A DNA stretch of 64,000 nucleotides, from contig JAFUSR010000004.1 in NCBI GenBank assembly GCA_017467585.1, positions 1 through 64,000 of the forward strand. The letters are read 5' to 3'. Positions 1-64,000 of this stretch are shown piece after piece. Every line of letters starts with the position of its first letter. The first letter of the stretch is position 1. The notes beneath the pieces are model-generated. The model worked only from the letters and a program-made list of their open reading frames with translations, did not search any database and was not told the origin of the DNA. This DNA comes from Clostridia bacterium (lineage in GTDB: Bacteria; Bacillota; Clostridia; Christensenellales; UBA1242). Made by a program: the position numbers and the translations under genes.

Positions 1-109
1 CCAAACTCCTTTGCCCTGCGCCTTATTTCCTCGGTCTGCCATTCCACACGCTCGGTCTGTAGGGCACTGAGCCATGCACGGGTGGTGAGCCGTGTGCAGC
101 CCACCCCTC
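1..109 (-). CDS. Possible edge-truncated gene fragment, unknown
   Basis: On the minus strand a frame beginning at a GTG near 109 is open to the window edge and reads as a charged, helical-looking peptide (ending in residues VEWQTEEIRRRAKEFG). This stretch is clearly more GC-rich than its surroundings. No family is recognised. It could be the N-terminus of a gene lying left of the window, or the end of a foreign element; a second frame from an ATG near 133 is also open, so the frame itself is not certain. Confidence 0.25.
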
Positions 110-214
110 AAAATCTGGGAATCGGCCATTTTGTGTCAGAAAAAGTAAGAATTGTGATGGTTTGTGTTGCATTTTTGAAAAGCGATAAAACTTTAAAATT
201 TTGTTGGAATAGCC

Positions 215-243
215 TTGACAAAGATTGCATATTATTGTATTAT
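215..243 (+). promoter_or_regulatory. Promoter of the initiator tRNA
   Basis: TTGACA at 215-220 and TATTAT at 238-243 with a 17-nt spacer, 28 nt ahead of the tRNA 5' end. Confidence 0.7.
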
Positions 244-271
244 ATACACGCTTTTCAAAAGCAAACCCCGT

Positions 272-348
272 CGCGGGATAGAGCAGCTCGGAAGCTCGTC
301 GGGCTCATAACCCGAAGGTCGCTGGTTCAAATCCGGCTCCCGCAACCA
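272..348 (+). tRNA. Initiator tRNA-Met (CAU)
   Basis: A complete cloverleaf with encoded CCA (346-348). The anticodon loop CTCATAA gives CAU. Two initiator hallmarks are visible: the first base C1 faces A72 and does not pair, and the anticodon stem carries three consecutive G-C pairs (GGG/CCC). It therefore decodes the start codon as formyl-methionyl tRNA. It stands alone with its own promoter and terminator. Confidence 0.96.
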
Positions 349-359
349 TAAATAAAAAG

Positions 360-387
360 TAGGGACTTGTTCCCTATTTTTTATTTT
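360..387 (+). terminator. Terminator of the initiator tRNA
   Basis: Short hairpin TAGGGA...TCCCTA followed by a T-rich tract, 12 nt after the CCA end. Confidence 0.75.
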
Positions 388-404
388 TTTGTTTTTGTGT
401 GAAG

Positions 405-500
405 CGGTTTTCAATCTGTGCCTGAGGGTTAGGAGCCTGGCTCCTCAGCCGAGCGAAGTGAACGCCACGAGTGCGTGCACGAGTATAACCCGAAGGTTAA
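405..500. other. GC-rich spacer with a palindrome and a tRNA-identical 13-mer
   Basis: This gene-free stretch is far more GC-rich than the adjoining gene. It contains the inverted repeat AGGAGCC-T-GGCTCCT (431-445), and at 485-497 the 13-mer ATAACCCGAAGGT, identical to positions 307-319 in the anticodon arm of the initiator tRNA. It may be debris of an integration or recombination event at the tRNA. No gene is seen. Confidence 0.4.
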
Positions 501-532
501 TTAAACACGCGTCCTGTTGTCAAATATTATAA

Positions 533-2404
533 TTACATAAGTTCATTAATTTTTTCTATTAATGTTTTTCTGTCCCACAGTTGAACATGATTTTTTTCTG
601 CAAGAGCAATTGCGCTTGGAGTAAACTTACTGTTTGTAATAACCATTGTTTTATTTGCGTCATAAAACTTTGTACCAGCAACAGCTTCCATAATTGCATG
701 ATTGCCGACAGGTTGACTATAGCATTTTGTTTGTATAGCGATTTTCACATTACCTTGTTCAGCAATAACGTCTATCCCTTGGTCTCCTGAAGATTTTGTT
801 GCGTATGCGTTATATCCCATTTTTTGAAATAGTTTTGCAACGAATTCTTCAAATTCAAACCCTGTCATTAAATCAATGTCAGTTATTGTTATTGATTTTG
901 ATGCTTCAAAATTATCTGTTGATAAATGATTAATATAATCTTCACTCTTGAATTCATTAAATTTTTCTGCAACATATGAATATTTTTTGTTATTTATTAA
1001 ATTATAATTTTCATCTACTTCAACTAAATTTAATAAATTTTCGCCAAGATATTTAACGTTTAATAATTGAAGTATATTAATTATTTCTTCAACACTGAAT
1101 TTTTTATTATACAATTGTTTTAAAAACTCATCATTGTTTTTATTCCTTTTTATTAATAATTTTTCATCTACTAGAACATTTTCAAAATCAGGTATAGTAT
1201 CTTTTATTTTTTCTAGTCGATATATATTTAATTCATTTTGCAATAAAAGATATATCAAAAACTCATTGAGATCTTGATATTTGCTTTTTAATCCTTTAAT
1301 TAAAAAAGAAACTGGCTTATAACTAGTCTTTATCCTATTTTGTATATCGTTCAAACACTTTAACAATAATTTATCATATTTACTATCTATTATAACAAAT
1401 TCATCATTATTATCCCATGAAGAATTATTTATATAATAATGTGTTGCGAGATGAAAGATATTAAAATATAATTCAAAATCGATATTTTCATTATTATACA
1501 GAGTTTTGAGTTGCGATCTCATGTTTGATACAATATAAGTATGTTCATTACTATTTAATTCATCCATTGATGAATAAGCATTATCTAATAATGTTATAAA
1601 CTTCTCTTGATTTGTGTTAAAAGTATAAGTTATTTCTATTGGCAATTCAGTTTCGCAAATTGTCTTTTTCCTATATTCTGTATTAAATAATTCATCAAAA
1701 TTTGAGTGTTGTATTTTATATTGTTGTAAAGTATTTTTTATCAATAGTACTGAATCATAACAATAATTTGTATCATTTAAATCATCAAAATATTCAAAAT
1801 CTGAAAAATATTTACTATCTAAAATGAAAGGATTAAAAGAACCCATGTCCGCGATATCTTTATTTTCTGTTAAGAAATTTTTTAATATATTTTTTATTTC
1901 TTGATTATCAATATATTTTTCAAATTTATGATAGTATTCATTTAGAGCGTTTACGGCATTCATAACATCACTATCATATCTTTTAATCGAACTTATGTTA
2001 TGGTGTTCAATTGGCCATTTAATAATTAAAGGTTCATCGTCCATGTTAATTTTAATTTTAGTCTTAATATCTTTTGTTTTTACATCAATTATTTTGTAAT
2101 TGACTTTTATATGTGGAAATTTTTTATCGTCATTTTGTGTATTGGCTTCATTGCTTAATCGTTGATTATTATTCATTTTCTTGTTATAATCAACAGCTAA
2201 CCAAATAAGCATTACTGTTGCGAACGCAATATAGGCTAACAATATTGACACACACGGAATTGGTGTTGGAAAAACAACACAACTCAAAGATGCAATAATC
2301 ATAGGAACAGATACAGCTATAAATGTAATATTCCACCAATTTGGTGCTTTATAATTTTTATTTTGTGAATTATAATTCATGTTATTAAACAATTGATAAC
2401 CCAT
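533..2404 (-). CDS. Membrane-anchored Mrr-type restriction endonuclease
   Basis: The last ~110 of 623 residues (513-623) form an Mrr-like catalytic domain of the PD-(D/E)XK nuclease fold: GDQGID places the catalytic Asp at 545 and QTK places Gln558 and Lys560, after an N-terminal helix typical of the family. Residues ~25-70 contain two hydrophobic segments, so the protein is probably membrane tethered; the long middle is Asn/Lys-rich and unrecognised. Mrr-family proteins usually cut modified or foreign DNA. An AGGAG ribosome site precedes the ATG at 2404. Base composition is extremely AT-rich compared with the housekeeping genes here, which suggests transfer. It is divergent from the unknown gene at 2544, and the pair may be a defence islet. 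Substrate specificity cannot be read from the sequence. Confidence 0.82.
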   Translation of the reverse strand: MGYQLFNNMNYNSQNKNYKAPNWWNITFIAVSVPMIIASLSCVVFPTPIPCVSILLAYIAFATVMLIWLAVDYNKKMNNNQRLSNEANTQNDDKKFPHIKVNYKIIDVKTKDIKTKIKINMDDEPLIIKWPIEHHNISSIKRYDSDVMNAVNALNEYYHKFEKYIDNQEIKNILKNFLTENKDIADMGSFNPFILDSKYFSDFEYFDDLNDTNYCYDSVLLIKNTLQQYKIQHSNFDELFNTEYRKKTICETELPIEITYTFNTNQEKFITLLDNAYSSMDELNSNEHTYIVSNMRSQLKTLYNNENIDFELYFNIFHLATHYYINNSSWDNNDEFVIIDSKYDKLLLKCLNDIQNRIKTSYKPVSFLIKGLKSKYQDLNEFLIYLLLQNELNIYRLEKIKDTIPDFENVLVDEKLLIKRNKNNDEFLKQLYNKKFSVEEIINILQLLNVKYLGENLLNLVEVDENYNLINNKKYSYVAEKFNEFKSEDYINHLSTDNFEASKSITITDIDLMTGFEFEEFVAKLFQKMGYNAYATKSSGDQGIDVIAEQGNVKIAIQTKCYSQPVGNHAIMEAVAGTKFYDANKTMVITNSKFTPSAIALAEKNHVQLWDRKTLIEKINELM

Positions 2405-2543
2405 TTTTTCTCCTTTGTTTTTATCTTTTAAATATCTTCATAATCTCACTTTATAAATTAATTATAGCATATATTTTCATAAAGACAGCAAAAAATCTAA
2501 AAAAAATTAGTTTTTATGATATAGTGTAAGTAGGAGATAAGGT

Positions 2544-3548
2544 ATGTTAAACAATTTTGATGAAATAAATTTGTTGTATAATGGAATTTTTTTAAATAAA
2601 ATAAAATTGGATAAATCATATACAATCCATGAGATAGAAGATAATTTACCGAAAGGAATAATTAAAAATTACAATCTTTCAATTGTATCAAATAATTATA
2701 ATACAACATTAGAGTATGATATTCTTCATTCTTACTTACTTAATTATACTTTTTTTAATATTGATTTAAATAGTGTTATGAAAGAACCTTCTAAACAAAT
2801 TATAAAATATATTGAGATCTTAGAGTTTATATCTGATAGTAATTTTTCAGATAGTATAGTAAAAACAAAAAATAGAAAATTTTTTATTTCCTATGCATCC
2901 ATTATTGCTCAAAGAAATTTAGAAATTATTAAAATTTTATTTAAAGAGTTAGTGAACAATGACAATCAACTTGTCGTAAAATTTTTACTTAGAGACATTA
3001 TTGAAAATATAAAATTATATTTATATTTCATCCGTGGAGCAGTTAAGGAAGAAGAAATAAAGAATAATCAAGGAACTTTAAAGAAAGAAATAATTTCCAA
3101 AGAAATTCAAGATAAAATTTTACAAGTCTTATCTACAGAAAATACTGATTGGGACTTTAATATAAAGCAAATTATTGATGACAATCCAAGTTTAAAGTTG
3201 TGGAACGATGATTTGAAAAGAATTCAAGAGATTAACTATAATTGTAACTCTATTATACATAAATTAGGTTTAACAAAATTATTACCAGTTACAATAATGA
3301 ATTCAAAAGATAAAATATCCATTAGTGATGTTTGTTTTTGTATTCGGTTTTTTATTACTTTAATTATTTGTTATGATGGTAAAGAAATTTCATCTTCTGA
3401 TTATGTCGATTATTTAGACATGGATATGGAACCACCAGAAAATTCTCAATATTGGGTAGCTCCAATTATTCAAAATTTTATTGATAGTGAATACATATTA
3501 AAAGAAAAAAACATTTTAAAAGAAATGTCATATATGGATATTCATTAA
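2544..3548 (+). CDS. Hypothetical protein next to the Mrr-type nuclease
   Basis: 334 residues, no signal peptide and only one hydrophobic stretch (around CFCIRFFITLIICY near the C-terminus). The start is supported by AGGAG at 2532-2536. The C-terminal part contains SSDYVDYLD followed by QYWVAPIIQNFID, which feels like a conserved tail of uncharacterised Firmicutes proteins, but I cannot name the family. It shares the extreme AT bias of the divergent nuclease gene 139 bp away, so the two probably arrived together. A defence-related role is inference from this context only. Confidence 0.7.
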   Translation: MLNNFDEINLLYNGIFLNKIKLDKSYTIHEIEDNLPKGIIKNYNLSIVSNNYNTTLEYDILHSYLLNYTFFNIDLNSVMKEPSKQIIKYIEILEFISDSNFSDSIVKTKNRKFFISYASIIAQRNLEIIKILFKELVNNDNQLVVKFLLRDIIENIKLYLYFIRGAVKEEEIKNNQGTLKKEIISKEIQDKILQVLSTENTDWDFNIKQIIDDNPSLKLWNDDLKRIQEINYNCNSIIHKLGLTKLLPVTIMNSKDKISISDVCFCIRFFITLIICYDGKEISSSDYVDYLDMDMEPPENSQYWVAPIIQNFIDSEYILKEKNILKEMSYMDIH

Positions 3549-3606
3549 GTTTTAATGTTGTAAACAAAATTTGTTCTTTTTACGTTAGACGCCTTCAACC
3601 ATATAA

Positions 3607-3636
3607 AAAGCGCAGCCTCGCCGCTGCGCTTTTATT
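3607..3636 (+). terminator. Intrinsic terminator after the hypothetical gene
   Basis: Strong hairpin AAAGCGCAGC/GCTGCGCTTT followed by T's; much more GC-rich than the gene it follows. Confidence 0.9.
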
Positions 3637-3652
3637 TTTTTCAAAACAAATA

Positions 3653-3681
3653 TTTACAAAACAGCGATTTGGGTGTATAAT
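3653..3681 (+). promoter_or_regulatory. Promoter of a gene-less short transcription unit
   Basis: TTTACA (3653-3658), 17-nt spacer, TATAAT (3676-3681): nearly consensus. Only about 45 nt later a terminator follows, with no open frame between. Confidence 0.75.
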
Positions 3682-3687
3682 TATATT

Positions 3688-3737
3688 GTTATACTAAAGA
3701 AGAAGAAAACGTCAGAAAATTCTGGCGTTTTTATTTT
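3688..3737 (+). ncRNA. Candidate ~45-nt transcript ending in a terminator
   Basis: Between the promoter at 3653-3681 and the hairpin AACGTCAGAA/TTCTGGCGTT plus T-run (3708-3737) lies an A/G-rich stretch without a start codon. The block from GGGTGTATAAT through AAGAAGAAAA resembles the promoter and ribosome-site region just before the aquaporin start (3778-3821), so it may be a partial duplication of that leader rather than a functional RNA. Confidence 0.4.
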
Positions 3738-3821
3738 TGAATTTTTTTAAAAAATAATATCACTTGGCTTTTTGTTGGGTGTATAATGATGTTGTCAAAT
3801 TTAACAAAGGAGAAGAAAAAA

Positions 3822-4517
3822 ATGAACACACTATTTAAAAAATCAGTAGCAGAGTTCGTGGGAACATTTGTGCTTGTGTTTGCCGCATGCGGAGTTGCTG
3901 CACTCACTGGTGGCGACCTTGTTGCAACAGCACTTGCATTTGGCCTTGTTATTGTTGCAATGGCATATTCTGTTGGCAGAGTTTCTGGTTGCCACATTAA
4001 CCCAGCTGTTTCGCTTGGATGTCTGCTCACAAAAAGAATGACACTTAAAGAGTTTGGCGCTTATGTTTGTGCACAATTCTTGGGTGGAATCGCTGGAGGA
4101 CTAAGTTTGTTTGGCATTTTGAAAATGGCAAATGTAACAGTTCTTGGCAACGCTTGCAACTATGCCCCAGAAGTTTCTGTTGGAGGCATTATTGGAGCTG
4201 CTCTCGTTGAAATTATTTTGACAGCAATTTTCGTCTACACCATTTTGAATGTTACTGACGAAAATTCAGCAGCAGGAAAAAAGGCTGGTCTTGTTATTGG
4301 ATTAACCTTGACCCTTGTTCACTTGGTCGGAATTAGAATAACCGGAACATCTGTTAACCCAGCAAGATCTTTCGCAACAGCGCTTGCTGACCTTGTTTAC
4401 AACGGAAACACAGAGTCTCTCGCTCAAGTTGCAATCTTCCTTCTGGCTCCACTTGCTGGTGCAGCACTTGCAGCACTGCTATTTAAATGTTTGCATTCTA
4501 AAAAAGAAGAGAAGTAA
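3822..4517 (+). CDS. Aquaporin / glycerol facilitator (MIP family)
   Basis: A 231-residue six-helix channel with two half-helix selectivity motifs: HINPAVS in the first half, and SVNPARS in the second. The N-terminus (EFVGTFVLVFAACG) is the usual MIP helix 1. It conducts water, glycerol or other small neutral solutes across the cytoplasmic membrane; the motif spacing resembles AqpZ-like channels but substrate is not certain. The start at 3822 is chosen over an in-frame ATG at 3786 because AAAGGAG lies at 3806-3812 and the earlier ATG overlaps the -10 element TATAAT (3782-3787). It is a single-gene unit with its own terminator. Confidence 0.93.
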   Translation: MNTLFKKSVAEFVGTFVLVFAACGVAALTGGDLVATALAFGLVIVAMAYSVGRVSGCHINPAVSLGCLLTKRMTLKEFGAYVCAQFLGGIAGGLSLFGILKMANVTVLGNACNYAPEVSVGGIIGAALVEIILTAIFVYTILNVTDENSAAGKKAGLVIGLTLTLVHLVGIRITGTSVNPARSFATALADLVYNGNTESLAQVAIFLLAPLAGAALAALLFKCLHSKKEEK

Positions 4518-4528
4518 TTTTCAATTTT

Positions 4529-4558
4529 AAAGCACGGCAAATTGCCGTGCTTTTCTTT
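4529..4558 (+). terminator. Terminator after the aquaporin gene
   Basis: Hairpin AGCACGGCAA/TTGCCGTGCT followed by a T-rich run. Confidence 0.9.
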
Positions 4559-4587
4559 TTAGATTTTTTAATCAGAAATTAAAATGT

Positions 4588-4616
4588 TTGACTCAAAAAT
4601 TTTATAATGATATACT
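4588..4616 (+). promoter_or_regulatory. Promoter of the lipoprotein gene
   Basis: TTGACT (4588-4593), 17-nt spacer, TATACT (4611-4616). Confidence 0.65.
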
Positions 4617-4656
4617 TGTTGTGTGAGAAAATTCTCATAGATTAAAGGAGGAAAAA

Positions 4657-5535
4657 ATGAAAAAATTAAGAAACGTGCTTTTGTCTTTATTGCTTGTGGT
4701 TGCGTCTGTTACACTTGTTGCATGCGGAGCAAAACAAGTGGCTGCCACCGAACAATTTGATTCAAAAGCAACAGTTAACACAGCTGGTGCATACACCACT
4801 TATCAAAAAACCGAATTTGACGAACTTGCAAGTCAAGAAGATTTTGATTCGTTGATGAAAACCGGCTATAAAATCACCTGCTCTATCAACATGGGTGGAA
4901 TGCCTGTTAAGATGACCATGATTGCAAAACTTGAGGAAGATGAGGTTGTTGAATTTGCATGCAAAATTGCTATGACAATTCCAAATGCAGAAACTGGTGC
5001 CACTTCTACAGAAACTATGAAGGTTTATTTAAAAGACAACAAGATTTATCTAAACGGAACAATTGAAGGACAAACAATAAAAACTTATTTTGACCTTGCA
5101 GATCTTGAAGAACAAGGCGCCGAAACAGATCCTGAAGACGAAGAGGCTTCAGAAGGATTTAACATTCAAGAAATGGTAGCTTCTATGAAACAACTAACAA
5201 CCATGGCACAAGCTTATGATGTTGAATGGTTGAAAAATGGAATTAACGCCCTTTACACCGCTGGCGAGCAAATCTCTGTTGACGACATTACAATTGAAGC
5301 CGTTAAAGAAGAAGATGAAATTTCTAAAATTCACGTTAAATATCAAGAGTCTTATGAAGCATATCTTCTTTTAGAAGATGGAAAAGTTACAGGATATAGT
5401 GCATCTATGTCTGCAAACCTTTTTGACGATTTTTCATTTGGCGTTTCAACAACAGTTGTTGTTTTTGACGAAGAAATTGAATATCCAGACTTTTCTGGCT
5501 ATCAAAACGGCAAAACATTAAACTCTGCTGAATAG
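4657..5535 (+). CDS. Lipoprotein of unknown function
   Basis: 292 residues starting with a lipoprotein signal (KK-LR, hydrophobic core, lipobox LVAC with Cys at 23). The mature part is acidic, and its alternation of short hydrophobic strands (VKMTMIAKLEEDEVVEFACKI, KVYLKDNKIYLNG) suggests an antiparallel beta sheet as in LolA/LppX-like or DUF6612-like lipoproteins that wrap lipid; this is a fold guess. AAAGGAGG precedes the ATG. It has its own promoter and terminator, so it acts alone. It is expected on the outer face of the membrane. Confidence 0.75.
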   Translation: MKKLRNVLLSLLLVVASVTLVACGAKQVAATEQFDSKATVNTAGAYTTYQKTEFDELASQEDFDSLMKTGYKITCSINMGGMPVKMTMIAKLEEDEVVEFACKIAMTIPNAETGATSTETMKVYLKDNKIYLNGTIEGQTIKTYFDLADLEEQGAETDPEDEEASEGFNIQEMVASMKQLTTMAQAYDVEWLKNGINALYTAGEQISVDDITIEAVKEEDEISKIHVKYQESYEAYLLLEDGKVTGYSASMSANLFDDFSFGVSTTVVVFDEEIEYPDFSGYQNGKTLNSAE

Positions 5536-5551
5536 TTCAACATAATCCACT

Positions 5552-5583
5552 AAAAACACTGGCAAATTAGCCAGTGTTTTTGT
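5552..5583 (+). terminator. Terminator after the lipoprotein gene
   Basis: Hairpin CACTGGC/GCCAGTG and T-run; its end abuts the -35 of the next gene. Confidence 0.9.
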
Positions 5584-5611
5584 TTGCCAAAAAAATATTT
5601 TGTGATATAAT
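5584..5611 (+). promoter_or_regulatory. Promoter giving a leaderless mRNA
   Basis: TTGCCA (5584-5589), 16-nt spacer, TATAAT (5606-5611). The ATG at 5619 begins 7 nt after the -10, about where transcription should start, and no ribosome site is present. Confidence 0.7.
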
Positions 5612-5618
5612 GTGTCGT

Positions 5619-6365
5619 ATGAAAAAATTAAGACTCGCAAACGTTTTGTCTCTTGTTTGCAACCTATCTATTGTTTATTTCACCATCGATGCCGTGTGGT
5701 ATTCTTTTCGCACAGACGTTATTCGCGACCCAAAGTGGTTTGGCTACACAGGAATTCACTCGCTGAGGTTTTTTACTGTTCTCTCTAACATTTTTGTTGC
5801 CATTATTGCAATTTTGTTTGTGATTAAAACAATAAAAAACTTAATTGAAGATAAATATGAATTCCCTCATTGGATGATTGTTTTAAAACAAATTGCAACC
5901 GCTGGTGTTGCCTTGACTTTTGCAACCGTTGTAACAATGCTTGCTCCAGCCTCTGCAATCACCGGAAAAGGCTATTTTTCAATGTTTGAACACAACAACT
6001 TGTTTATGCACCTTCTAACACCAATTCTCGCCATTGTGTCATTTGTGTTTTTCGAAAGAGAAAAACCACTGCGCATTAGAGAAAGCTTTTGGTTTTTGAT
6101 TCCTGTTATTATTTATTCAATCGTATACACAATAATGGTTGTGTTTATTGGTGAAGCAAATGGCGGCTGGAAAGATTTTTACAACTTCACCCTTCACGGA
6201 AAAATGTGGCTTGCACCGCTTGCCGCTGTTGGAATGTTGGGCTTTGCCTTTCTTGTTAGTTGGTTGCTTGTTTTCTGTCACAACAAGTGGCAAAAACGTC
6301 AAGAAAGAAAACTCGCAGAAGAAACTTCTGCTTTAAACGAACCCGACTCTGAAAACAATCAATAA
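5619..6365 (+). CDS. Multi-pass membrane protein, Pr6Pr-like
   Basis: 248 residues with about six transmembrane segments and a charged, hydrophilic C-terminal tail (KWQKRQERK then acidic). The segment RFFTVLSNIFVAI and the later membrane-embedded HNNLFMHLLTP fit the Pr6Pr family of six-helix proteins of unknown function. I start it at 5619 (MKKLRLANV) because the promoter leaves only 7 nt of leader; an in-frame upstream ATG at 5574 and one at 5610 lie inside the promoter. No partner gene is apparent. Confidence 0.7.
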   Translation: MKKLRLANVLSLVCNLSIVYFTIDAVWYSFRTDVIRDPKWFGYTGIHSLRFFTVLSNIFVAIIAILFVIKTIKNLIEDKYEFPHWMIVLKQIATAGVALTFATVVTMLAPASAITGKGYFSMFEHNNLFMHLLTPILAIVSFVFFEREKPLRIRESFWFLIPVIIYSIVYTIMVVFIGEANGGWKDFYNFTLHGKMWLAPLAAVGMLGFAFLVSWLLVFCHNKWQKRQERKLAEETSALNEPDSENNQ

Positions 6366-6377
6366 TTTTCAAACAAC

Positions 6378-6406
6378 AAAACTCCCAAACGGGAGTTTTG
6401 TTTTTT
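6378..6406. terminator. Bidirectional terminator between convergent genes
   Basis: AAAACTCCC/GGGAGTTTT with A-run on one side and T-run on the other serves the membrane protein (+) and the divIC operon (-). Confidence 0.85.
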
Positions 6407-6689
6407 ATGGTTGCTGAACAAATATTTTTTCGCCGTCGGTTGAAAGGCCATATTGTTCTCTTGCGGTTTGTTCAACATAGGTGCCGGTATTTCTAATTTC
6501 AATGCCCTGCTCCAGTTGTTGTTGTTGAATGGTTAAACTTGCAGACTGTCTGTCGAGGTCAGCAAGTTTTTTGTTGAGTGTTCCAATTTTAACAAGTTGA
6601 TAAGTTAAAATAATTGCAGCCACAACAATAAACACAGTAACGAGCACTGTTGAAAGTCTTACAATTCTTTTAATCTTTTGTGGTGTCAT
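6405..6689 (-). CDS. divIC: Septum formation initiator, DivIC/FtsB-like
   Basis: 94 residues: short cytoplasmic tail, one transmembrane helix (~12-32), a coiled coil with heptads (LNKKLADLDRQSASL...), and the C-terminal signature AREQYGLSTDGEKIFV. This matches DivIC/FtsB, a bitopic part of the divisome FtsL-DivIB complex. It is last in a yabP-yabQ-divIC order that is also found in Bacillus subtilis, which strongly supports the assignment. Confidence 0.9.
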   Translation of the reverse strand: MTPQKIKRIVRLSTVLVTVFIVVAAIILTYQLVKIGTLNKKLADLDRQSASLTIQQQQLEQGIEIRNTGTYVEQTAREQYGLSTDGEKIFVQQP

Positions 6690-6694
6690 AATTT

Positions 6695-7060
6695 CTACCT
6701 TAAGAGATGCTTGCCAAATTTTGTCTTTTTTATGCGGGCGAACATCTTTGTAAACACATTATATACCAAAAAATAAAACTTTGTAAAGAAAAAACCAATA
6801 CTAATTTGTTCAATAACAATGCCGAGAACCATTGCAACAATTAAATAAAAATAGACAATTCCTCCGGCAAGTTTGAGCAAAAAACCGCAAAAACATATGC
6901 CGCAGACGCAAAAATACACAAAATTTGCCGCGTTTGTAATGATAATATTATTTTTGAAAAGCAGCTTCAAAATTTTGCAACACTCATAACCTAACCCGCA
7001 AAACACACCCAAAAGAAAAAACTGCAAAAACAATCCGCCACCAGCAAGACTCGAAAACAT
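6695..7060 (-). CDS. yabQ: Spore cortex biosynthesis protein YabQ
   Basis: 121 residues, nearly all membrane: four hydrophobic segments with the N-terminal pattern LQFFLLGVFCGLGYECCKIL typical of YabQ. In B. subtilis YabQ sits in the outer spore membrane and is needed for cortex formation. It is shorter than the Bacillus protein, lacking a long C-terminal tail. The start codon overlaps the yabP stop by one base (7060), consistent with translational coupling. Confidence 0.85.
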   Translation of the reverse strand: MFSSLAGGGLFLQFFLLGVFCGLGYECCKILKLLFKNNIIITNAANFVYFCVCGICFCGFLLKLAGGIVYFYLIVAMVLGIVIEQISIGFFFTKFYFLVYNVFTKMFARIKKTKFGKHLLR

Positions 7061-7323
7061 TATTTAAACAACCTTTTGAAAAATCCTTTTCCACCGAGTT
7101 CGTTTAAAAATTCAATTTTTGAAACAGAACCAGACAAAAGCAACAGCTTTTCTTCTGGAGAAAGTTTTTCTACCTTGAGCCCTGCTCCAAAAATTTGAAC
7201 ATTTCCATCGACAAGTTTTATCACTGCCGCCTTGTCGGTTGCAGAGAGAACCTCAACCACGCCCGTAATCTTTGTTTGATTTTTGTTTTCAACAACAAGT
7301 GTTGTCAGATTTTTTTGTTCCAT
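7060..7323 (-). CDS. yabP: Sporulation protein YabP (YabP/YqfC family)
   Basis: 87 residues of predicted beta structure with the family pattern ITGVVEVLSATDKAAVIKL and GAGLKVEKLSPEEKLLLLSG. YabP is made in the mother cell and, with YabQ, is required for cortex assembly. It lies 37 nt after recD2 on the same strand and directly ahead of yabQ, the conserved sporulation order. Confidence 0.88.
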   Translation of the reverse strand: MEQKNLTTLVVENKNQTKITGVVEVLSATDKAAVIKLVDGNVQIFGAGLKVEKLSPEEKLLLLSGSVSKIEFLNELGGKGFFKRLFK

Positions 7324-7360
7324 ATATCTTACCTCAGTTTAATATATGCAACAGCGAGTT

Positions 7361-9571
7361 TTAAAATGAACGGCCAGTAATCAAAAAGTCTTTAAGCAGT
7401 GTTTTTCGCTCCACACTGAACTTGTTTTTAATCATATAATAAATGTTTCCGCTCTTTCCTATTAACACAACCATGTTTTTGGCTCTTGTTACTGCTGTGT
7501 ATAACAAATTTTTGTTGTATAGTTTTGGGTTTCCAGCAAGAATTGGAATTATTACAACCGGAAATTCACTGCCCTGGCTTTTGTGAATTGTTATGGCATA
7601 GGCAAGAGTTAGGTCTTCAATTTCAACAAGTGAATAGCCCGCTCTTCTGCCGTCATCGAAAGTGACATACATTGTGCTTGCAACAGTGTTGATTTGATCA
7701 ATATAGCCGATGTCCCCATTAAACACGCCCTGACCAAAAACAGTTATGTTGTTTTCTAATTTTGTCCACTCTTGCTCATAATTGTTCGACGTTTGCATAA
7801 CCTTGTCGCCCAGTCGGAAAGTCCTTTTTCCAACAACCAATTCTGGCTTGTCGGCGCTTGGTGGGTTTAACGCTGCCTGCAGTTTTATGTTTGCGTTATC
7901 AACGCCTGCAAGCCCTGACTTCATTGGGGCAATAACTTGAATATCTTTTGGCGAAATGTTTTTATATGCTGGAATTCGTTTTGAAACCATGTCTACAATT
8001 TCTTCAATAACAACTGCTGGTTCGAACTTGCTAGAATAGAAAAAGTCATCGCTCTTTTGAGCAAGGTCTGGCATTTCTCCATTATTGATTTTGTGAGCAT
8101 TTACAATAATTTGACTGTTTTCGCCCTGCCTGAAGATTTGGCTCAGACAAACATAAGGAATTTCGTCGCTAGAAAGCATGTCGGCAAGAACATTGCCTGC
8201 ACCGACACTTGGAAGTTGGTCTTTGTCGCCAACAAAAACAAGTTTTGTGCCAAGTTTTGTCGCCTTTAAAAGACTATACATTAAAAACACGTCGAGCATT
8301 GAAATTTCGTCAACGATAACAACATCTGTTTCAAGCGGGTTGTGTTCGTTTCTGGCAAAGGACAATTTGTTTTTTGAATAGCCCATTTCTAAAGCTCTAT
8401 GAATTGTGCTTGCCGGCATTTGGGTTTGTTCTTCGAGTCTCTTTGCAGCCCTGCCTGTTGGGGCCATAAGCATAGACTTTTTGCCCATGCTTTCCAAAAT
8501 GTATAACAGACACTTTATTATTGTTGTTTTTCCTGTTCCTGGGCCTCCGGTGATTATGCTAACTCCGCTTGCCACCGCGCAGCTTATGGCTTCTCGCTGA
8601 GTTTTGTGAAGAGTTATATTGTTTATTCGCTCATATTCTTGAATGAGCCTGTCTGTGTCGGCATGAGGTGTTGTATTGGTGTCTAAAAACAGTTTAAGTT
8701 TTGTGGCAATGTGTTTTTCCATTGTGTAGTTTTTGGTTGTGCAAACAGCCTCTTCTTGGTTATATTCAACCTTTTTGAGCAGGCCTTCAATGATGAGCAT
8801 GGTTACTTGCCTTTCTACATCTCCCATCATCTCTTCGTTAAAGCCCAAAATTCCACAAGTTCCCGCAACTAAGTCTTTGATTAAAACAACAGTCGAACCT
8901 TGATTTTCTGCAAGCTCACTCATGACATAGAGAACTCCGGCGCGAATTCGATATTCACTGTCTGGAGCAATGCCGAGTTTTGCAGCAATTTTATCAGCCG
9001 TTTTAAATCCAACACCATCGATATCTTCAATTAACCTATATGGATTTGTTTGCAAAACCTCAATTGTTTTATGCTTATATTGTTCATAAATTTTCACTGC
9101 AAGACCAATTGTAACGTCATAGGCCTGCAAAAATATAACCGCTTCTTGCATCTTTTTTATGTCTTTATATGCACTGCCAATTTCAAGAGCTTTGCGCCTG
9201 CTAATTCCCTTAACCTTTTCAAGTTCTAGTGGCGATTTGTCGATAATTTCTAGTGTTTTTTCTCCGAACATGGCAACAATGTTTCTGCTTGTGGCTTCGC
9301 CAACTCCAGAAATCAAACCGGACGCCAAATATTTTTCGATTGCTTCAACACTCGTTGGTTTTTTTATTTGAACTTTAGAAACTTCAAACTGCTCGCCATA
9401 GCGGTTATTTAGTTTAAACTCGCCGTCGAGTTCGAGAACCTCTGCTTCGCCAACAACAGGAAACTTGCCTGTGCATATCACAGGCTTTCCGCCAGACTCC
9501 AACTCAATTACGCAATAACCGGTTTCTAAATTTTTAAAGATTATTGACTTTATTGTTCCCGATAACTTCAT
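7361..9571 (-). CDS. recD2: ATP-dependent DNA helicase RecD2
   Basis: 736 residues, the usual RecD2 length. The N-terminal third has an OB-like region and tandem helix-hairpin-helix motifs (SGLISGVGEATSRNIV, DIDGVGFKTADKIA), followed by a superfamily 1B helicase core: Walker A GGPGTGKTT, Walker B VDEISMLD, motif III VGDKDQLPSVGAG, and motif VI YTAVTRAKN. RecD2 is a 5'-3' helicase acting in replication-fork maintenance and repair in bacteria lacking RecBC. It heads the run into yabP. No ribosome site stands out before the ATG at 9571. Confidence 0.95.
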   Translation of the reverse strand: MKLSGTIKSIIFKNLETGYCVIELESGGKPVICTGKFPVVGEAEVLELDGEFKLNNRYGEQFEVSKVQIKKPTSVEAIEKYLASGLISGVGEATSRNIVAMFGEKTLEIIDKSPLELEKVKGISRRKALEIGSAYKDIKKMQEAVIFLQAYDVTIGLAVKIYEQYKHKTIEVLQTNPYRLIEDIDGVGFKTADKIAAKLGIAPDSEYRIRAGVLYVMSELAENQGSTVVLIKDLVAGTCGILGFNEEMMGDVERQVTMLIIEGLLKKVEYNQEEAVCTTKNYTMEKHIATKLKLFLDTNTTPHADTDRLIQEYERINNITLHKTQREAISCAVASGVSIITGGPGTGKTTIIKCLLYILESMGKKSMLMAPTGRAAKRLEEQTQMPASTIHRALEMGYSKNKLSFARNEHNPLETDVVIVDEISMLDVFLMYSLLKATKLGTKLVFVGDKDQLPSVGAGNVLADMLSSDEIPYVCLSQIFRQGENSQIIVNAHKINNGEMPDLAQKSDDFFYSSKFEPAVVIEEIVDMVSKRIPAYKNISPKDIQVIAPMKSGLAGVDNANIKLQAALNPPSADKPELVVGKRTFRLGDKVMQTSNNYEQEWTKLENNITVFGQGVFNGDIGYIDQINTVASTMYVTFDDGRRAGYSLVEIEDLTLAYAITIHKSQGSEFPVVIIPILAGNPKLYNKNLLYTAVTRAKNMVVLIGKSGNIYYMIKNKFSVERKTLLKDFLITGRSF

Positions 9572-9654
9572 GACTATATTTTATCTTATCTAAAAATTGT
9601 TGTCAATTGATATGGTTTTTGAATATTTTTATTCAATTTTCACATTCTAAACAC

Positions 9655-10506
9655 ATGAAAAAAATTTTTGTTTGTTTAACTTTGTTTGTGTCGCTTTTTA
9701 TGCTGGCCAACACAAAACCAATTTTTGTTTGCAAGACCTTGGCTCTTCAAACAGAAATTGAAAAAACTGGTGTTTCTGAAACAGCAAACAGCGAAAGGCA
9801 AGCCCTGCTTGCCATTGTTATTGACGACTTTGGCGGCTGGGAACGTGCGGGTGTTAACGAGCTTCTTTCTAGCGACATTGCAATAACATGCGCCATTATG
9901 CCGTTTGTTGAAAACTCGCAGGCAGACTACGATGCAGCGGTGGCGAGCAATAAGGAAGTTATTTTGCACATGCCAATGCAGGCCCATGTTGGTTTGCCTG
10001 AAAGTTGGTATGGCCCAACATATATCAAAAACTACGACTCTCCAGAAGTTGCAACCCAAAAGTTAGAAAAATGTTTAAAAACCATGCCAGAGGCCAAGGG
10101 TTTTAACATTCATATTGGCTCTGGGGCCAGCCGAAACAAAAACCTGATGATGGCAATGTATGACTACGCAAACAAAAACAATCTTTTGTTTTTAGACAGT
10201 CGCACCAATCTTGGCGACAAATGTGAAGAGGCCAGCCACCAAACAGGCAGCATTTACCTTGGTCGCGATGTGTTTCTTGAACCGCACAAAAATCGCTCTT
10301 TTGAGGGCGTAACAAGACGCTTGAAAGAAGCAACAACAATTGCAAAAGAAAAGGGATATGCCATTGCAATTGGTCATGTTGGAGCCGAAGGTGGAGCGAA
10401 CACAGCACGTGCAATTATAAATTTTGCCAAATCGCTCGACAGCGACGTTAAAATTGTTCCACTCTCTTCAATAAATAATTTTATCAAACAACATCAATAT
10501 AGATAG
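9655..10506 (+). CDS. Divergent polysaccharide deacetylase family protein (YibQ-like)
   Basis: 283 residues: signal peptide (MKKIFVCLTLFVSLFMLANT), then a divergent NodB-like domain of the PF04748 type, with LAIVIDDFGG at its start, the HMPMQ strand motif, and IAIGHVG near the end. The family is predicted to hydrolyse extracellular glycans, but activity is unproven. I start it at 9655; an in-frame ATG at 9607 would spoil the signal peptide. No ribosome site precedes 9655; TTGAAT (9619-9624), 18 nt, then a weak CATTCT ends 6 nt before the ATG, so a leaderless mRNA is possible. It is divergent from recD2. Confidence 0.82.
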   Translation: MKKIFVCLTLFVSLFMLANTKPIFVCKTLALQTEIEKTGVSETANSERQALLAIVIDDFGGWERAGVNELLSSDIAITCAIMPFVENSQADYDAAVASNKEVILHMPMQAHVGLPESWYGPTYIKNYDSPEVATQKLEKCLKTMPEAKGFNIHIGSGASRNKNLMMAMYDYANKNNLLFLDSRTNLGDKCEEASHQTGSIYLGRDVFLEPHKNRSFEGVTRRLKEATTIAKEKGYAIAIGHVGAEGGANTARAIINFAKSLDSDVKIVPLSSINNFIKQHQYR

Positions 10507-10521
10507 AATTTTGTCTTATTT

Positions 10522-10528
10522 TGTCGAA
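10522..10528 (+). promoter_or_regulatory. Candidate Spo0A box (TGTCGAA)
   Basis: Perfect match to the 7-nt 0A box, 36 nt ahead of the TTGACA of the short unit described next and about 375 nt ahead of spo0A. A 7-mer can occur by chance, so this is a lead only. Confidence 0.4.
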
Positions 10529-10530
10529 CC

Positions 10531-10560
10531 GTTCAAAATTATTCAAAAATATTCAAAAAG
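10531..10560 (+). repeat. Three 10-bp phased TTCAAAA repeats
   Basis: Three consecutive 10-mers sharing TTCAAAA at the same position (10532, 10542, 10552). The exact helical phasing directly upstream of a promoter suggests protein binding on one face of the DNA, or intrinsic curvature from the A-tracts. Confidence 0.6.
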
Positions 10561-10563
10561 GTC

Positions 10564-10590
10564 TTGACATAGTTTTTAGATTGTTATATT
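10564..10590 (+). promoter_or_regulatory. Promoter of a minigene-like unit
   Basis: TTGACA (10564-10569) and TATATT (10585-10590), spacer 15 (14 if TTATAT is used). Confidence 0.6.
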
Positions 10591-10622
10591 TTTGAATTGA
10601 ACAAAATCACAAAGGACAAATT

Positions 10623-10637
10623 ATGAAGATTGTTTAA
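10623..10637 (+). CDS. Four-codon minigene MKIV
   Basis: AAAGGAC at 10611-10617 sits at ribosome-site distance from ATG AAG ATT GTT TAA. A terminator hairpin begins 15 nt after the stop. Whether the peptide matters, or the unit is really a small RNA or attenuator upstream of spo0A, cannot be decided from sequence. Confidence 0.35.
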   Translation: MKIV

Positions 10638-10651
10638 GCAAAAATTTATCA

Positions 10652-10684
10652 AAAAGCCGGCAATAAATTTTGCCTGCTTTTTAA
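10652..10684 (+). terminator. Terminator of the minigene-like unit
   Basis: Hairpin AAAGCCGGCAA/TTGCCTGCTTT with one mismatch, then a short T tract. Confidence 0.7.
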
Positions 10685-10902
10685 TTTGCTCTTTTTAAAA
10701 CCACCTCAAAAAACAATCATTCACAATTTGACAAATTTCTATTAAATTATGGCAAATTATGCAATTAGCGCCAGTCATAATTCGCGAAAATAGATAAAAA
10801 TTTGTGTTATTATAAGTGAGTTGTTTGGTTTTTGAAAATAAAGGAAGAAAAACAAAAACCATTGACAAGTTATGTAAAAAAGGAGACAAAAAAACAGCAT
10901 TT

Positions 10903-11670
10903 ATGGAAAAACAAATTAACATTATTATTGCAAATGAAAACAATGAAGAGACAAAAGAACTCGTTGATGGGCTGACAAGAGAAAACTTGACAGTCGTTGC
11001 ATCAGCAACAAACGGAAATGAGCTTTTGAGTGAGATAAATAATCATCCAGAAACAAACGTTGTGGTTTTAGACCTATTGCTTTCTGGCAAAGACGGATTT
11101 TCTGTTATTGAAGAGCTAAAACTTAAAAATTCTAAAATTAAATTTGTTGTAACAACCGCGCTCTCTAGTGCCACATTTGTCCAAAAGGCAATGGCGCTCG
11201 GCGTTGAATATTATATGTTAAAATCAATAGACACAAACTGCCTTTGCGACAGAATTATGGATATTTTTGAACCTAAACAACCAGCATCAATTGAAGAAGA
11301 ACCAAAACAAATTGATTCAAAAACCAGAGAGCTAGAAGAAAAAATAACCAACATTTTTATAACCGTTGGAATTCCCGCTCACATTAAAGGTTATCAATTT
11401 TTGAGAGAGGCCATTAAAATGGCAATCAAAAAACCAGACATAATCAACAGCATAACAAAAGAACTCTACCCAAGCATCGCCTCGCATTTCGACACCTCCG
11501 CAAGCAAGGTTGAGCGCGCAATTCGCCACGCAATTGAAGTTGCGTGGAACCGCGGCAAGATTGAAAACATAAACAATGTGTTTGGAATTAGGGTTTATTC
11601 TAACAACGAAAAGCCAACAAATGGCGAGTTTATTGCTCTTGTTGCAGACAAAATGCTTCTTGAAGGCTAA
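10903..11670 (+). CDS. spo0A: Sporulation master regulator Spo0A
   Basis: 255 residues. Receiver domain (~5-120) with phospho-acceptor Asp57 in VVVLDLLLSGKDG, Thr85 and Lys107; linker; then the diagnostic Spo0A DNA-binding domain with GIPAHIKGYQFLREAI and SKVERAIRHAIEVAWNRG. When phosphorylated, Spo0A starts sporulation. The acidic pair that binds Mg2+ (normally Asp-Asp) reads Asn11-Glu12, and the Pro after the conserved Lys is Ser108, so phosphorylation chemistry may be altered. Start chosen to match Spo0A N-termini (MEKxI); AAGGAG lies about 18 nt upstream, further than usual. In-frame ATG at 10816 would add an unrelated 29-residue leader. Confidence 0.95.
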   Translation: MEKQINIIIANENNEETKELVDGLTRENLTVVASATNGNELLSEINNHPETNVVVLDLLLSGKDGFSVIEELKLKNSKIKFVVTTALSSATFVQKAMALGVEYYMLKSIDTNCLCDRIMDIFEPKQPASIEEEPKQIDSKTRELEEKITNIFITVGIPAHIKGYQFLREAIKMAIKKPDIINSITKELYPSIASHFDTSASKVERAIRHAIEVAWNRGKIENINNVFGIRVYSNNEKPTNGEFIALVADKMLLEG

Positions 11671-11705
11671 AAATATATATTTTTTGAAAAAAATTAAAAA
11701 AATAG

Positions 11706-11732
11706 TTTACTTGTTATATCTTTTGTTATAAT
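11706..11732 (+). promoter_or_regulatory. Probable promoter of the zinc-ribbon gene
   Basis: TTTACT (11706-11711), 15-nt spacer, TATAAT (11727-11732). Confidence 0.5.
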
Positions 11733-11811
11733 ATAGTCTCATGTTAGCAAGGCTATTCTATATTTTCATATAATACCACTAACATTATGCTTTATGCACA
11801 GGGAGAAAATT

Positions 11812-12342
11812 ATGCCAAAATATAAAAAATGCCCAAGATGCGAACTGAACTATATTCCTGTTGAAGAAGAATATTGCCATGTTTGCAAGCAAGAATTGAA
11901 ACTAGAAAAAAGTGAAGATGACGAAGATCTTGAAGTTTGCCCAGTTTGTGGAGTGAACTATATGCCAATCAACCAAACCATGTGCGACGATTGTTCAAAG
12001 CGCAAAAAAGAGAATAAGATGGAATCTGAAGAAGACGAAGAAGACATCGACGAAGAAGACACAGACGACACATGGCAAAAGGACGATGTTGATCAACTCG
12101 ACAAAGAAGACACTGGCGACGTTGAAGTTGTTTCTCTCAGTGAACTTGAGGAAGACGAAGAAGATGACGACATCGACGACAGCTTTGACGACGACGAAGA
12201 TGGCGAATTCGGAAAGATGGACGATTCGCAAGAGCAAGCCCCAGACGACGACTTTGAATATGTTGACCCAGACAGCGTTGAAATCACCGACGAAGATGAG
12301 GACGACGAAACTGACGACGAAGACGATTCTGATGAAGAATAA
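11812..12342 (+). CDS. Double zinc-ribbon protein with a long acidic tail
   Basis: 176 residues. Two four-cysteine modules of the same layout, C-P-R-C...YCHVC (residues ~7-25) and C-P-V-C...CDDC (~43-62), each with an NYxP turn, suggest two small zinc ribbons arisen by duplication. The remaining ~110 residues are almost entirely Asp/Glu with Ser and Gln, i.e. disordered and strongly negative, recalling the acidic tail of RNA polymerase delta. I do not recognise the family; binding to a basic partner is inference. GGGAG precedes the ATG at 11812. Confidence 0.72.
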   Translation: MPKYKKCPRCELNYIPVEEEYCHVCKQELKLEKSEDDEDLEVCPVCGVNYMPINQTMCDDCSKRKKENKMESEEDEEDIDEEDTDDTWQKDDVDQLDKEDTGDVEVVSLSELEEDEEDDDIDDSFDDDEDGEFGKMDDSQEQAPDDDFEYVDPDSVEITDEDEDDETDDEDDSDEE

Positions 12343-12365
12343 TCAACAAGAATTATTAACAAAAC

Positions 12366-12391
12366 AAAACACGGCACACGCCGTGTTTTTT
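12366..12391 (+). terminator. Terminator after the zinc-ribbon gene
   Basis: AAACACGGC/GCCGTGTTT hairpin with T-run. Confidence 0.9.
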
Positions 12392-12431
12392 GTTTGCTAT
12401 TTTAGGTTTTTTTGTTTGCTATTTTCGGATT

Positions 12432-13634
12432 TTATTGAACCAAGAGTTTGTGATAAATGTGTTCGAGTTCTTCCCTGTCCATCAACACAGGAACGGGATA
12501 TAATGGGTTTGCCTCGGCGTTTGCTGCCGTTGCAAGTTCGGCTATGTCGGTTTCGATAAGTTCTGGAAAGTTTGATTTAAACCCAAATGTAAAGTTTAAG
12601 CCCTCAATCCAATCTATTACACTTTGCGCCGCCTTTTCGTTTGAGGCAGAAGCATCTGCAAGGCCAACATATTTTGCAATTTGCGCAAGTTTTTTGTGTG
12701 CGCTTTCGCCATAACTTTTAAGCATAACGGGCAAAATAACAGCATTTGCATAGCCATGGGCGATGTTATATTTTCCGCCGAGTGAGTGGGCGATTGCGTG
12801 AACATAGCCCACATAACTTCTGGTGAAGGCAACTCCAGCCAAATAGCTGGCCTCGAGCATATTCTTTCGCGCTTGATAATTGTTTCCGTTTTGATAAGCG
12901 CTAAGCAAGTTTTCTTTTATTAACTTGATTGCCTTTAAACTGGCTTCTCTGGTCTTTTTTGTTGTTGCCCTGCCAATATATGCCTCAATTGCGTGAGTGA
13001 GGGCGTCCATGCCTGTGGCAGCGGTTGTAAACTTGCCAAGGCCAAGCGTTAACTCGGCGTCTAGCAGTGCAAGATGCGGAATTAAACTAAAATCGTTAAT
13101 CGGATATTTTTTGTGGGTTTTGTCGTCGGTGATAACCGCGGTTACGGTAACTTCACTGCCAGTGCCCGCCGTTGTTGGAATAGCCACAAGCGGAGGTAGT
13201 TTTTTGTTTATTTTAAGAAGGCCCCTCATTCCCGCAACACTTTGGTTTGGGCGAACCGCACGGGCTCCTATCATCTTGGCACAGTCCATAACAGAACCGC
13301 CGCCTAGCGCAACAATGCAGTTGCAAGAATTGGCCTTATATTCTTTTAAACCCTCTTCAATTTGGCTGATGGTTGGGTTTGGCAAAACCTTGTCGAACAC
13401 AAAATAATTTATGTCCATTTTTTTGAGTGTTTCTAAAAGGTTTTTTGTGAGCCCCAAGTCATTTAAAGTTTTGTCGGTTACAACAAGTGCTCGCCTTCCG
13501 CCGAGTTCTAAAAGGTCATAACCTAACTCTTCATAATCTTTAACCCTCTTTGGCTCGCGATATGGCAAAAGCGGCATTATTATTTTAAACATGCATTGAA
13601 ATGTTCTGCAATAAGCTCTCTTCAAAAATTTCAT
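12432..13634 (-). CDS. Iron-containing alcohol dehydrogenase
   Basis: 400 residues of the group III (Fe-ADH) family. NAD-binding GGGSVMD, then TTAGTGSEVT, and the metal site made of the Asp in DAELTLG, His in GMDALTHAIEAY, and two His in HAIAHSLGGKYNIAHG. It would interconvert alcohols and aldehydes in the cytoplasm during fermentation; substrate is not determinable. The strong ribosome site AAGGGGGG precedes the ATG. It starts 11 nt after the Rrf2 regulator, implying co-transcription and possibly redox or iron-sulfur control. Confidence 0.92.
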   Translation of the reverse strand: MKFLKRAYCRTFQCMFKIIMPLLPYREPKRVKDYEELGYDLLELGGRRALVVTDKTLNDLGLTKNLLETLKKMDINYFVFDKVLPNPTISQIEEGLKEYKANSCNCIVALGGGSVMDCAKMIGARAVRPNQSVAGMRGLLKINKKLPPLVAIPTTAGTGSEVTVTAVITDDKTHKKYPINDFSLIPHLALLDAELTLGLGKFTTAATGMDALTHAIEAYIGRATTKKTREASLKAIKLIKENLLSAYQNGNNYQARKNMLEASYLAGVAFTRSYVGYVHAIAHSLGGKYNIAHGYANAVILPVMLKSYGESAHKKLAQIAKYVGLADASASNEKAAQSVIDWIEGLNFTFGFKSNFPELIETDIAELATAANAEANPLYPVPVLMDREELEHIYHKLLVQ

Positions 13635-13645
13635 GTTTGCCCCCC

Positions 13646-14047
13646 TTATTGTTCTTTTAAAATATCTTCCAAACTAACGGTGTTTAAATAGTCTGTAACA
13701 AGCGTGTTGAGTTTGTTCCAATAGCTGTGGGTTTTGCACTTGTCCACAATGTTGCATGGCATGTTTGGGTCAAGACAATCGATAACATAAAAATCGCCCT
13801 CTGCGGCCCTCATAATTTCGCCCACAGATATTTGTGCTTTTGGCTTTTTTAGTGTGTAGCCGCCCTGCGCCCCACGAAAACTTTCAATCAAGCCTGCTTT
13901 AGAGAGCAGAGCCGCGATTTGCTCTAAATATTTTTCACTTATAGTTTGTCTTTCACTGATAGCTTTTATGCTCTGAATTTCGCCCTCGTGTTCGGCAAGA
14001 TCCACCATAACGCGAAGCGCATATCTGCTTTTGCTTGAAAACTTCAT
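13646..14047 (-). CDS. Rrf2-family transcription regulator with Fe-S cysteines
   Basis: 133 residues from MKFSSKSRYALRVMVDLAEH, the typical Rrf2 winged-helix start. The wing pattern SFRGAQGGYTLKKP and three cysteines (C-x6-C-x5-C in CLDPNMPCNIVDKC) resemble IscR/NsrR proteins that ligate an Fe-S cluster. It probably senses iron-sulfur status, oxygen or nitric oxide and regulates its neighbours. The start at 14047 follows GAGAGG; an upstream in-frame ATG at 14101 would add a basic 18-residue tail. Confidence 0.9.
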   Translation of the reverse strand: MKFSSKSRYALRVMVDLAEHEGEIQSIKAISERQTISEKYLEQIAALLSKAGLIESFRGAQGGYTLKKPKAQISVGEIMRAAEGDFYVIDCLDPNMPCNIVDKCKTHSYWNKLNTLVTDYLNTVSLEDILKEQ

Positions 14048-14114
14048 TTTTTTAGCCCTCTCTTTTTCAAAAAAACGCAATTTTGACCGTTTTTGACTCA
14101 TTTTTTGTTGATTT

Positions 14115-14693
14115 TTATTTGTTTTTGCAATAAATTCTGTAAACTAGTGGCAAATAAATTGCCGCTTTAACACTCAGTTTTTTGTTTTTGATAAAGTCTA
14201 AGACTTTTTCAATTTCAACTTTAAAAAACTTTATGTCTTCTTTCTCTTGCAAATTTTGCTTTCCAAACTTTTCAATTGTTGCCTCAAACACAACAGAACT
14301 TTCGTCTGTCATGCCCTCTGAACTGAAACAAGCATCTGTGAGCTTTGTGATTTTTGAAACTTTTTCTGCGCCAATTTCTTCTTTAAGTTCGCGAAGAGCC
14401 GACTCCTCTTCTGTTTCGCCCTCATCAACAAGCCCAGCAGGAAAACCCCACACATAATCGTTGATTGGATATCTAAATTCTTTGGTTAAAATTATTTTTG
14501 TCTTTTTGTTTTCAACAACATAAGGAATAATGACAACAGCGTCTGCTTTTGCACTGTTTGTTTTTGCAACCAAACTGTGCTCTGAATTTCGAGAAGACAT
14601 GTCCCAAACTGTGCCATTTTCGTAGTACAATCTGTATAGGTTTAAAAACTTGTTACTTGTTTGTTTTTCAATTTTTTTAATTTTCATTTTCAC
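14115..14693 (-). CDS. Nudix hydrolase, ADP-ribose pyrophosphatase-like
   Basis: 192 residues with a complete Nudix box (from GLVDEGE to REL-KEEIG), preceded by ITKEFRYPINDYVWGFPAG as in ADP-ribose pyrophosphatases. It should cleave a nucleoside diphosphate linked to another group, probably ADP-ribose or NADH-like compounds, using Mg2+. Its start overlaps the end of the amidohydrolase gene by 4 nt, so the two are translationally coupled. Confidence 0.9.
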   Translation of the reverse strand: MKMKIKKIEKQTSNKFLNLYRLYYENGTVWDMSSRNSEHSLVAKTNSAKADAVVIIPYVVENKKTKIILTKEFRYPINDYVWGFPAGLVDEGETEEESALRELKEEIGAEKVSKITKLTDACFSSEGMTDESSVVFEATIEKFGKQNLQEKEDIKFFKVEIEKVLDFIKNKKLSVKAAIYLPLVYRIYCKNK

Positions 14694-15331
14694 CTCAGCC
14701 CCACGATAAACGTTGAAAGAACATCTAAAAGTTTTTTATATTTTTCAAAACCTTGTTTGTGCCAAGCAATCTTGCTGTTAATTTCAATTTGAATTGTCCA
14801 CAGATTATTAAATTTATTTTTCATTGAGCCAGCGATTGTTCTTTCTCCCGCGCTGAAAGGAACGTCTAAATAAACATTAAATCCAGCACCTGCAAGAGAC
14901 TTAACAAGCTCACGATAAATTTCGGTGTTTGTTTCAACATTTTTGCCTCCGTTAACACCAAGGTTAATGTCACATTTGCGTTCGGGGGCAAGACTGTGAA
15001 TATCTAAAACATATTTAATGTTGTTTTGTTTGATATAGTTTATTAAATCTGATTTATAGCTAGAAACTTCGTCATAATTGGCATCATCACGATTATTTTT
15101 TGTCTTCACAATCGCATGACACTCACACAGCTTTTGCAAATGAAGAAGTGTGTTCACAGTTCCTGGCTCAGCATATTTTGGCTTGTTGTTGCGCCACTGT
15201 CTTACCCCATGTGGTGCAGACAAAATAACACTGCTGTTTTTGCCGCACAAAAAGACATGGTCTTTGTTTTTATGTTTGCTTAAAAACTCTTCTCTATCTT
15301 TCTTTATGCTTTCATGTGTTGTTGTTTTCAT
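14690..15331 (-). CDS. N-formylglutamate amidohydrolase-like protein
   Basis: 213 residues. The metal-binding style motif VILSAPHGV near residue 35 and VLDIHSLAPE near 110, together with a late Glu in IQIEINSK, fit the N-formylglutamate amidohydrolase superfamily (zinc amidases/peptidases). The exact substrate is not evident. The ATG lies 6 nt after a -10 element with no ribosome site, so the mRNA is probably leaderless. First gene of a cluster with Nudix, Rrf2 and alcohol dehydrogenase genes. Confidence 0.72.
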   Translation of the reverse strand: MKTTTHESIKKDREEFLSKHKNKDHVFLCGKNSSVILSAPHGVRQWRNNKPKYAEPGTVNTLLHLQKLCECHAIVKTKNNRDDANYDEVSSYKSDLINYIKQNNIKYVLDIHSLAPERKCDINLGVNGGKNVETNTEIYRELVKSLAGAGFNVYLDVPFSAGERTIAGSMKNKFNNLWTIQIEINSKIAWHKQGFEKYKKLLDVLSTFIVGLR

Positions 15332-15337
15332 AAATAA

Positions 15338-15367
15338 ATTATACTATATGTTTTTTGTTGTCCGCAA
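15338..15367 (-). promoter_or_regulatory. Promoter giving a leaderless mRNA (minus strand)
   Basis: Reading the minus strand: TTGCGG (15367-15362), 18-nt spacer, TATAAT (15343-15338), 6 nt, ATG (15331). Confidence 0.65.
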
Positions 15368-15392
15368 TAAAAAAGCACCACTTTTGTGGTGC
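15366..15392 (-). terminator. Terminator after the YegP-like gene
   Basis: GCACCAC/GTGGTGC hairpin followed on the minus strand by a T-run. Its tail overlaps the -35 of the next gene, a very compact junction. Confidence 0.85.
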
Positions 15393-15404
15393 ACCATTTT
15401 ATTT

Positions 15405-15878
15405 TTATTCTGCAACAATTTCGGCGTCTTTAACCCATTTTGCAAGGCTTTCTAAAGCTTTTTTGCATCCGTCCTTGCTAGCATAACCTTGTTCGCAGTT
15501 GCAAAGAAGTTCTCCATTTCTCGCAAACAGGCGATAACGATATTTTTCTGCTTTATCTAAATAAATTTCAAACTTAGGATTTGGCAATTCTTCGTGTTTT
15601 TTAAGTGTTAAGTCTTCAACGTGGGCTCCAACAGTTTTGCGAACACTCTCAATTCCGGCTTTGCAACCAGAAAGCGCTGCATATCCCGTTCCGCCACCAA
15701 CAACAAGTGTTTCGCCATTGCTAACAACCAAGCGGTAGTTATAAAACCCTTTTGCAGTTTTATAATAAACAAATTGTGCTTTTGGTTGTGTAACCTTTGC
15801 TGGGGCTTTTTCTTGTGCCTTTGGTTGTTTTTTTGCTGGGGCAGCCTTCTTTTGTGGTTTTGTTTGAATTTTTGCCAT
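15405..15878 (-). CDS. YegP-like protein with two DUF1508 repeats
   Basis: 157 residues. An N-terminal ~33 residues rich in Lys, Ala, Pro and Gln is followed by two YegP/DUF1508 repeats: FVYYKTAKGFYNYRLVVSNGE...TGYAALSGCKAGIESV and FEIYLDKAEKYRYRLFARNGE...QGYASKDGCKKALESL. Such repeats form a compact beta-beta-alpha dimer-like fold of unknown role. The basic leader could bind nucleic acid or the ribosome (inference). GGGAGG precedes the ATG. Confidence 0.85.
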   Translation of the reverse strand: MAKIQTKPQKKAAPAKKQPKAQEKAPAKVTQPKAQFVYYKTAKGFYNYRLVVSNGETLVVGGGTGYAALSGCKAGIESVRKTVGAHVEDLTLKKHEELPNPKFEIYLDKAEKYRYRLFARNGELLCNCEQGYASKDGCKKALESLAKWVKDAEIVAE

Positions 15879-16041
15879 AAATAAATCCTCCCTTATATGC
15901 CCTTATTATACTCTCTGTTGTCTGGTTTTCAAAACAAAACACAATATTTTTAAAAATTTTGTCAGTTTTTGTTAATATTATTATCAATATTATTAGTATT
16001 TTGCGGTTTTTGTGTGTTATTCTTTTTTTGAGGTTATCTTT

Positions 16042-16077
16042 ATGAAACAGAAGAAAGAAAAAGAGGAGCAGGAATAA
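16042..16077 (+). CDS. Eleven-codon reading frame fused to a terminator
   Basis: ATG 10 nt after a GAGG ribosome-like site encodes MKQKKEKEEQE, entirely charged or polar; its TAA stop forms the loop of the terminator hairpin directly after it. This is the second tiny unit of this kind in the window (compare MKIV at 10623). Could be a small RNA instead. Confidence 0.35.
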   Translation: MKQKKEKEEQE

Positions 16078-16092
16078 TTCCTGCCCTTTTTT
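16068..16092 (+). terminator. Terminator overlapping the eleven-codon frame
   Basis: GCAGGAA-TAA-TTCCTGC followed by T-run; the stop codon TAA is the loop. Confidence 0.8.
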
Positions 16093-16120
16093 ATTTGACA
16101 AAAAATTTCTCAAAAAACAC

Positions 16121-16150
16121 TTGAAACCCATTATATATGTGTGTTATAAT
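16121..16150 (+). promoter_or_regulatory. Promoter of tRNA-Ser
   Basis: TTGAAA (16121-16126), 18-nt spacer, TATAAT (16145-16150), 10 nt before the tRNA. Confidence 0.75.
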
Positions 16151-16160
16151 CATTTCACTT

Positions 16161-16251
16161 GGAGAGATACTCAAGAGGCCAAAGAGGGCACCCTGCTAAG
16201 GTGTTAGTACGAGCAATCGTAGCGCGGGTTCAAATCCCGCTCTCTCCGCCA
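16161..16251 (+). tRNA. tRNA-Ser (GCU)
   Basis: Class II tRNA with a long variable arm (TACGAGCAATCGTA region), acceptor stem GGAGAGA/TCTCTCC, discriminator G and encoded CCA (16249-16251). The anticodon loop CTGCTAA gives GCU. Its 3' 25 bases plus the following A recur exactly at 17505-17530, marking it as the target of an insertion. Confidence 0.96.
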
Positions 16252-16252
16252 A
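16227..16252 (+). repeat. Direct repeat copy 1, tRNA-Ser 3' end (attL-like)
   Basis: 26 bases covering the T-loop, acceptor strand and CCA of tRNA-Ser, perfectly repeated at 17505-17530 at a distance of 1278 bp. A perfect tRNA 3'-end duplication flanking foreign DNA is the classical trace of site-specific integration. Confidence 0.85.
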
Positions 16253-16256
16253 GCGT

Positions 16257-16290
16257 AACCTAAATCGAACATCGGTTTAGGTTTTTTGTT
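16257..16290 (+). terminator. Terminator after tRNA-Ser
   Basis: AACCTAAA/TTTAGGTT hairpin then six T's. Confidence 0.85.
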
Positions 16291-16302
16291 TTAATCAAAC
16301 AA

Positions 16303-16325
16303 AAAGCCGGAACAATTCCGGCTTT
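16303..16325. terminator. Bidirectional terminator, end of the membrane-protein gene
   Basis: AAAGCCGGAA/TTCCGGCTTT with A's on the left and T's on the right, 3 nt from the stop codon of the minus-strand gene. Confidence 0.85.
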
Positions 16326-16327
16326 TA

Positions 16328-17431
16328 TTAATGCTTAAATATAAATAATCCTGTTTCGAGATACAAAATAATAACTGTAAACACAAACAGCACAACCATA
16401 ATTATATCCCAAAGGCTTGCCCTGGTCTTTCTTGTATACGACAACAGCAAAATAAGTGGTGCAGCAAATCCTAGATAAAAATTAAAACCAATGCCGTAAA
16501 ACAAAAACCAAGGTGAAACATAAATAAGGCCAAAGTCAATAGCACAAACAACAATCATGATAACCGCAGAAATTACACTAATTTCAAGAGAACTTCTGTT
16601 GCTTTTTGCGTAAGTGTCATATTCTTCTGGCGTTCCACCCCATTTTGCAAACAGAAATTGTCTTAATTTGATTATAAGTGCAACACCAAAGAAAATTGCA
16701 TATATTGTTATTGATCTGCATGGCATAATTGCAAGAGCTGCAACTGGCAATTCCACAATACCAGTGTTATTGAGTCCATACAAAACCGTAGACCCAACAG
16801 CAAACAAAATAGGAATAATACACATGAACCTGAAAATTAAAATTGCACCATCTTTTTTTATCTTTTTTGGTGTATAAAACAAAAAGAAATAAAATAATGA
16901 AAACAACGACAAATCTACAAACACGTTGTAGTTAATAACTTTGCCAAACACTTTTTTGGCAACCATATCAGCAAAGTCATATGCATCGGCAGTGCTTTCG
17001 CTAACAACTTTGCCAATGCCCATAAGATATCTGTAAAACACAAGAATAACAAGCAAATAAATAAGAATAGCTATTGCAGAATAAATAATGAGCATTTTTT
17101 TGATTTTTTCTCTGCTAGTCATGATAATGCAAAAGTTTGCTGCCAAAAACATAGGCAACGCAAAAATGGACAAAACTTCAAGCACATCTGCAACATCTTT
17201 TACACCGGCTGGAACTTCCACCATTTTGTAAACCAAGTTTAAGCACACACAAACCTGTGCAAAAAACATCAAAACAAAGCCCAAAATTTTCATGGTTCTG
17301 CCAGAGAATATTCCACGATATTTCAAATCTGGCAAACCCATTAGTTTATCTATTCTTTGTCTGTTTTTGTTTGGAACAACAATTTGTGCTTGTTGTTCGT
17401 TTGTTTCAACAATGTTTTCTTTTGTTTCCAT
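16328..17431 (-). CDS. Multi-pass membrane protein, sole gene of a tRNA-Ser insertion
   Basis: 367 residues: a hydrophilic N-terminus of ~45 residues (Glu/Gln-rich) and about nine transmembrane helices. No transporter signature or catalytic motif is recognised. It is the only gene between the two perfect copies of the tRNA-Ser 3' end (16227 and 17505). Its ATG lies 6 nt after TATAAT without a ribosome site, so its mRNA is probably leaderless. Base composition is like the host backbone, which argues for long residence. Confidence 0.72.
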   Translation of the reverse strand: METKENIVETNEQQAQIVVPNKNRQRIDKLMGLPDLKYRGIFSGRTMKILGFVLMFFAQVCVCLNLVYKMVEVPAGVKDVADVLEVLSIFALPMFLAANFCIIMTSREKIKKMLIIYSAIAILIYLLVILVFYRYLMGIGKVVSESTADAYDFADMVAKKVFGKVINYNVFVDLSLFSLFYFFLFYTPKKIKKDGAILIFRFMCIIPILFAVGSTVLYGLNNTGIVELPVAALAIMPCRSITIYAIFFGVALIIKLRQFLFAKWGGTPEEYDTYAKSNRSSLEISVISAVIMIVVCAIDFGLIYVSPWFLFYGIGFNFYLGFAAPLILLLSYTRKTRASLWDIIMVVLFVFTVIILYLETGLFIFKH

Positions 17432-17437
17432 ATTTTT

Positions 17438-17466
17438 ATTATACCAAATTGTAAAACGTTTAGCAA
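17438..17466 (-). promoter_or_regulatory. Promoter giving a leaderless mRNA (minus strand)
   Basis: Minus strand: TTGCTA (17466-17461), 17-nt spacer, TATAAT (17443-17438), 6 nt, ATG (17431). Confidence 0.7.
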
Positions 17467-17504
17467 GTTATGGGTTTTATTTTTAATTAGTTTGCTTTTT
17501 TATA

Positions 17505-17530
17505 GGTTCAAATCCCGCTCTCTCCGCCAA
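17505..17530 (+). repeat. Direct repeat copy 2, displaced tRNA-Ser 3' end (attR-like)
   Basis: Exact 26-base copy of 16227-16252 not attached to any tRNA body. It is followed at once by its own hairpin terminator, as if this had been the original tRNA 3' end and terminator before the insertion. Confidence 0.85.
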
Positions 17531-17532
17531 AA

Positions 17533-17566
17533 GGAACTGCATTCTAATATGCGGTTCTTTTATTTC
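17533..17566 (+). terminator. Hairpin after the displaced tRNA 3' end
   Basis: GAACTGCAT/ATGCGGTTC (one G-T pair) and T-rich tail; probably the ancestral tRNA-Ser terminator. Confidence 0.75.
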
Positions 17567-17678
17567 TGTCAAAATGGTGTTGCAGGTTTTGTCATACCGA
17601 CTAAAAAAGTTAAACAAAAAACACCACTTAACTATCTAAAGAAAAAATATATCCAGTATCTTTTACAAATAAAAAAAT

Positions 17679-17705
17679 GGTTTAGCGATTGCTAAGCCTT
17701 TTTTA
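17679..17705. terminator. Terminator at the end of the TfoX-like gene
   Basis: GGTTTAGC/GCTAAGCC hairpin with T-run on the plus strand and A-run on the left; it closes the minus-strand pair. Confidence 0.75.
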
Positions 17706-17993
17706 TTTTAAATCTTCACAAGTAGTTTTTATAAGATTATTTAAATAATCAACATCATCTAAATTTTCAACCATATACATTGTTTTTGCACTCTCATAGG
17801 GTATTTCTTCAGCGAGTGAAAAGCCTTTATTTGAGTGTGTTTTTTTAATTAAAAATCTATCATCATATATACCGCCAAACAAGATACCATTATGATAAAG
17901 TAGAAATTCTCCCATCATTGCTTTGCAAGTAATATTATCAAGTTCTCTCAATTGTTCTAATATAAAATCTTTAAATTGGTTTGATGATGACAT
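17703..17993 (-). CDS. TfoX N-terminal domain protein
   Basis: 96 residues matching the stand-alone TfoX N-terminal domain: F-KDFILEQLREL, CKAMMGEFLLYHNGILFGGIYDDRFLIK, and a C-terminal helix. The fold is shared with TfoX/Sxy competence regulators, but isolated domains like this are common in small mobile modules and have no fixed function. It starts 13 nt after the GNAT gene on the same strand with AAGAAGG as ribosome site, so the two form a pair. Confidence 0.88.
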   Translation of the reverse strand: MSSSNQFKDFILEQLRELDNITCKAMMGEFLLYHNGILFGGIYDDRFLIKKTHSNKGFSLAEEIPYESAKTMYMVENLDDVDYLNNLIKTTCEDLK

Positions 17994-18006
17994 AAATTAC
18001 CTTCTT

Positions 18007-18750
18007 TTATTTTATAAGTTTTTCAAAAGCATTTGCATTTAATATTGTGTTAGATATAAACTTTCCTTTATAAAAATTAGCCCAATTATTGAATATACAA
18101 GGAGCATTTTTTGCTTTCTCTAGGGTGTCAATTTTTACAAAATTCAATTTAATATTTTTATTGTTTGCATAATTTGACAATTCTTTAACTTCATACTCAA
18201 CATAAGGACATTCGTTACTATAATATATTGTAAAATCTTTATTCTCAATCTGCATTTTTCTAGCAGTGTCACTAAATTTAGGTGTTGGGCTGTTATCAAA
18301 TTGTAAAGCAAGCAATTCATAATCAGCTATTGTATCAACAACTTTGAATCCAAAGTGTTCAAAAAATGTTTTTTCTCCCAAAAATGGTTTTTTCTTTTTT
18401 GCTACAATATTGCAAAGGCCACTCATCTTCTTTGATTTAGCATCGTTTATTGCATATTCAAGTAATTCTTTCGCAATACCTTTTCCTTTAAAACTACCAG
18501 CAACCCATAAGCAATAAATATATTCATAGTTTTTACCTAAAACAGGAGCCCAAGCAGTTTCTATTGGCTCATACTCAATAAATATCTTTCCACGAGCATT
18601 TAATTTGCGAAAGATATGACCGCCTTTTAGTTTGTCTTTAATCCATTCCTTTTTACAATTTACCCCTTCTTGATGTTTTGGGTCTCCTATAGCACAACAA
18701 ATATGCTCATCTTCAATATTGTCTAATGTTAGATTTACAAAATCGTTCAT
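18007..18750 (-). CDS. yoaP: GNAT acetyltransferase with YoaP C-terminal domain
   Basis: 247 residues. An N-terminal GNAT fold with the acetyl-CoA loop GSFKGKGIAKELL (~residues 86-98) is followed by a thioredoxin-like YoaP domain: FTIYYSNECPYVEYEVKEL then APCIFNNWANFYKGKFISN. The acceptor substrate is unknown. Clear own promoter (TATAAT about 30 nt upstream) and AAGGAG ribosome site, in contrast to the leaderless genes around. AT-rich and in the same orientation as the other module genes. Confidence 0.88.
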   Translation of the reverse strand: MNDFVNLTLDNIEDEHICCAIGDPKHQEGVNCKKEWIKDKLKGGHIFRKLNARGKIFIEYEPIETAWAPVLGKNYEYIYCLWVAGSFKGKGIAKELLEYAINDAKSKKMSGLCNIVAKKKKPFLGEKTFFEHFGFKVVDTIADYELLALQFDNSPTPKFSDTARKMQIENKDFTIYYSNECPYVEYEVKELSNYANNKNIKLNFVKIDTLEKAKNAPCIFNNWANFYKGKFISNTILNANAFEKLIK

Positions 18751-18840
18751 AATTTTCTCCTTAAAATAACAATTTGATTATAACATAAAATTTTTATTTT
18801 GTATAAATGTTTACCGAATTCATTAAATAAAATTTATTTT

Positions 18841-18874
18841 TTACCGTTAGAATAGAATCCCTACTGTCCCGCCA
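18841..18874 (+). repeat. tRNA-3'-end-like repeat, degenerate copy A
   Basis: Begins TTACCGTTAGAATAGAATCC and ends TGTCCCGCCA. It shares the TTACCG start, TAGAAT core and CCCGCCA end with the sequence at 19821-19854, and CCGCCA plus a following hairpin with the tRNA-Ser-derived copy at 17505. It lies at the 3' side of the next minus-strand module, just as the other copies do. Confidence 0.55.
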
Positions 18875-18877
18875 CAA

Positions 18878-19039
18878 GTGAACTGTACGCACACTCGTGA
18901 AAATGAGAAGTGTGTATTTTTCTTTTTACACGAATGTTTTGGTATCATTATTCCATTTGATAAACCCAATGTTGACAATGCTGGTTGGGAAAATTGGAAA
19001 ACTAAAAAACGAGATGAATATGGAAACTTTTGTAAATAA
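18878..19039 (+). pseudogene. Possible remnant reading frame inside the CAT module
   Basis: A plus-strand frame open from the tRNA-like repeat through to TAA at 19037-19039 reads as a plausible protein C-terminus (PFDKPNVDNAGWENWKTKKR, then DEYGNFCK). It lacks a convincing start and overlaps a hairpin, so it is either a gene remnant carried by the module or chance. Confidence 0.25.
18889..18926 (+). terminator. Hairpin after degenerate copy A
   Basis: CACACT/AGTGTG stem with a large loop, then a T-rich run; equivalent in position to the hairpins after the other copies. Confidence 0.55.
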
Positions 19040-19051
19040 ATATAAAAAATA

Positions 19052-19079
19052 AAGAGAGAATGTGTTAATATTCTCTCTT
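19052..19079. terminator. Terminator of the CatA-like gene
   Basis: AAGAGAGAAT/ATTCTCTCTT hairpin 18 nt past the stop of the minus-strand gene. Confidence 0.7.
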
Positions 19080-19096
19080 CGTTAGTTTGTAGATTC

Positions 19097-19744
19097 TTAT
19101 TCTATAAAATTCTCAATTTCTTTTTGTAGCAAACGAAAAACATTTGCAACTAAATATCCATCAGCAATTGCATGATTTAATCTTACAGTAACAGGCATCA
19201 TGAAATGTCCATTTTCTTCTCTATATTTTCCCCAATTTATAATTGGAGCAAAAAACAAATGTCCATCAGGCAACTCAATGTTTAATGAATCATATGAAAA
19301 CCATGGGATATATGATGCATCAAACCAGTTTGGGTGATTTTGCATGTCAAGGCCATATTCCCTCGTTTCTTTTGCTCTTTCTATATCTTTCAATGCATTT
19401 TTATAAAAAGTTGGATAATCATAATAAAACTTCGTATATACAGGAGTGCAAGTTTCTGTATCATCATGAAAAACATATTGAGTTGGATTGATCACATCAT
19501 AACAAATCAGTTTATCTTCTTTATAGAGATATCCCATTTTGTAATCATCTCTTGAGTTAAGAACTTTTGACAGAATGTATAAAAAGTTTATATAAAACTT
19601 TGTTCCAGTTTTCTTTGAATATAAAACAAGATCAGTAACATTAATTCTTGCTGTTATTGAAGTTGAACATTTACAATCTTTAGAAAAATGTTCAAAGACT
19701 CCTTTTCTGTAGTATTTGTCTTTGTCTATAACTTTATAATTCAT
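19097..19744 (-). CDS. CatA-like O-acetyltransferase
   Basis: 215 residues, the usual length of the chloramphenicol acetyltransferase family. Near the C-terminus NHAIADGYLVANVF supplies the catalytic His and the HxxxDG signature (the first of the two His in typical CAT is Asn here); PWFSYDSLNIELPD is also family-like. It would use acetyl-CoA; whether chloramphenicol is a substrate cannot be said, since many such homologues act on other compounds. Own promoter (TATAAT) and GGAG ribosome site upstream. It is the third module of the tRNA-Ser chain. Confidence 0.85.
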   Translation of the reverse strand: MNYKVIDKDKYYRKGVFEHFSKDCKCSTSITARINVTDLVLYSKKTGTKFYINFLYILSKVLNSRDDYKMGYLYKEDKLICYDVINPTQYVFHDDTETCTPVYTKFYYDYPTFYKNALKDIERAKETREYGLDMQNHPNWFDASYIPWFSYDSLNIELPDGHLFFAPIINWGKYREENGHFMMPVTVRLNHAIADGYLVANVFRLLQKEIENFIE

Positions 19745-19820
19745 AGTTTTTCTCCAATGTAATTACATTATAGCACAATATTGTTTATATTGTGTAAAAA
19801 AGATCTAACTTTTAAAAAAT

Positions 19821-19854
19821 TTTACCGAGAGATAGAATTCTAATGCTCCCGCCA
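19821..19854 (+). repeat. tRNA-3'-end-like repeat, degenerate copy B
   Basis: Begins TTTACCGAGAGATAGAATTC and ends GCTCCCGCCAA. Same architecture as copy A (18841-18874) and followed immediately by a 12-bp perfect hairpin. Confidence 0.55.
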
Positions 19855-19887
19855 ATCAAACTTAAATTAAGCTGATTAAGTTTGATT
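19854..19887 (+). terminator. Hairpin after degenerate copy B
   Basis: 12-bp perfect stem AATCAAACTTAA/TTAAGTTTGATT. The following T tract is interrupted, so it may be a recombination-site structure as much as a terminator. Confidence 0.6.
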
Positions 19888-19954
19888 TGGGTTGTTTTGC
19901 GCTATTGTATTATTAGATAATTTAATTGTAACAAACAAAAAACTGAATAAAAAT

Positions 19955-19990
19955 AAAAATGGCCTAGCGAACAGCTAGGTCATTTTTTAT
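19955..19990. terminator. Bidirectional terminator after the surface protein
   Basis: TGGCCTAGC/GCTAGGTCA stem (one G-T pair) with A-rich left and T-rich right flanks. Confidence 0.8.
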
Positions 19991-19999
19991 GAATATTTA

Positions 20000-22729
20000 T
20001 TAAACTTTGTTTTTATCAGATTCAGCGAGTCTTGCCGCAGCCTCTTCTTTTGTTTTAAACACGTTGAATTTTAGTGCTCTGCCTATTCTGTTTCTGTGAT
20101 TAATAACAATATACCATCTCTTTCTCTTTGCAAGCAAATAGATTGGCTTTATTTCTCCATAAACAAGTGTATATCTCTTAAAACACTTGCGTGCTACAAG
20201 CAAATATATTAAACAGAACAAGATTAGTGCTCCTAAGAAAGAACCAATGGTTATTAATGTTACTTTAACATTGAAGTTATGAACAAGTGTCTTATATTCT
20301 GCCTCTGATTCTGTCAATGTCTCATAGTTTGCAATCACTGTTTTTTCTTCTTCGGTCAAATCATCAAAGAATGCTCTTGCATCATCAATTAGCGCTTTAG
20401 ATTCTTTTGTTCTTTCAACTGTGCCTATCTCTTCAATTTTTTGTGTTACAACTTCTGTTTTTGCTTTGCTGAACACTGTTTGTAAATCTTCAATTTGTTC
20501 TGCAATTTGTGCACTTGTTACGTTTGCTTTGTCAATAAAGTCATCTTGAGAAACAGCTCTTTCTGCCATCATGTCTGCATCAATATCTGCATAACCTTCT
20601 GCAATCTTTCCGTGATATGTGTCTACTTTTTCAATAAGTGCCAAAAGTTCTGCTTTGTCTACTTGAGCTATTGTCACTGTAAAGCTTGCTTCTGCAATTG
20701 CGTTGTAGTTGTCATTTCCAAGAGCTTTATAGAAAACTGTGTATGTTGTAGCAAAACGACCTTGTGGAATTGCCGAGTTATATTCTGTTGCAAATTCTTC
20801 TTCTGTGTCTGGGTTTGTGTATGTAATTTTGTAAACAATATCTCCAGAATCATTGTATCTAAGTTCACCAGCAGTAATCAGTGCAAGGTCTTCATTATTA
20901 TAAATAAGTCCTTCAACTGCTGCAGGAAGAGTTGCATACTCCGCATTTGTTTTTGTGATAACAACTGTTTGGCTATTGCGATATGTTGTCCAACCTGTTT
21001 TTGTAACTTCAAAGTAAACTGTGTATGTTCCAACATTTGTATAAGTTGGAGCTTCTATAAGGTTATATGTTCCTTCATTTGTGCCATACATAACTGTTGC
21101 ATCTGTTGGGTTTGTTGGAACAACTGAAATTGTGTGTGCAGTTCTGTCATATTCTGCTTCATAGCCATCAAACGCAACAACCATGTTTTGTGTAAAGTAA
21201 GCATAAAGTGTTGGCGCACTATCTTTATCCCATGCTTTGCAACCATGACCAGCATTGTCTATATATTTATTTCCCGCACCATTTTCTTGGTCATAATATC
21301 CATCAAATGTGTATCCGTCAAGCGTTGGGACAGACACATTAGGAAGCATTGCATCATATGTTGCTGTAACTCCCGCGTCTCCGCCTTGACCTTCTCCATT
21401 ATTGAATGTTAGGTCATAAGTTTTTGCTGTCCAATTTGCCGTGTATGTTCTGTTTCCAATTGAACCTTTTGCAACGCTTACGCTTTGATTGGTGTCACCA
21501 GAAAGTCCTGTTCCACTCCAACCCTTGAAGGTGTAACCTGTTCGAGTTGGGTTTGAAATTGTAAATGCGTTGGTTGTCACATTATATGAACTTGGATGTG
21601 TGGTTCCATGTGTTCCACCATTTAAGTTATATGTGATTGAATATGTTATCAAATCTGCACTGATTGTGCCAAAATCTACAGTTGTTGTGCCGACTGTTTG
21701 TGAGGAAACACGATAAATTGCGTTTTCTGTGTCTTCTGTTCCAGAAACAAGTGTCCAGTTTGATTTGTGTTTGTATCCTTTTGCAAGTTTTGCAAACGCA
21801 TAAACTGTTGTGCCACTATTAAACTTGCTTCCACTTGCGCTTCCACTTGTTGCATTTTGATTTGATGAAAGGTAAACTGAACTTATCCCAGTTCCAGCAG
21901 TTACATTAACTGCTTGTTCTGCAATTTCCCATTGTGCTGTAAGATTGAGTGAGGATTTAGCTGTCGGTGTATCAAACTTGCTAAGTGTTGGTGCACCATT
22001 CGCATTATAATATTGAGTTGTTCCATTTGCGTCATAATATCCCAAAAATTTGTAGCCGGACTTTGTTGGGATATTTATAGAAGAGTAAGGAAAATAATAA
22101 TTAACAGACGCATTATCACTTCCTCCAGAACCACCATCCTTATTAAAATTTATTGTTACTGGTTTACCATAATAATAATTAACATTCGTGAAAATATTAA
22201 TGGTGTTTGCATTATTGTTTTTAATAACATAAGTGACAACACTTGAAGAAGTGTCAAGTAGTTCTGCTTGATAAATTTCAGAGGAAGTGCTATCACCAGA
22301 AGCTCTTGCTATATAATTTGTTGTCGAAGAATTTTTGCTGCCGTGTGTTATTGACAATTCAATGGTCGCTTGTTCACTTCCATACACCCTTAAGCCAGCA
22401 TATACTAGATATTTCACTGTAGTGCTATCGTTGTTTGTGATTGTTATTGATGCTCCAGCCGACAAAGAAAAAAATCTAGTATCTGATACTGTTTTTTCTG
22501 AGCCTCCACTCCACGACCAATTATCTTTTGTTCCGCTTGTAGGACTATCTGCTATGCTGGTAAATAATAAACTTGCAGATTGTGTTTTATCGGTATCATA
22601 ATCGCTTATTGCCGCATAAGCTGTGTTCGCGTTTGATGGAATGCCTAGAAAAGCAGCACCAGCCATAAGCACAAGAGCTATTGCAATCAAGCCACTAATC
22701 AGCCAATTTTTTCTTTTTGTTTTTTTCAT
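20000..22729 (-). CDS. Surface protein with InlB-type repeats and C-terminal anchor
   Basis: 909 residues. Signal peptide with a long basic start (KKTKRKNW) and cleavage near AYA-A (~residue 38); a beta-rich N-terminal domain; two or three InlB B-type repeats (NGGTHGTTHPSSYNV..., TGYTFKGWSGTG, NWTAKTY); MBG-like beta domains (THAISVVPTNPTDATVMYG style); a helical stretch rich in Glu; a transmembrane helix (VTLITIGSFLGALILFCLIY); and a basic ~59-residue cytoplasmic tail resembling short DUF2188-type folds (weak). No LPXTG motif. It is probably displayed on the cell and may bind host or glycan ligands. Start at 22729 is set by GGGAGG; an in-frame ATG at 22795 has no ribosome site. Confidence 0.85.
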   Translation of the reverse strand: MKKTKRKNWLISGLIAIALVLMAGAAFLGIPSNANTAYAAISDYDTDKTQSASLLFTSIADSPTSGTKDNWSWSGGSEKTVSDTRFFSLSAGASITITNNDSTTVKYLVYAGLRVYGSEQATIELSITHGSKNSSTTNYIARASGDSTSSEIYQAELLDTSSSVVTYVIKNNNANTINIFTNVNYYYGKPVTINFNKDGGSGGSDNASVNYYFPYSSINIPTKSGYKFLGYYDANGTTQYYNANGAPTLSKFDTPTAKSSLNLTAQWEIAEQAVNVTAGTGISSVYLSSNQNATSGSASGSKFNSGTTVYAFAKLAKGYKHKSNWTLVSGTEDTENAIYRVSSQTVGTTTVDFGTISADLITYSITYNLNGGTHGTTHPSSYNVTTNAFTISNPTRTGYTFKGWSGTGLSGDTNQSVSVAKGSIGNRTYTANWTAKTYDLTFNNGEGQGGDAGVTATYDAMLPNVSVPTLDGYTFDGYYDQENGAGNKYIDNAGHGCKAWDKDSAPTLYAYFTQNMVVAFDGYEAEYDRTAHTISVVPTNPTDATVMYGTNEGTYNLIEAPTYTNVGTYTVYFEVTKTGWTTYRNSQTVVITKTNAEYATLPAAVEGLIYNNEDLALITAGELRYNDSGDIVYKITYTNPDTEEEFATEYNSAIPQGRFATTYTVFYKALGNDNYNAIAEASFTVTIAQVDKAELLALIEKVDTYHGKIAEGYADIDADMMAERAVSQDDFIDKANVTSAQIAEQIEDLQTVFSKAKTEVVTQKIEEIGTVERTKESKALIDDARAFFDDLTEEEKTVIANYETLTESEAEYKTLVHNFNVKVTLITIGSFLGALILFCLIYLLVARKCFKRYTLVYGEIKPIYLLAKRKRWYIVINHRNRIGRALKFNVFKTKEEAAARLAESDKNKV

Positions 22730-22936
22730 TTTTTCCTCCCATTTTTTGTATAAAGAATTGATTATGAATATAGTTGCGCACATCAAGTATATCACATAAG
22801 TTTTGGTAATGTATCATTTTTTGATTAAGTTTTCAATTTAATTCAATATGCTTGTTTTTTTGTAATAATTGCATTTAACTATTTACTTTGAAGCTGTTTT
22901 TGTGATACAATTTGGTTGAAAAGGATAACTTTTTAT

Positions 22937-23431
22937 ATGGAAGCAAAAAAAAGAAAATATCAGAGCATTCTTTTGTTGAGTGGAACGGCCCTCATTGTTT
23001 TTAGTATGTGGGATATTTTAAAAATTATTTTTTCTTTCGTCTTTAGCCCAACTCAACAATTTATTATTATGGCGCTTTTCGATTTCAACGAACAAACCAT
23101 TATCTACGCAATTATTATTTTTGCCCTGCTCGCCTTAATAGAATTTTTGATTAACTTGTTTATTGCACTGAGCGCAAAAGCCGAAGCTCGTGGAAAAAAG
23201 AAAAGTGTTTTTTATCTTGTTGTGTTATGCATTCTTCTTGCAGTTTTTGTTGCAAATTTTGTTTCTTCGCTAATTATATATATTCCCGCAATTACCGACA
23301 TTCTCTCCGCTATCGACGCAATTATTATGTCTGCGGTTAGTTTTGCGAGCATATTTGCCTTGACTGAAATTTTGATTTCTTCAATCGGGTTGCGCAAAAT
23401 CAACAAAAAGGAGCAACAACAATGCAATTAG
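22937..23431 (+). CDS. Small integral membrane protein
   Basis: 164 residues with four predicted transmembrane helices and a polar C-terminus (KINKKEQQQ). No recognised family. The ATG at 22937 follows AAGGAT by 11 nt; TACAAT at 22906-22911 is a likely -10. Its stop overlaps the start of the DUF6765-like gene by 10 nt and a third membrane gene follows, so the three are an operon. Confidence 0.72.
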   Translation: MEAKKRKYQSILLLSGTALIVFSMWDILKIIFSFVFSPTQQFIIMALFDFNEQTIIYAIIIFALLALIEFLINLFIALSAKAEARGKKKSVFYLVVLCILLAVFVANFVSSLIIYIPAITDILSAIDAIIMSAVSFASIFALTEILISSIGLRKINKKEQQQCN

Positions 23432-24579
23432 ATTTTCACTATTATGCAACATATTGCAGCGCCTTTTTGGCAGGATATTCTCACAAGGAAAGCATGGAAA
23501 TTTGTTATAGCGCGCAACTTGTTGACTGTATGTCTAAAACATTTTTAAAAAAGATAAAAGCCAGCCCTATTGCTGCAACAACTCAGCTTTCTCTTGAAAT
23601 GGTTGATTCTAACAAAGACATTCTTGAGTTGCAAAACATAACAAGAATTTGGTCTTCTTTTCACTTTTTGCCTTATGACCTCTATGCTAATATTAAAGCA
23701 CCAAAACCTTATAGAGATAAATATAGACTGATTTGCAACACAAACAGCGACCTTCTTGTGAAAACCGTTAACTTGGCAAAAAAGAACGCAACTCTTCAGT
23801 CAACTGGAATTGCCATGCACGTTTTGGCAGACACTTGGGCACACAGGTACTTTGCTGGTGTTCCATCACTCGTTATTAACAACACAAACTCATATTTTTA
23901 TGAGGTTACTTACAAAGATGGTCAAGAGCAAACAAGAAAAATCAAATTTAACAACAACCCTTTTAAAACTGACGACATTGAAAACGCAATCTACACAAAA
24001 AGCATGTTTCAAACAAGTGAAAATGCAATTATGAACTTAGGACACGGTCGCGCAGGACATTTGCCTGACTACAGTTTTATGCGCTACAAATATATGCCTG
24101 CGTGGAATAAATATGAGGTTATATTTAAAGACAACCCTTCTGACTATTATCATGCTTTTTGCCAAATGACCTATGCTCTTAAATTTTTGCATGGCGACAG
24201 AACCTCTTTTGAAAAAGACACTTATGAGTTTGACCAGCTCAAAAAATATGAAAACAAAATAAAAGAAATATTAGAAAAACGCCAACTAGATTCTTGCAAC
24301 GACTGGAAAGCTTTTGGTGAGAGTTTGTCTGGACAAACTATTGAACCTTTTGACCTTGGCAAATATGAAGAAGAATATGTTGCTGCAACAAAACAAGCCA
24401 AAGACGACACGTTTTTGGGCAAGTTTATAGAAGCCGCCATTGCTCAAAAAAGCATGGTTACAAATGAAATTGCGGATTCTAAAAACTTTCTTGCTGGCAG
24501 GTCTATAGACAGAAAGAAACGTCGAGCAAAACGTCTTAGCAAACTGCTAAAAAAGAATAAAAAACAGGGGGTGCAATAA
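23422..24579 (+). CDS. DUF6765-like protein, possible metal-dependent hydrolase
   Basis: 385 residues. The start MQLDFHYYATYCSAFLAGYS, followed by AQLVDCMSKTF, and the segment IAMHVLADTWAHRYFAG and NLGHGRAGHLPDYSF resemble the DUF6765 family, whose spaced His and Asp residues recall zinc-dependent phospholipase C folds. Catalysis is inference. Basic C-terminal tail (RKKRRAKRLSKLLKKNKK). AGGAGCAACAAC region supplies the ribosome site; it overlaps the preceding gene and is followed 2 nt later by the next. Confidence 0.75.
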   Translation: MQLDFHYYATYCSAFLAGYSHKESMEICYSAQLVDCMSKTFLKKIKASPIAATTQLSLEMVDSNKDILELQNITRIWSSFHFLPYDLYANIKAPKPYRDKYRLICNTNSDLLVKTVNLAKKNATLQSTGIAMHVLADTWAHRYFAGVPSLVINNTNSYFYEVTYKDGQEQTRKIKFNNNPFKTDDIENAIYTKSMFQTSENAIMNLGHGRAGHLPDYSFMRYKYMPAWNKYEVIFKDNPSDYYHAFCQMTYALKFLHGDRTSFEKDTYEFDQLKKYENKIKEILEKRQLDSCNDWKAFGESLSGQTIEPFDLGKYEEEYVAATKQAKDDTFLGKFIEAAIAQKSMVTNEIADSKNFLAGRSIDRKKRRAKRLSKLLKKNKKQGVQ

Positions 24580-24580
24580 T

Positions 24581-25117
24581 ATGACCTTGTTTCAAAAAAT
24601 AAAAAGTTGTTTAGCTGCTGCACTAATGATGGCCATTATATTCATTTTGCTCTTTTTAGAAATAAATGGCCCCATGGTAATTATGTTAATTTTGGGCATA
24701 TCTCTGTTGCTTTCTGGCTTAAAAGATTTGATTTACTTTTTTGCCATGGCAAGATATATGGTCGACGGACGCATAATTTTGTATAAGTCTATCTTATATT
24801 TGGATCTTGGGGCATTCACAATTAGCATGTTCGACATAAACCCTATTTATATCATGGTTTATCTGTTGATATTGTGCGTGTTCTATGGATTCTTGAGCAT
24901 TATGAGAGCCAGAGAAATTAAACGCTTGGGGTCTTCAACATCTTGGATTTTTAAATTGTCTGAAGGAATTGTTTATATTGTTGTTGCTGTTTTAGGTTTG
25001 ATTTTTATAAGAAATCAAAACGTGGCAATAATAATATATTGCGCCGCACTATTCTTCTCTGCGGTTAACAAAATAATTGTTGCATTTAAGCCTCAACCAG
25101 TGTTTTTGACACAATAA
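24581..25117 (+). CDS. DUF308/HdeD-like membrane protein
   Basis: 178 residues, about six short transmembrane helices arranged as pairs, with a layout like the DUF308/HdeD family. It begins with ATG right after the stop of the DUF6765-like gene and is preceded by CAGGGGGTG, a good ribosome site. Function unknown; role in membrane stress is only a family-level guess. Confidence 0.65.
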   Translation: MTLFQKIKSCLAAALMMAIIFILLFLEINGPMVIMLILGISLLLSGLKDLIYFFAMARYMVDGRIILYKSILYLDLGAFTISMFDINPIYIMVYLLILCVFYGFLSIMRAREIKRLGSSTSWIFKLSEGIVYIVVAVLGLIFIRNQNVAIIIYCAALFFSAVNKIIVAFKPQPVFLTQ

Positions 25118-25130
25118 CATTAAACTCACA

Positions 25131-25167
25131 AACAGCATATGATGGGTTGTCATATGCTGTTTTTTTA
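25131..25167 (+). terminator. Terminator of the three-gene membrane operon
   Basis: AACAGCATATGA/TCATATGCTGTT hairpin and T-run. Confidence 0.9.
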
Positions 25168-25244
25168 TTATTATTTTGTCATACAACTACTCAAAAAGCA
25201 TATACTATTTCGTATTATATTATATAGAAAAAAATATATAAATT

Positions 25245-25251
25245 TGTCGAT
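25245..25251 (+). promoter_or_regulatory. Candidate Spo0A-like box TGTCGAT
   Basis: Lies 5 nt before the -35 of the diguanylate cyclase promoter; one mismatch to TGTCGAA. Weak evidence alone. Confidence 0.3.
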
Positions 25252-25256
25252 TAATC

Positions 25257-25285
25257 TTGACTATCTTGCCTTGCTGGCGTATAAT
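25257..25285 (+). promoter_or_regulatory. Promoter of the diguanylate cyclase gene
   Basis: TTGACT (25257-25262), exact 17-nt spacer, TATAAT (25280-25285). Confidence 0.8.
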
Positions 25286-25310
25286 ACTACATCGTTTGGA
25301 GAATAAAACA

Positions 25311-26093
25311 TTGCTTAACTTAAAGAAAAAGAGATTTACAAGAGAACTTGCTAACATTTTTAATGATGTTTCGGTTGCCGACTCGCACGGCAATGTTTTT
25401 GTTGTGGAAAATGGAAAAGTTTTAACAAAAAAGGCAACCGACAAACTTGAACTTGACAGCATTTTGTCTAAAATTAATGAATGGCAAAACAAATCTGAAT
25501 TGCAATGTTATGACGACGGATTTAAACAGTTTTTTTCTAAGGTGATATTGTTAGGAAAAGAACCGGTTGTTGTTGCCTTTAGCACAACAACGAAAGATGC
25601 TGTTGGCAACAATCTTTCTAAAAATAATGTAGTTAAATTTGTTATGGAACACGACAAAAGGCTTTACACTGACAGTTTGACCGGAGTTTATAACAAGCTT
25701 TATTTGTCTAACTCTTTCGACGACAAAAGAATTAGTGCTGTTGCCATGGTTGATGTTGACGACTTTAAAAAAATCAACGACAACTATGGGCACTTAATGG
25801 GTGACAAAATTTTGAAAGACATTGCAAGTGTTTTAAGTGATAGCGCAGCTGAATATGGAAAAGTTGTTCGCTTTGGTGGTGATGAATTTGTTATTGTGTT
25901 TGAAAACGTTGACAAAACCATTTTGCAGAAAATTGTTAGAAAAATCAACGAAAACATTGCAAAAATTGAAATTGATAACTTTTCTACCATTGTTTCTGTG
26001 AGCATTGGTGCGGTTTATGGAACTGGAAAGCTGAACAATTTTATTGACAAAGCCGACAAAGTTATGTATCAACTAAAAAAGAACAAAAAATAA
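25311..26093 (+). CDS. Diguanylate cyclase (GGDEF domain)
   Basis: 260 residues with a C-terminal GGDEF domain: DSLTGVYNKLYL start, VDVDDFKKINDNYGHLMGDKIL, then VRFGGDEFVIVF with the intact GGDEF active site. It makes cyclic di-GMP from two GTP. The first ~120 residues lack membrane helices and look like a small sensor (PAS-like, uncertain). I take TTG at 25311 as start: GGAG at 25298-25301 is ideally placed, while the upstream in-frame codon coincides with the promoter. The product then begins LNLKKKRFTREL. Single-gene unit with terminator. Confidence 0.9.
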   Translation: MLNLKKKRFTRELANIFNDVSVADSHGNVFVVENGKVLTKKATDKLELDSILSKINEWQNKSELQCYDDGFKQFFSKVILLGKEPVVVAFSTTTKDAVGNNLSKNNVVKFVMEHDKRLYTDSLTGVYNKLYLSNSFDDKRISAVAMVDVDDFKKINDNYGHLMGDKILKDIASVLSDSAAEYGKVVRFGGDEFVIVFENVDKTILQKIVRKINENIAKIEIDNFSTIVSVSIGAVYGTGKLNNFIDKADKVMYQLKKNKK

Positions 26094-26109
26094 TAAACAA
26101 TAAAACAAA

Positions 26110-26140
26110 AAGCCAAGCTTGATTAAGTTTGGTTTTTTTG
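26110..26140 (+). terminator. Terminator after the diguanylate cyclase
   Basis: CCAAGCTT/AAGTTTGG stem (one G-T pair) then seven T's. Confidence 0.85.
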
Positions 26141-26247
26141 TTATGAAAATGCATATTTATATTCTTTAAACTGTCTATTATGCGTTGTTTTTGCGCTCTC
26201 TTTGTGGTATAATATTTAGTGTGAAAAATTAATCGAGAGATAAAACA

Positions 26248-27450
26248 ATGGATAATTTTCAAAACAAAAAATTGAATGTTGGACTTTTTATTGACACCTA
26301 TTTTCCTATGGTTGATGGTGTTATCAACGTTGTGGATAACTATGCAAGAAACCTTCAGGACTATTGCAACTTAACTGTGTTTGCTCCTGTTGGCAGAAAG
26401 CCTTTTGACGACAGCAAACTGCCCTATAAGGTTGTTAGGTGCAAAAAGAAATTTCCTATTTTCTTTTTAGACTACGACCTTCCTACCCCTGCTTTTGACA
26501 AAGAATTTAAAAAGGCAATCGACGAAGCAAACCTCGACATTGTTCATATTCATTCACCTTTTACCATTGGCAAACTCGGAATCAAATACGCCAAGGAACA
26601 CAACATTCCGGTTGTTGCAACACTGCACAGTCAGTTTAAAAAAGACTTTAAGCGCGCAGTAAAGCTTGCTGGTGTTGCTAACATTATGATGAAAATTGTT
26701 ATTGACACGCTCAACAAGTGTGATGAATGCTGGGCGGTTAACGACGGCGTTGATAAACTGTTTAGAGATGAATATAAACTCAAAGCGCCAATCGCAATGC
26801 AATATAACGCAACCGACCTTGTTCCAACAGAATTCTCTAAAGAAGAAATCGAAGAATTTGACAAAAAATATAACATTGCCAGCGATGATAAGGTCTTTTG
26901 CTTTGTTGGTCGCATGACCATTTTGAAAAATCTTCCTTTTTTGATAGAATCGTTAAAATTTGTTAAAGACTCTGGAATTAAATTCAAAATGCTTATGGTA
27001 GGAACAGGAACCGACACAAAAAGGCTTAAAAAACAGGTTAAAAAATTAGGCCTTGAAAATGAAATTTTGTTTGTTGGCAGAATAACCGACACACGGCAAA
27101 AGTCTTTGGTTTTTGCAAGAAGCGATTTGTTTTTGTTTCCTTCTTATTACGACACAGACGGACTTGTTAAATATGAGGCGGCCTGCTTTAACACCCCTAC
27201 TGTTTCGATTAAAGACTTTTTAACTGCCTCAAACTTAACCGACGGAAGAAATGCATATCTTTCGGACAATAGCACAAAAAACTATGCAGAAAAAATAATA
27301 GAGGCTGTTTCTAACCCTGAAAAATATAACGAAATTTCAAAAAATTGCCACAACGATTTATATCGAACATGGAAAGATTCTGCTTTGAAGGTTTTTGGAG
27401 ACTATCAAAGACTAATTGAGCAAAAGAAAAAAGAAATAGGAACAAACTAA
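26248..27450 (+). CDS. GT4-family glycosyltransferase, likely glycolipid synthesis
   Basis: 400 residues with a GT-B fold: N-terminal GLFIDTYFPMVDGVINVV, HIHSPFTIG, and C-terminal FVGRMTILKN and GLVKYEAACFNTPTVS (the EX7E-like donor-binding loop). The pattern is that of Firmicutes diacylglycerol glucosyltransferases that make glycolipid anchors, and the next gene encodes a flippase-like membrane protein often paired with them. Acceptor is inferred. Promoter TTGTTT-17-TATAAT (26185-26213); GAGAG ribosome site. Confidence 0.87.
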   Translation: MDNFQNKKLNVGLFIDTYFPMVDGVINVVDNYARNLQDYCNLTVFAPVGRKPFDDSKLPYKVVRCKKKFPIFFLDYDLPTPAFDKEFKKAIDEANLDIVHIHSPFTIGKLGIKYAKEHNIPVVATLHSQFKKDFKRAVKLAGVANIMMKIVIDTLNKCDECWAVNDGVDKLFRDEYKLKAPIAMQYNATDLVPTEFSKEEIEEFDKKYNIASDDKVFCFVGRMTILKNLPFLIESLKFVKDSGIKFKMLMVGTGTDTKRLKKQVKKLGLENEILFVGRITDTRQKSLVFARSDLFLFPSYYDTDGLVKYEAACFNTPTVSIKDFLTASNLTDGRNAYLSDNSTKNYAEKIIEAVSNPEKYNEISKNCHNDLYRTWKDSALKVFGDYQRLIEQKKKEIGTN

Positions 27451-27516
27451 ACAATTTTAGTTTATTTTGTTTGTAAACAATGATATAATTATTTCATAAA
27501 ATAAAAGGTGCATATC

Positions 27517-28704
27517 GTGGAGAAAAGCAGCAAGATTTTTAAAAACAAAAAAGTTGTTGCAAGACATTCTGGTCTTGAGTCTTTTGCTGAATTTAACTAC
27601 ACAAAATCACCAAAAATAACCGAACAAGCAACAAAAAAGAAAAAGAAAAAAACATCTTGGATTTTTTTGATAATAAACATCGCAATTGTTGCAGGCATCT
27701 TTATTTATCAATTCTGTTTTGGCGAAACAAAACCGCTGTCTGAGCTGTTTGCTGAACGACCATATTACAGATTTTTCTTTATTTCTCTTGGTGCAATTGC
27801 TTTTTTCTATTTGCTATATGCAATTGGCTATTCAATTATGCTGAAAATAACAACTGGAAAGTTTAATTTTTGGCTCGGCCTTCAGTTTGCTGTTGTTGGG
27901 AAATATTGGGACAGCATAACCCCTTTTGGCAGTGGCGGACAGTTTGCACAAATTGCACACGGAATTAAAAAGGGCGTTAGCCAAGAAGACACAACAAGCA
28001 TTGTTGTTGGAAAATATATGATTAGCATGATTGCCTTTGTTGTTCTTGGAATTATTGCATTGTTTATTCCGATGGAAACATTTACTTCAGGAATTGTTAT
28101 TAAGGTTCTTGCTGGCGTTGGTGTTGGAATCAATGTTTTGCTCACTCTTTTTATTTGGCTAGTTTCTATCAACCGCAAATTGTGTTCAGTTATTGTTTTG
28201 GGCGGAATTAAACTTTTGCACAAAATCAAAATTATTAAAAACTACAATCGCGCAGTGTTTAAATCTATGCGCTTTATTAAGCAATATCAAAAAGCGTTTA
28301 AATATTTAATTAAAAAACCTTGGGCTGTTATTGGACAACTCTTTATCTGCATTTTGGAGTGGTTAACACTTGCACTTGTGGCATATCTCATTTATCTTGC
28401 ATTTAACTTCCCTAACCTTTCTGTTGGCCCTGTTCCAATTATTGCTATGTCTATTCTTTGCACATTTGCAACATCTTATTTTCCTATTCCTGGCGGAAGC
28501 GGAATGGCAGAAGTATCTTTCGCAGCACTATTTGCAAAGCTATTTACAGACGGAACAAACTTTTGGGCACTAATTTTGTGGAGAGTGTTCACCTATTATA
28601 TCTTTATTATAATTGGATTCATTTTTACCATTGGCGACTCGTTTGTTGCAAAAAAAGAAATCAAAAAGAAAGAACAACAAAACAAAGAAAAAGAACAGGC
28701 TTAA
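27517..28704 (+). CDS. Flippase-like / LPG synthase-type membrane protein (PF03706)
   Basis: 395 residues: hydrophilic basic N-terminus (~55 residues), then eight or more transmembrane helices with the family motifs ITPFGSGGQFAQIAHGIKKG and SYFPIPGGSGMAEVSFAALF. This is the lysylphosphatidylglycerol synthase transmembrane domain without the catalytic part; such proteins are thought to flip or handle lipids. GTG at 27517 is chosen as start because AAAAGG is 8 nt upstream (a second in-frame GTG is at 27508). It has an own weak promoter (TATAAT 27484-27489) and follows the glycosyltransferase by 66 nt. Confidence 0.87.
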   Translation: MEKSSKIFKNKKVVARHSGLESFAEFNYTKSPKITEQATKKKKKKTSWIFLIINIAIVAGIFIYQFCFGETKPLSELFAERPYYRFFFISLGAIAFFYLLYAIGYSIMLKITTGKFNFWLGLQFAVVGKYWDSITPFGSGGQFAQIAHGIKKGVSQEDTTSIVVGKYMISMIAFVVLGIIALFIPMETFTSGIVIKVLAGVGVGINVLLTLFIWLVSINRKLCSVIVLGGIKLLHKIKIIKNYNRAVFKSMRFIKQYQKAFKYLIKKPWAVIGQLFICILEWLTLALVAYLIYLAFNFPNLSVGPVPIIAMSILCTFATSYFPIPGGSGMAEVSFAALFAKLFTDGTNFWALILWRVFTYYIFIIIGFIFTIGDSFVAKKEIKKKEQQNKEKEQA

Positions 28705-28720
28705 GTGCCTGTTCTTTTTT
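28690..28720 (+). terminator. Terminator overlapping the stop of the flippase-like gene
   Basis: AAGAACAGGC/GCCTGTTCTT with the stop codon TAA inside the loop, then T's. Confidence 0.9.
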
Positions 28721-28732
28721 GATTGTTTAATA

Positions 28733-28761
28733 TTGCCAAAACAAGTGTTTTGATGTATAAT
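28733..28761 (+). promoter_or_regulatory. Promoter of the HEXXH protein gene
   Basis: TTGCCA (28733-28738), 17-nt spacer, TATAAT (28756-28761). Confidence 0.75.
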
Positions 28762-28805
28762 ATATACAATAAAAAATGTGCAAAATTGTTTAGGGGTGAA
28801 AACTT

Positions 28806-30047
28806 ATGGCAATAAAATTTGACATGAAAGTAAAGAAGAAAAGAAAGGATCTTGCTGAAGATTTTTTAAATATGGCAGATAACAGCCAAATGCAATTTCA
28901 AAGAACCAAAACTCTTGAGCACAATCATGTTTCTGACCAAATCAAAAACGCTCTTTCTGGAGAGGATTTTACCCTTCATATCGATGGTGAAGACTATTCT
29001 GGTTTAAAGGGTCACTCTGAAGACGAGGTAAACAAAATCATTGGATACTTATTGAAGGAACTCGGACGTGCAGGAAGCCAAGAAGAATATGACAAAATAA
29101 AAAAATTAGTTCAACTTTTTTATGCCGAACTTGAAGAAACACAAGAAGAGCCACAAGTTGTTGAAGCTGATAAAAAGACCTCAAAGAGCAGTAATTCTAA
29201 CAAAAGCCTTACTGAACAACAACTAAAGGACAACGACCGCTCAGAATACGCCAAACAAAAATTAACTGGCAAGTCTCAAACAATTCAACCAACCATTGAC
29301 ACAAGCAAATTCGACGGGCTAAGTCAAGAAGAACTTATGGCTTGTTTTAAACCAGACTATTTTTATTCTCTTTCTAAGGATGAGCAACTGTCTCTTTACC
29401 AAACCTGCACAAACAGATATTTGTTGAGTCAAGGAGTCAGTCCTTGTGCTATTGTTTTAGAAGACATGGCATTAAATGACAGAACTATTGAATTTGGTTG
29501 CTACCGCCCTAACCGCGGAGCTATTTATTTGAATAAAAATCTTTTTGATAACATTTTTGAACTTGCTGGAGCGCTCAACCCATTTTTTCCACTAAAACTT
29601 CTTGAAACGGTTATTCATGAGGCTCGCCACCGCGTTCAATTTGCCATGTTTGAGAGCAATCCGTCAAACGCGGCTGAACGCGAAATTCAACTGTCAATGA
29701 TGCACAGTCAGTCGAATATGTCTTATGCTCAGTATCTTGCAGAAGCGGACGAATTAGACGCAAGAAACGCCGCCCTCGCCTATATGAGAGAAGGCGCTGA
29801 ACTTTCTGGCAGCAGAGACATGGAAGAGTTTTATTGCGCAGCCAAATCTCGCGAAATGGGAAATCCAAAGGCTTCGACCACCACAACTATGAGAGATGCT
29901 TGTGCAGACATTTATGACGAGCGCATTGGAAGAGAAATGCTTGATCGCGTTAACATGTCTGCGGCAAAGAGAACTATCGAGCAAATGATGAATATGCTGC
30001 ACGGACAAACGTTTGGATATTCCACAGCACGAGTAAAAAGACTATAA
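28806..30047 (+). CDS. Putative HEXXH metallopeptidase, unknown family
   Basis: 413 residues, no signal peptide or membrane helix, hence cytoplasmic. Residues 271-275 read HEARH within TVIHEARHRVQF, a zinc-peptidase HEXXH motif in a predicted helix; about 35 residues later YLAEADELDARNAALAYM offers Glu residues that could be the third ligand, as in gluzincins. The N-terminal half is charged and linker-rich (Lys/Ser/Asn around 120-145). The family is not recognised; protease activity is inference. Start follows GGGGTG. Alone between a promoter and a strong terminator. Confidence 0.75.
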   Translation: MAIKFDMKVKKKRKDLAEDFLNMADNSQMQFQRTKTLEHNHVSDQIKNALSGEDFTLHIDGEDYSGLKGHSEDEVNKIIGYLLKELGRAGSQEEYDKIKKLVQLFYAELEETQEEPQVVEADKKTSKSSNSNKSLTEQQLKDNDRSEYAKQKLTGKSQTIQPTIDTSKFDGLSQEELMACFKPDYFYSLSKDEQLSLYQTCTNRYLLSQGVSPCAIVLEDMALNDRTIEFGCYRPNRGAIYLNKNLFDNIFELAGALNPFFPLKLLETVIHEARHRVQFAMFESNPSNAAEREIQLSMMHSQSNMSYAQYLAEADELDARNAALAYMREGAELSGSRDMEEFYCAAKSREMGNPKASTTTTMRDACADIYDERIGREMLDRVNMSAAKRTIEQMMNMLHGQTFGYSTARVKRL

Positions 30048-30057
30048 AAAACAATAA

Positions 30058-30090
30058 AAAAGAAACATGTTGGTGCATGTTTCTTTTTTT
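30058..30090 (+). terminator. Terminator after the HEXXH protein gene
   Basis: AAGAAACATG/CATGTTTCTT hairpin, long T-run; A-run to the left may also end the convergent gtrA-type gene. Confidence 0.9.
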
Positions 30091-30096
30091 GTTCTT

Positions 30097-30600
30097 TTAA
30101 TTTTCTGACTGAAGATTTTGTTGGCTGTTTGTCTCTTCTTTTGACTCAACTTTGTTTTCTGGTTCTACCTTCTTTTCGCGAAAAACAACATATTTGCTCC
30201 ACAAAAATTCAGTGATAAAGTTAACAATCATTGTGAGCCCGAGAATGATATATTCGTTCCAGTGTGCGCTCTCTAGTGCAACTCCCCACCAGATAGAAAG
30301 TGGTGTAAACACTGCGTAATACGCCAAAACTTCAAGCATGGCAATTGGAATGTTGTTTGCAGATTTAAATGTAAACTTTCTGTTAAAGGTAAAGTTCCAT
30401 AAAACTGAAAGTATCAGTGAAATAAAATATGACCAGCCATATTTTTGGCCAATATCGCGAATTATCCATTCATTTAAAACAGTAAAACTTAAAACTTGAA
30501 CAACCCCTGCAGAAATAGAAAAAAGTGTAAACTTAACAGCTTGCCAAATTGTTTTATTCTTCTCTTCTTTATGCTTGTTTTCTTGTGTTGTCTGCTCCAT
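30097..30600 (-). CDS. GtrA-family membrane protein
   Basis: 167 residues: a basic N-terminal tail, four transmembrane helices, and the GtrA patterns KFTLFSISAGVVQVLSF, SVLWNFTFNRKFTFK and NFITEFLWSKYVVFREK. GtrA proteins are thought to move polyprenyl-linked sugars across the membrane for surface glycan modification. The start at 30600 follows GGGAG; a longer in-frame form from 30654 would overlap the likely promoter. Confidence 0.88.
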   Translation of the reverse strand: MEQTTQENKHKEEKNKTIWQAVKFTLFSISAGVVQVLSFTVLNEWIIRDIGQKYGWSYFISLILSVLWNFTFNRKFTFKSANNIPIAMLEVLAYYAVFTPLSIWWGVALESAHWNEYIILGLTMIVNFITEFLWSKYVVFREKKVEPENKVESKEETNSQQNLQSEN

Positions 30601-30667
30601 AGTGTTCTCCCATATAAAAGCAGTATAACACAATATGGGTTTGTTGACAAACAAATTTAAAGTTCAA

Positions 30668-30691
30668 AAAAAACGGCCGAAGCCGTTTTTT
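30668..30691 (-). terminator. Terminator of the ftsH-lipoprotein unit
   Basis: AAAAACGGC/GCCGTTTTT; overlaps the last codon of the lipoprotein gene and has T's on the minus strand. Confidence 0.8.
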
Positions 30692-31262
30692 ACATTGAAA
30701 TAATATAATCAATAAGCTTTGAGTTGTCTATTGTTATTTTCATTGGATTATTTTGATACGCACCATAAGAGGTTGTTTTAAAAAAGATGTTAATATCTCT
30801 AAAATTCTTTTCCGAGCCAAGAACAAACATCAGTCCATAATAGCCATTTGCTGTGACAAGCTTTGCATCGCCTTCGTAATACACAATTTGATTTTGTGGA
30901 GTGTCAAAGGTGAGTTCAATGCAATAATTTGCTTGTTTAAGCGAGTTTGTGAACGATACCGCTGAACTAGACAAGTCTTGTTCAACAATCATCTTTGGAT
31001 TCTTTTGGTTATATAGCAGTTTTAACAAGCTATAACTCAAAGATTCATCAATCAATTTCATAACCTCTGCATAGACGGCAGAATCTTTTTCAAAGTTGTC
31101 TATGTTGTTTTTCTTTTTTGCTGTAACACTCTTTTCAAACACTGTTACACTTGAAGCTGATGAATAATTCAATTGATATTTTGGTTTAACGCACGCCAGC
31201 GAAATCATAACCGCAATAACCGCCACCAAAATAGCACAAGCTCCAATTAAAAATTTCTTCAT
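30690..31262 (-). CDS. Lipoprotein downstream of ftsH
   Basis: 190 residues with a lipoprotein signal ending in SLAC (Cys at 24). The mature domain is mixed alpha/beta with no family that I recognise. AAGGAA precedes the ATG; it starts 11 nt after the ftsH stop, so the two are co-transcribed. A role in membrane quality control with FtsH is context-based inference only. Confidence 0.72.
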   Translation of the reverse strand: MKKFLIGACAILVAVIAVMISLACVKPKYQLNYSSASSVTVFEKSVTAKKKNNIDNFEKDSAVYAEVMKLIDESLSYSLLKLLYNQKNPKMIVEQDLSSSAVSFTNSLKQANYCIELTFDTPQNQIVYYEGDAKLVTANGYYGLMFVLGSEKNFRDINIFFKTTSYGAYQNNPMKITIDNSKLIDYIISM

Positions 31263-31273
31263 GTTTTGTTTCC

Positions 31274-33424
31274 TTATTCGGCTTTATCTTCTTTTTTTGT
31301 GGTTCTTGTTGCAGACCTTTTTGTTGCTGACGCCACCTTTGAATTGGTCTTTTTTGTTGTTGATTGTTTCTCTGTTTTTTCTGTGTTTTTTGTTGAAGTT
31401 GATTTTCTTTTTGCAGGAGCTTTTTTCTTCTCAGCAGTTTTAGGTTGTTCAGCTTTGTCTTCCACAGTTTTTTCTGCTTTTTGTTTTGCAGAAGAAGCCT
31501 CTTTTTGCTCTGCCTTTTTAATCAGTTCATCAACATCGATTGTTTTTTTCTGTTCGGCGTTTTCTTTCTTTTCAATTTCTGTCAAGATTTCTTCTTTAGT
31601 TTTGCCTTGCATAATCATGTCTACTTCATCTTGATAGATTGTTTCTTTTTCAAGAAGCAGTTCAACCATGGTTTCGAGTTTTGCTCTGTTGTCGCTCAAA
31701 ATCTTTTCGGCTTGTTTTGAGCACTCATCTAAAATCTTTTTAACTTCTTCGTCGATAGCGGCAGCTGTTGTTTCGCTATATTCGTTTCTCTTTGCATAGT
31801 CTCTGCCGATAAACACTTCGTTTCCGTCTGATCCAAAGTGAACAAGACCAAGTTTTTCGCTCATTCCCCACTCTGTAACCATGCTTCTAGCAATGCTGGT
31901 TGCTCTTTCTATATCGTTAGATGCACCTGTGCTAATATCATATAAGAATAGTTTTTCTGCGGTTCTTCCGCCAAGCATCATGGTGATTGTTGCGAGAAGT
32001 TTGTTCTTCATCATGTGCTTCTCATCTTTTTCTGGACGAGACAAAGTATATCCGCCAGCACCACCACGAGGAACAATGCTAACTTCGTGAATTGTGTCAT
32101 TGTTTTTTATGCACTTGCCAATGATTGCATGACCAGACTCGTGAACAGCTGTTATTCTCTTGTCTTCTTCACTCATAACATAACTGCGCTTTTGTGGGCC
32201 CATTGTGACCTTTGCAATCGCATTGTTTATGTCTTCCATTTTTATTTCTTTTTGCTTTTGCTTTGCTGCAAAAAGAGCAGCTTCGTTAAGCATGTTTTCA
32301 AGATCAGCTCCAGTAAATCCGCTTGTTATTCTAGCAATGTTTCTAAGGTTGACATCGCCACCAAGAGGTTTGTTTTTTGCATGAACCTTTAAAATTTCTT
32401 CTCTGCCTTTAACGTCTGGCATGTTAATGTAAACACGTCTATCAAATCGGCCTGGGCGCAACAATGCTGGGTCGAGAATGTCTACACGGATTGTTGCAGC
32501 AAGAACAATGATTCCTTCGTTCACTTCAAACCCATCCATCTGAACGAGAAGTTGGTTAAGAGTTTGTTCTCTTTCGTCGCTGCCACCACCAAGGCCGGCG
32601 CCACGTTGACGACCAACCGCATCAATTTCATCGATAAAAATGATGCATGGTTTTGCTTTTTTTGCTGTTTCAAACAAATCTCTAACTCTTGATGCACCAA
32701 CACCAACATAAAGTTCCATAAAGTCACTGCCGCTTATGGTAAAGAACGGAACATTTGCTTCTCCTGCGCAGGCTTTTGCAAGAAGAGTTTTTCCTGTTCC
32801 TGGAGGGCCAACCAAAAGAACACCTTTTGGAATTCTAGCACCAAGCTTAGAAAACTTGTCTGGGTCTTTCAAAAATTCAATAATCTCTTCTAGTTCTGCC
32901 TTCTCTTCGTCGGCACCGGCAACATCGGCAAATTTAACTTTGCTTGGCATTATTCTTGCACGGTTTTTAACAAAATCTAAACCAGACCTGTTTGCTGCAC
33001 CAACAGAGCGCAACAACCACCTGAATAACACCACAAGAGCAATAACGCTCAAAATAGGATATAACAAATTCAAGAAGTTAAATGTTGCTGCAGAGCCGAC
33101 AACAATTTTTAAGTTGGTTGTGTCATAAACTCCATCATATAAATCTGTCAAAAGTTTTTGACCATATCCAAAGTTGTTATGAACCCAATAATATTTTCCA
33201 TCAGTATATTTCGCAACAATAAAGTCATTTGTAAATTCAATTCTAGTTACTGTGCCAGAAGATAGTTTTTCTTTTAAATCTAATGGGTCAACTTCGGTTC
33301 CCCTTCTTCCTGTGTTAAAAAACCACATAACAATGAGTGCAACAACCAAAAGAGCGATGCAAATAACAATTCCTCTGAATAGCGATTGTTTCATTGGGTT
33401 TTCATTTTTTCTATTTTCTTCCAA
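31274..33424 (-). CDS. ftsH: ATP-dependent zinc metalloprotease FtsH
   Basis: 716 residues. Two N-terminal membrane helices (~17-36 and ~120-139) flanking an extracytoplasmic domain; AAA+ module with Walker A GPPGTGKT (206-213) and Walker B IIFIDEID; protease motif HESGH (428-432). It degrades membrane and regulatory proteins as a hexamer. Two oddities: the sensor-1 segment reads AATIRVD where FtsH proteins have AATNRPD, and a ~100-residue Lys/Ala/Thr-rich tail follows the peptidase domain. The start is TTG at 33424 with AAGGAGA 7 nt upstream. Confidence 0.95.
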
Positions 33425-33445
33425 AATGCAATCTCCTTAATAAGC

Positions 33446-33465
33446 AATATACATTAATGTATATT
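33446..33465. promoter_or_regulatory. 20-nt perfect palindrome in the ftsH leader
   Basis: AATATACATT/AATGTATATT with no gap, between a TATAAT-containing upstream region and the ftsH ribosome site. Shape and position suit a dimeric repressor; the palindrome is AT-only apart from one C/G per arm, so chance is possible. Confidence 0.4.
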
Positions 33466-33633
33466 CAATTTATGAAATTATATTATCACAACTTGGTGCT
33501 TTTATCAATCAAAAAAATAATTAAATTTTATTGATAACCTTTTAAAAAATAATCACAAACAATAAAACCTTCACGGCAAGGTAATCTATTTTGTAAATAT
33601 TTTTTATTTTTCAATATTTTTTGTCGTTTTAAC

Positions 33634-34116
33634 TTAAACAGCAAGTGCATTAACAATTTTGTTAATAACAAATTCTTGTTTAGCTAAAAACTCATTTGGA
33701 TTTTCTGTTATATCAACCTTTAAAAGAATAGAATAATCCCCAAAAGACTTTTTATTAACATACCCGGCAGCAACAGTTGCAACCCTTTTTGAAACAAGAA
33801 TGCCACTTTCTGACCTAGAAAAAGTTCTGCAATTGTCAATAAGGACAATTTTGGCAGAGGAATGTTTCTTTTCAACAAAGTTCATAAAATCAACTAAATT
33901 GTCTGGGACAATAGGGAACTGTTTTCCACCATAAATGAAAAACTTTTTATTTTTTTGTTTCAGCCTTTCAGAAAGAATCGAGGAGAAATTGTCATACCAA
34001 ATCTTATGATTGCCAACACAAAAGAAAACAATTTCTTTATTTTTCTCTTTCAAAAGAAATTTGTTTAGGTCCTCAACAGATTTATCAATCAATTTAGAAT
34101 AAATATTAGTTGTCAT
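33634..34116 (-). CDS. yyaC: YyaC-like sporulation protein (DUF1256)
   Basis: 160 residues. EIVFFCVGNHKIWYDNFSS, FFIYGGKQFPIVPDN, AKIVLIDNCRT and the closing KKSFGDYSILLKVDI match the layout of the YyaC/DUF1256 family, related in fold to the germination protease GPR. The usual catalytic-looking Asp and Gly residues are partly changed, so it is a divergent member. Its position near parA/parB mirrors B. subtilis, where yyaC adjoins spo0J; this supports the call. No ribosome site is evident before the ATG at 34116. Confidence 0.7.
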   Translation of the reverse strand: MTTNIYSKLIDKSVEDLNKFLLKEKNKEIVFFCVGNHKIWYDNFSSILSERLKQKNKKFFIYGGKQFPIVPDNLVDFMNFVEKKHSSAKIVLIDNCRTFSRSESGILVSKRVATVAAGYVNKKSFGDYSILLKVDITENPNEFLAKQEFVINKIVNALAV

Positions 34117-34253
34117 ATTTTAATTGTTTACATGCGTAAGCACTTTATTCACTAAAAATGATATGATTTTAAAAACAAATTAATTATTTTTGCGCATAAT
34201 TTATTAAAAACACTGAAAATTTTAATATTAAAAGTAAATTTTTGCAATTTTTC

Positions 34254-34283
34254 TTTACAATGGATTTAAACATATATTATAAT
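34254..34283 (+). promoter_or_regulatory. Promoter of the uORF-cvpA transcript
   Basis: TTTACA (34254-34259), 18-nt spacer, TATAAT (34278-34283); a start codon follows 6 nt later. Confidence 0.75.
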
Positions 34284-34289
34284 ATATTT

Positions 34290-34328
34290 ATGAGAACACA
34301 GGAGATATATAGAACATATGTTCTATAA
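34290..34328 (+). CDS. Leaderless 12-codon upstream reading frame
   Basis: ATG 6 nt after the -10, encoding MRTQEIYRTYVL then TAA at 34326-34328, 6 nt before the cvpA ATG. Its last codons are the LexA-like palindrome. It may couple translation into cvpA, which has no ribosome site of its own other than GGAG inside this frame (34301-34304). Confidence 0.4.
   Translation: MRTQEIYRTYVL
34308..34327. promoter_or_regulatory. LexA/SOS-box-like palindrome ahead of cvpA
   Basis: A 20-nt perfect palindrome whose centre GAACATATGTTC (34312-34323) equals the core of the Gram-positive LexA (DinR) operator. It begins about 25 nt downstream of the -10, so a bound repressor would act as a roadblock. Confidence 0.6.
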
Positions 34329-34334
34329 ACAATT

Positions 34335-35114
34335 ATGAACTGGTTTGATGCGATTATAATTGTTATATTGCTGATATTCATGGCCTTTGGAATAAAAAAA
34401 GGCTTTATGTTTTCAGTAATTGATATGTTTGGTTTTTTTGTTAACTTTGTAGTTGCCGTATTTTTGACCGGCCCTATTCGCAGTTTACTTGGCGTCATGG
34501 GAATGGAAAGCTCAATCGGCAATGGGCTGTTTGGTCACTACGCTGGTGTTGGAAGTGGATTCACTACAAATTTAATTGAATATAAACAAACTTATGGTGA
34601 CGGCGTAATAGATTATGTAAGCGACTCAATTAATGGAAGTTCAATGACCGGTTTTGGCAAAAAGTTATTTAACGGCATTATTAATGATAAATTGCCAACC
34701 AAAATTGATGCTGCAATTGAAGCGGGCAAAACAGATTTAACATTGGCAGACATTATTAGTAAATCTCTTGCACAATTTATCACTGTTGTATGTGCGTTTA
34801 TTATCGCCTTTTTGCTCATCTATGGATTATTACTGCTGCTTAAGTTGATTTGTAAAGAAATTCAAAAATCTTCTTTTGCTAGCATATTCGACAAGATATT
34901 TGGTGGTGTGTTTGGAATAGTTCGTGGATTTATGTTTATTGTTCTATTCTTTGCGGTTCTTTCATTCTTCTCAGACAACGGCCTTCTCGGTGGAATAATT
35001 GGATATATCAACCAATCTGCAATAGGCCATTGGCTGCGGGATAGTGTGAACACGTTTATGGTTAAATATATAGACATTAAACAGTTTATTATCGATATTC
35101 TAAATAAAATATAA
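34335..35114 (+). CDS. cvpA: CvpA-family membrane protein
   Basis: 259 residues. N-terminal WFDAIIIVILLIFMAFGIKKGFMFSVIDMFGFF is the standard CvpA opening (aspartate then a glycine-rich helix with KKG-F); three further membrane segments follow around 135-175 and 190-215. CvpA proteins are required for colicin V production in E. coli, and for envelope stress tolerance elsewhere; the function is unclear. It lies divergent from yyaC, with a LexA-like site between promoter and start. Confidence 0.85.
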   Translation: MNWFDAIIIVILLIFMAFGIKKGFMFSVIDMFGFFVNFVVAVFLTGPIRSLLGVMGMESSIGNGLFGHYAGVGSGFTTNLIEYKQTYGDGVIDYVSDSINGSSMTGFGKKLFNGIINDKLPTKIDAAIEAGKTDLTLADIISKSLAQFITVVCAFIIAFLLIYGLLLLLKLICKEIQKSSFASIFDKIFGGVFGIVRGFMFIVLFFAVLSFFSDNGLLGGIIGYINQSAIGHWLRDSVNTFMVKYIDIKQFIIDILNKI

Positions 35115-35125
35115 CAAAAACAATG

Positions 35126-35152
35126 AAAGCTGGATTTAACCAGCTTTTTTAT
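35126..35152 (+). terminator. Terminator after cvpA
   Basis: AAAGCTGG/CCAGCTTT hairpin then T's. Confidence 0.9.
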
Positions 35153-35159
35153 TTGTCAT

Positions 35160-35175
35160 TGTTTCACGTGAAACA
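35160..35175. promoter_or_regulatory. parS: parS site 1
   Basis: Perfect TGTTTCACGTGAAACA, the ParB/Spo0J-binding centromere sequence. Confidence 0.95.
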
Positions 35176-35198
35176 TTTGTTAATTGTTTTGTAAATAT

Positions 35199-35214
35199 TG
35201 TTTCACGTGAAACA
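35199..35214. promoter_or_regulatory. parS: parS site 2
   Basis: Second perfect 16-mer, 39 nt from site 1. Confidence 0.95.
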
Positions 35215-35231
35215 TTTATCTTTTATCTCAG

Positions 35232-35264
35232 TACCATTGTTTCACGTGAAACAATGGTATTTTT
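35232..35264. promoter_or_regulatory. parS: parS site 3 inside a 28-nt palindrome with T-run
   Basis: The third perfect 16-mer (35238-35253) is extended by TACCAT/ATGGTA arms to a 28-nt perfect palindrome (35232-35259) followed by TTTTT, so the RNA would fold as a strong intrinsic terminator. Confidence 0.9.
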
Positions 35265-35381
35265 AAACGATAAAGTATTCGTTAAACTTGTCAAAATTTA
35301 AAATTAGAACGTCTCGATTCGAAATATTGTGAGCGCACAATGGTTTTGTTTAAAAAATCGCATATTTTTGATATTTTAACA

Positions 35382-35408
35382 ATAAAAAAGCATGCTTTTG
35401 GCATGCTT
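35382..35408 (-). terminator. Terminator after parB
   Basis: AAGCATGC/GCATGCTT hairpin with T's on the minus strand. Confidence 0.85.
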
Positions 35409-35422
35409 AACTGTTTTTGTTG

Positions 35423-36334
35423 CTATTTGTTTAATATATCATAAATTCTTTGCAAATCATCTTGATTATAGTAATTTATAATTATTCTTCCTTTTTTTTC
35501 TGTTCCTATAACACTTACTTTTGTTGCAAGTGCTTTGTTAAGTTGCTCGGCAAATGCTTTAAACTCAACACTTACCTCTTCTTTTTTTGCACCGGTTGCT
35601 TTTTTATTTAGCTTTTTAATGAGATTTTCAAGATCGCGAACACTCATTCTCTTTTCAACAACCTTAAGTGCAAGTTCTTTTTGTAATTTTTCATCTTCTA
35701 TAGTAACAAGTGTGCGCGCATGACCTGCTGAAAGCTTATTTAAAAGAATTAAATCAATAATTTGCTGTGGCAATGTTAACAGGCGCAACGTGTTGGCAAC
35801 CGCTGAACGGCTCTTTCCTATTTTGTCTGCGACCTTTTCTTGGGTCATGTTGTAAGTAGTCATAAGCTCTTTAATAGCCTGCGCAGATTCAATTGGATTT
35901 AAATCTTCTCTTTGCAAGTTTTCAATGATGGCTATTTCTGCTATTTGTTGTGGTGTATAATCTTTTATCACAACGGGAACCGTTTTAATTTTAGCTTTAA
36001 TTGCAGCCCTCCATCTACGCTCGCCGGCTACTATTGTGTATCTTTCACCATTTGCAACAACAATTAGAGGTTGAATAATTCCGTGTGTTTTTATTGACTG
36101 CGCCAGCTCGCCAAGTGCTTTTTCTTCAAAATTTCTTCTTGGTTGAGCAGGATTTCTGTCGATAAGTCCTATTTCAACCTCAACTGGTTTTGTAACAGAA
36201 ACTTCTTTAACAACCTTTTTTTCAACTATTTTTTCTTCTTTCTTTAATTCTTTTTTAGGTTCTTCATCTTCTAGAGATAGATTGTAATCCCCAAACAGAC
36301 TGTTTAAACCTCTTCCTAATCCTCTTTTTTCCAT
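35423..36334 (-). CDS. parB: Chromosome partitioning protein ParB / Spo0J
   Basis: 303 residues. The N-terminus EKRGLGRGLNSLFG contains the ParA-stimulating LGRGL; then the CTPase/ParB-N domain (IDRNPAQPRRNF, GERRWRAA), the helix-turn-helix MTQEKVADKIGKSRSAVANTLRLL, and a C-terminal dimerisation region. It binds the three parS sites 170-270 bp downstream and spreads as a clamp, loading SMC and directing origin segregation. Co-transcribed with parA (10 nt gap), AGAGGT ribosome site. Confidence 0.97.
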   Translation of the reverse strand: MEKRGLGRGLNSLFGDYNLSLEDEEPKKELKKEEKIVEKKVVKEVSVTKPVEVEIGLIDRNPAQPRRNFEEKALGELAQSIKTHGIIQPLIVVANGERYTIVAGERRWRAAIKAKIKTVPVVIKDYTPQQIAEIAIIENLQREDLNPIESAQAIKELMTTYNMTQEKVADKIGKSRSAVANTLRLLTLPQQIIDLILLNKLSAGHARTLVTIEDEKLQKELALKVVEKRMSVRDLENLIKKLNKKATGAKKEEVSVEFKAFAEQLNKALATKVSVIGTEKKGRIIINYYNQDDLQRIYDILNK

Positions 36335-36344
36335 GATTTACCTC

Positions 36345-37148
36345 TTAATTTATCTTTTTTACTCTAAGTTTTTTAAATTTATCATGATTTTTTGTTAAAA
36401 TTTCTTCAGTTAATTTTAAATAAGCTTGTGATCCTGTACAATTTTTATCATACAAATATACTGGCATTCCATAACTAGGAGATTCCGCAAGTCTAACATT
36501 TCTTGGAATTGAAGTTTCAAACACAGCATTTCCAAAGAATTTAATTATTTCGTCTGCCACCTGCTTTCCTAAATTGCTTCTAGAATCTCTCATTGTGAGA
36601 ACAACACCTTCTATTTGAAGGTCTGGATTTAAACCTGTTTTTTTGATTAATCTGATTGAATTCATTAATTGGCTTAATCCCTCAAGAGAAAAGAATTCGC
36701 ACTGCATAGGAATGCAAACACTATCAGCCGCTGTAAGCGCATTTACAGTGATGAGCCCTAGCGAAGGTGGACAATCGATGGTTATATAATCATAACTATT
36801 TTTAATTTTGTCAATAATTCTTTTAAACACTCTTTCTCTGTCTTTTTTGCCAACTAGTTCAACTTCAACACCAGCCAAATCAATGTTCGCTGGAAGCAAA
36901 TCTAAGCCGTCTATATTGGTTTTTACAACAGCTTCTTCTGGTAAACAGTCTTCAGAAATAACTTGATATATTGAGTTAACTTCTGAATTTTTTTGAACAC
37001 CAAGTCCGCTTGTGGCGTTTCCTTGAGGATCAATGTCTATCATAAGAACTTTTTTGCCCATAAGCGCCATATATGCCGCAATATTCAAACATGTTGTGGT
37101 TTTTCCTACTCCACCTTTTTGATTGGCAAAAGCAATAATTTTACCCAT
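36345..37148 (-). CDS. parA: Chromosome partitioning ATPase ParA / Soj
   Basis: 267 residues with deviant Walker A KGGVGKTT at the N-terminus, Walker A' DIDPQGNAT, and Walker B DCPPSLG. ParA-type ATPase that works with ParB in origin segregation and, as Soj, influences DnaA and sporulation. AGGAGA ribosome site; promoter region upstream is AT-rich. Confidence 0.97.
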   Translation of the reverse strand: MGKIIAFANQKGGVGKTTTCLNIAAYMALMGKKVLMIDIDPQGNATSGLGVQKNSEVNSIYQVISEDCLPEEAVVKTNIDGLDLLPANIDLAGVEVELVGKKDRERVFKRIIDKIKNSYDYITIDCPPSLGLITVNALTAADSVCIPMQCEFFSLEGLSQLMNSIRLIKKTGLNPDLQIEGVVLTMRDSRSNLGKQVADEIIKFFGNAVFETSIPRNVRLAESPSYGMPVYLYDKNCTGSQAYLKLTEEILTKNHDKFKKLRVKKIN

Positions 37149-37307
37149 AATGTCTCCTACTTATATATAAGTATAATACTATATATTAATATAACAATAT
37201 AATATAACATTTTTTGAGTTTAGGCAATTAATTTTTATTCTAAATAACAATTAAACAATAAAAAATAATCTATTCGCAAAATATTTATTTAAAAACACGC
37301 AATAAAA

Positions 37308-37332
37308 AACGCAAAATATGAACTTTTGCGTT
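37308..37332 (-). terminator. Terminator after the rubrerythrin gene
   Basis: AACGCAAAA/TTTTGCGTT with T-run on the minus strand. Confidence 0.85.
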
Positions 37333-37367
37333 AAAATTTAGCCTTGCGGCTTAAAATATTGTTTATT

Positions 37368-37955
37368 TTATGTTAAATTTAGATTAATTTTTACCATACC
37401 TTGTTCTCGCGAACACAACGGACACTTTTTCCATGCTTTTTTGCTTGACTCTTGATATCCACAGTTGTTACACTTCCACAATGTTTTTTCTGAAGATGTG
37501 TATAACGAATCCTCTTTTAATTTGCAGTAAAGTTTTTGTAGTATTACATTGTGGTTTGATTCGATATCTGCAATAATTGTTAATTTTTTTGCAATATCCT
37601 CAAAACCCTCTTTTTTTGCTGTTTTTGCAAAGGCCGGATAAACCGTCTGTGCTTGAAAATCTTCGTTTTCTGCCTTTATTTTAAGCATTTCTATAAGTGG
37701 CGCATGCGCCATTGGATATGAAGCCTTGATGTCAACCTTTAAATTTTTGTCATCTGCATTTTGAGAAATGTAGTCGTAAAATATTTTTGCGTGTGCCATT
37801 TCATTTGTTGCAAGAGCTTTTAGAATGGTTGCAACTCCAGATTGTTTATTTTGAGTTGCCTCATCTGCCATATATTGATATTTAGCACCATCTTGGCATT
37901 CACTAGCAAATGCTCTTGTCAAATTTTTTAATGTTTCTGAATTTTTAAACTCCAT
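37368..37955 (-). CDS. rbr: Rubrerythrin
   Basis: 195 residues. A ferritin-like four-helix domain with the diiron ligands in E-C (ASECQDGAKYQYMADEA), NEMAHAKIFYDY, and DIESNHNVIL, then a C-terminal rubredoxin-like domain CNNCG...CPLC. It reduces hydrogen peroxide with electrons from NADH through rubredoxin-type carriers, protecting anaerobes against oxygen. AAAGGAGA ribosome site. Confidence 0.95.
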   Translation of the reverse strand: MEFKNSETLKNLTRAFASECQDGAKYQYMADEATQNKQSGVATILKALATNEMAHAKIFYDYISQNADDKNLKVDIKASYPMAHAPLIEMLKIKAENEDFQAQTVYPAFAKTAKKEGFEDIAKKLTIIADIESNHNVILQKLYCKLKEDSLYTSSEKTLWKCNNCGYQESSKKAWKKCPLCSREQGMVKINLNLT

Positions 37956-38132
37956 TATTATTTATCTCCTTTAATAAAATTGTTTCCAAACATTTTAATT
38001 TTATACTTCTTTTCAAAAATAACATTTAAAATGTATATTTTTACTATTTAATTGATGTATTTTTGCATTTTTATAATTTTTTGTGGCGTTTTTTCATAAT
38101 TTTATATTTATTAAATAAGTTACTCTTTATGT

Positions 38133-38162
38133 TTGACATGTTTTTGTGAAACTGGTTATAAT
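38133..38162 (+). promoter_or_regulatory. Promoter giving a leaderless ABC-transporter mRNA
   Basis: Consensus TTGACA (38133-38138), 18-nt spacer, consensus TATAAT (38157-38162), 6 nt, ATG (38169). Confidence 0.85.
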
Positions 38163-38168
38163 TTAATT

Positions 38169-39926
38169 ATGAAAAAAGTGCAAAAGCAGCAAAAATCTTT
38201 TAAAATAGTCTCATATTTGTCAAAACATAAATTGGCAATATTTTTTGTTCCTGTTTTAAAGGCTATTGGTGCTGTTACTGAAGTTATTATTCCCCTATTA
38301 ATGAGTTACATTATTGATATTGGAATAAAAAATAACGACATCGCTTATATTTGGAAATTTTCTGCTCTGATTCTTGCGCTGAGCATTGTTGCCATTGTTG
38401 CCGACATCTGTGGCCAATATTTCGCTGCAAAAGCAACTGAAAGAATGGCTCGAGACATGAGGCACGACATTTTTGCCCACATTAACGATTTAAGCCACGC
38501 AGAGCTTGATAAGTTTTCAACAACTGGCCTTTTAAATAGAACTGTTGAAGATGTTTATCAAATTAAAACAGGCGTTGGAAGCTTGCTTAGAACTGCCATT
38601 AGAATTCCTTTTTTAATTGCTGGCTCTCTTGTTATGGCCATGACAATAAACATAAAACTTAGTTTGATTTTTTTGGTTGTTAGTCCTGTTTTAATTGGCG
38701 CTGTTTTGCTCATTATGAAAAGGGTTAGCCCACTCTTGAAACTCAGCAAAGACAAACTCGACAAAACTAGCAATGTAACAAGAGAAAATTTAACTGGTGT
38801 TAGGGTTGTTAGAGCTTTTAATAAGCAAAATTTTGAAGCAAAAAGATTTCAAACAGCCAACTACGAGCTTGTTAACACTCAACAAAAGATTGCTGCATGG
38901 GGTGCTATTTTGCCATCTCTGATTTACACAATTGTTAACTTTGCTATTATTGCAATTTTGTATTTTGGTGGTTTTGAGGTTAATATTGGCGGAATTTCTC
39001 AAGGTAACTTAATTGCCTTTATCAACTATTTCACTCGTATTTCTGCAGCTCTTGTTGCAATTGCACGACTAATCACAATCTACACAAGAATGTCGGCTTC
39101 ATCTAACAGAATAGATGAGATTTTATCATTAAAAAATTCAATAAAAGACCCTGCAAAACCTGTTGAAATAAATTTTGATAACCCAAATCTTTCTGGTGTT
39201 GTTTTTGAAAATGTATCATTTAGTTATAATAACATTAAAGATGTTGTTTCAAACCTTTCGATCAAAGTTGAACCTGGGCAAACAATTGGTGTTATTGGCG
39301 GAACAGGATCTGGAAAAAGCAGCATTGTTTATCTTATTCCTAGATTTTATGATGCAACAAAGGGCAATGTTTTGGTTGGTGGCGAAAACGTAAAAAAATA
39401 TAGGGTTTCAGACTTAAGAAAAATTATTGGAATTGTTCCTCAAAATCCAACACTTTTTGAAGGAACAATTGAAAGCAACTTAAAGTGGAGAAAACCTGAC
39501 GCAACCGAAGAAGATATGATTCGCGCTCTTAAAATTAGTCAAAGCTATGACTTTGTTAAAGAATATCCTGACTTTTTGAAACACAAAGTAGATAGGGGTG
39601 GGACAAACTTTTCTGGCGGTCAAAAACAACGCTTAACAATTGCTCGTGCCCTTGTTGACAACCCTAAAATTTTAATATTGGACGATTCAACAAGCGCCCT
39701 AGATTTTGCCACAGACACAAAGCTTAGAAAAGCAATAAAAACCCATCTTGTTAACACCACAACATTCATTGTTTCACAAAGGACTAACTCTCTTCGTGAT
39801 GCTGACCAAATTATTGTTCTAGACAACGGAAATATTGTTGACATTGGAAAACATGAAGAACTTCTTGAACGTTGTTCTGTTTATGCAGAAATTCACCAGT
39901 CTCAGAACAAGGAGGTGAAGAAATAA
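38169..39926 (+). CDS. Heterodimeric ABC exporter, subunit with degenerate ATP site
   Basis: 585 residues: six membrane helices then an ATPase domain with Walker A GGTGSGKSS, signature FSGGQKQR, Walker B ILILDDSTSALD. The catalytic Glu after Walker B is Asp, and the switch His is Gln (TFIVSQRTNS), the hallmarks of the non-catalytic site in heterodimeric exporters such as BmrC or TM287. It overlaps the next gene by one base. Exported substrate (drug, lipid or peptide) cannot be inferred. The ATG starts 6 nt after the -10, so it is translated without a leader. Confidence 0.94.
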   Translation: MKKVQKQQKSFKIVSYLSKHKLAIFFVPVLKAIGAVTEVIIPLLMSYIIDIGIKNNDIAYIWKFSALILALSIVAIVADICGQYFAAKATERMARDMRHDIFAHINDLSHAELDKFSTTGLLNRTVEDVYQIKTGVGSLLRTAIRIPFLIAGSLVMAMTINIKLSLIFLVVSPVLIGAVLLIMKRVSPLLKLSKDKLDKTSNVTRENLTGVRVVRAFNKQNFEAKRFQTANYELVNTQQKIAAWGAILPSLIYTIVNFAIIAILYFGGFEVNIGGISQGNLIAFINYFTRISAALVAIARLITIYTRMSASSNRIDEILSLKNSIKDPAKPVEINFDNPNLSGVVFENVSFSYNNIKDVVSNLSIKVEPGQTIGVIGGTGSGKSSIVYLIPRFYDATKGNVLVGGENVKKYRVSDLRKIIGIVPQNPTLFEGTIESNLKWRKPDATEEDMIRALKISQSYDFVKEYPDFLKHKVDRGGTNFSGGQKQRLTIARALVDNPKILILDDSTSALDFATDTKLRKAIKTHLVNTTTFIVSQRTNSLRDADQIIVLDNGNIVDIGKHEELLERCSVYAEIHQSQNKEVKK

Positions 39927-41740
39927 TGGCAAACGAAAGATTATCTTCTCTTCAAATGAGACAATCTCTTGAACAGAGAGTTAAAAACAAAATAAATAAA
40001 CATCGTTCAGCACTATATTCAATAAAAAAAGTTTTTGTCTATGCAAAAGAATATAGGGCATATATTTATTTAGCTATTCTTGCTGATGTTATAAGTTCTG
40101 TTTTTGAACTTTTAACACCAATCTTTTTAGGCAGATGCATAAACAACATAGTAGGGGTTGGCAACGTAGATTTTAGCGGGCTTACAACAAACTCTATATA
40201 TTTGATTATCTTTGTAATTTTAGGGCAGGTAACAAACTTTTTGGCTTCTTATTGGCTAAATGCTTTCACATATAAGGCATCTTACAAAATAAGGGCTCTA
40301 TTGTTTGAAAAATTCAACTCATTGCCACTATCTTTTATTGACTCTTCTAGCCACGGAGACCTTTTAAGTCGAATGATTAACGACATCGACACAATGACCG
40401 ATGGCTTTTTGGAAAGCATTGCATCTGTTCTCTCTGGTGTTATGACTGTTATTGGAACAATTATTGCAATGTTTATTATGAACATTGAACTTGCAATAAT
40501 TATTACTATTTTAACACCAATGAGTCTGCTATTTACTTTATACTTTGTTAAGAGGGCAAAGAAATTTTATAAAGCGGAAGTTACCATGCAAGGAACACTT
40601 TCTGGTTACCTTGAAGAATATATTGGCGGAGAGAGGGTTGTTAAGGCATTCAATCACGAAAAAGACAGCATATCAGATTTCGACAAGGTTAATGAAGATT
40701 ATTTGAAAGTAAGCATTAAGGCAAATTATTATGGAAACCTATCAAACCCAACAACAAGATTTATTAACTCTGTTGTTTATGGCGTGGTAGGACTTGTTGG
40801 TGCACTCGAAGCAATTAGAGGTAGTATTTCTGTTGGTGTTATATCTTCATTCCTTTCTTACTCAAACAGTTTTGGAAGACCATTTAACGACATAAGTGAT
40901 AACATAAGCGACATTCAGGCCGCATTTGCTGCATCTTCGAGAGTGTTTGCTGTTCTTGAAGAATCAGATGAACCATCTGATGAAAAACTCCCTAACATGA
41001 CAGATTGTGATGGTAGTGTTAATTTAACAAACGTTTATTTTAGTTATATTCCAAAAGTTAAACTTATTCAAAACTTTAACTTGGATGTAAAACCTGGCCA
41101 AAAGATAGCAATTGTTGGACCAACTGGCTGCGGCAAGAGCACTCTTATTAACCTTTTAATGAGGTTCTACGACACAAACAGCGGAACAATTTCTGTTAGT
41201 GGAAACGACATAAAAACAATAACAAGAGACAGCCTAAGAAGCAACTACGGAATGGTTTTGCAAGAAACATGGCTTTTTAATTCAACCATTAGAGAAAATA
41301 TTGCTTACGGAAACCCAAACGTTCCACTTTCAGATGTCATTGAGGCTGCCAAACTTGCTGGTGTTGACGAATTTATTCAAAAGATGCCTCAGCAATATGA
41401 CACAATTGTTTCAGAGGGGGGAAGCAATCTGTCGCAAGGTGAAAAACAGCTCTTGTGTATTGCAAGAATTATGCTTCTAAAGCCACCAATGTTAATTTTA
41501 GACGAAGCAACCAGCAACATAGACACTAGAACAGAACAAAAAATTCAAGCTGCTTTTGAAACAATGATGAAGGGCAGAACTTCATTTATTGTTGCTCACA
41601 GGCTTTCAACAATTACAAACGCTGACACCATTTTGGTTATGAACAAAGGAAATGTTATTGAACAAGGAACTCATGCTGAACTTCTCGCAAAAAAAGGGTT
41701 CTATGCAAACCTTTATAACAGCCAATTTGAAAAAGTATAA
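39926..41740 (+). CDS. Heterodimeric ABC exporter, catalytic subunit
   Basis: 604 residues with a ~45-residue hydrophilic N-terminal extension, six membrane helices, Walker A GPTGCGKST, signature LSQGEKQLL (Gln in place of the usual Gly), Walker B MLILDEATSNID with the catalytic Glu, and switch His in IVAHRLST. Partner of the preceding subunit. AAGGAGG ribosome site within the end of the upstream gene; start codon shares a base with its stop (TAATG). Confidence 0.95.
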   Translation: MANERLSSLQMRQSLEQRVKNKINKHRSALYSIKKVFVYAKEYRAYIYLAILADVISSVFELLTPIFLGRCINNIVGVGNVDFSGLTTNSIYLIIFVILGQVTNFLASYWLNAFTYKASYKIRALLFEKFNSLPLSFIDSSSHGDLLSRMINDIDTMTDGFLESIASVLSGVMTVIGTIIAMFIMNIELAIIITILTPMSLLFTLYFVKRAKKFYKAEVTMQGTLSGYLEEYIGGERVVKAFNHEKDSISDFDKVNEDYLKVSIKANYYGNLSNPTTRFINSVVYGVVGLVGALEAIRGSISVGVISSFLSYSNSFGRPFNDISDNISDIQAAFAASSRVFAVLEESDEPSDEKLPNMTDCDGSVNLTNVYFSYIPKVKLIQNFNLDVKPGQKIAIVGPTGCGKSTLINLLMRFYDTNSGTISVSGNDIKTITRDSLRSNYGMVLQETWLFNSTIRENIAYGNPNVPLSDVIEAAKLAGVDEFIQKMPQQYDTIVSEGGSNLSQGEKQLLCIARIMLLKPPMLILDEATSNIDTRTEQKIQAAFETMMKGRTSFIVAHRLSTITNADTILVMNKGNVIEQGTHAELLAKKGFYANLYNSQFEKV

Positions 41741-41770
41741 TACTAGCCGAAATCGACTAGTATTTTTTTA
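41739..41770 (+). terminator. Terminator of the ABC exporter operon
   Basis: AATACTAG/CTAGTATT hairpin then T's. Confidence 0.85.
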
Positions 41771-41916
41771 TCATGGTTTAGATAAAATGTTTTTTTGTTG
41801 TAGTTATTGTATTAGGCATTGTTAATATGTTAATAACTCGAATTTAGTTATAAAAAATAACAGATTTATACGTTTAAAATTCACAAAAGTTATGTTTCAA
41901 TTTTAAACAATGATTG

Positions 41917-42801
41917 TTAGTTATTATTTTCAATTTGGCAATCTTTAAAATAATATTTTAATATGTCTTCAAAAGAGTAGTTTTGACTCGCCAAAATGTT
42001 TGCTCCCCACTGACTTAAACCAACTCCGTGACCATAACCTCTTCCGGAAAACTCAACAGTGTTTTCTTTTATGCTGATTTTGTCTATAGCACAACTTTTT
42101 AAAATTGTGCTACCAACGGCAAGTCTAAAAGCATTTGCGTTGACTTCGACGCCACCCACAACAAAAGTTTTTGCTCTGCCTGAACTATCAACACTTCCAA
42201 CAACAAAAGAATTTAAACTTGCCAAGTTTTTGTTTAGTTTTTTCATGGCGAACAAGATTTCAGATTTTTCTATTTCTGCACTCCAACTATAATTCTTGCT
42301 GTTGTTTTCATTTTCTAAACTCTCAACTATGGCATAACCTTTTGCTTCTTCTCCAAACACATCTTGTGGCAAACTTGTTTTGCCTGCGGCGTTGCTGCAG
42401 AAATATGGCAAAAAGACCTCGCCATCAATTTTTAGAATTTTGCCTTTAGTGTTAGACGAGTATTCACCAATCTTATCAGGAATTGTGTTTGTGTAGGCCT
42501 GAGCTTCGCTAATGTCGTTAGAAATGTCTGCCCCTGAATATTTGCTAGTTTTGTTTTTTAGAAACCATGTAGCATATGTTCTAGCTATTATGCTTTGAGC
42601 TTCTATTGCACTTTTTGAAAAACTTTCATCAATTTCAGCAGCTGTTACTCCTGCAACATAGTCTTCAAAATCAAGCTCAACAATCTTTTGAGTGTTAATG
42701 TCATACATTTTTATCTTTTGATTTTGCGACGAGCAAGAAACCAGTGGGGCAGCTAAAACGACAACTAAAAAAGAAATAACAAAATATTGGAAAATTTTCA
42801 T
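41917..42801 (-). CDS. spoIID: SpoIID/LytB-domain lipoprotein
   Basis: 294 residues from MKIFQYFVISF, with a lipoprotein-like signal (LVSC, Cys ~23). SpoIID signatures: FEDYVAGVTAAEI, EAQSIIARTYATW, PYFCSNAAGKT, and SGRGYGHGVGLSQWGA. SpoIID is a lytic transglycosylase that drives engulfment during sporulation. A longer in-frame start at 42852 is possible but places basic residues ahead of the signal. Upstream of 42801 the minus strand has GAATATT (42835-42829), 15 nt, CAAACTAA, which partly fits a sigma-E promoter; this is weak. Several SpoIID paralogues exist in some Clostridia, so it may be a homologue rather than the sporulation enzyme. Confidence 0.85.
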   Translation of the reverse strand: MKIFQYFVISFLVVVLAAPLVSCSSQNQKIKMYDINTQKIVELDFEDYVAGVTAAEIDESFSKSAIEAQSIIARTYATWFLKNKTSKYSGADISNDISEAQAYTNTIPDKIGEYSSNTKGKILKIDGEVFLPYFCSNAAGKTSLPQDVFGEEAKGYAIVESLENENNSKNYSWSAEIEKSEILFAMKKLNKNLASLNSFVVGSVDSSGRAKTFVVGGVEVNANAFRLAVGSTILKSCAIDKISIKENTVEFSGRGYGHGVGLSQWGANILASQNYSFEDILKYYFKDCQIENNN

Positions 42802-42852
42802 AATTTTAGTTTGTTTAAATTTTAAAAGAATATTCAATAAACACCATTTCAT

Positions 42853-42882
42853 TTGACAATTTATGGTTAAAATATATATATT
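42853..42882 (+). promoter_or_regulatory. Promoter giving a leaderless LRR-protein mRNA
   Basis: TTGACA (42853-42858), 18-nt spacer, TATATT (42877-42882), 6 nt, ATG (42889). Confidence 0.75.
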
Positions 42883-42888
42883 AAATCT

Positions 42889-45348
42889 ATGAGAAACAAG
42901 CTTGTTATAATACTTTCTTTAACGCTGATTATTGTTGGTGGATTTTGTCTTGGAATATTTTTTAAATCTAACAGCAAAATTTCTGTTTCTGTGTATAACC
43001 CAATAACAAATTCAACAAGAACAGTAGAAGCGAATGGCGGAAATAAATTTAGTGACATTCTTTCGGGAGACAACATAGACGGTTACGACGTTGAAGGCTA
43101 TTATTACGACAGAGAATTGAAAAACAAAATTAAAAGTGAAGACCTTATAACAAATTCAACAACGGTTTATGTGGGATATGTTCAAAACACAAGTTCCACA
43201 CAGTTTGATTCTGACATTGTTGGTGTAAAATATACTGGAGAATTGTCTCAAACAACACTAAAAAAACTAGTTAATTATTCATATGTTGACATTTCTTCAG
43301 CAACAGGAAATTTAGTTTTTGAAGAAAATAACAACTCTCTTGAAAAACTGGTTGTTGGAAACGCAGATTCTATTTCAGGAATAAATAACTATTCAAAATT
43401 GCAAACAGTTGATTTGGGTGAAATTCAAATTTTAACAAATTGTTTCAACAGTTGTACAGAACTGAAAAATGTTGGCCTATTAGATTGCATTGAAATAGAA
43501 AACTGCTTCAATGATGGCGGAGAAATTTTAGATTTGAAATTAGGGAAAAATGTTTTTCAAATTACTTCTAGTTTTAAAAGAACATTTTTAAAAACCATTT
43601 CTAGTCAATCATCAAAATATAATGTTTTAAATAACATCATATATGAAAAAAATGGAAACAATTTAAAAGTTATTAAAGCTGCTGAAACAAACGGAAACAT
43701 AACTTTTAATTCAGATACAACAGAAATTGGAGAATATGCTTTTTTTGGTGAGCAAAAAATTAAAGAGGTTGTGGCAAAAGAAAAGTTAATAAAAATTGGT
43801 GCACACGCCTTTGAAAATTCTTCAATAACAAAACTCGATTTGTCTGAGAATTTGCCTCCACTAGAGATTTTTGAAAGTGCTTTTTGCGGAGCAAAAAATT
43901 TAACCCAAATTTCGCTCGGAACCTACATAAGAAAAATTTATGATAAGGCATTTTATGGTGTGTCTGTTGAACATATAGATCTTTCTTCTTGCAGTCTTCT
44001 TTCAGAAATTGGAGACTATTCTTTTGCAGCCAACAAAGCGCTTAAAAAAATAACTTTTTCTGCTGGGAACATAGTTCTTGGAGTGGGGGCTTTTAAAGAT
44101 TGTGAAAATCTGACAGAAATTAAAAACTTAATGTCAAATTCAATTTCAAAGCAGTGTTTTATGAACTGTAAAAAACTTTCAACAATTTCAAACATTCAGT
44201 CTGTTACTATGATTGATGAATTTGGGTTTTATGGCTGTGAAAGCTTGGCTAACACCAATGCATTTGTTGATGTTGTGTCTGTAAGAAAAAAGGCCTTTGC
44301 AAAATGCTTGCAATTAACATCTGCACAACTTCCACGACTTGTTTCTTTTGAGGAATATTCATTTGAAGATTGTGAAAATCTGACAGAAATTAAAAGCAAT
44401 CAAAACATTTCTGATTCAAGCTTTTTAGCGTTTGAGAACTGTGAAAACCTTTCATTGTTAAATTTGGTTAGCACAAACTATGTTATAGAAAATGGAGTAG
44501 TTTATTCTCAAGACAGGTCAAAACTAATTTATTGTTTGCCTAACATCGATGCAACAACATTTAACATTTTGTCAACTGTTGAATCGGTAGAAAACAGATT
44601 TTTGTCTGCCGCAAAAAACTTGCAACAAATAACCACAGAAAGCTCACATTTTTATGTGGTTGATGGTGTTTTATATTCTTCTGCAGACAATTCTTTGGTT
44701 TGTTATCCTAGGGCAAAAGAAGGATCTTCTTTTACAGTGGCAGAAAGCGCCAAAACAATTTTGAGTAACTCTTTTGTTAAAACAAACAATCTTAAAACTT
44801 TAAACATTAATTCAAACATAGAAAAAATAGAAAATGGCTCACTTGTGAAAATGCCTGTGTTAGAGACATTAAACACATGTTTTCTTGGAGAATCTAGCGA
44901 AAAGATTGAAACAGGCTTTTTAGGTTGGATTTTTGGCTCAAAAACAAATCTTGAAAACGACCTAAATGTTCCAGAATCATTAAAATATGTTAAAGTGACA
45001 GACCAATCAACTTTTATAGACAGGGCGTTTTATGGTTGCAGAGATCTTTTGGAAATAACTGTTCAAAACACAACCGAAGTTAGTGAAGCAATGTTTTTTG
45101 GCTGCAGCAAACTAATAAGAGTTAGATTAGGACAAATCACAAAATTTAATTCTTATGCGCTTTCGGCATGCACAAGTTTGACAAGAATGTATATTAAATA
45201 TTCCCCAGACGTAACAATAAAAGATAATGCATTTTATAACATGGCTTCTAGCATAAAAGTTTACGTTTCTGGAATATCTTCACCAACAGAACTTGCGAAC
45301 TATAAGGCCTTGTTTAAAAAATCTAACTGGGATTACATTTCTTACTGA
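42889..45348 (+). CDS. BspA-type leucine-rich repeat surface protein
   Basis: 819 residues. N-terminal signal anchor (NKLVIILSLTLIIVGGFCLGIFF), an InlB-like module (YNPITNSTRTVEANGG...VYVGYV), then many LRR_5/BspA repeats of about 22-24 residues (for example IGEYAFFGEQKIKEVV, IGDYSFAANKALKKITFS, SFEDCENLTEIK). Such proteins are displayed on the cell and bind host proteins or other bacteria. A 29-bp exact DNA duplication (44097-44125 and 44367-44395) shows recent repeat expansion. No sorting signal is present at the C-terminus; the N-terminal helix likely holds it. TGA is the stop. Leaderless mRNA. Confidence 0.88.
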   Translation: MRNKLVIILSLTLIIVGGFCLGIFFKSNSKISVSVYNPITNSTRTVEANGGNKFSDILSGDNIDGYDVEGYYYDRELKNKIKSEDLITNSTTVYVGYVQNTSSTQFDSDIVGVKYTGELSQTTLKKLVNYSYVDISSATGNLVFEENNNSLEKLVVGNADSISGINNYSKLQTVDLGEIQILTNCFNSCTELKNVGLLDCIEIENCFNDGGEILDLKLGKNVFQITSSFKRTFLKTISSQSSKYNVLNNIIYEKNGNNLKVIKAAETNGNITFNSDTTEIGEYAFFGEQKIKEVVAKEKLIKIGAHAFENSSITKLDLSENLPPLEIFESAFCGAKNLTQISLGTYIRKIYDKAFYGVSVEHIDLSSCSLLSEIGDYSFAANKALKKITFSAGNIVLGVGAFKDCENLTEIKNLMSNSISKQCFMNCKKLSTISNIQSVTMIDEFGFYGCESLANTNAFVDVVSVRKKAFAKCLQLTSAQLPRLVSFEEYSFEDCENLTEIKSNQNISDSSFLAFENCENLSLLNLVSTNYVIENGVVYSQDRSKLIYCLPNIDATTFNILSTVESVENRFLSAAKNLQQITTESSHFYVVDGVLYSSADNSLVCYPRAKEGSSFTVAESAKTILSNSFVKTNNLKTLNINSNIEKIENGSLVKMPVLETLNTCFLGESSEKIETGFLGWIFGSKTNLENDLNVPESLKYVKVTDQSTFIDRAFYGCRDLLEITVQNTTEVSEAMFFGCSKLIRVRLGQITKFNSYALSACTSLTRMYIKYSPDVTIKDNAFYNMASSIKVYVSGISSPTELANYKALFKKSNWDYISY

Positions 45349-45413
45349 TAACATATTTTAAAAAAGTTGCGAGAACAAAAAATAGATGATAAAATGTTAA
45401 ATGGAGAAGCACG

Positions 45414-46820
45414 ATGAATATTGTTGTTCCAGAGGAAATAATTGAGCTATCAGAAATTTTTGAAAAACACGGCGAAAAATTGTATATTGTCGGCGGGTTT
45501 GTTCGTGATGCAATTATGGAAATCTACAGTGCGGAAAAAAACGATATTGACTTAGCTTCGTCTTGCAAACCACAAAAAGTGGTTCAAATTTTAAAGAATA
45601 CAAGGTTTCAAACTGATGATTCTAACGCCAAATATGGTGCCGTTGTTATTTATGGAGATAAAAGATATGAACACACCACATTTAGAAGAGAAAATTATAA
45701 TTTAAACGGTGAACACAACCCAACAGGTGTTGAGTTTGTAAAAGACATCAGAGAAGATGCTTTAAGACGTGATTTTACCATCAACGCAATATATTATGAC
45801 ATTGAAAGAAAAGAAATTGTTGACCCAGTTTTTGGTGTTCAAGACATAAAAAACAAAAAAATTGTTTGTCCTGCTGGTGCAGAAGCGTCGTTTAGCGAAG
45901 ATGCAGAAAGAATTTTAAGAATGATTAGATTTATGAATTCTTTTGGTTTTTTGGCAGACGAAAGAACTCTTGAAGCGGCATTAAAACACAGCGCAGGAGT
46001 TTCTAATTTAACAAACACAAGAATTAGAAATGAATTCGATAAAATGCTTGTTTGTGACACGTTTTATCCATATAACAAAGAAAGCAAATATGCTCATGCA
46101 AAATGTTTAATCATGCTTGGACAATTTGGTTTGTGGAAGTATATTTTGCCAGCAATTGACGAAATTCAAGAATCAACAATTTTAGACAACAAACAAGAAC
46201 CACTTTATATTCATTTGATTAATGCAGTGAGTGTTTGCGAACCAGAGGCAAGGCTTGCTTGTTTGATGCACGACGTTGGAAAGGTTTACACAAAAACACA
46301 TTCAAACAATTTTAATTTTAGCAAAGAATGGGCAGATATTATCATTGAACAAAATTTAGGAAGCCAGGGTCTTGGCTATCCAAAAAGTGTTGTTGAAAAA
46401 ACAAAAAGAATTGTTGCTGCAAATGATTTTGACAAACATGGTTGGACAAGTAAAAAAGAAATTAGAAAGTTTATAAAAAATAACTTGGAAGATTTTGAAG
46501 ACATATGTGCTCTTAAAGATGCAATTTCATTGGAAAACACAGACTACACAAAAACTTCAACAATAGCAAACAGGTGGAGAAGAGTTTATCACAAAATGAT
46601 AAAAAATAACACACCAACTACATTAAAAGAATTGAATATTGATGGCAACGACATTATTGAGGCTGTGCCAGAAATTAAAATTGAAAAAGTGGGTGCCATG
46701 TTAAACAACTTGTTAGAATATTGCTTAAACCATCCGAAAGCTAACACCAAAGAATTGTTGAAATTAAGAGCAATAAAAGTTGCAAATAAAAACAGAGAAG
46801 AATATTTAGAAAAAGAGTAA
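45414..46820 (+). CDS. cca: CCA tRNA nucleotidyltransferase with HD domain
   Basis: 468 residues. Nucleotidyltransferase head: LYIVGGFVRDA, catalytic DxD in NDIDLAS, RRDFTINAIYYD, and EDAERILRMIRF; then an HD phosphohydrolase-like domain with LMHDVGK. Adds or repairs CCA at tRNA 3' ends; although tRNAs in this window encode CCA, repair is still needed. GGAG ribosome site, TAAAAT-like -10 upstream. Confidence 0.94.
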   Translation: MNIVVPEEIIELSEIFEKHGEKLYIVGGFVRDAIMEIYSAEKNDIDLASSCKPQKVVQILKNTRFQTDDSNAKYGAVVIYGDKRYEHTTFRRENYNLNGEHNPTGVEFVKDIREDALRRDFTINAIYYDIERKEIVDPVFGVQDIKNKKIVCPAGAEASFSEDAERILRMIRFMNSFGFLADERTLEAALKHSAGVSNLTNTRIRNEFDKMLVCDTFYPYNKESKYAHAKCLIMLGQFGLWKYILPAIDEIQESTILDNKQEPLYIHLINAVSVCEPEARLACLMHDVGKVYTKTHSNNFNFSKEWADIIIEQNLGSQGLGYPKSVVEKTKRIVAANDFDKHGWTSKKEIRKFIKNNLEDFEDICALKDAISLENTDYTKTSTIANRWRRVYHKMIKNNTPTTLKELNIDGNDIIEAVPEIKIEKVGAMLNNLLEYCLNHPKANTKELLKLRAIKVANKNREEYLEKE

Positions 46821-46943
46821 ATTGTATAGAAACGCTTTAAAATCAACAAAACATACAAATTAAATAATTTTTAATAAATTGGTAAAATAAAATATTATCG
46901 ACAAAATTTGATAAAAACAAACAATATAACAAATACTATAATC

Positions 46944-48125
46944 GTGAAAAGATTAACGGTGGTATTTGTTATTTTTTTATCAATGTTTTTGGGGTTTGTG
47001 ACAAACGAAACATCTAATTTTTCAATGGCGGAAAACTTGACTGCGGAATATAATGGACAAAAACTTGAACTAGATATATCTAAAATTGATGTGGACAGTT
47101 TTGTTAGAAAGCAATATTTAAATAAAAATCTTGATGAAAGGTTGATGGTTGCAAACAAACTCTTGGCGATGGGTTTTTCGGTTGATGAAGTACTAGATTA
47201 TGTTTTTCCAAATTTCCGCAAAAGTTTAGATGATTTTGCAGAAAAGGTGGATGTGGAGCCCACAAATGCCATGCCAATCAGTGCAAAAAACTGCAAAATT
47301 GAATTTAAAAAGGAGAAAAATGGCTTAAAAATTGATAAAAATTTAACAAAACTGCGATTTTTGACTGGGCAGCAAATTTTGATTGAGTCTAAAATTGTCT
47401 CACCAAAAGTGACTCTGGGCGATATTAAAAACAAATTTTTGAAATGTGGCGAATTTTCAACTAAGTTTTCAACTTCGACAGAGGGGCGTGTTAACAATAT
47501 TAGGTTAGCAGTTGATGCGATAGATGGAAAAATTGTTAAAAAGGGTGAAACGTTTAGCTTTAATGAAGCAACTGGGGCTAGAAGTGAACAAAAAGGTTAC
47601 AAGTCTGCAAAGATTATTGTGAACGGCAGATATGTTGAAGGGTTTGGTGGTGGTGTTTGTCAAGTTAGTTCAACGCTTTATAATGCGGCGATTATGTCGG
47701 GTCTTAAAATAACTGAGGTTCATCCGCATAGTTTGCCATCTTTTTATGTTGAACCGTGTTTTGATGCAATGGTTAATTCTGGAAGTGCAGATCTAAAAAT
47801 TTATAACCAAACAGATGCTGACTATTTGATTACGGCTTGCGCTGATAAAGGAGTGTGTAGGGTTGTCATCTACGGCGTTCCGCCAGAATGTACCATTGTT
47901 CGCAGGTTCGAAAAATTTGAAGAAAACAAGCCGGAAGATGATATTGTTGTCGATGGTGAAGAATATGGTTTGGCGCCTGGTGAGGAAAAAAGAATCTCGT
48001 GGGGAGCGGATGGGTTTAAGTCGAAGGGTTACATTGATTATTACCGCGACGGAGTTCTGATTAAGAGCGAGCAGATTCGAAATGATGTCTACAAGCCTAA
48101 ACGAGGAGTGGTGGCCAAAGGATAA
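46944..48125 (+). CDS. VanW-family secreted protein
   Basis: 393 residues. Signal peptide (KRLTVVFVIFLSMFLGFV), an N-terminal peptidoglycan-binding-4-like region, then the VanW domain: GETFSFNEATGARSEQKGYKSA and GGGVCQVSSTLYNAA, closing PRRF/KPKRGVV. VanW occurs in vancomycin operons but also widely in Firmicutes without resistance; function unclear, probably cell-wall related. GTG at 46944 is taken as start, since MKRL begins a signal peptide there; it lies only 1 nt after a TATAAT, so either another -10 or start applies. In-frame TTG at 46908 is an alternative. Confidence 0.85.
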   Translation: MKRLTVVFVIFLSMFLGFVTNETSNFSMAENLTAEYNGQKLELDISKIDVDSFVRKQYLNKNLDERLMVANKLLAMGFSVDEVLDYVFPNFRKSLDDFAEKVDVEPTNAMPISAKNCKIEFKKEKNGLKIDKNLTKLRFLTGQQILIESKIVSPKVTLGDIKNKFLKCGEFSTKFSTSTEGRVNNIRLAVDAIDGKIVKKGETFSFNEATGARSEQKGYKSAKIIVNGRYVEGFGGGVCQVSSTLYNAAIMSGLKITEVHPHSLPSFYVEPCFDAMVNSGSADLKIYNQTDADYLITACADKGVCRVVIYGVPPECTIVRRFEKFEENKPEDDIVVDGEEYGLAPGEEKRISWGADGFKSKGYIDYYRDGVLIKSEQIRNDVYKPKRGVVAKG

Positions 48126-48138
48126 ACAAATTTTAAAG

Positions 48139-48168
48139 AAACAGACGGTTGTTGACTGTCTGTTTTTT
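48139..48168 (+). terminator. Terminator after the VanW gene
   Basis: AAACAGAC/GTCTGTTT hairpin then T's. Confidence 0.85.
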
Positions 48169-48205
48169 CTTGTTAAATCTAGTCGAAACAATGATGTGTA
48201 AACGC

Positions 48206-48234
48206 TTGACATTTTTTAGCTATTTTGTTAAAAT
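48206..48234 (+). promoter_or_regulatory. Promoter of the giant-protein gene
   Basis: TTGACA (48206-48211), 17-nt spacer, TAAAAT (48229-48234), giving a leader of about 220 nt, unusually long here. Confidence 0.75.
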
Positions 48235-48305
48235 ATGTATACAAGTTAACCAAAAACTACAAAATAGCAAATAAAAATTTAACAAAAAATGAGTCGAAAA
48301 AGCTG

Positions 48306-48410
48306 TTTTAGTGGTGAATTTTAGTGGTTGACTTGTGACAAATGCGGTTTTTTATAAAAAAAGCTTTCTCTATGCGAAAAATTCGATAAAAAACTACATT
48401 TTTAGTGGTG
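48306..48410 (+). repeat. Three TTTTAGTGGT repeats in the giant-gene leader
   Basis: Copies at 48306-48316, 48319-48328 and 48400-48410; the first and last share 11 bases (TTTTAGTGGTG). AAAAACTACA also occurs twice in this leader. Possibly regulator or RNA-binding sites in the 5' UTR. Confidence 0.5.
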
Positions 48411-48465
48411 TAAATAATAAATATTTATTATTAAAGCACCCAAACTATAAAAAATAGGTGGAATT

Positions 48466-51400
48466 ATGGACAGAGACACAACAACACAAACTACTTACAG
48501 AGATTATTCATCTGATACTAACAAGAAGGGGATGAGCCGAAGAACGAGATTGCTTCTGATAATTTTCAGCAGTATCTTTTTCTTGGCTGCTGTCATTGTT
48601 CCAATTGTTATCTTTACTCGTGGAACAGATAAGTCTGTAACCGAAGAAAGAAACGTTGGTGACTTTTTGATGCGCTATGTTCTCGAACGAGATCAGAACA
48701 ATAATGTCGTGGATGAATACTACGAGATTATTCGTTATACTGGCTCTAGCAAGAACGTTGTTATTCCTGCGACCGTCGGCAATGTTAAAGTTGTGTCTGT
48801 GCTCGACGGAGCATTTAGCTCTTCAAGTCGTGAATTTAACAAGTCTATCGAAAGCATTACTGTGGCAAAAGACGACAGAAATGACTCATATAACCTTGTT
48901 TCGATTGGAAACAGTGCGTTTAATGGTTGTGAGGCCCTCTCTACTTTTACGATTCCAGATAGCGTAGAAACTGTCGGCGCTTATGCGTTTACTGGTTCTG
49001 GAATTCAAAACCTTGTTATTAACGATGCTTCTGTCCTTAAATTTGACAAAAACTCTCTTGTTGATGCAAACAGTTTGACAACTGTTACTATTGTTGGTGC
49101 TTCATCTCAAATTAACAGAGACTTAAACCTTAACAGTGACACCATTGAAAATGTCGATGTTAAAGCTGCGTCTGTTAACTTTGGTGGAGCTGCTCTTACA
49201 GGTCTTACAAATTTCCACACCCTTAGCGTATATAACATCAGCAGTGATAACTTCACTATTGATGCTTCTAACTTTGAAGATTCTAACATCACAACACTTA
49301 ACATTTATTTTGCGGAAGAACATTTAACCAAGAGATTTATGGAAAAGTTCCAAGCCGTTGGTTCTTACATTGAAGAGATTAACTTGGCTGGTGGAATCAC
49401 TTATCTTGATGCTGGCTCTCTTAGCTATTTTACAAGACTTAAAAAGGTTGCGTTTACTGATAACGCAACTGTTGATATTTCTGTTCTTGGTGCGCAAACT
49501 TATAACTCTCAAATTTTCCAATATTATCATTCAACAGACACTGCGTTTGGTGGCTACGATGATGTTGACGGAACAGATTATGTTATGAGATTGATGAACT
49601 TAGATAACAGAAACGTTTTGTCTTCAAGATTTTTGAACTTGTTTAAAACAAGTCAAGTAAAACGCGTTGATCTTCCTGAAAATATCACAGAGGTCGATGA
49701 TAACGCATTTGTTAGATACATCAACTTGACAAACCTAAACTTTGGAAGAAACAGCAAGATTATCAGAATTGGTACCGACGCCTTTGGTAGTACAGATATC
49801 GACAGCCAAACAGTTAACATTTCAGGACTTGTTGTAACAGGACCTGTTTCTGTTGGAAACCTAGATGATGAATCTAGAGTATACACAGAATTTAACACCT
49901 CAAGTGGTAGATATGCTGCCCGCTATTCTTACAATGGTGAAACAACCAAGGGTTCATATAAAGTTACGGTTAACTTAAAAGTTATTCTTGAGCCTGTTAG
50001 ACCAAATGTTTCTTTCCCAACTGTTGAGGATATCGGAACAGAAAACAACCAAAGAAATGGTGAATCTTTTGACGTTGCCTACAACGCTTCAATTTTGAAT
50101 GCTCTTAAACAAAAAGGTTTTACACAAGAAGCATTATTTAAAAACACCGATGCAAGAAATATCAACTGGCATTTGGATGGCTGGTATCTTGATGAGGACT
50201 ATCAAACAGAACTAACTGATGATGTTTTGATGACAGAAGAGTATAGCGGTGGGGTTGTTGTTTACGCAAAATGGAGTGTGCTAAACAATCGTGAATTCAA
50301 CGTGCTTTATTATTATCAAACAGTTGACAAGTCTGGCTATGAACAACGTGGTTCAGTAACTGTTGACTCGTTTGCTCCAAACGATTATGTTGATTTGATG
50401 ACGGTTGATGCCGTTTCTAAAGTTGAGCCAGGATATACCATAAAGACTGCTGCTGCATCATCTAGCGACACACAATATTCTGTGCTTACTGGATATAACA
50501 CAATCAAAAATAATAACACACACCACTTTGTTATTTACTTCAACAGAAATGAATATTCCATCACATTTAACGACAATGTTCAAGAATATTCAATCAACCC
50601 AGCATCATTTGTTGATGGAACAGACTTGGAAAAGTATAACAAAATTGTGTTTAAGTCAGACATAACCCTTCCAGTGATGGAAAGAGCTGGTTATGAATTT
50701 AAAGGTTGGACAACAACACAAAATGGTCAGGTTGTTTACACTGATACACTTTCTTATTCTTACACATCAAATATAACTCTCTATGCTGTTTGGGAGGCTC
50801 AAACAGTTGAGGTTCGTGTAGAAATTCAAAGAGAAATTGCTCAAACAGAACAAGGCTATGAATTTAGTTCTGGTGGTGGAACTCTTGTGTTTGAAGACCT
50901 TTTCTATGCTGATCAATTGATGTCTGATGTCTATAACCAAATAGACTCTTTAAGACCAGACGCTGTTAAGGGCTATAAATATTACAAGGCAGAAGTTGAA
51001 GAGAACGCTAGAGTGTCTGGAGACAAGGCAAACAACATTATTGTTGTTAAGTATATTAAGAAATTATATAGTATTAAAGTTAATTTGAATGATCATGGAA
51101 GTGCATCTCACGAGACTGCAAACCCATATTCTCCTATGACTAAAACATATAAATACCTCGACAGTATTGGTGTTTGGGCAGAGGCTGAAAGACATGGATA
51201 TAAGTTTAATTCTTGGTTCTATGATTCTGCATGCACAAAACAAGTTGGTGTAGACGACCAAATTGGAACAAACGCAAACCTTCCAGAAAATCTTTCTGAA
51301 TTTACCATTTACGCTGGATGGGAAAGAGAGAATTTTGTTGTTGCATTCAGCTCTAACTTTGGAACACCAACAGTAACAGACAGAACATATGGCTATGACG

Positions 51401-54400
51401 ACGAAGGAACACTTCCTCCTTCATTTACACGCAGTGGCTATTCGTTTGTTGGTTGGTCACTGTCTGAGACCGGCGAAGTTGAATATGTGTTCGACGGAAC
51501 AAAAATTAGCTACGTAGATGTGAATAGACTCTATGAAGATTATTTGTTGCATAAAGTTGATGACAAGTTAAACATGTATGCACAATGGAAGGCAAATAAA
51601 TATAATTTCCGCTTCCATTCAAACACAGAATCAGAATCAACAAGCAATGCTAGCATAGTTCTTAACGAAACACCACTCAACATGAATATTTTTGAAAGAC
51701 CAGGATATAACCTTGTTGGTTATAACAGCAGAGAAGATGGAACTGGTGTTTCTATTAAAACTAGTGAAGAACTTTATAACTATATTTTGACACATCTAGA
51801 TGAATATGCAGAAGCTCAACTTCTTAGTCTTTACACAGAGTGGGAAGCTCGCGATGACACAAAATATAGAATAAACATAAAATTGCAAACACTCAATCCA
51901 GAGTCATATGAAGATGCTAATGCAATAATTATTCAAACGGGAACAACAGACACAGTTGTTGACTCGAGTGATGTTCTTGAATTGATATCTTCAAACTATG
52001 GCACTTATGTTAACGGATTTAGTTATGAAAGAATGGAGTCTAACAATCAATTTAAGATTGCTGGCGACGAGACTCTAGAAATCAATGTATATTATCAAAG
52101 AAGATCAATAAAAGTTAAAGTTTTGGTTCACGAAGATAGTGTTAACTGCGTTATTGTTGGGCTTGAAGGTGAACATGTAACATATGACGATGTTGAAGAT
52201 CAATATTTAGTTGTGTTTGGCAGTGAATATACAATTACTGCAGTGCCTGTTGATGGATATGTATTTGATGCATGGAAAGTTGATTCAGTAACTGTTGGAA
52301 CAACTGAAAATCTTCACTTTGTTGTTGATGGTGTTGATGACATAACTTATGTTGCCAATGTTATTTCAAAACGTTGGACAGTTTCTTATGACGGCAACGG
52401 GGCAACAGAAGGTGAGGTTGCATCAACCTATCTTACCTATAATGTTATTGGAAATCTTGCTGAAAACGCATTTGTTAAACATGGCTACACATTTAAAGGT
52501 TGGTCAGAAGATGCCGATTCTGTGTTTGGTGTAGACGACGAGCATATTTATTCAAATGCACTTGCTGTTGAAACAGTAAATGAACTTTATGCAATTACTC
52601 ATGGAGAAAGCTTGCAACTATATGCAATTTGGCAAGCAAATTCATTTGTTATTACGCTCACTGAAAAGGAAGACGATGTTGATGCAGAAGCAACAATAGA
52701 TGTTCTTTATGATGGTTCTGCTGTTCTTCCTGACAGTGAAGAAATTTCTGACTTTATTAAACATGGTTACACACTTGTTGCTTGGAAACTCTCAGAGGAA
52801 ACAGAATTCGCTCCTGCTTATCAATTAACCGTTGATGAAATAAATGCGCTCTATGACATTTATGAAGAGTCTGAAGAGCCAAAGGCAGTTAAACTATTTG
52901 CAAGATATGAAGCAAATTCATTTGCTTTGACTTATACTGCGGGAACAGGTGTTGGTGCAAACAAAACAGTTGTTGCTTATTATGACGACAATGAATTTGT
53001 TCTTGAAACAGCCGCAACAGCAAACTTTGCTAAAACAGGTTACACATTTGACAAATGGACATATAACAACGGAACGACCGATGTTGAAGTTTCTGGTTCA
53101 GGAACAACTTTGGTAAATGGTCTTTATGACTATGTTACAGAAAATAATCTTAGTGGATTAACATTGGTTGCCAACTGGACCGCAAACCACTATATTGTTA
53201 AATTTGTTGGTGTAAAAGCAGTTCTTGATGATGGCTCACAAACATTGAGTGAGTTAACTCTTCTTGATGACGTTTTGTCAGACACAGAGGTTCAATATCA
53301 TGCTGCAACAGGAACAGAAGACGCTTATTATTATATTGAATGTGTTTATGATCAAACATTGAAACTCGCTAAAAACTATTATAAACTTGGTGAAGAATAT
53401 AATGGTGAAAGCGCATATAAGTTCTCGGCATGGAGAAATAGAACAACACTTTTAACATATGCTGCAGAAACTGAGGGACTTAAAAACCTAACAGCAGAGG
53501 CTGATGGCGTTGTTGAATTTGAAACCGTTTGGCAACAAGGTTCAACAGAATATCGATTCAGAGCATGGCTTGAGCAACTTGACGGAAGCTATGTTGAGGT
53601 TGATATTAATGATGAAAACTATTTAAAATATTATACATCTTATATAAGTGGTTATTTCACAACTGATGAAACAATTAATAATATTAGTGTTGTAACTGAT
53701 CAACTCGTTGTTCCAGGATTCAACTATGCTGGAGAGTATTATACAAACCAAGAAAACAACGAGTTAAAAGTTACCGAAAGCACACTTTTGATAACTCTTA
53801 AATATCAAAGAGATGTTTATAGTGTTGTTATTGACGACCAAAATGGCTCAATCGAACTTGAAACAACAGATGGCCTTGGTGTTAGACTTATTGATGAAAA
53901 TCAATATGAAATTAAATTTGGTGCCATTCTTAACGCAAGCGCTGAAGCAAAAACTGGATATCTTGTTCGTGGATATGTTGTTAATGGCGAAGTTATTCCA
54001 TCTTCAGACACAGTATATACAATCACAGATGAATATAACTATGGCGAAGCAACAATTTCGCTTGATGTAGACCCAATTGAATTTGTTGTTGAATATTTCG
54101 ATGGCGACAATTCACTTCTGTCGGTTGACTATTCTTACGATTCTGGTGCAAATCTTTATATTGCTCCAAAAGTTGGTTACTCATTTAGTGGTTGGAAATA
54201 CACAAAGGGTGGCAGCGACTTAGACATTGTTTATAACGCATTAGAAAATGCCGCATTTGAAGTTGATCGCGACATTATTAATGAGTTGTTTGCTCGCGCA
54301 GGATATGACGAAGAAACAGAGAAATATGTCTCAAAATTATATGCGGGATATGAAGCAATTGAATATAAGGTGTTCTTTGACCCAGCAGAGGGTTCGATAA

Positions 54401-57400
54401 GAGGTGAACATCAACAAACTCTTGTTACTGTTATGTATGGTGAAGAATATAACATTTCAACATATATTTCAGAATTCTATCGCAAAGGTTATCACATAAT
54501 CAATTTCGTTGCAGTTAACTCAAACGAAGGCGAAATTAAATTTGACAGCACGAATGGTGACAGCCTTGCAGAAAAAGCAAAAACATCTAATTATACATTT
54601 ATTAACCTTACAAGCATTTCAGGGGCAACAGTAACTGTTTCTCCAGTTTGGGAAGCAGACACATTTGCAGTTGTTTACAAGGCTAACCAGGGCAGTGGCG
54701 CTGATGTTGAAGAGTTGTGGCAATATGAAACAACCGAAGGAATTGAATTCTATGATGGACACACATTTGCTCACGAAGGATACACATTAATTGGTTGGAG
54801 CGTTTCTCCTGATGCAACACAAGCAACATATGTTATTGGAGAAGATGCAACAGAAGTTACTGTGGCAATTGTTGCAGATCTTTATGAGTTATATCTTGCG
54901 AGTGACAACGAACAAGCAGTTCTTTATGCTGTTTGGAGAGCAAATAAATATAAGGTTTATTATCTAGCTCAAGAACACGCTGGAGCATCAACAACTGTTG
55001 ATGATGTTGTTGTTGACCCAGTTGGATTTGAAAAAGATGACAACGGTTATTATATTGAATATACATACGACCAAGAATATGTGTTTGCAGACAACTTCTA
55101 CATCTTGGAAGGATATAATTTCGTTGGCTGGTTGTTTGATGAACAAACATATATTGCTGGCGATGTGCTTAGCAACTTAACAAGTGCTGCTGATGGTGTT
55201 GTTGAAATTTACACAATTTGGCAAGCTAAGACATTTGCTGTTGAATATAATTCAAACAAACCAGAGGCAAATAATGGTGAAGTTGAAGGACAAATAGAAA
55301 ACGGACTTGCTACTTTTGACGCATCATTTGTTGTGTCAAATGAACAATATTCATTGTTTGGTTACACATTTGGCGGATTTGCAGAAGAGGGTGAAACAAC
55401 TGCTCTTGGAGAAGTTTCTGCCGCTGGCGTAAATCAATGGTTTAGAGATCTTTATAATGAAGAAACAGGAGATGCTGACAACAAAGTTCTTTATGCTATT
55501 TGGGCAGCAAACCAGGTTGAAGTTAGCTACAACGCAAACACAGGTTCATATGCATCAACCGTTACTCAAAGAACAATTACATATTCTTATGATCAACAAG
55601 ATGCACGATATATCGCAAACCCAACAAAACAAGGTTACACATTTGTTGGTTACAATGTAAGTGCAGAGGCTGTTGTTGCTGATTATATTGTTCCAGCAAC
55701 AGGCGAATTTGTTCAAGAAGAGGTAAATCGCATTTATGCTTATGCTTCTGAACAAACAGAAAACCCAGCTCCATATGAGATTACTCTTTATGCAATTTGG
55801 CAAGCAAATTCATATACAATCACATTTGACGAAAACACTCCAGCATATGCAACTGTTAGTCAAACTGCAGAATCTGCTGAGGTTGTGTTTGATCAGTCAT
55901 TAGAAGGATTGTATGTTGCCCGTGCAAACGGTTATACATTTGTTGGATATTATACCGATAGTGCAGCAGGAGACAGATTGTTTAATCAAACAGGTGAACT
56001 TGTTGCTTCTGTTGATGGCTATACTGACGCTTCTGCAAATTGGATTCATGCAGACGACGCAACAGTTTATGCAAGATATGAAATAAACAATTATAATTTA
56101 ACTGTTCACATTGATGAACATTTTGATGCTGCAACATTGGTTGTTAAAGTAGACAATCAGATTGTTAGCCCAGAATCTGTTGAAAACGGAAATTATATTT
56201 ATACAATTGAATTCCACAAGACTGCAGAGATTTCACTTTCTACAATTGCGGGTTACACATTTGCAGCAAATGCCGTTGTAAACGATGGATTGCAAGCTCT
56301 TGAATTTGAAACAAACACAAACTCACAAATAACAAGCTTGACAACTCCACTAAGCTATGTTGTTGACGCAACAGAAAATGAAGTTCAAAACAATATTGAA
56401 TTCAATTCTCTTGCAATTCTCTATGAAATTACAATTAACACAAACGGAAATGTTGCAAACGCTGTCGTAAATGGTGGGGAAATTTCAGTTTCTCACGATG
56501 GAGACACATGGAAATTTAATGATTACTATGGAAATGTTGCAAATATTTATATTACAACTGCCGATGGTTACTACATTAGTGCAGCAACTGGACTAGATGT
56601 TGCAAACGTAATTAAAGAAGATAACACTTATAGCAAGATTACGGAAGACTTTACCATTAGCTATGTTGCCAGCCAAAACATTATTAATTTGACAATTGTT
56701 GCATATTATTATCAAATTAATATAGATGCAGGTGCACAAAATGCGAAAATTGCAATAAAATATGAGGTAAATGGTGAACAAATTACCTCAGAATCTGCAA
56801 ATTCAGCTGTTGTTTATGCAGAATATAATGCAAAAACATTGAGATATAAGGTTGAAAATGAATATTATCTTGTTAAAGAAATCATCACAACCTATGCTGG
56901 TTACACTGCAAACAGCGTTGTTGATCAACTTGATGAAACCCTTGTCTATGTTTCTGCAGATGGTGAAAAACTAAACACAACACTTATTAATTCATGGAGC
57001 AAGGTTTCTAACGAAGCAACAAATGCAGTTGTTAGATATACTCCAAATGCCGACACAATTTACACTGTTAAATTCATGAAGAAAGTTCTTGGAGAAGACT
57101 CTTTTGTTGAGTCTGGTTTAACAATGCAGTTCCATGGAGAAACTGACTCCGAGATCACTTATCAAATGATTATCAATGAATTGCAGGCTTCTGGTGCGTC
57201 ATTCCCAACAATCACCGGATTTGATCGCGACACTGATGATCAAACAAAATTTGCAGCCCTCAATGGAGTTGTCACAATCAATGGTGATGGTTCTAGTGAA
57301 GTGGAAATTAATTATGTGAGAGAATTCTATGCTCTTAACATTGTGGTTTATTCTCAAGATGCGTTTGGCAACTACATTAAAGACAGCGTTTCTGGTGGAA

Positions 57401-60400
57401 CGATTACAACTGCTGCACAAACATATGAATATGAATATTTGGTTGAACTTACATCTATTGCAAACACTGGTTTCCAAGAAGCAGTATGGTATAAGTCTTT
57501 TGACCCAGACACCAAAACTGGAGAACTTGCAGAAAACTTTGAAATAACAGCTCAAACAAACTTGGTTGCTGTGTTCTCTAGAAGAATTTATTCACTTTCT
57601 CTTGTAACAATGTGGCAAGAAATTGCTGATGCAGTAAATGGCTCTTATGTTGTCTACACTCTTGGCGACCTTGTTTCAGGCAGTGGTGACTACAGATTTG
57701 GTCAAGCGGTTACTATTACCAACCTAGACAAAACAGGCTTTACCTTTGAAGGTTTTTATGCAGATGAATTGATGCAAGGAGATGCTGTTTCTGTTGTTGG
57801 CTACACAATGCCAAGCGAGAACACAGTTCTTTATGCAAAATATACAAGACAATCATTTGTTGTTACACTCGAAGCAGACAGGGGTATTGCAAGCGCAAAC
57901 CTTTCAGAAACAATCGGTGTTACCGAGGTTGAAGAGGGCGTTTCGTATGATGTGTTCTATGGTGTGACATTTGATGTTTTATTTGAGGTTAGAACAGGTT
58001 ATGCAGAAACAGTGATAACCTTGTCTAACGACATCGAAAATCCAATTGAAATTGAAGATGGCGTAAACTCTTATGAAATTGCTTATAACTATTTGCAAGA
58101 TATAACAATTTCAATTGAAACAGTTGCTCAAGACGTTGGTTATGTTGTTGAAGTTTATCTTCAAAACATGACAAGCACCGACAATAACAACTTTGTTAAC
58201 AACTACACAAAATTTGGTGCAGATCAAAGAGTTTCTGCCTACACCGACCAAACAGTTACAATTTCTGAAATCCTTGAATTGTTTGAAAGCGCAATCACAG
58301 GCTCAACATATTATGCATATAGCATAAATGGTGCGTCAGAAATTCTTGTTTCAGCAGGACAAAACGATTCGTTTGTTGTTGCAGGAGAAGGAACAGATGT
58401 TGTTAAACTTTACACAATTAGAAATGTTTATAGAGTTGAAGTTGCCGAAAGAGGCGATTTGGGCGGCGTTGGCTCGTTAAACATTGCAATTGCCGAGGGC
58501 GAGAACCTTGGATATATTGTAGAGAGTGGCGAAGGATATGCTGAGGTTCGTTATGGCTCAGAACTTACAATAACAATCGTGCTGAAGAGAGGATATAAGT
58601 TTGACGAAACAGCCCTTGTTTATGAAGGCTTGGCTGATGCAACACACAATGTAACTGTTGAATCAGATGTTCAAACTGCACTATGCTCAACTGGCAGAGT
58701 AACTGCTGATGGAACAATTTCTATTAATTCAGTTGCTAAACAATATACAATTGAATTTAATGCAAACAGCAATCCTGTTATAGACAGAATTGTTACTGGT
58801 GAAGTTGAGTCTCAAACCGCAACAATTGGTCAAGAGCTAAAACTCAACAAAAATCAATTTGAAACTGATGGTTTCACATTCCTTGGCTGGTCAGAAATTT
58901 CAATGAGTACCATTGCAATTTTTGCAGATGAAGATACTGTCGATGTTGATAACATATTTGGTTTCTATACCAGTGTTGGTGAAAATGGAACACTTACACT
59001 TTATGCGGTATGGCAGGCTAAGACAATCGCCGTTGAATATTACAACCAAGATGGCGAAAAGGTTGCTGAGGATGAATTTACATTCTCTAGAGATGCCGTT
59101 GCTGCAGAAGCTGCAAACAGAGTAGGTTTTGAATTTAACAATTGGGTTCTCTCTGTTGATGAGACATTTGTTCTTGGCTCTGGTGAAGAACTTTCAAGCA
59201 CAAAAGTTAACAGACTTTATAGACTTCTTGTTGAAAAGAATCAAACAAAAGCTGTGTTTAATGCTAGTTACACAGGCCTTAACATTGATATCAACATTCA
59301 ACAATATGTTTTGAAATTAAATGGAATTAATGTTGAAGACAAGTCTTCAGCTGCAAGTTATCAACACATTTCAAGCGAAGTTGTTTATAACGAAACAAAA
59401 GCTGATGAAGACTTTATTTATAACAACATTAAAAATTCTTCACAAATTGTGTTAGAAGGATTCACCCCTTATGCTTATCAGGCAAAAGATGGTTCATTTA
59501 AGACTTTTGCAAGTGCAGGTTCTAATAAGTTTAATCCTAACTTAGATGGTTCAGAAATCTTAATAATCTATTACACAAGAAATGCTTACACAATAACCGT
59601 TGTTCCAAACAATGGACTTTCAACAAACCCAACATTTGATGCATATTATGGATCAAACCTTATTGCAAACATAAATGCACAAAACTTTGGATTTGTTAAA
59701 AATGGATATTCTCTTGTTGGTTATAAATATAACGGAGAAGAGGTGGCTCAAGAAGCAACAGTTATTGCTGAGCCAATGGAAGTTTCTGCTGAGTGGGAAG
59801 CAGACACCTTTACAGTGTCTATAAGCGCCAATGGTGGAGTTCTTGTTGATTCAGAAGCACAAACAAGTTTTGTCGCAACATTTGACAATAATGATGGACT
59901 CACATTTGACACAGGTCTGTTTGAAAGAGTTGGCTATATCTTTGTTGGATATGGCAACACCCCAGATGCAGCCTTTGATTCAGTGTTTACTTCTGCAAAC
60001 AAAGCCACGGTTAACTCTTGGTATAACGAAGCAAATGTTGGTAAAGACGGAATAAAAGTTATCTATGCAATTTGGAGCGCTCGTTATTTCAACTTGAGCA
60101 TTGCAAGTGGAGATGAGAACTCTTCAAGTGCTGCAACAATTGCGTTTACTTATGGTTCAACAACATTATCTCTTGACGAAGTGGCAAACAAACTTTATGT
60201 TCGCTATGGAAGCAACAAGATATACTTTGGAACAAACCTTGTTGACCAAAGAAATGCGGCAAATGAAATCGACTCAATTGAAGCAACCAGACATGGCTAT
60301 ACAATTGCTGGTTTTGCTGACAATGGAACATTCTATATTAATGAAAGTGAAAACTTGCTTCTTGCAAACTATGCTCAAACAGAAGATTTATCTCTTGTTG

Positions 60401-63400
60401 CTGAGTGGATTGCGGAGACAAGAATGTTGCAAGTTCTTGTTGACGCAAGAGTTGCAACAGTTGTGGCTGAACTGGGTGGATCAACCGTTGAACCATCTAG
60501 CGTAAGCAATAACATTTATACATATTCTGTTTACTACGAGGCAGAGGTGCTTGTTACTGCCACAACAGCAACAGGATATAGCTTTATTGCTGGCATAACC
60601 GGAGCGACATATTCAAACAACGATAAACAAGTTGATGTTGAAATTGTAATACTTGATTCTAACAGCATTTCTCTTAGAACAGAAGCTGATACATTCTCAA
60701 TTAAATATAACAGCAACAGAAGTGAATCTACAGTTGTTGTTCCTGATAACACAACTGCAATTTATGGATTGTCGTTAACACTTTCAACAAATGTTACAGG
60801 AAATGAGACTGTTCTTGGTTATCACTTTGCTGGTTGGACCACTGAACAAGATGGCACAGAAATAATTTCTAACAACATTTCAGCTGAAACAGTTCAGGCG
60901 TGGTATGCCGAAACTGGAGTAGGAAAGGGCGGAATTAAGAATGTTTATGCCGTTTGGGAGGCAGATACCTTTACTGTTGAATTTAACACAGACGGTGGAA
61001 ATAACTTGGATAGCATTACTGCAACATATGGTGCAGATTCGTTTAATGCCGAATTGCCAAGCGCAACTAAACATGGTTACAACTTTACTCAATGGTATGC
61101 AGAAGCCGAGAAAGAAAACGTGATTGCAGACGATGCAGAATCTATAACACGTTTGTATAACAAATATTTTGCGGCAGGCAAAGAAGGAGCCGTAACAATT
61201 TATGCCGCATATGAAGAGGCAACCTTTAATGTTGGCTTTGATGCAGACCCAGTGTCAGCAGAATATGAAGACAAGACTCTCTCATATGGAAATGGCGCCG
61301 AAATTTATGTCGATGCAGAGCAAAACCCATCACGCCAAGGTTACGACTTTGTTGGCTGGACAGTGAATGGTGAAACTGTTATTTCTGCGCTCGACGCAAG
61401 TGATGGCTCAATTGATGCAGAAACTGTTAATGCGCTTTATGACTTGTGGGAAGAATATAAAGATGCCGACGACCTTCTTATTCTTGTTGCAAGCTATACA
61501 GAACGTTATGATACAGAATATAAAATCACTGTTTTGGTTGACGACGCCGAAGGCACAAGCAATGTTCAATATCAAAACATAATTATTGCCACAGGCAGAA
61601 CAAATGCTGAAATCACATTTGAAACAGTTAGAGAGGTTGCCGAAAGACAATATCTTGAACTTGCAGACACAGACAAGTTTGTGATTGTTGATGGTTGGAT
61701 TGATGCTTCTGCAACAATTGCTGCAGACAATTCTTCTGTTGCACGAATTAGATATCAACGCGCACGCAAGAGTGTTTCAGTTTCTGTTCAAACAGAAAAC
61801 TTAGATGGAACATATGGCGAAGCTACAGAACCAGTTAGCACTGGCTCTGCTGCTGGTGAAGGCGGCTCAGTTTCTATCAACGGCAACCTGACTAAATATG
61901 GTGCAAAACTTAGTGATATTCTTTCTGCTAGTGCAAGTTCTGGTTATCAACTAGAAGGATATTACATAAACGGCGAAAGAGTTGTTGCTGGTTACACAAT
62001 TTCTGGCGACGTTGCGGTTGTTGCAAGATTTGCCCGCAAAACATATTCAATCACTGTAATTCAACAGTATCAAACAGTTGAAGATGTTTTGTCTGGCACT
62101 TATTCAACCGATGCAGAACATGTTGCAGGAACAAGCGAAGTTACTGCTGAATATAAGTTCGGTGAATTGCTTTCTAATGTTGCTGTTACAAGAATGGTTA
62201 ACCCTGGCTTTGAATATGTTGGTGCTCTCACTGCAGAAGGAGCTGCATTTACAAGCGCAGACGTTGTTGTTGACGGAACAAACACAATTATTGCAAGATT
62301 TGCAAGACAAACAGTTTCTGCAACAATTTCTTATGACGGAACAATGGTTTCTGCCGAAGATATTAAAATTATTGGTTCTAACGCAAGACCAAATGACCAT
62401 TCAATTGCAATTTCTAACGATGCGTTTACAATAATCTATGGCGAAGCTTACGTTCTTCAAATCAAAACAATCGCTGGTTATGTTGTTTCTGATGTTACAG
62501 TAAATGGTGATTCGGTTACCGTAACCGATGTAACACCAGCTGGCGACACAACATTTATTAAATCTTACACAGTGTCAGAAACTGCTGGCACAGGCCTTAA
62601 TATTGAAATTATTTCTGGGGCAAACACAGAAGTAACTTATGTCATTCACTATATGACACAAGGTGTTGATGGTGCATATGTAGACTTTGAACAAGTAACT
62701 TACAACAATGGTATTACTGGTCAAACAAAATTAATTAGCACCTTCACAAGCGCAACCGAAGTTGCAAAAACAGAGGGACTTGCAGAGAAACTTGCAAGCA
62801 AAACATATCTTGGTTGGGCAAGAAATGCAACTTCTGCTGATAACCTCTCAAGAACAACAGCATTTGTTATTGCTGGTGATGGAACAACCGAAATCTATTT
62901 ATATTACAAACAATTTACATTTACAGTAAGCGCTTACGGCGAGGGCACAATCAGCCAAGCTCACCTTTATGGCGCAACTCCAAGAACAATCGAAAGCACA
63001 ATTTCTGGTGCTAGTTCAATTTCAACACTATTCTACGAAGATAATGTTGTTCTTACAATCAATGTTGAACATGGTTACAAATTAACAGCTTTGAGCCTCA
63101 ACGACATTGATGTTGATGTTCAAAGTGTTGTTGTGGTTCCAGACGGAACAAACACCTATGAACAATATAGATTTACATTCAATGTTGCAGATTATGCAAC
63201 AGGCCTTGTTGATAACGATATTTTTGAAATTGTCAACACACTCGAAGCAAACATTTATACTGTTGAATTCTATGCATTTGATGCAGATAGTGAAGCAACA
63301 CCACTTGCAACACAAAATATCAGTGTTGGTTCTACAGTAACTCTTACTGCCGGCGAAGACATAACTGGTCTTGCTATTGGAGGTTATGATTTTGCTGGTT

Positions 63401-64000
63401 GGGCAACCGCTGCAGGAAGCCGCATTGGCAGCTACGCGTATGCTGATGGAGCAGAAGTTATCAACCTTTCACGTGAAGAAAACGGAATTGTTAAGTTGTA
63501 TGCAAGATATACTGCGCAACAATATTCAGTAACATTTGATTATGACAACGGAACAGAAAACGAAGTTAAATATTATTCTGTTGACGAAACAACAAAAGAA
63601 ATTGAACTTGGCTCTGCCGCAAAATATGGTTACACATTTACCGGTTGGACACTTGTTACCGAAACAGATAGTGCAGAGATTGATTCAACTGGCTTGAAAC
63701 TTTTGGTATCTGCAAACGCATATCAAAACTACGAAGTTAAAGCATTATATACAGAAAACAAGGTTGTTGTAACCTATGATGGAAATTATGAAGGTGCAAC
63801 AAGCACAACAATTGAATATAACTTTGATGATAGCCAAACAGACAGCTTCCCAGAATTTGTTCGTGGTGGATACGACTTTGTTGCTTGGCTTGATGACTCA
63901 GACGCAATCAATGAATTTAATATTCACTCACTTTATGCTCGTGCTCTTGAAAAAGCAGGGGGTGTTGTAACAAACGGAAGAGTTTCCTTGTCGCTCAACG
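48466..64000 (+). CDS. Giant surface protein, LRR_5 plus many InlB-type repeats (partial)
   Basis: One frame stays open from ATG 48466 (AGGTGG ribosome site) to the window end: at least 5178 codons, the C-terminus unseen. Layout: basic cytoplasmic start, transmembrane helix at ~29-50, BspA/LRR_5-like repeats to ~residue 480, then InlB B-type (Listeria-Bacteroides) repeats throughout. More than twenty GY-x-F-x-GW-like units can be read, each ending in LYAxW-x-A and followed by a short beta strand. The repeats are diverged, not tandem copies, and most carry an extra helix with V-N-x-LY. It is probably an adhesin or cell-surface scaffold anchored by its N-terminus; ligand unknown. Frame checked at 52381, 58861 and 63541. 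Codon use resembles the host, so it is long resident. Confidence 0.92.
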   Translation, partial: MDRDTTTQTTYRDYSSDTNKKGMSRRTRLLLIIFSSIFFLAAVIVPIVIFTRGTDKSVTEERNVGDFLMRYVLERDQNNNVVDEYYEIIRYTGSSKNVVIPATVGNVKVVSVLDGAFSSSSREFNKSIESITVAKDDRNDSYNLVSIGNSAFNGCEALSTFTIPDSVETVGAYAFTGSGIQNLVINDASVLKFDKNSLVDANSLTTVTIVGASSQINRDLNLNSDTIENVDVKAASVNFGGAALTGLTNFHTLSVYNISSDNFTIDASNFEDSNITTLNIYFAEEHLTKRFMEKFQAVGSYIEEINLAGGITYLDAGSLSYFTRLKKVAFTDNATVDISVLGAQTYNSQIFQYYHSTDTAFGGYDDVDGTDYVMRLMNLDNRNVLSSRFLNLFKTSQVKRVDLPENITEVDDNAFVRYINLTNLNFGRNSKIIRIGTDAFGSTDIDSQTVNISGLVVTGPVSVGNLDDESRVYTEFNTSSGRYAARYSYNGETTKGSYKVTVNLKVILEPVRPNVSFPTVEDIGTENNQRNGESFDVAYNASILNALKQKGFTQEALFKNTDARNINWHLDGWYLDEDYQTELTDDVLMTEEYSGGVVVYAKWSVLNNREFNVLYYYQTVDKSGYEQRGSVTVDSFAPNDYVDLMTVDAVSKVEPGYTIKTAAASSSDTQYSVLTGYNTIKNNNTHHFVIYFNRNEYSITFNDNVQEYSINPASFVDGTDLEKYNKIVFKSDITLPVMERAGYEFKGWTTTQNGQVVYTDTLSYSYTSNITLYAVWEAQTVEVRVEIQREIAQTEQGYEFSSGGGTLVFEDLFYADQLMSDVYNQIDSLRPDAVKGYKYYKAEVEENARVSGDKANNIIVVKYIKKLYSIKVNLNDHGSASHETANPYSPMTKTYKYLDSIGVWAEAERHGYKFNSWFYDSACTKQVGVDDQIGTNANLPENLSEFTIYAGWERENFVVAFSSNFGTPTVTDRTYGYDDEGTLPPSFTRSGYSFVGWSLSETGEVEYVFDGTKISYVDVNRLYEDYLLHKVDDKLNMYAQWKANKYNFRFHSNTESESTSNASIVLNETPLNMNIFERPGYNLVGYNSREDGTGVSIKTSEELYNYILTHLDEYAEAQLLSLYTEWEARDDTKYRINIKLQTLNPESYEDANAIIIQTGTTDTVVDSSDVLELISSNYGTYVNGFSYERMESNNQFKIAGDETLEINVYYQRRSIKVKVLVHEDSVNCVIVGLEGEHVTYDDVEDQYLVVFGSEYTITAVPVDGYVFDAWKVDSVTVGTTENLHFVVDGVDDITYVANVISKRWTVSYDGNGATEGEVASTYLTYNVIGNLAENAFVKHGYTFKGWSEDADSVFGVDDEHIYSNALAVETVNELYAITHGESLQLYAIWQANSFVITLTEKEDDVDAEATIDVLYDGSAVLPDSEEISDFIKHGYTLVAWKLSEETEFAPAYQLTVDEINALYDIYEESEEPKAVKLFARYEANSFALTYTAGTGVGANKTVVAYYDDNEFVLETAATANFAKTGYTFDKWTYNNGTTDVEVSGSGTTLVNGLYDYVTENNLSGLTLVANWTANHYIVKFVGVKAVLDDGSQTLSELTLLDDVLSDTEVQYHAATGTEDAYYYIECVYDQTLKLAKNYYKLGEEYNGESAYKFSAWRNRTTLLTYAAETEGLKNLTAEADGVVEFETVWQQGSTEYRFRAWLEQLDGSYVEVDINDENYLKYYTSYISGYFTTDETINNISVVTDQLVVPGFNYAGEYYTNQENNELKVTESTLLITLKYQRDVYSVVIDDQNGSIELETTDGLGVRLIDENQYEIKFGAILNASAEAKTGYLVRGYVVNGEVIPSSDTVYTITDEYNYGEATISLDVDPIEFVVEYFDGDNSLLSVDYSYDSGANLYIAPKVGYSFSGWKYTKGGSDLDIVYNALENAAFEVDRDIINELFARAGYDEETEKYVSKLYAGYEAIEYKVFFDPAEGSIRGEHQQTLVTVMYGEEYNISTYISEFYRKGYHIINFVAVNSNEGEIKFDSTNGDSLAEKAKTSNYTFINLTSISGATVTVSPVWEADTFAVVYKANQGSGADVEELWQYETTEGIEFYDGHTFAHEGYTLIGWSVSPDATQATYVIGEDATEVTVAIVADLYELYLASDNEQAVLYAVWRANKYKVYYLAQEHAGASTTVDDVVVDPVGFEKDDNGYYIEYTYDQEYVFADNFYILEGYNFVGWLFDEQTYIAGDVLSNLTSAADGVVEIYTIWQAKTFAVEYNSNKPEANNGEVEGQIENGLATFDASFVVSNEQYSLFGYTFGGFAEEGETTALGEVSAAGVNQWFRDLYNEETGDADNKVLYAIWAANQVEVSYNANTGSYASTVTQRTITYSYDQQDARYIANPTKQGYTFVGYNVSAEAVVADYIVPATGEFVQEEVNRIYAYASEQTENPAPYEITLYAIWQANSYTITFDENTPAYATVSQTAESAEVVFDQSLEGLYVARANGYTFVGYYTDSAAGDRLFNQTGELVASVDGYTDASANWIHADDATVYARYEINNYNLTVHIDEHFDAATLVVKVDNQIVSPESVENGNYIYTIEFHKTAEISLSTIAGYTFAANAVVNDGLQALEFETNTNSQITSLTTPLSYVVDATENEVQNNIEFNSLAILYEITINTNGNVANAVVNGGEISVSHDGDTWKFNDYYGNVANIYITTADGYYISAATGLDVANVIKEDNTYSKITEDFTISYVASQNIINLTIVAYYYQINIDAGAQNAKIAIKYEVNGEQITSESANSAVVYAEYNAKTLRYKVENEYYLVKEIITTYAGYTANSVVDQLDETLVYVSADGEKLNTTLINSWSKVSNEATNAVVRYTPNADTIYTVKFMKKVLGEDSFVESGLTMQFHGETDSEITYQMIINELQASGASFPTITGFDRDTDDQTKFAALNGVVTINGDGSSEVEINYVREFYALNIVVYSQDAFGNYIKDSVSGGTITTAAQTYEYEYLVELTSIANTGFQEAVWYKSFDPDTKTGELAENFEITAQTNLVAVFSRRIYSLSLVTMWQEIADAVNGSYVVYTLGDLVSGSGDYRFGQAVTITNLDKTGFTFEGFYADELMQGDAVSVVGYTMPSENTVLYAKYTRQSFVVTLEADRGIASANLSETIGVTEVEEGVSYDVFYGVTFDVLFEVRTGYAETVITLSNDIENPIEIEDGVNSYEIAYNYLQDITISIETVAQDVGYVVEVYLQNMTSTDNNNFVNNYTKFGADQRVSAYTDQTVTISEILELFESAITGSTYYAYSINGASEILVSAGQNDSFVVAGEGTDVVKLYTIRNVYRVEVAERGDLGGVGSLNIAIAEGENLGYIVESGEGYAEVRYGSELTITIVLKRGYKFDETALVYEGLADATHNVTVESDVQTALCSTGRVTADGTISINSVAKQYTIEFNANSNPVIDRIVTGEVESQTATIGQELKLNKNQFETDGFTFLGWSEISMSTIAIFADEDTVDVDNIFGFYTSVGENGTLTLYAVWQAKTIAVEYYNQDGEKVAEDEFTFSRDAVAAEAANRVGFEFNNWVLSVDETFVLGSGEELSSTKVNRLYRLLVEKNQTKAVFNASYTGLNIDINIQQYVLKLNGINVEDKSSAASYQHISSEVVYNETKADEDFIYNNIKNSSQIVLEGFTPYAYQAKDGSFKTFASAGSNKFNPNLDGSEILIIYYTRNAYTITVVPNNGLSTNPTFDAYYGSNLIANINAQNFGFVKNGYSLVGYKYNGEEVAQEATVIAEPMEVSAEWEADTFTVSISANGGVLVDSEAQTSFVATFDNNDGLTFDTGLFERVGYIFVGYGNTPDAAFDSVFTSANKATVNSWYNEANVGKDGIKVIYAIWSARYFNLSIASGDENSSSAATIAFTYGSTTLSLDEVANKLYVRYGSNKIYFGTNLVDQRNAANEIDSIEATRHGYTIAGFADNGTFYINESENLLLANYAQTEDLSLVAEWIAETRMLQVLVDARVATVVAELGGSTVEPSSVSNNIYTYSVYYEAEVLVTATTATGYSFIAGITGATYSNNDKQVDVEIVILDSNSISLRTEADTFSIKYNSNRSESTVVVPDNTTAIYGLSLTLSTNVTGNETVLGYHFAGWTTEQDGTEIISNNISAETVQAWYAETGVGKGGIKNVYAVWEADTFTVEFNTDGGNNLDSITATYGADSFNAELPSATKHGYNFTQWYAEAEKENVIADDAESITRLYNKYFAAGKEGAVTIYAAYEEATFNVGFDADPVSAEYEDKTLSYGNGAEIYVDAEQNPSRQGYDFVGWTVNGETVISALDASDGSIDAETVNALYDLWEEYKDADDLLILVASYTERYDTEYKITVLVDDAEGTSNVQYQNIIIATGRTNAEITFETVREVAERQYLELADTDKFVIVDGWIDASATIAADNSSVARIRYQRARKSVSVSVQTENLDGTYGEATEPVSTGSAAGEGGSVSINGNLTKYGAKLSDILSASASSGYQLEGYYINGERVVAGYTISGDVAVVARFARKTYSITVIQQYQTVEDVLSGTYSTDAEHVAGTSEVTAEYKFGELLSNVAVTRMVNPGFEYVGALTAEGAAFTSADVVVDGTNTIIARFARQTVSATISYDGTMVSAEDIKIIGSNARPNDHSIAISNDAFTIIYGEAYVLQIKTIAGYVVSDVTVNGDSVTVTDVTPAGDTTFIKSYTVSETAGTGLNIEIISGANTEVTYVIHYMTQGVDGAYVDFEQVTYNNGITGQTKLISTFTSATEVAKTEGLAEKLASKTYLGWARNATSADNLSRTTAFVIAGDGTTEIYLYYKQFTFTVSAYGEGTISQAHLYGATPRTIESTISGASSISTLFYEDNVVLTINVEHGYKLTALSLNDIDVDVQSVVVVPDGTNTYEQYRFTFNVADYATGLVDNDIFEIVNTLEANIYTVEFYAFDADSEATPLATQNISVGSTVTLTAGEDITGLAIGGYDFAGWATAAGSRIGSYAYADGAEVINLSREENGIVKLYARYTAQQYSVTFDYDNGTENEVKYYSVDETTKEIELGSAAKYGYTFTGWTLVTETDSAEIDSTGLKLLVSANAYQNYEVKALYTENKVVVTYDGNYEGATSTTIEYNFDDSQTDSFPEFVRGGYDFVAWLDDSDAINEFNIHSLYARALEKAGGVVTNGRVSLSLN

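What the first reader, a model, noticed from the sequence alone, without database searches (positions are those of the whole stretch)
16161..19887. Chain of small gene modules behind tRNA-Ser, each with a tRNA-3'-end-like site
After tRNA-Ser(GCU) come four tRNA-end-like sites (16227, 17505, 18841, 19821), spaced about 1.0-1.3 kb. Each is followed by a hairpin and then by minus-strand gene(s) with their own promoter and terminator: a membrane protein; TfoX-like plus GNAT/YoaP; CatA-like. Each gene therefore ends next to a site, as in integron cassettes (gene plus 3' recombination site), and the cargo (acetyltransferases, TfoX domain) is typical of cassettes. No integrase is in view. This could be a tRNA-anchored, recombinase-in-trans cassette system, or successive insertions of small satellites.
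Basis: partly seen in the sequence, partly recalled or inferred. Interest (0 to 1): 0.72.

Follow-up and report, generated by a model that had tools for sequence, protein, structure and literature searches.

The report
Single-gene serine-integrase modules at tRNA-Ser
In a group of very small gut bacteria, the ends of serine-tRNA genes collect rows of tiny one- or two-gene DNA modules that carry the landing sites of a phage-type serine integrase but no integrase of their own; two such modules are also found, cut at exactly the same points, in another genus.

Summary
The sites are real, but they are not integron sites. tRNA-Ser(GCU) is followed by three modules (1278, 1345 and 980 bp). The dividing sites centre on Y[CC]GCCA. 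In comparative data from about 300 related genomes they have the anatomy of serine-integrase attachment sites: inverted arms about the central CC, and an outer motif that also occurs in the tRNA T-arm, 5 bp nearer the centre, which is the published attP/attB offset. Large serine recombinase (LSR) genes of prophage-like elements end at the same core beside tRNA-Ser genes. One LSR element lies in this genome; another, inovirus-like and 97% identical over 6.8 kb in two genera, has the arms of window module 2. The CAT module (96%) and a NUDIX module (88%) recur in another genus, core to core, with different neighbours. Module left ends also carry the LSR's cut-off C-terminal tail, because attP lies inside the LSR gene and integration splits it. 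Most likely these are miniature, non-autonomous relatives of LSR elements, moved in trans and serially inserted at tRNA-Ser, partly decayed. A tyrosine/attC cassette system is not supported. Recombination itself was not shown. The B-type right end of module 1 and the asymmetric arms of module 3 are unexplained.

The parts
16161..16251 (+). tRNA-Ser(GCU); its 3' part is the attB half-site (T-arm = outer motif, CC of TCCGCCA = crossover)
   Evidence: motif shift
16227..16275 (+). site 1, B.P' (attL-like): tRNA half plus left arm of module 1 (AACCTAAATCGAAC), which is also a terminator hairpin
   Evidence: (model R1 E 1.7e-5)
16252..17529 (.). module 1 (1278 bp)
   Evidence: repeat spacing 1278; gene absent from this locus in G001
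16328..17431 (-). membrane-type protein, 367 aa, no Pfam family; homologue (48%) in the contig that carries the CAT module in G007
17505..17553 (+). site 2: exact 25-nt tRNA 3' copy (B-type half) plus P' arm GGAACTGCATTCTAAT
   Evidence: R1 E 2.3e-4
17530..18874 (.). module 2 (1345 bp); its two arms match those of the inovirus-like LSR element of G048/G268
17531..17638 (+). remnant of the LSR C-terminal tail (KELHSNMRFFYFCQNGVAGFVIPTKKV...)
17703..17993 (-). TfoX N-terminal-domain protein, 96 aa
18007..18750 (-). GNAT acetyltransferase + YoaP-like protein, 247 aa
18846..18898 (+). site 3, P.P': P arm GTTAGAATAGAATC (module 2), core CCCGCCA 18868-18874, P' arm of module 3
   Evidence: R1 E 3.5e-10 (this site was in the training set)
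18875..19854 (.). module 3 (980 bp); found core to core in G007 (another genus, another tRNA-Ser, different neighbours)
18917..19039 (+). remnant of the LSR tail, second type (FFFLHECFGIIIPFDKPNVDNAGWENWKTKKRDEYGNFCK*)
19097..19744 (-). chloramphenicol-acetyltransferase-like protein, 215 aa (PF00302 E 2.7e-42)
19821..19878 (+). site 4: right (P) arm of module 3, core CCCGCCA 19848-19854, then a perfect hairpin
   Evidence: R1 E 2.5e-3 (in training set); arms of module 3 not symmetric
15405..15878 (-). DUF1508 protein: upstream flank shared with G001
20000..22795 (-). Listeria-Bacteroides-repeat surface protein: downstream flank shared with G001

Best explanation
The modules are miniature, non-autonomous relatives of mobile elements that integrate with a large serine recombinase (LSR) into the 3' end of tRNA-Ser genes. 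Each module, when circular, would carry an attP: a P arm at its right end, the core Y[CC]GCCA, and a P' arm at its left end. The tRNA-Ser 3' end is attB, with the T-arm as outer motif. Recombination at the central CC keeps the tRNA intact and puts the module's P' arm, which also forms an intrinsic terminator, right behind it; the next insertion at the tRNA pushes the earlier module downstream. The modules encode no LSR, so the enzyme must act in trans, supplied by prophage or island elements that carry it. In at least one clade the attP core lies inside the LSR gene itself, so integration cuts off the enzyme's ~55-residue C-terminal tail; remnants of that tail mark many module left ends. SHOWN by sequence: site anatomy, LSR genes ending at the core beside tRNA-Ser, core-to-core sharing of modules, the split LSR frame. 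INFERRED: that the LSR catalyses these insertions, that it acts in trans, that some modules still move, and the circular intermediate. Several sites look decayed, so much of the array may be inactive.
For: (1) Arms: with the P-arm profile, the proximal motif fits the tRNA half best at shift 0 (4.04) and the distal motif at shift 5 (5.65; next 2.37). Element by element, shift 5 gives 6 of 9 and 7 of 8 matches, and no other shift exceeds 4 and 3. PMC3783163 reports the zinc-ribbon motif 5 bp nearer the centre in attB than in attP. (2) LSR genes (Resolvase + Recombinase + Zn_ribbon) end at the core or beside tRNA-Ser of GCU, UGA and GGA type. (3) This genome, contig C4: tRNA-Ser(UGA), MFS module, tRNA-Ser(UGA), 6.8-kb LSR element, NUDIX module; the LSR element's P and P' share a perfect 9-bp motif at 15-23 from the centre. 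(4) Module 2 has ATTCTAA at 17-23 on both arms, like the G048 LSR element, and a homologous left end. (5) CAT module 772/802 identical to G007 over its right part and ending at CCGCCA on both sides; NUDIX module 88.5% over 651 bp, core to core. (6) Ends of cross-genome alignments at a core in both genomes: 30/257, against 58/7400 random. (7) LSR element 97% identical over 6.8 kb in two genera, ending at the core. (8) Tail frame restored on joining P and P'; in 309 genomes no LSR copy with a YCCGCCA core was seen to keep the tail: bodies match up to the junction, tails from it.
Against: No recombination was observed, and only one genome per species is available, so gain or loss of a single module within a species was not seen. 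Module 1 has a B-type right end (25 nt of tRNA), which one attB x attP event does not give. Module 3, one of the two modules with proof of transfer, has asymmetric arms (5 of 21 matches). Palindromic runs of 7 also occur at 0.27% of window positions. The LSR matching module 2 was found in G048/G268, not in this genome. Repeated insertion at the tRNA would use a B.P' hybrid as target, which well-studied serine integrases do not use readily without a directionality factor. Curated sites were chosen by eye from YCCGCCA hits.
Confidence: 0.74

Rival explanations
1. Graveyard by in-situ decay: full-length LSR prophages and islands inserted one after another at tRNA-Ser, and each later lost most of its genes by deletion, leaving an end or a cargo gene. 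The small units never moved as such.
For: LSR tail remnants at left ends; a 69-aa LSR C-terminal remnant ends at the core of a G009 module; mutated core (CAGCCA) in the C4 NUDIX module; G001 keeps only an arm and a tail before its next gene.
Against: The CAT and NUDIX modules occur as the same small units, bounded by the cores on both sides, in two genera, with different neighbours and, for CAT, at different tRNA-Ser genes.
Confidence: 0.17
2. Integron-like cassette array with attC-type hairpin sites and a tyrosine integrase in trans.
For: Size, cargo (acetyltransferases, NUDIX, ASCH) and array layout resemble cassettes; hairpins at every site.
Against: Sites have a double-strand palindromic attP layout with a 5-bp-shifted motif in the tRNA; the hairpins look like terminators, many with T-runs; recombinase genes abutting the sites are serine recombinases; two of the three tyrosine integrases lie by tRNA-Leu genes; gene orientation is mixed.
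Confidence: 0.03
3. No mobile system: decayed duplications of the tRNA end plus ordinary terminators.
For: Each site is followed by a terminator-like hairpin; sites 3 and 4 match the tRNA only in ~7 nt.
Against: Recurrence in tens of genomes, strand bias and distance dependence, exact inter-genus unit sharing and LSR genes at the same core.
Confidence: 0.03

Closest known systems
Staphylococcal cassette chromosome (SCC) elements and ccr-less pseudo-SCC arrays at rlmH
   Same: Large serine recombinase, insertion in the 3' end of a housekeeping gene that stays intact, tandem arrays in which some members lack the recombinase (general knowledge; SCC-like LSR islands also in PMC10581047).
   Different: Target is tRNA-Ser of several anticodons, not rlmH; modules are 0.3-1.3 kb with one or two genes, not tens of kb; sites and hosts unrelated.
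CIMEs and accretion of recombinase-less islands with ICEs and IMEs (Streptococcus)
   Same: Elements flanked by att sites but without recombinase genes, stacked in tandem with autonomous relatives that share the sites (general knowledge; reviewed in PMC5704250).
   Different: Here the units are single genes, the recombinase is a serine integrase, and in one clade attP runs through its gene.
Phage serine integrases with attP/attB (A118, phiC31, Bxb1)
   Same: Domain order of the enzyme; attP/attB layout with outer motif shifted 5 bp (PMC3783163).
   Different: attB is a tRNA T-arm; in the G048/C4 clade attP lies inside the integrase gene, so integration replaces the C-terminal tail.
SSV-type archaeal integrases (split on integration)
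   Same: The integrase gene is split by integration because attP lies within it.
   Different: Those are tyrosine recombinases (from general knowledge); here it is a serine recombinase.
Integron gene cassettes
   Same: Small mobile gene-plus-site units in arrays, with overlapping kinds of cargo.
   Different: No IntI, serine-type double-strand sites, tRNA instead of attI.

Membership tests
Serine-integrase (LSR) integrative element | attP with inverted half-sites around a central dinucleotide | tested here: met
   C4 LSR element: perfect 9-bp run at 15-23 in both arms; G048 element and module 2: 7-bp run at 17-23. Not met for module 3.
Serine-integrase (LSR) integrative element | attB motif shifted 5 bp inwards relative to attP | tested here: met
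   Shift 5 is the clear maximum in the pooled profile and in two single elements
Serine-integrase (LSR) integrative element | LSR gene inside the element | tested here: not met
   The three window modules encode no recombinase: they can only be non-autonomous relatives; LSRs present elsewhere in the genome
Serine-integrase (LSR) integrative element | recombination catalysed by the LSR | not testable with these tools
   needs a biochemical or in vivo assay
CIME / satellite mobilised in trans | shares att sites with an autonomous element | tested here: met
   Module 2 against G048/G268 LSR element, both ends
CIME / satellite mobilised in trans | moves as a unit | tested here: met
   CAT and NUDIX modules core to core in two genera; past transfer inferred, present activity unknown
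SCC element | insertion at rlmH with ccr genes | tested here: not met
   Target is tRNA-Ser
Integron | IntI-type tyrosine integrase with attI next to the array | tested here: not met
   Array starts at a tRNA gene; no such integrase in the window or in the arrays fetched
Integron | attC folded-strand site | tested here: inconclusive
   Hairpins are present but look like terminators overlapping the P' arm; no attC search tool was run
Inovirus-like prophage (proposed helper) | Zot/pI-like ATPase and rolling-circle Rep in the LSR element | tested here: met
   G048 element: Zot E 4.6e-4 (just under the Pfam cut-off), REP_ORF2-G2P 2.6e-9; homologues in G268 and G086. Not so for the C4 element of this genome.

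The most novel reading that the evidence does not exclude
A serine-recombinase counterpart of the integron: single-gene satellites trafficked between genera by the LSRs (and perhaps the secretion machinery) of filamentous-type phages, landing in arrays at tRNA-Ser genes, with an integrase whose own C-terminal tail is exchanged by every integration because attP lies inside its gene, which could act as a built-in direction switch.
Probability: 0.3. Interest if true: 0.86.

Novelty: new variant of a known kind. Interest (0 to 1): 0.64.

Why it matters
It shows how genomes of about 1 Mb can acquire single useful genes without integrons or plasmids, gives serine integrases that use tRNA T-arms as a natural landing site (of interest for genome engineering), and makes testable whether a serine integrase can be switched by cutting its own C-terminal tail on integration.

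Tried and rejected
(a) Integron/attC reading: dropped after the palindromic arms, the 5-bp shift and the LSR neighbours. (b) Tyrosine integrases of this genome as the enzyme: two lie by tRNA-Leu genes; the third is of the ~350-370-aa type found in nearly all relatives. A tyrosine integrase island does occupy tRNA-Ser(GCU) in one relative (L052), so the locus is shared between enzyme classes. (c) The peptide VRxxSLxxRQ at module right ends: at first read as an LSR remnant, but it is what the arm motif GTTMGAAT encodes anyway, so it is not used as evidence. (d) Alignment A1 contained by mistake one hybrid sequence I had typed; it was discarded, and model R1 was built from A2, which holds only natural sites. 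(e) Search of viral contigs for the P-arm pattern: none; LSR relatives there only 29-35% identical; no match of LSR end plus tail in the phage collection. (g) A PADLOC scan of cargo failed on wrong coordinates and was not repeated. (h) Paper searches found no description of such arrays; the library lacks most subscription journals.
Full report
OBSERVATION. The window lies in a 0.97-Mb genome of 4 contigs; the related records that could be named are uncultured Clostridia MAGs, several from rumen or caecum of herbivores. tRNA-Ser(GCU) is at 16161-16251. An exact 25-nt copy of its 3' end lies at 17505-17529 and nowhere else in the genome at up to 3 mismatches. The sites near 18841 and 19821 share with the tRNA only the last ~7 nt but resemble each other. 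Each site is followed by a hairpin. Folding of the 40 nt behind 43 internal sites and 36 tRNA-Ser loci gives mean z of -3.0 and -4.3, against -0.25 for control CCGCCA. Genes: a 367-aa membrane-type protein without Pfam match, TfoX_N, GNAT+YoaP, CAT.

RELATIVES. The same tRNA was located in 88 of 118 genomes of the family. Just downstream of it the + strand is enriched in YCCGCCA (23 against 4 on the other strand in the first 3 kb; 19 against 26 farther out). Arrays of such sites with one or two small genes between them occur in several genera: six sites behind tRNA-Ser(GCU) in G108 (L109), four in G083 (L049), and others in G061, G267, G297, G086, G277 and G007. Cargo includes NUDIX, GNAT, ASCH, histidine phosphatase and DUF1848 proteins, and a methylase-containing module. 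In G001, the only same-genus genome with a match, the flanks DUF1508 and the Listeria-Bacteroides-repeat protein are conserved but none of the three module genes is there; behind the tRNA comes directly the left end that in the window follows site 3.

UNITS. A search of 309 family genomes with the window modules gave matches that start and stop at the cores. The CAT module of G007 (another genus) is 772/802 identical over its right part and 330/381 over an alignment that includes the unrelated flank on the left; identity begins at CCGCCA and ends at CCGCCA, with different sequence outside on both sides. There the module sits in the array of a tRNA-Ser(UGA), behind a NUDIX module. That NUDIX module recurs on contig C4 of the window's own genome, 88.5% identical over 651 bp, again from core to core, although the own copy has a mutated right core (CAGCCA). 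So two modules that are neighbours in G007 are separate in this genome. Over all loci, and leaving out alignments through tRNA genes, 30 of 257 alignment ends fall on a core in both genomes, against 58 of 7400 random points.

ENZYME. In G086 a large serine recombinase (LSR: Resolvase, Recombinase, zinc ribbon) ends 182 bp before the first site of an array. In other genomes LSR genes end at or across the core, or face the 3' end of tRNA-Ser with GCU, UGA or GGA anticodon. The window's genome has two LSRs. One, on C4, lies in a 6.8-kb element between a tRNA-Ser(UGA) and the NUDIX module; an MFS-transporter module precedes it behind another tRNA-Ser(UGA). The other (C2, 462 kb) has an inovirus-type Rep gene beside it and no tRNA-Ser.

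SITE ANATOMY. Read outwards from the two C of Y[CC]GCCA, the two arms of an element carry the same motif. C4 LSR element: AAATGCGAA at positions 15-23 on both arms. G048 LSR element and window module 2: ATTCTAA at 17-23 on both arms. The tRNA-Ser 3' half carries the matching motif (T-arm) 5 bp nearer the centre. In the pooled profile the distal block scores 5.65 at shift 5 and at most 2.37 elsewhere, while the proximal block is best at shift 0; for the single elements shift 5 gives 6 of 9 and 7 of 8 matches against at most 4 and 3 at other shifts. This is the attP/attB relation described for serine integrases, with the zinc-ribbon motif at bp 16-24 in attP and 11-19 in attB (PMC3783163). A sequence model of the sites (R1) finds the four window sites and a group on C4 in this genome, and sites in most relatives tested. 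Window sites 3 and 4 were in its training set, so their scores are not independent.

SPLIT INTEGRASE. The LSR element of G048 and G268 is 97% identical over 6.8 kb in two genera and ends at the core. It lies between tRNA-Ser(UGA) or (GCU) and the LSR 3' end, about 23-30 kb, and encodes Zot-like, rolling-circle Rep and LexA-like proteins, hence inovirus-like. Its attP core lies inside the LSR reading frame: joining the sequence up to the core to the sequence behind the tRNA restores a 567-aa protein with the tail ...EEPYSNIRFFYFCIKGVAGFVVPTQKVQPKQSLHYLYLDRDENGNWIK..., while the integrated genes end at 513 and 522 aa. The C4 LSR behaves likewise (523 against 505 aa). Homologous tails stand 32-54 nt behind the core at many module left ends, including window sites 2 and 3, with differences at codon positions 1/2/3 of 0.40/0.33/0.47, as expected for former coding sequence. 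In 309 genomes, LSR bodies match the joined query up to the junction and tails match from it; one LSR with another core (L219, 557 aa) seems to keep a tail in frame.

INTERPRETATION. The best-supported reading is that window modules are miniature relatives of LSR elements, inserted one after another at attB = tRNA-Ser, with the enzyme in trans. Module 2 carries both ends of a G048-type element around TfoX and GNAT/YoaP genes. The hairpin is best read as the P' arm doubling as a new terminator for the tRNA. Steps shown: site anatomy, association with LSR genes, unit sharing, split frame. Steps inferred: catalysis, trans action, circular intermediate, helper identity (inovirus-like for G048; unclear for C4).

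UNEXPLAINED. Module 1, and a 298-bp module in G064, have B-type right ends (tRNA copy), which a simple attB x attP event does not give. Module 3 has asymmetric arms although it is the module best shown to have moved. How repeated insertion at a B.P' hybrid is allowed is open.

KNOWN SYSTEMS. SCC elements and their recombinase-less tandem members, and CIMEs, are the nearest kinds; integrons resemble it only in layout. I found no description of such arrays or of an LSR gene split by its own attP in the paper library, which is incomplete.

Noticed in passing
L166 (G000:C4:20500-40000), minus strand: Second array in this genome: two tRNA-Ser(UGA) genes, an MFS-transporter module, a 6.8-kb LSR element with DUF6291 and HTH genes, and a NUDIX module with mutated core.
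   Followed up: partly
L147 (G000:C2:456000-469000), 4926-7479: LSR directly behind a rolling-circle Rep gene like that of inoviruses, next to a Mg-chelatase/ComM-like gene; not at a tRNA-Ser.
   Followed up: no
window 16227-17529 and L054 (G064) +298: Modules whose right end is a tRNA 3' copy (B-type) instead of a P arm; origin unexplained.
   Followed up: partly
L052 (G025), downstream of tRNA-Ser(GCU): The same tRNA is followed by a tyrosine integrase gene (reverse strand, next to the tRNA) and a stretch of about 7.5 kb that ends at a 21/25 copy of the tRNA end: both recombinase classes may use this locus.
   Followed up: no
L042, L062, L064 (G037, G099, G110): Near-identical left end of an element behind tRNA-Ser(GCU) in three genera; in G099 it carries methylase/restriction-type genes.
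   Followed up: no
L056 (G000:C2:321001-340000): Two tyrosine integrases within 6 kb, with tRNA-Leu genes (in this locus at 9902-9987 and 14518-14606).
   Followed up: no
L169 (G310), L175 (G316): Model R1 also hits behind tRNA-Ser(GCU) in other families of the order, so the system may reach beyond this family.
   Followed up: no
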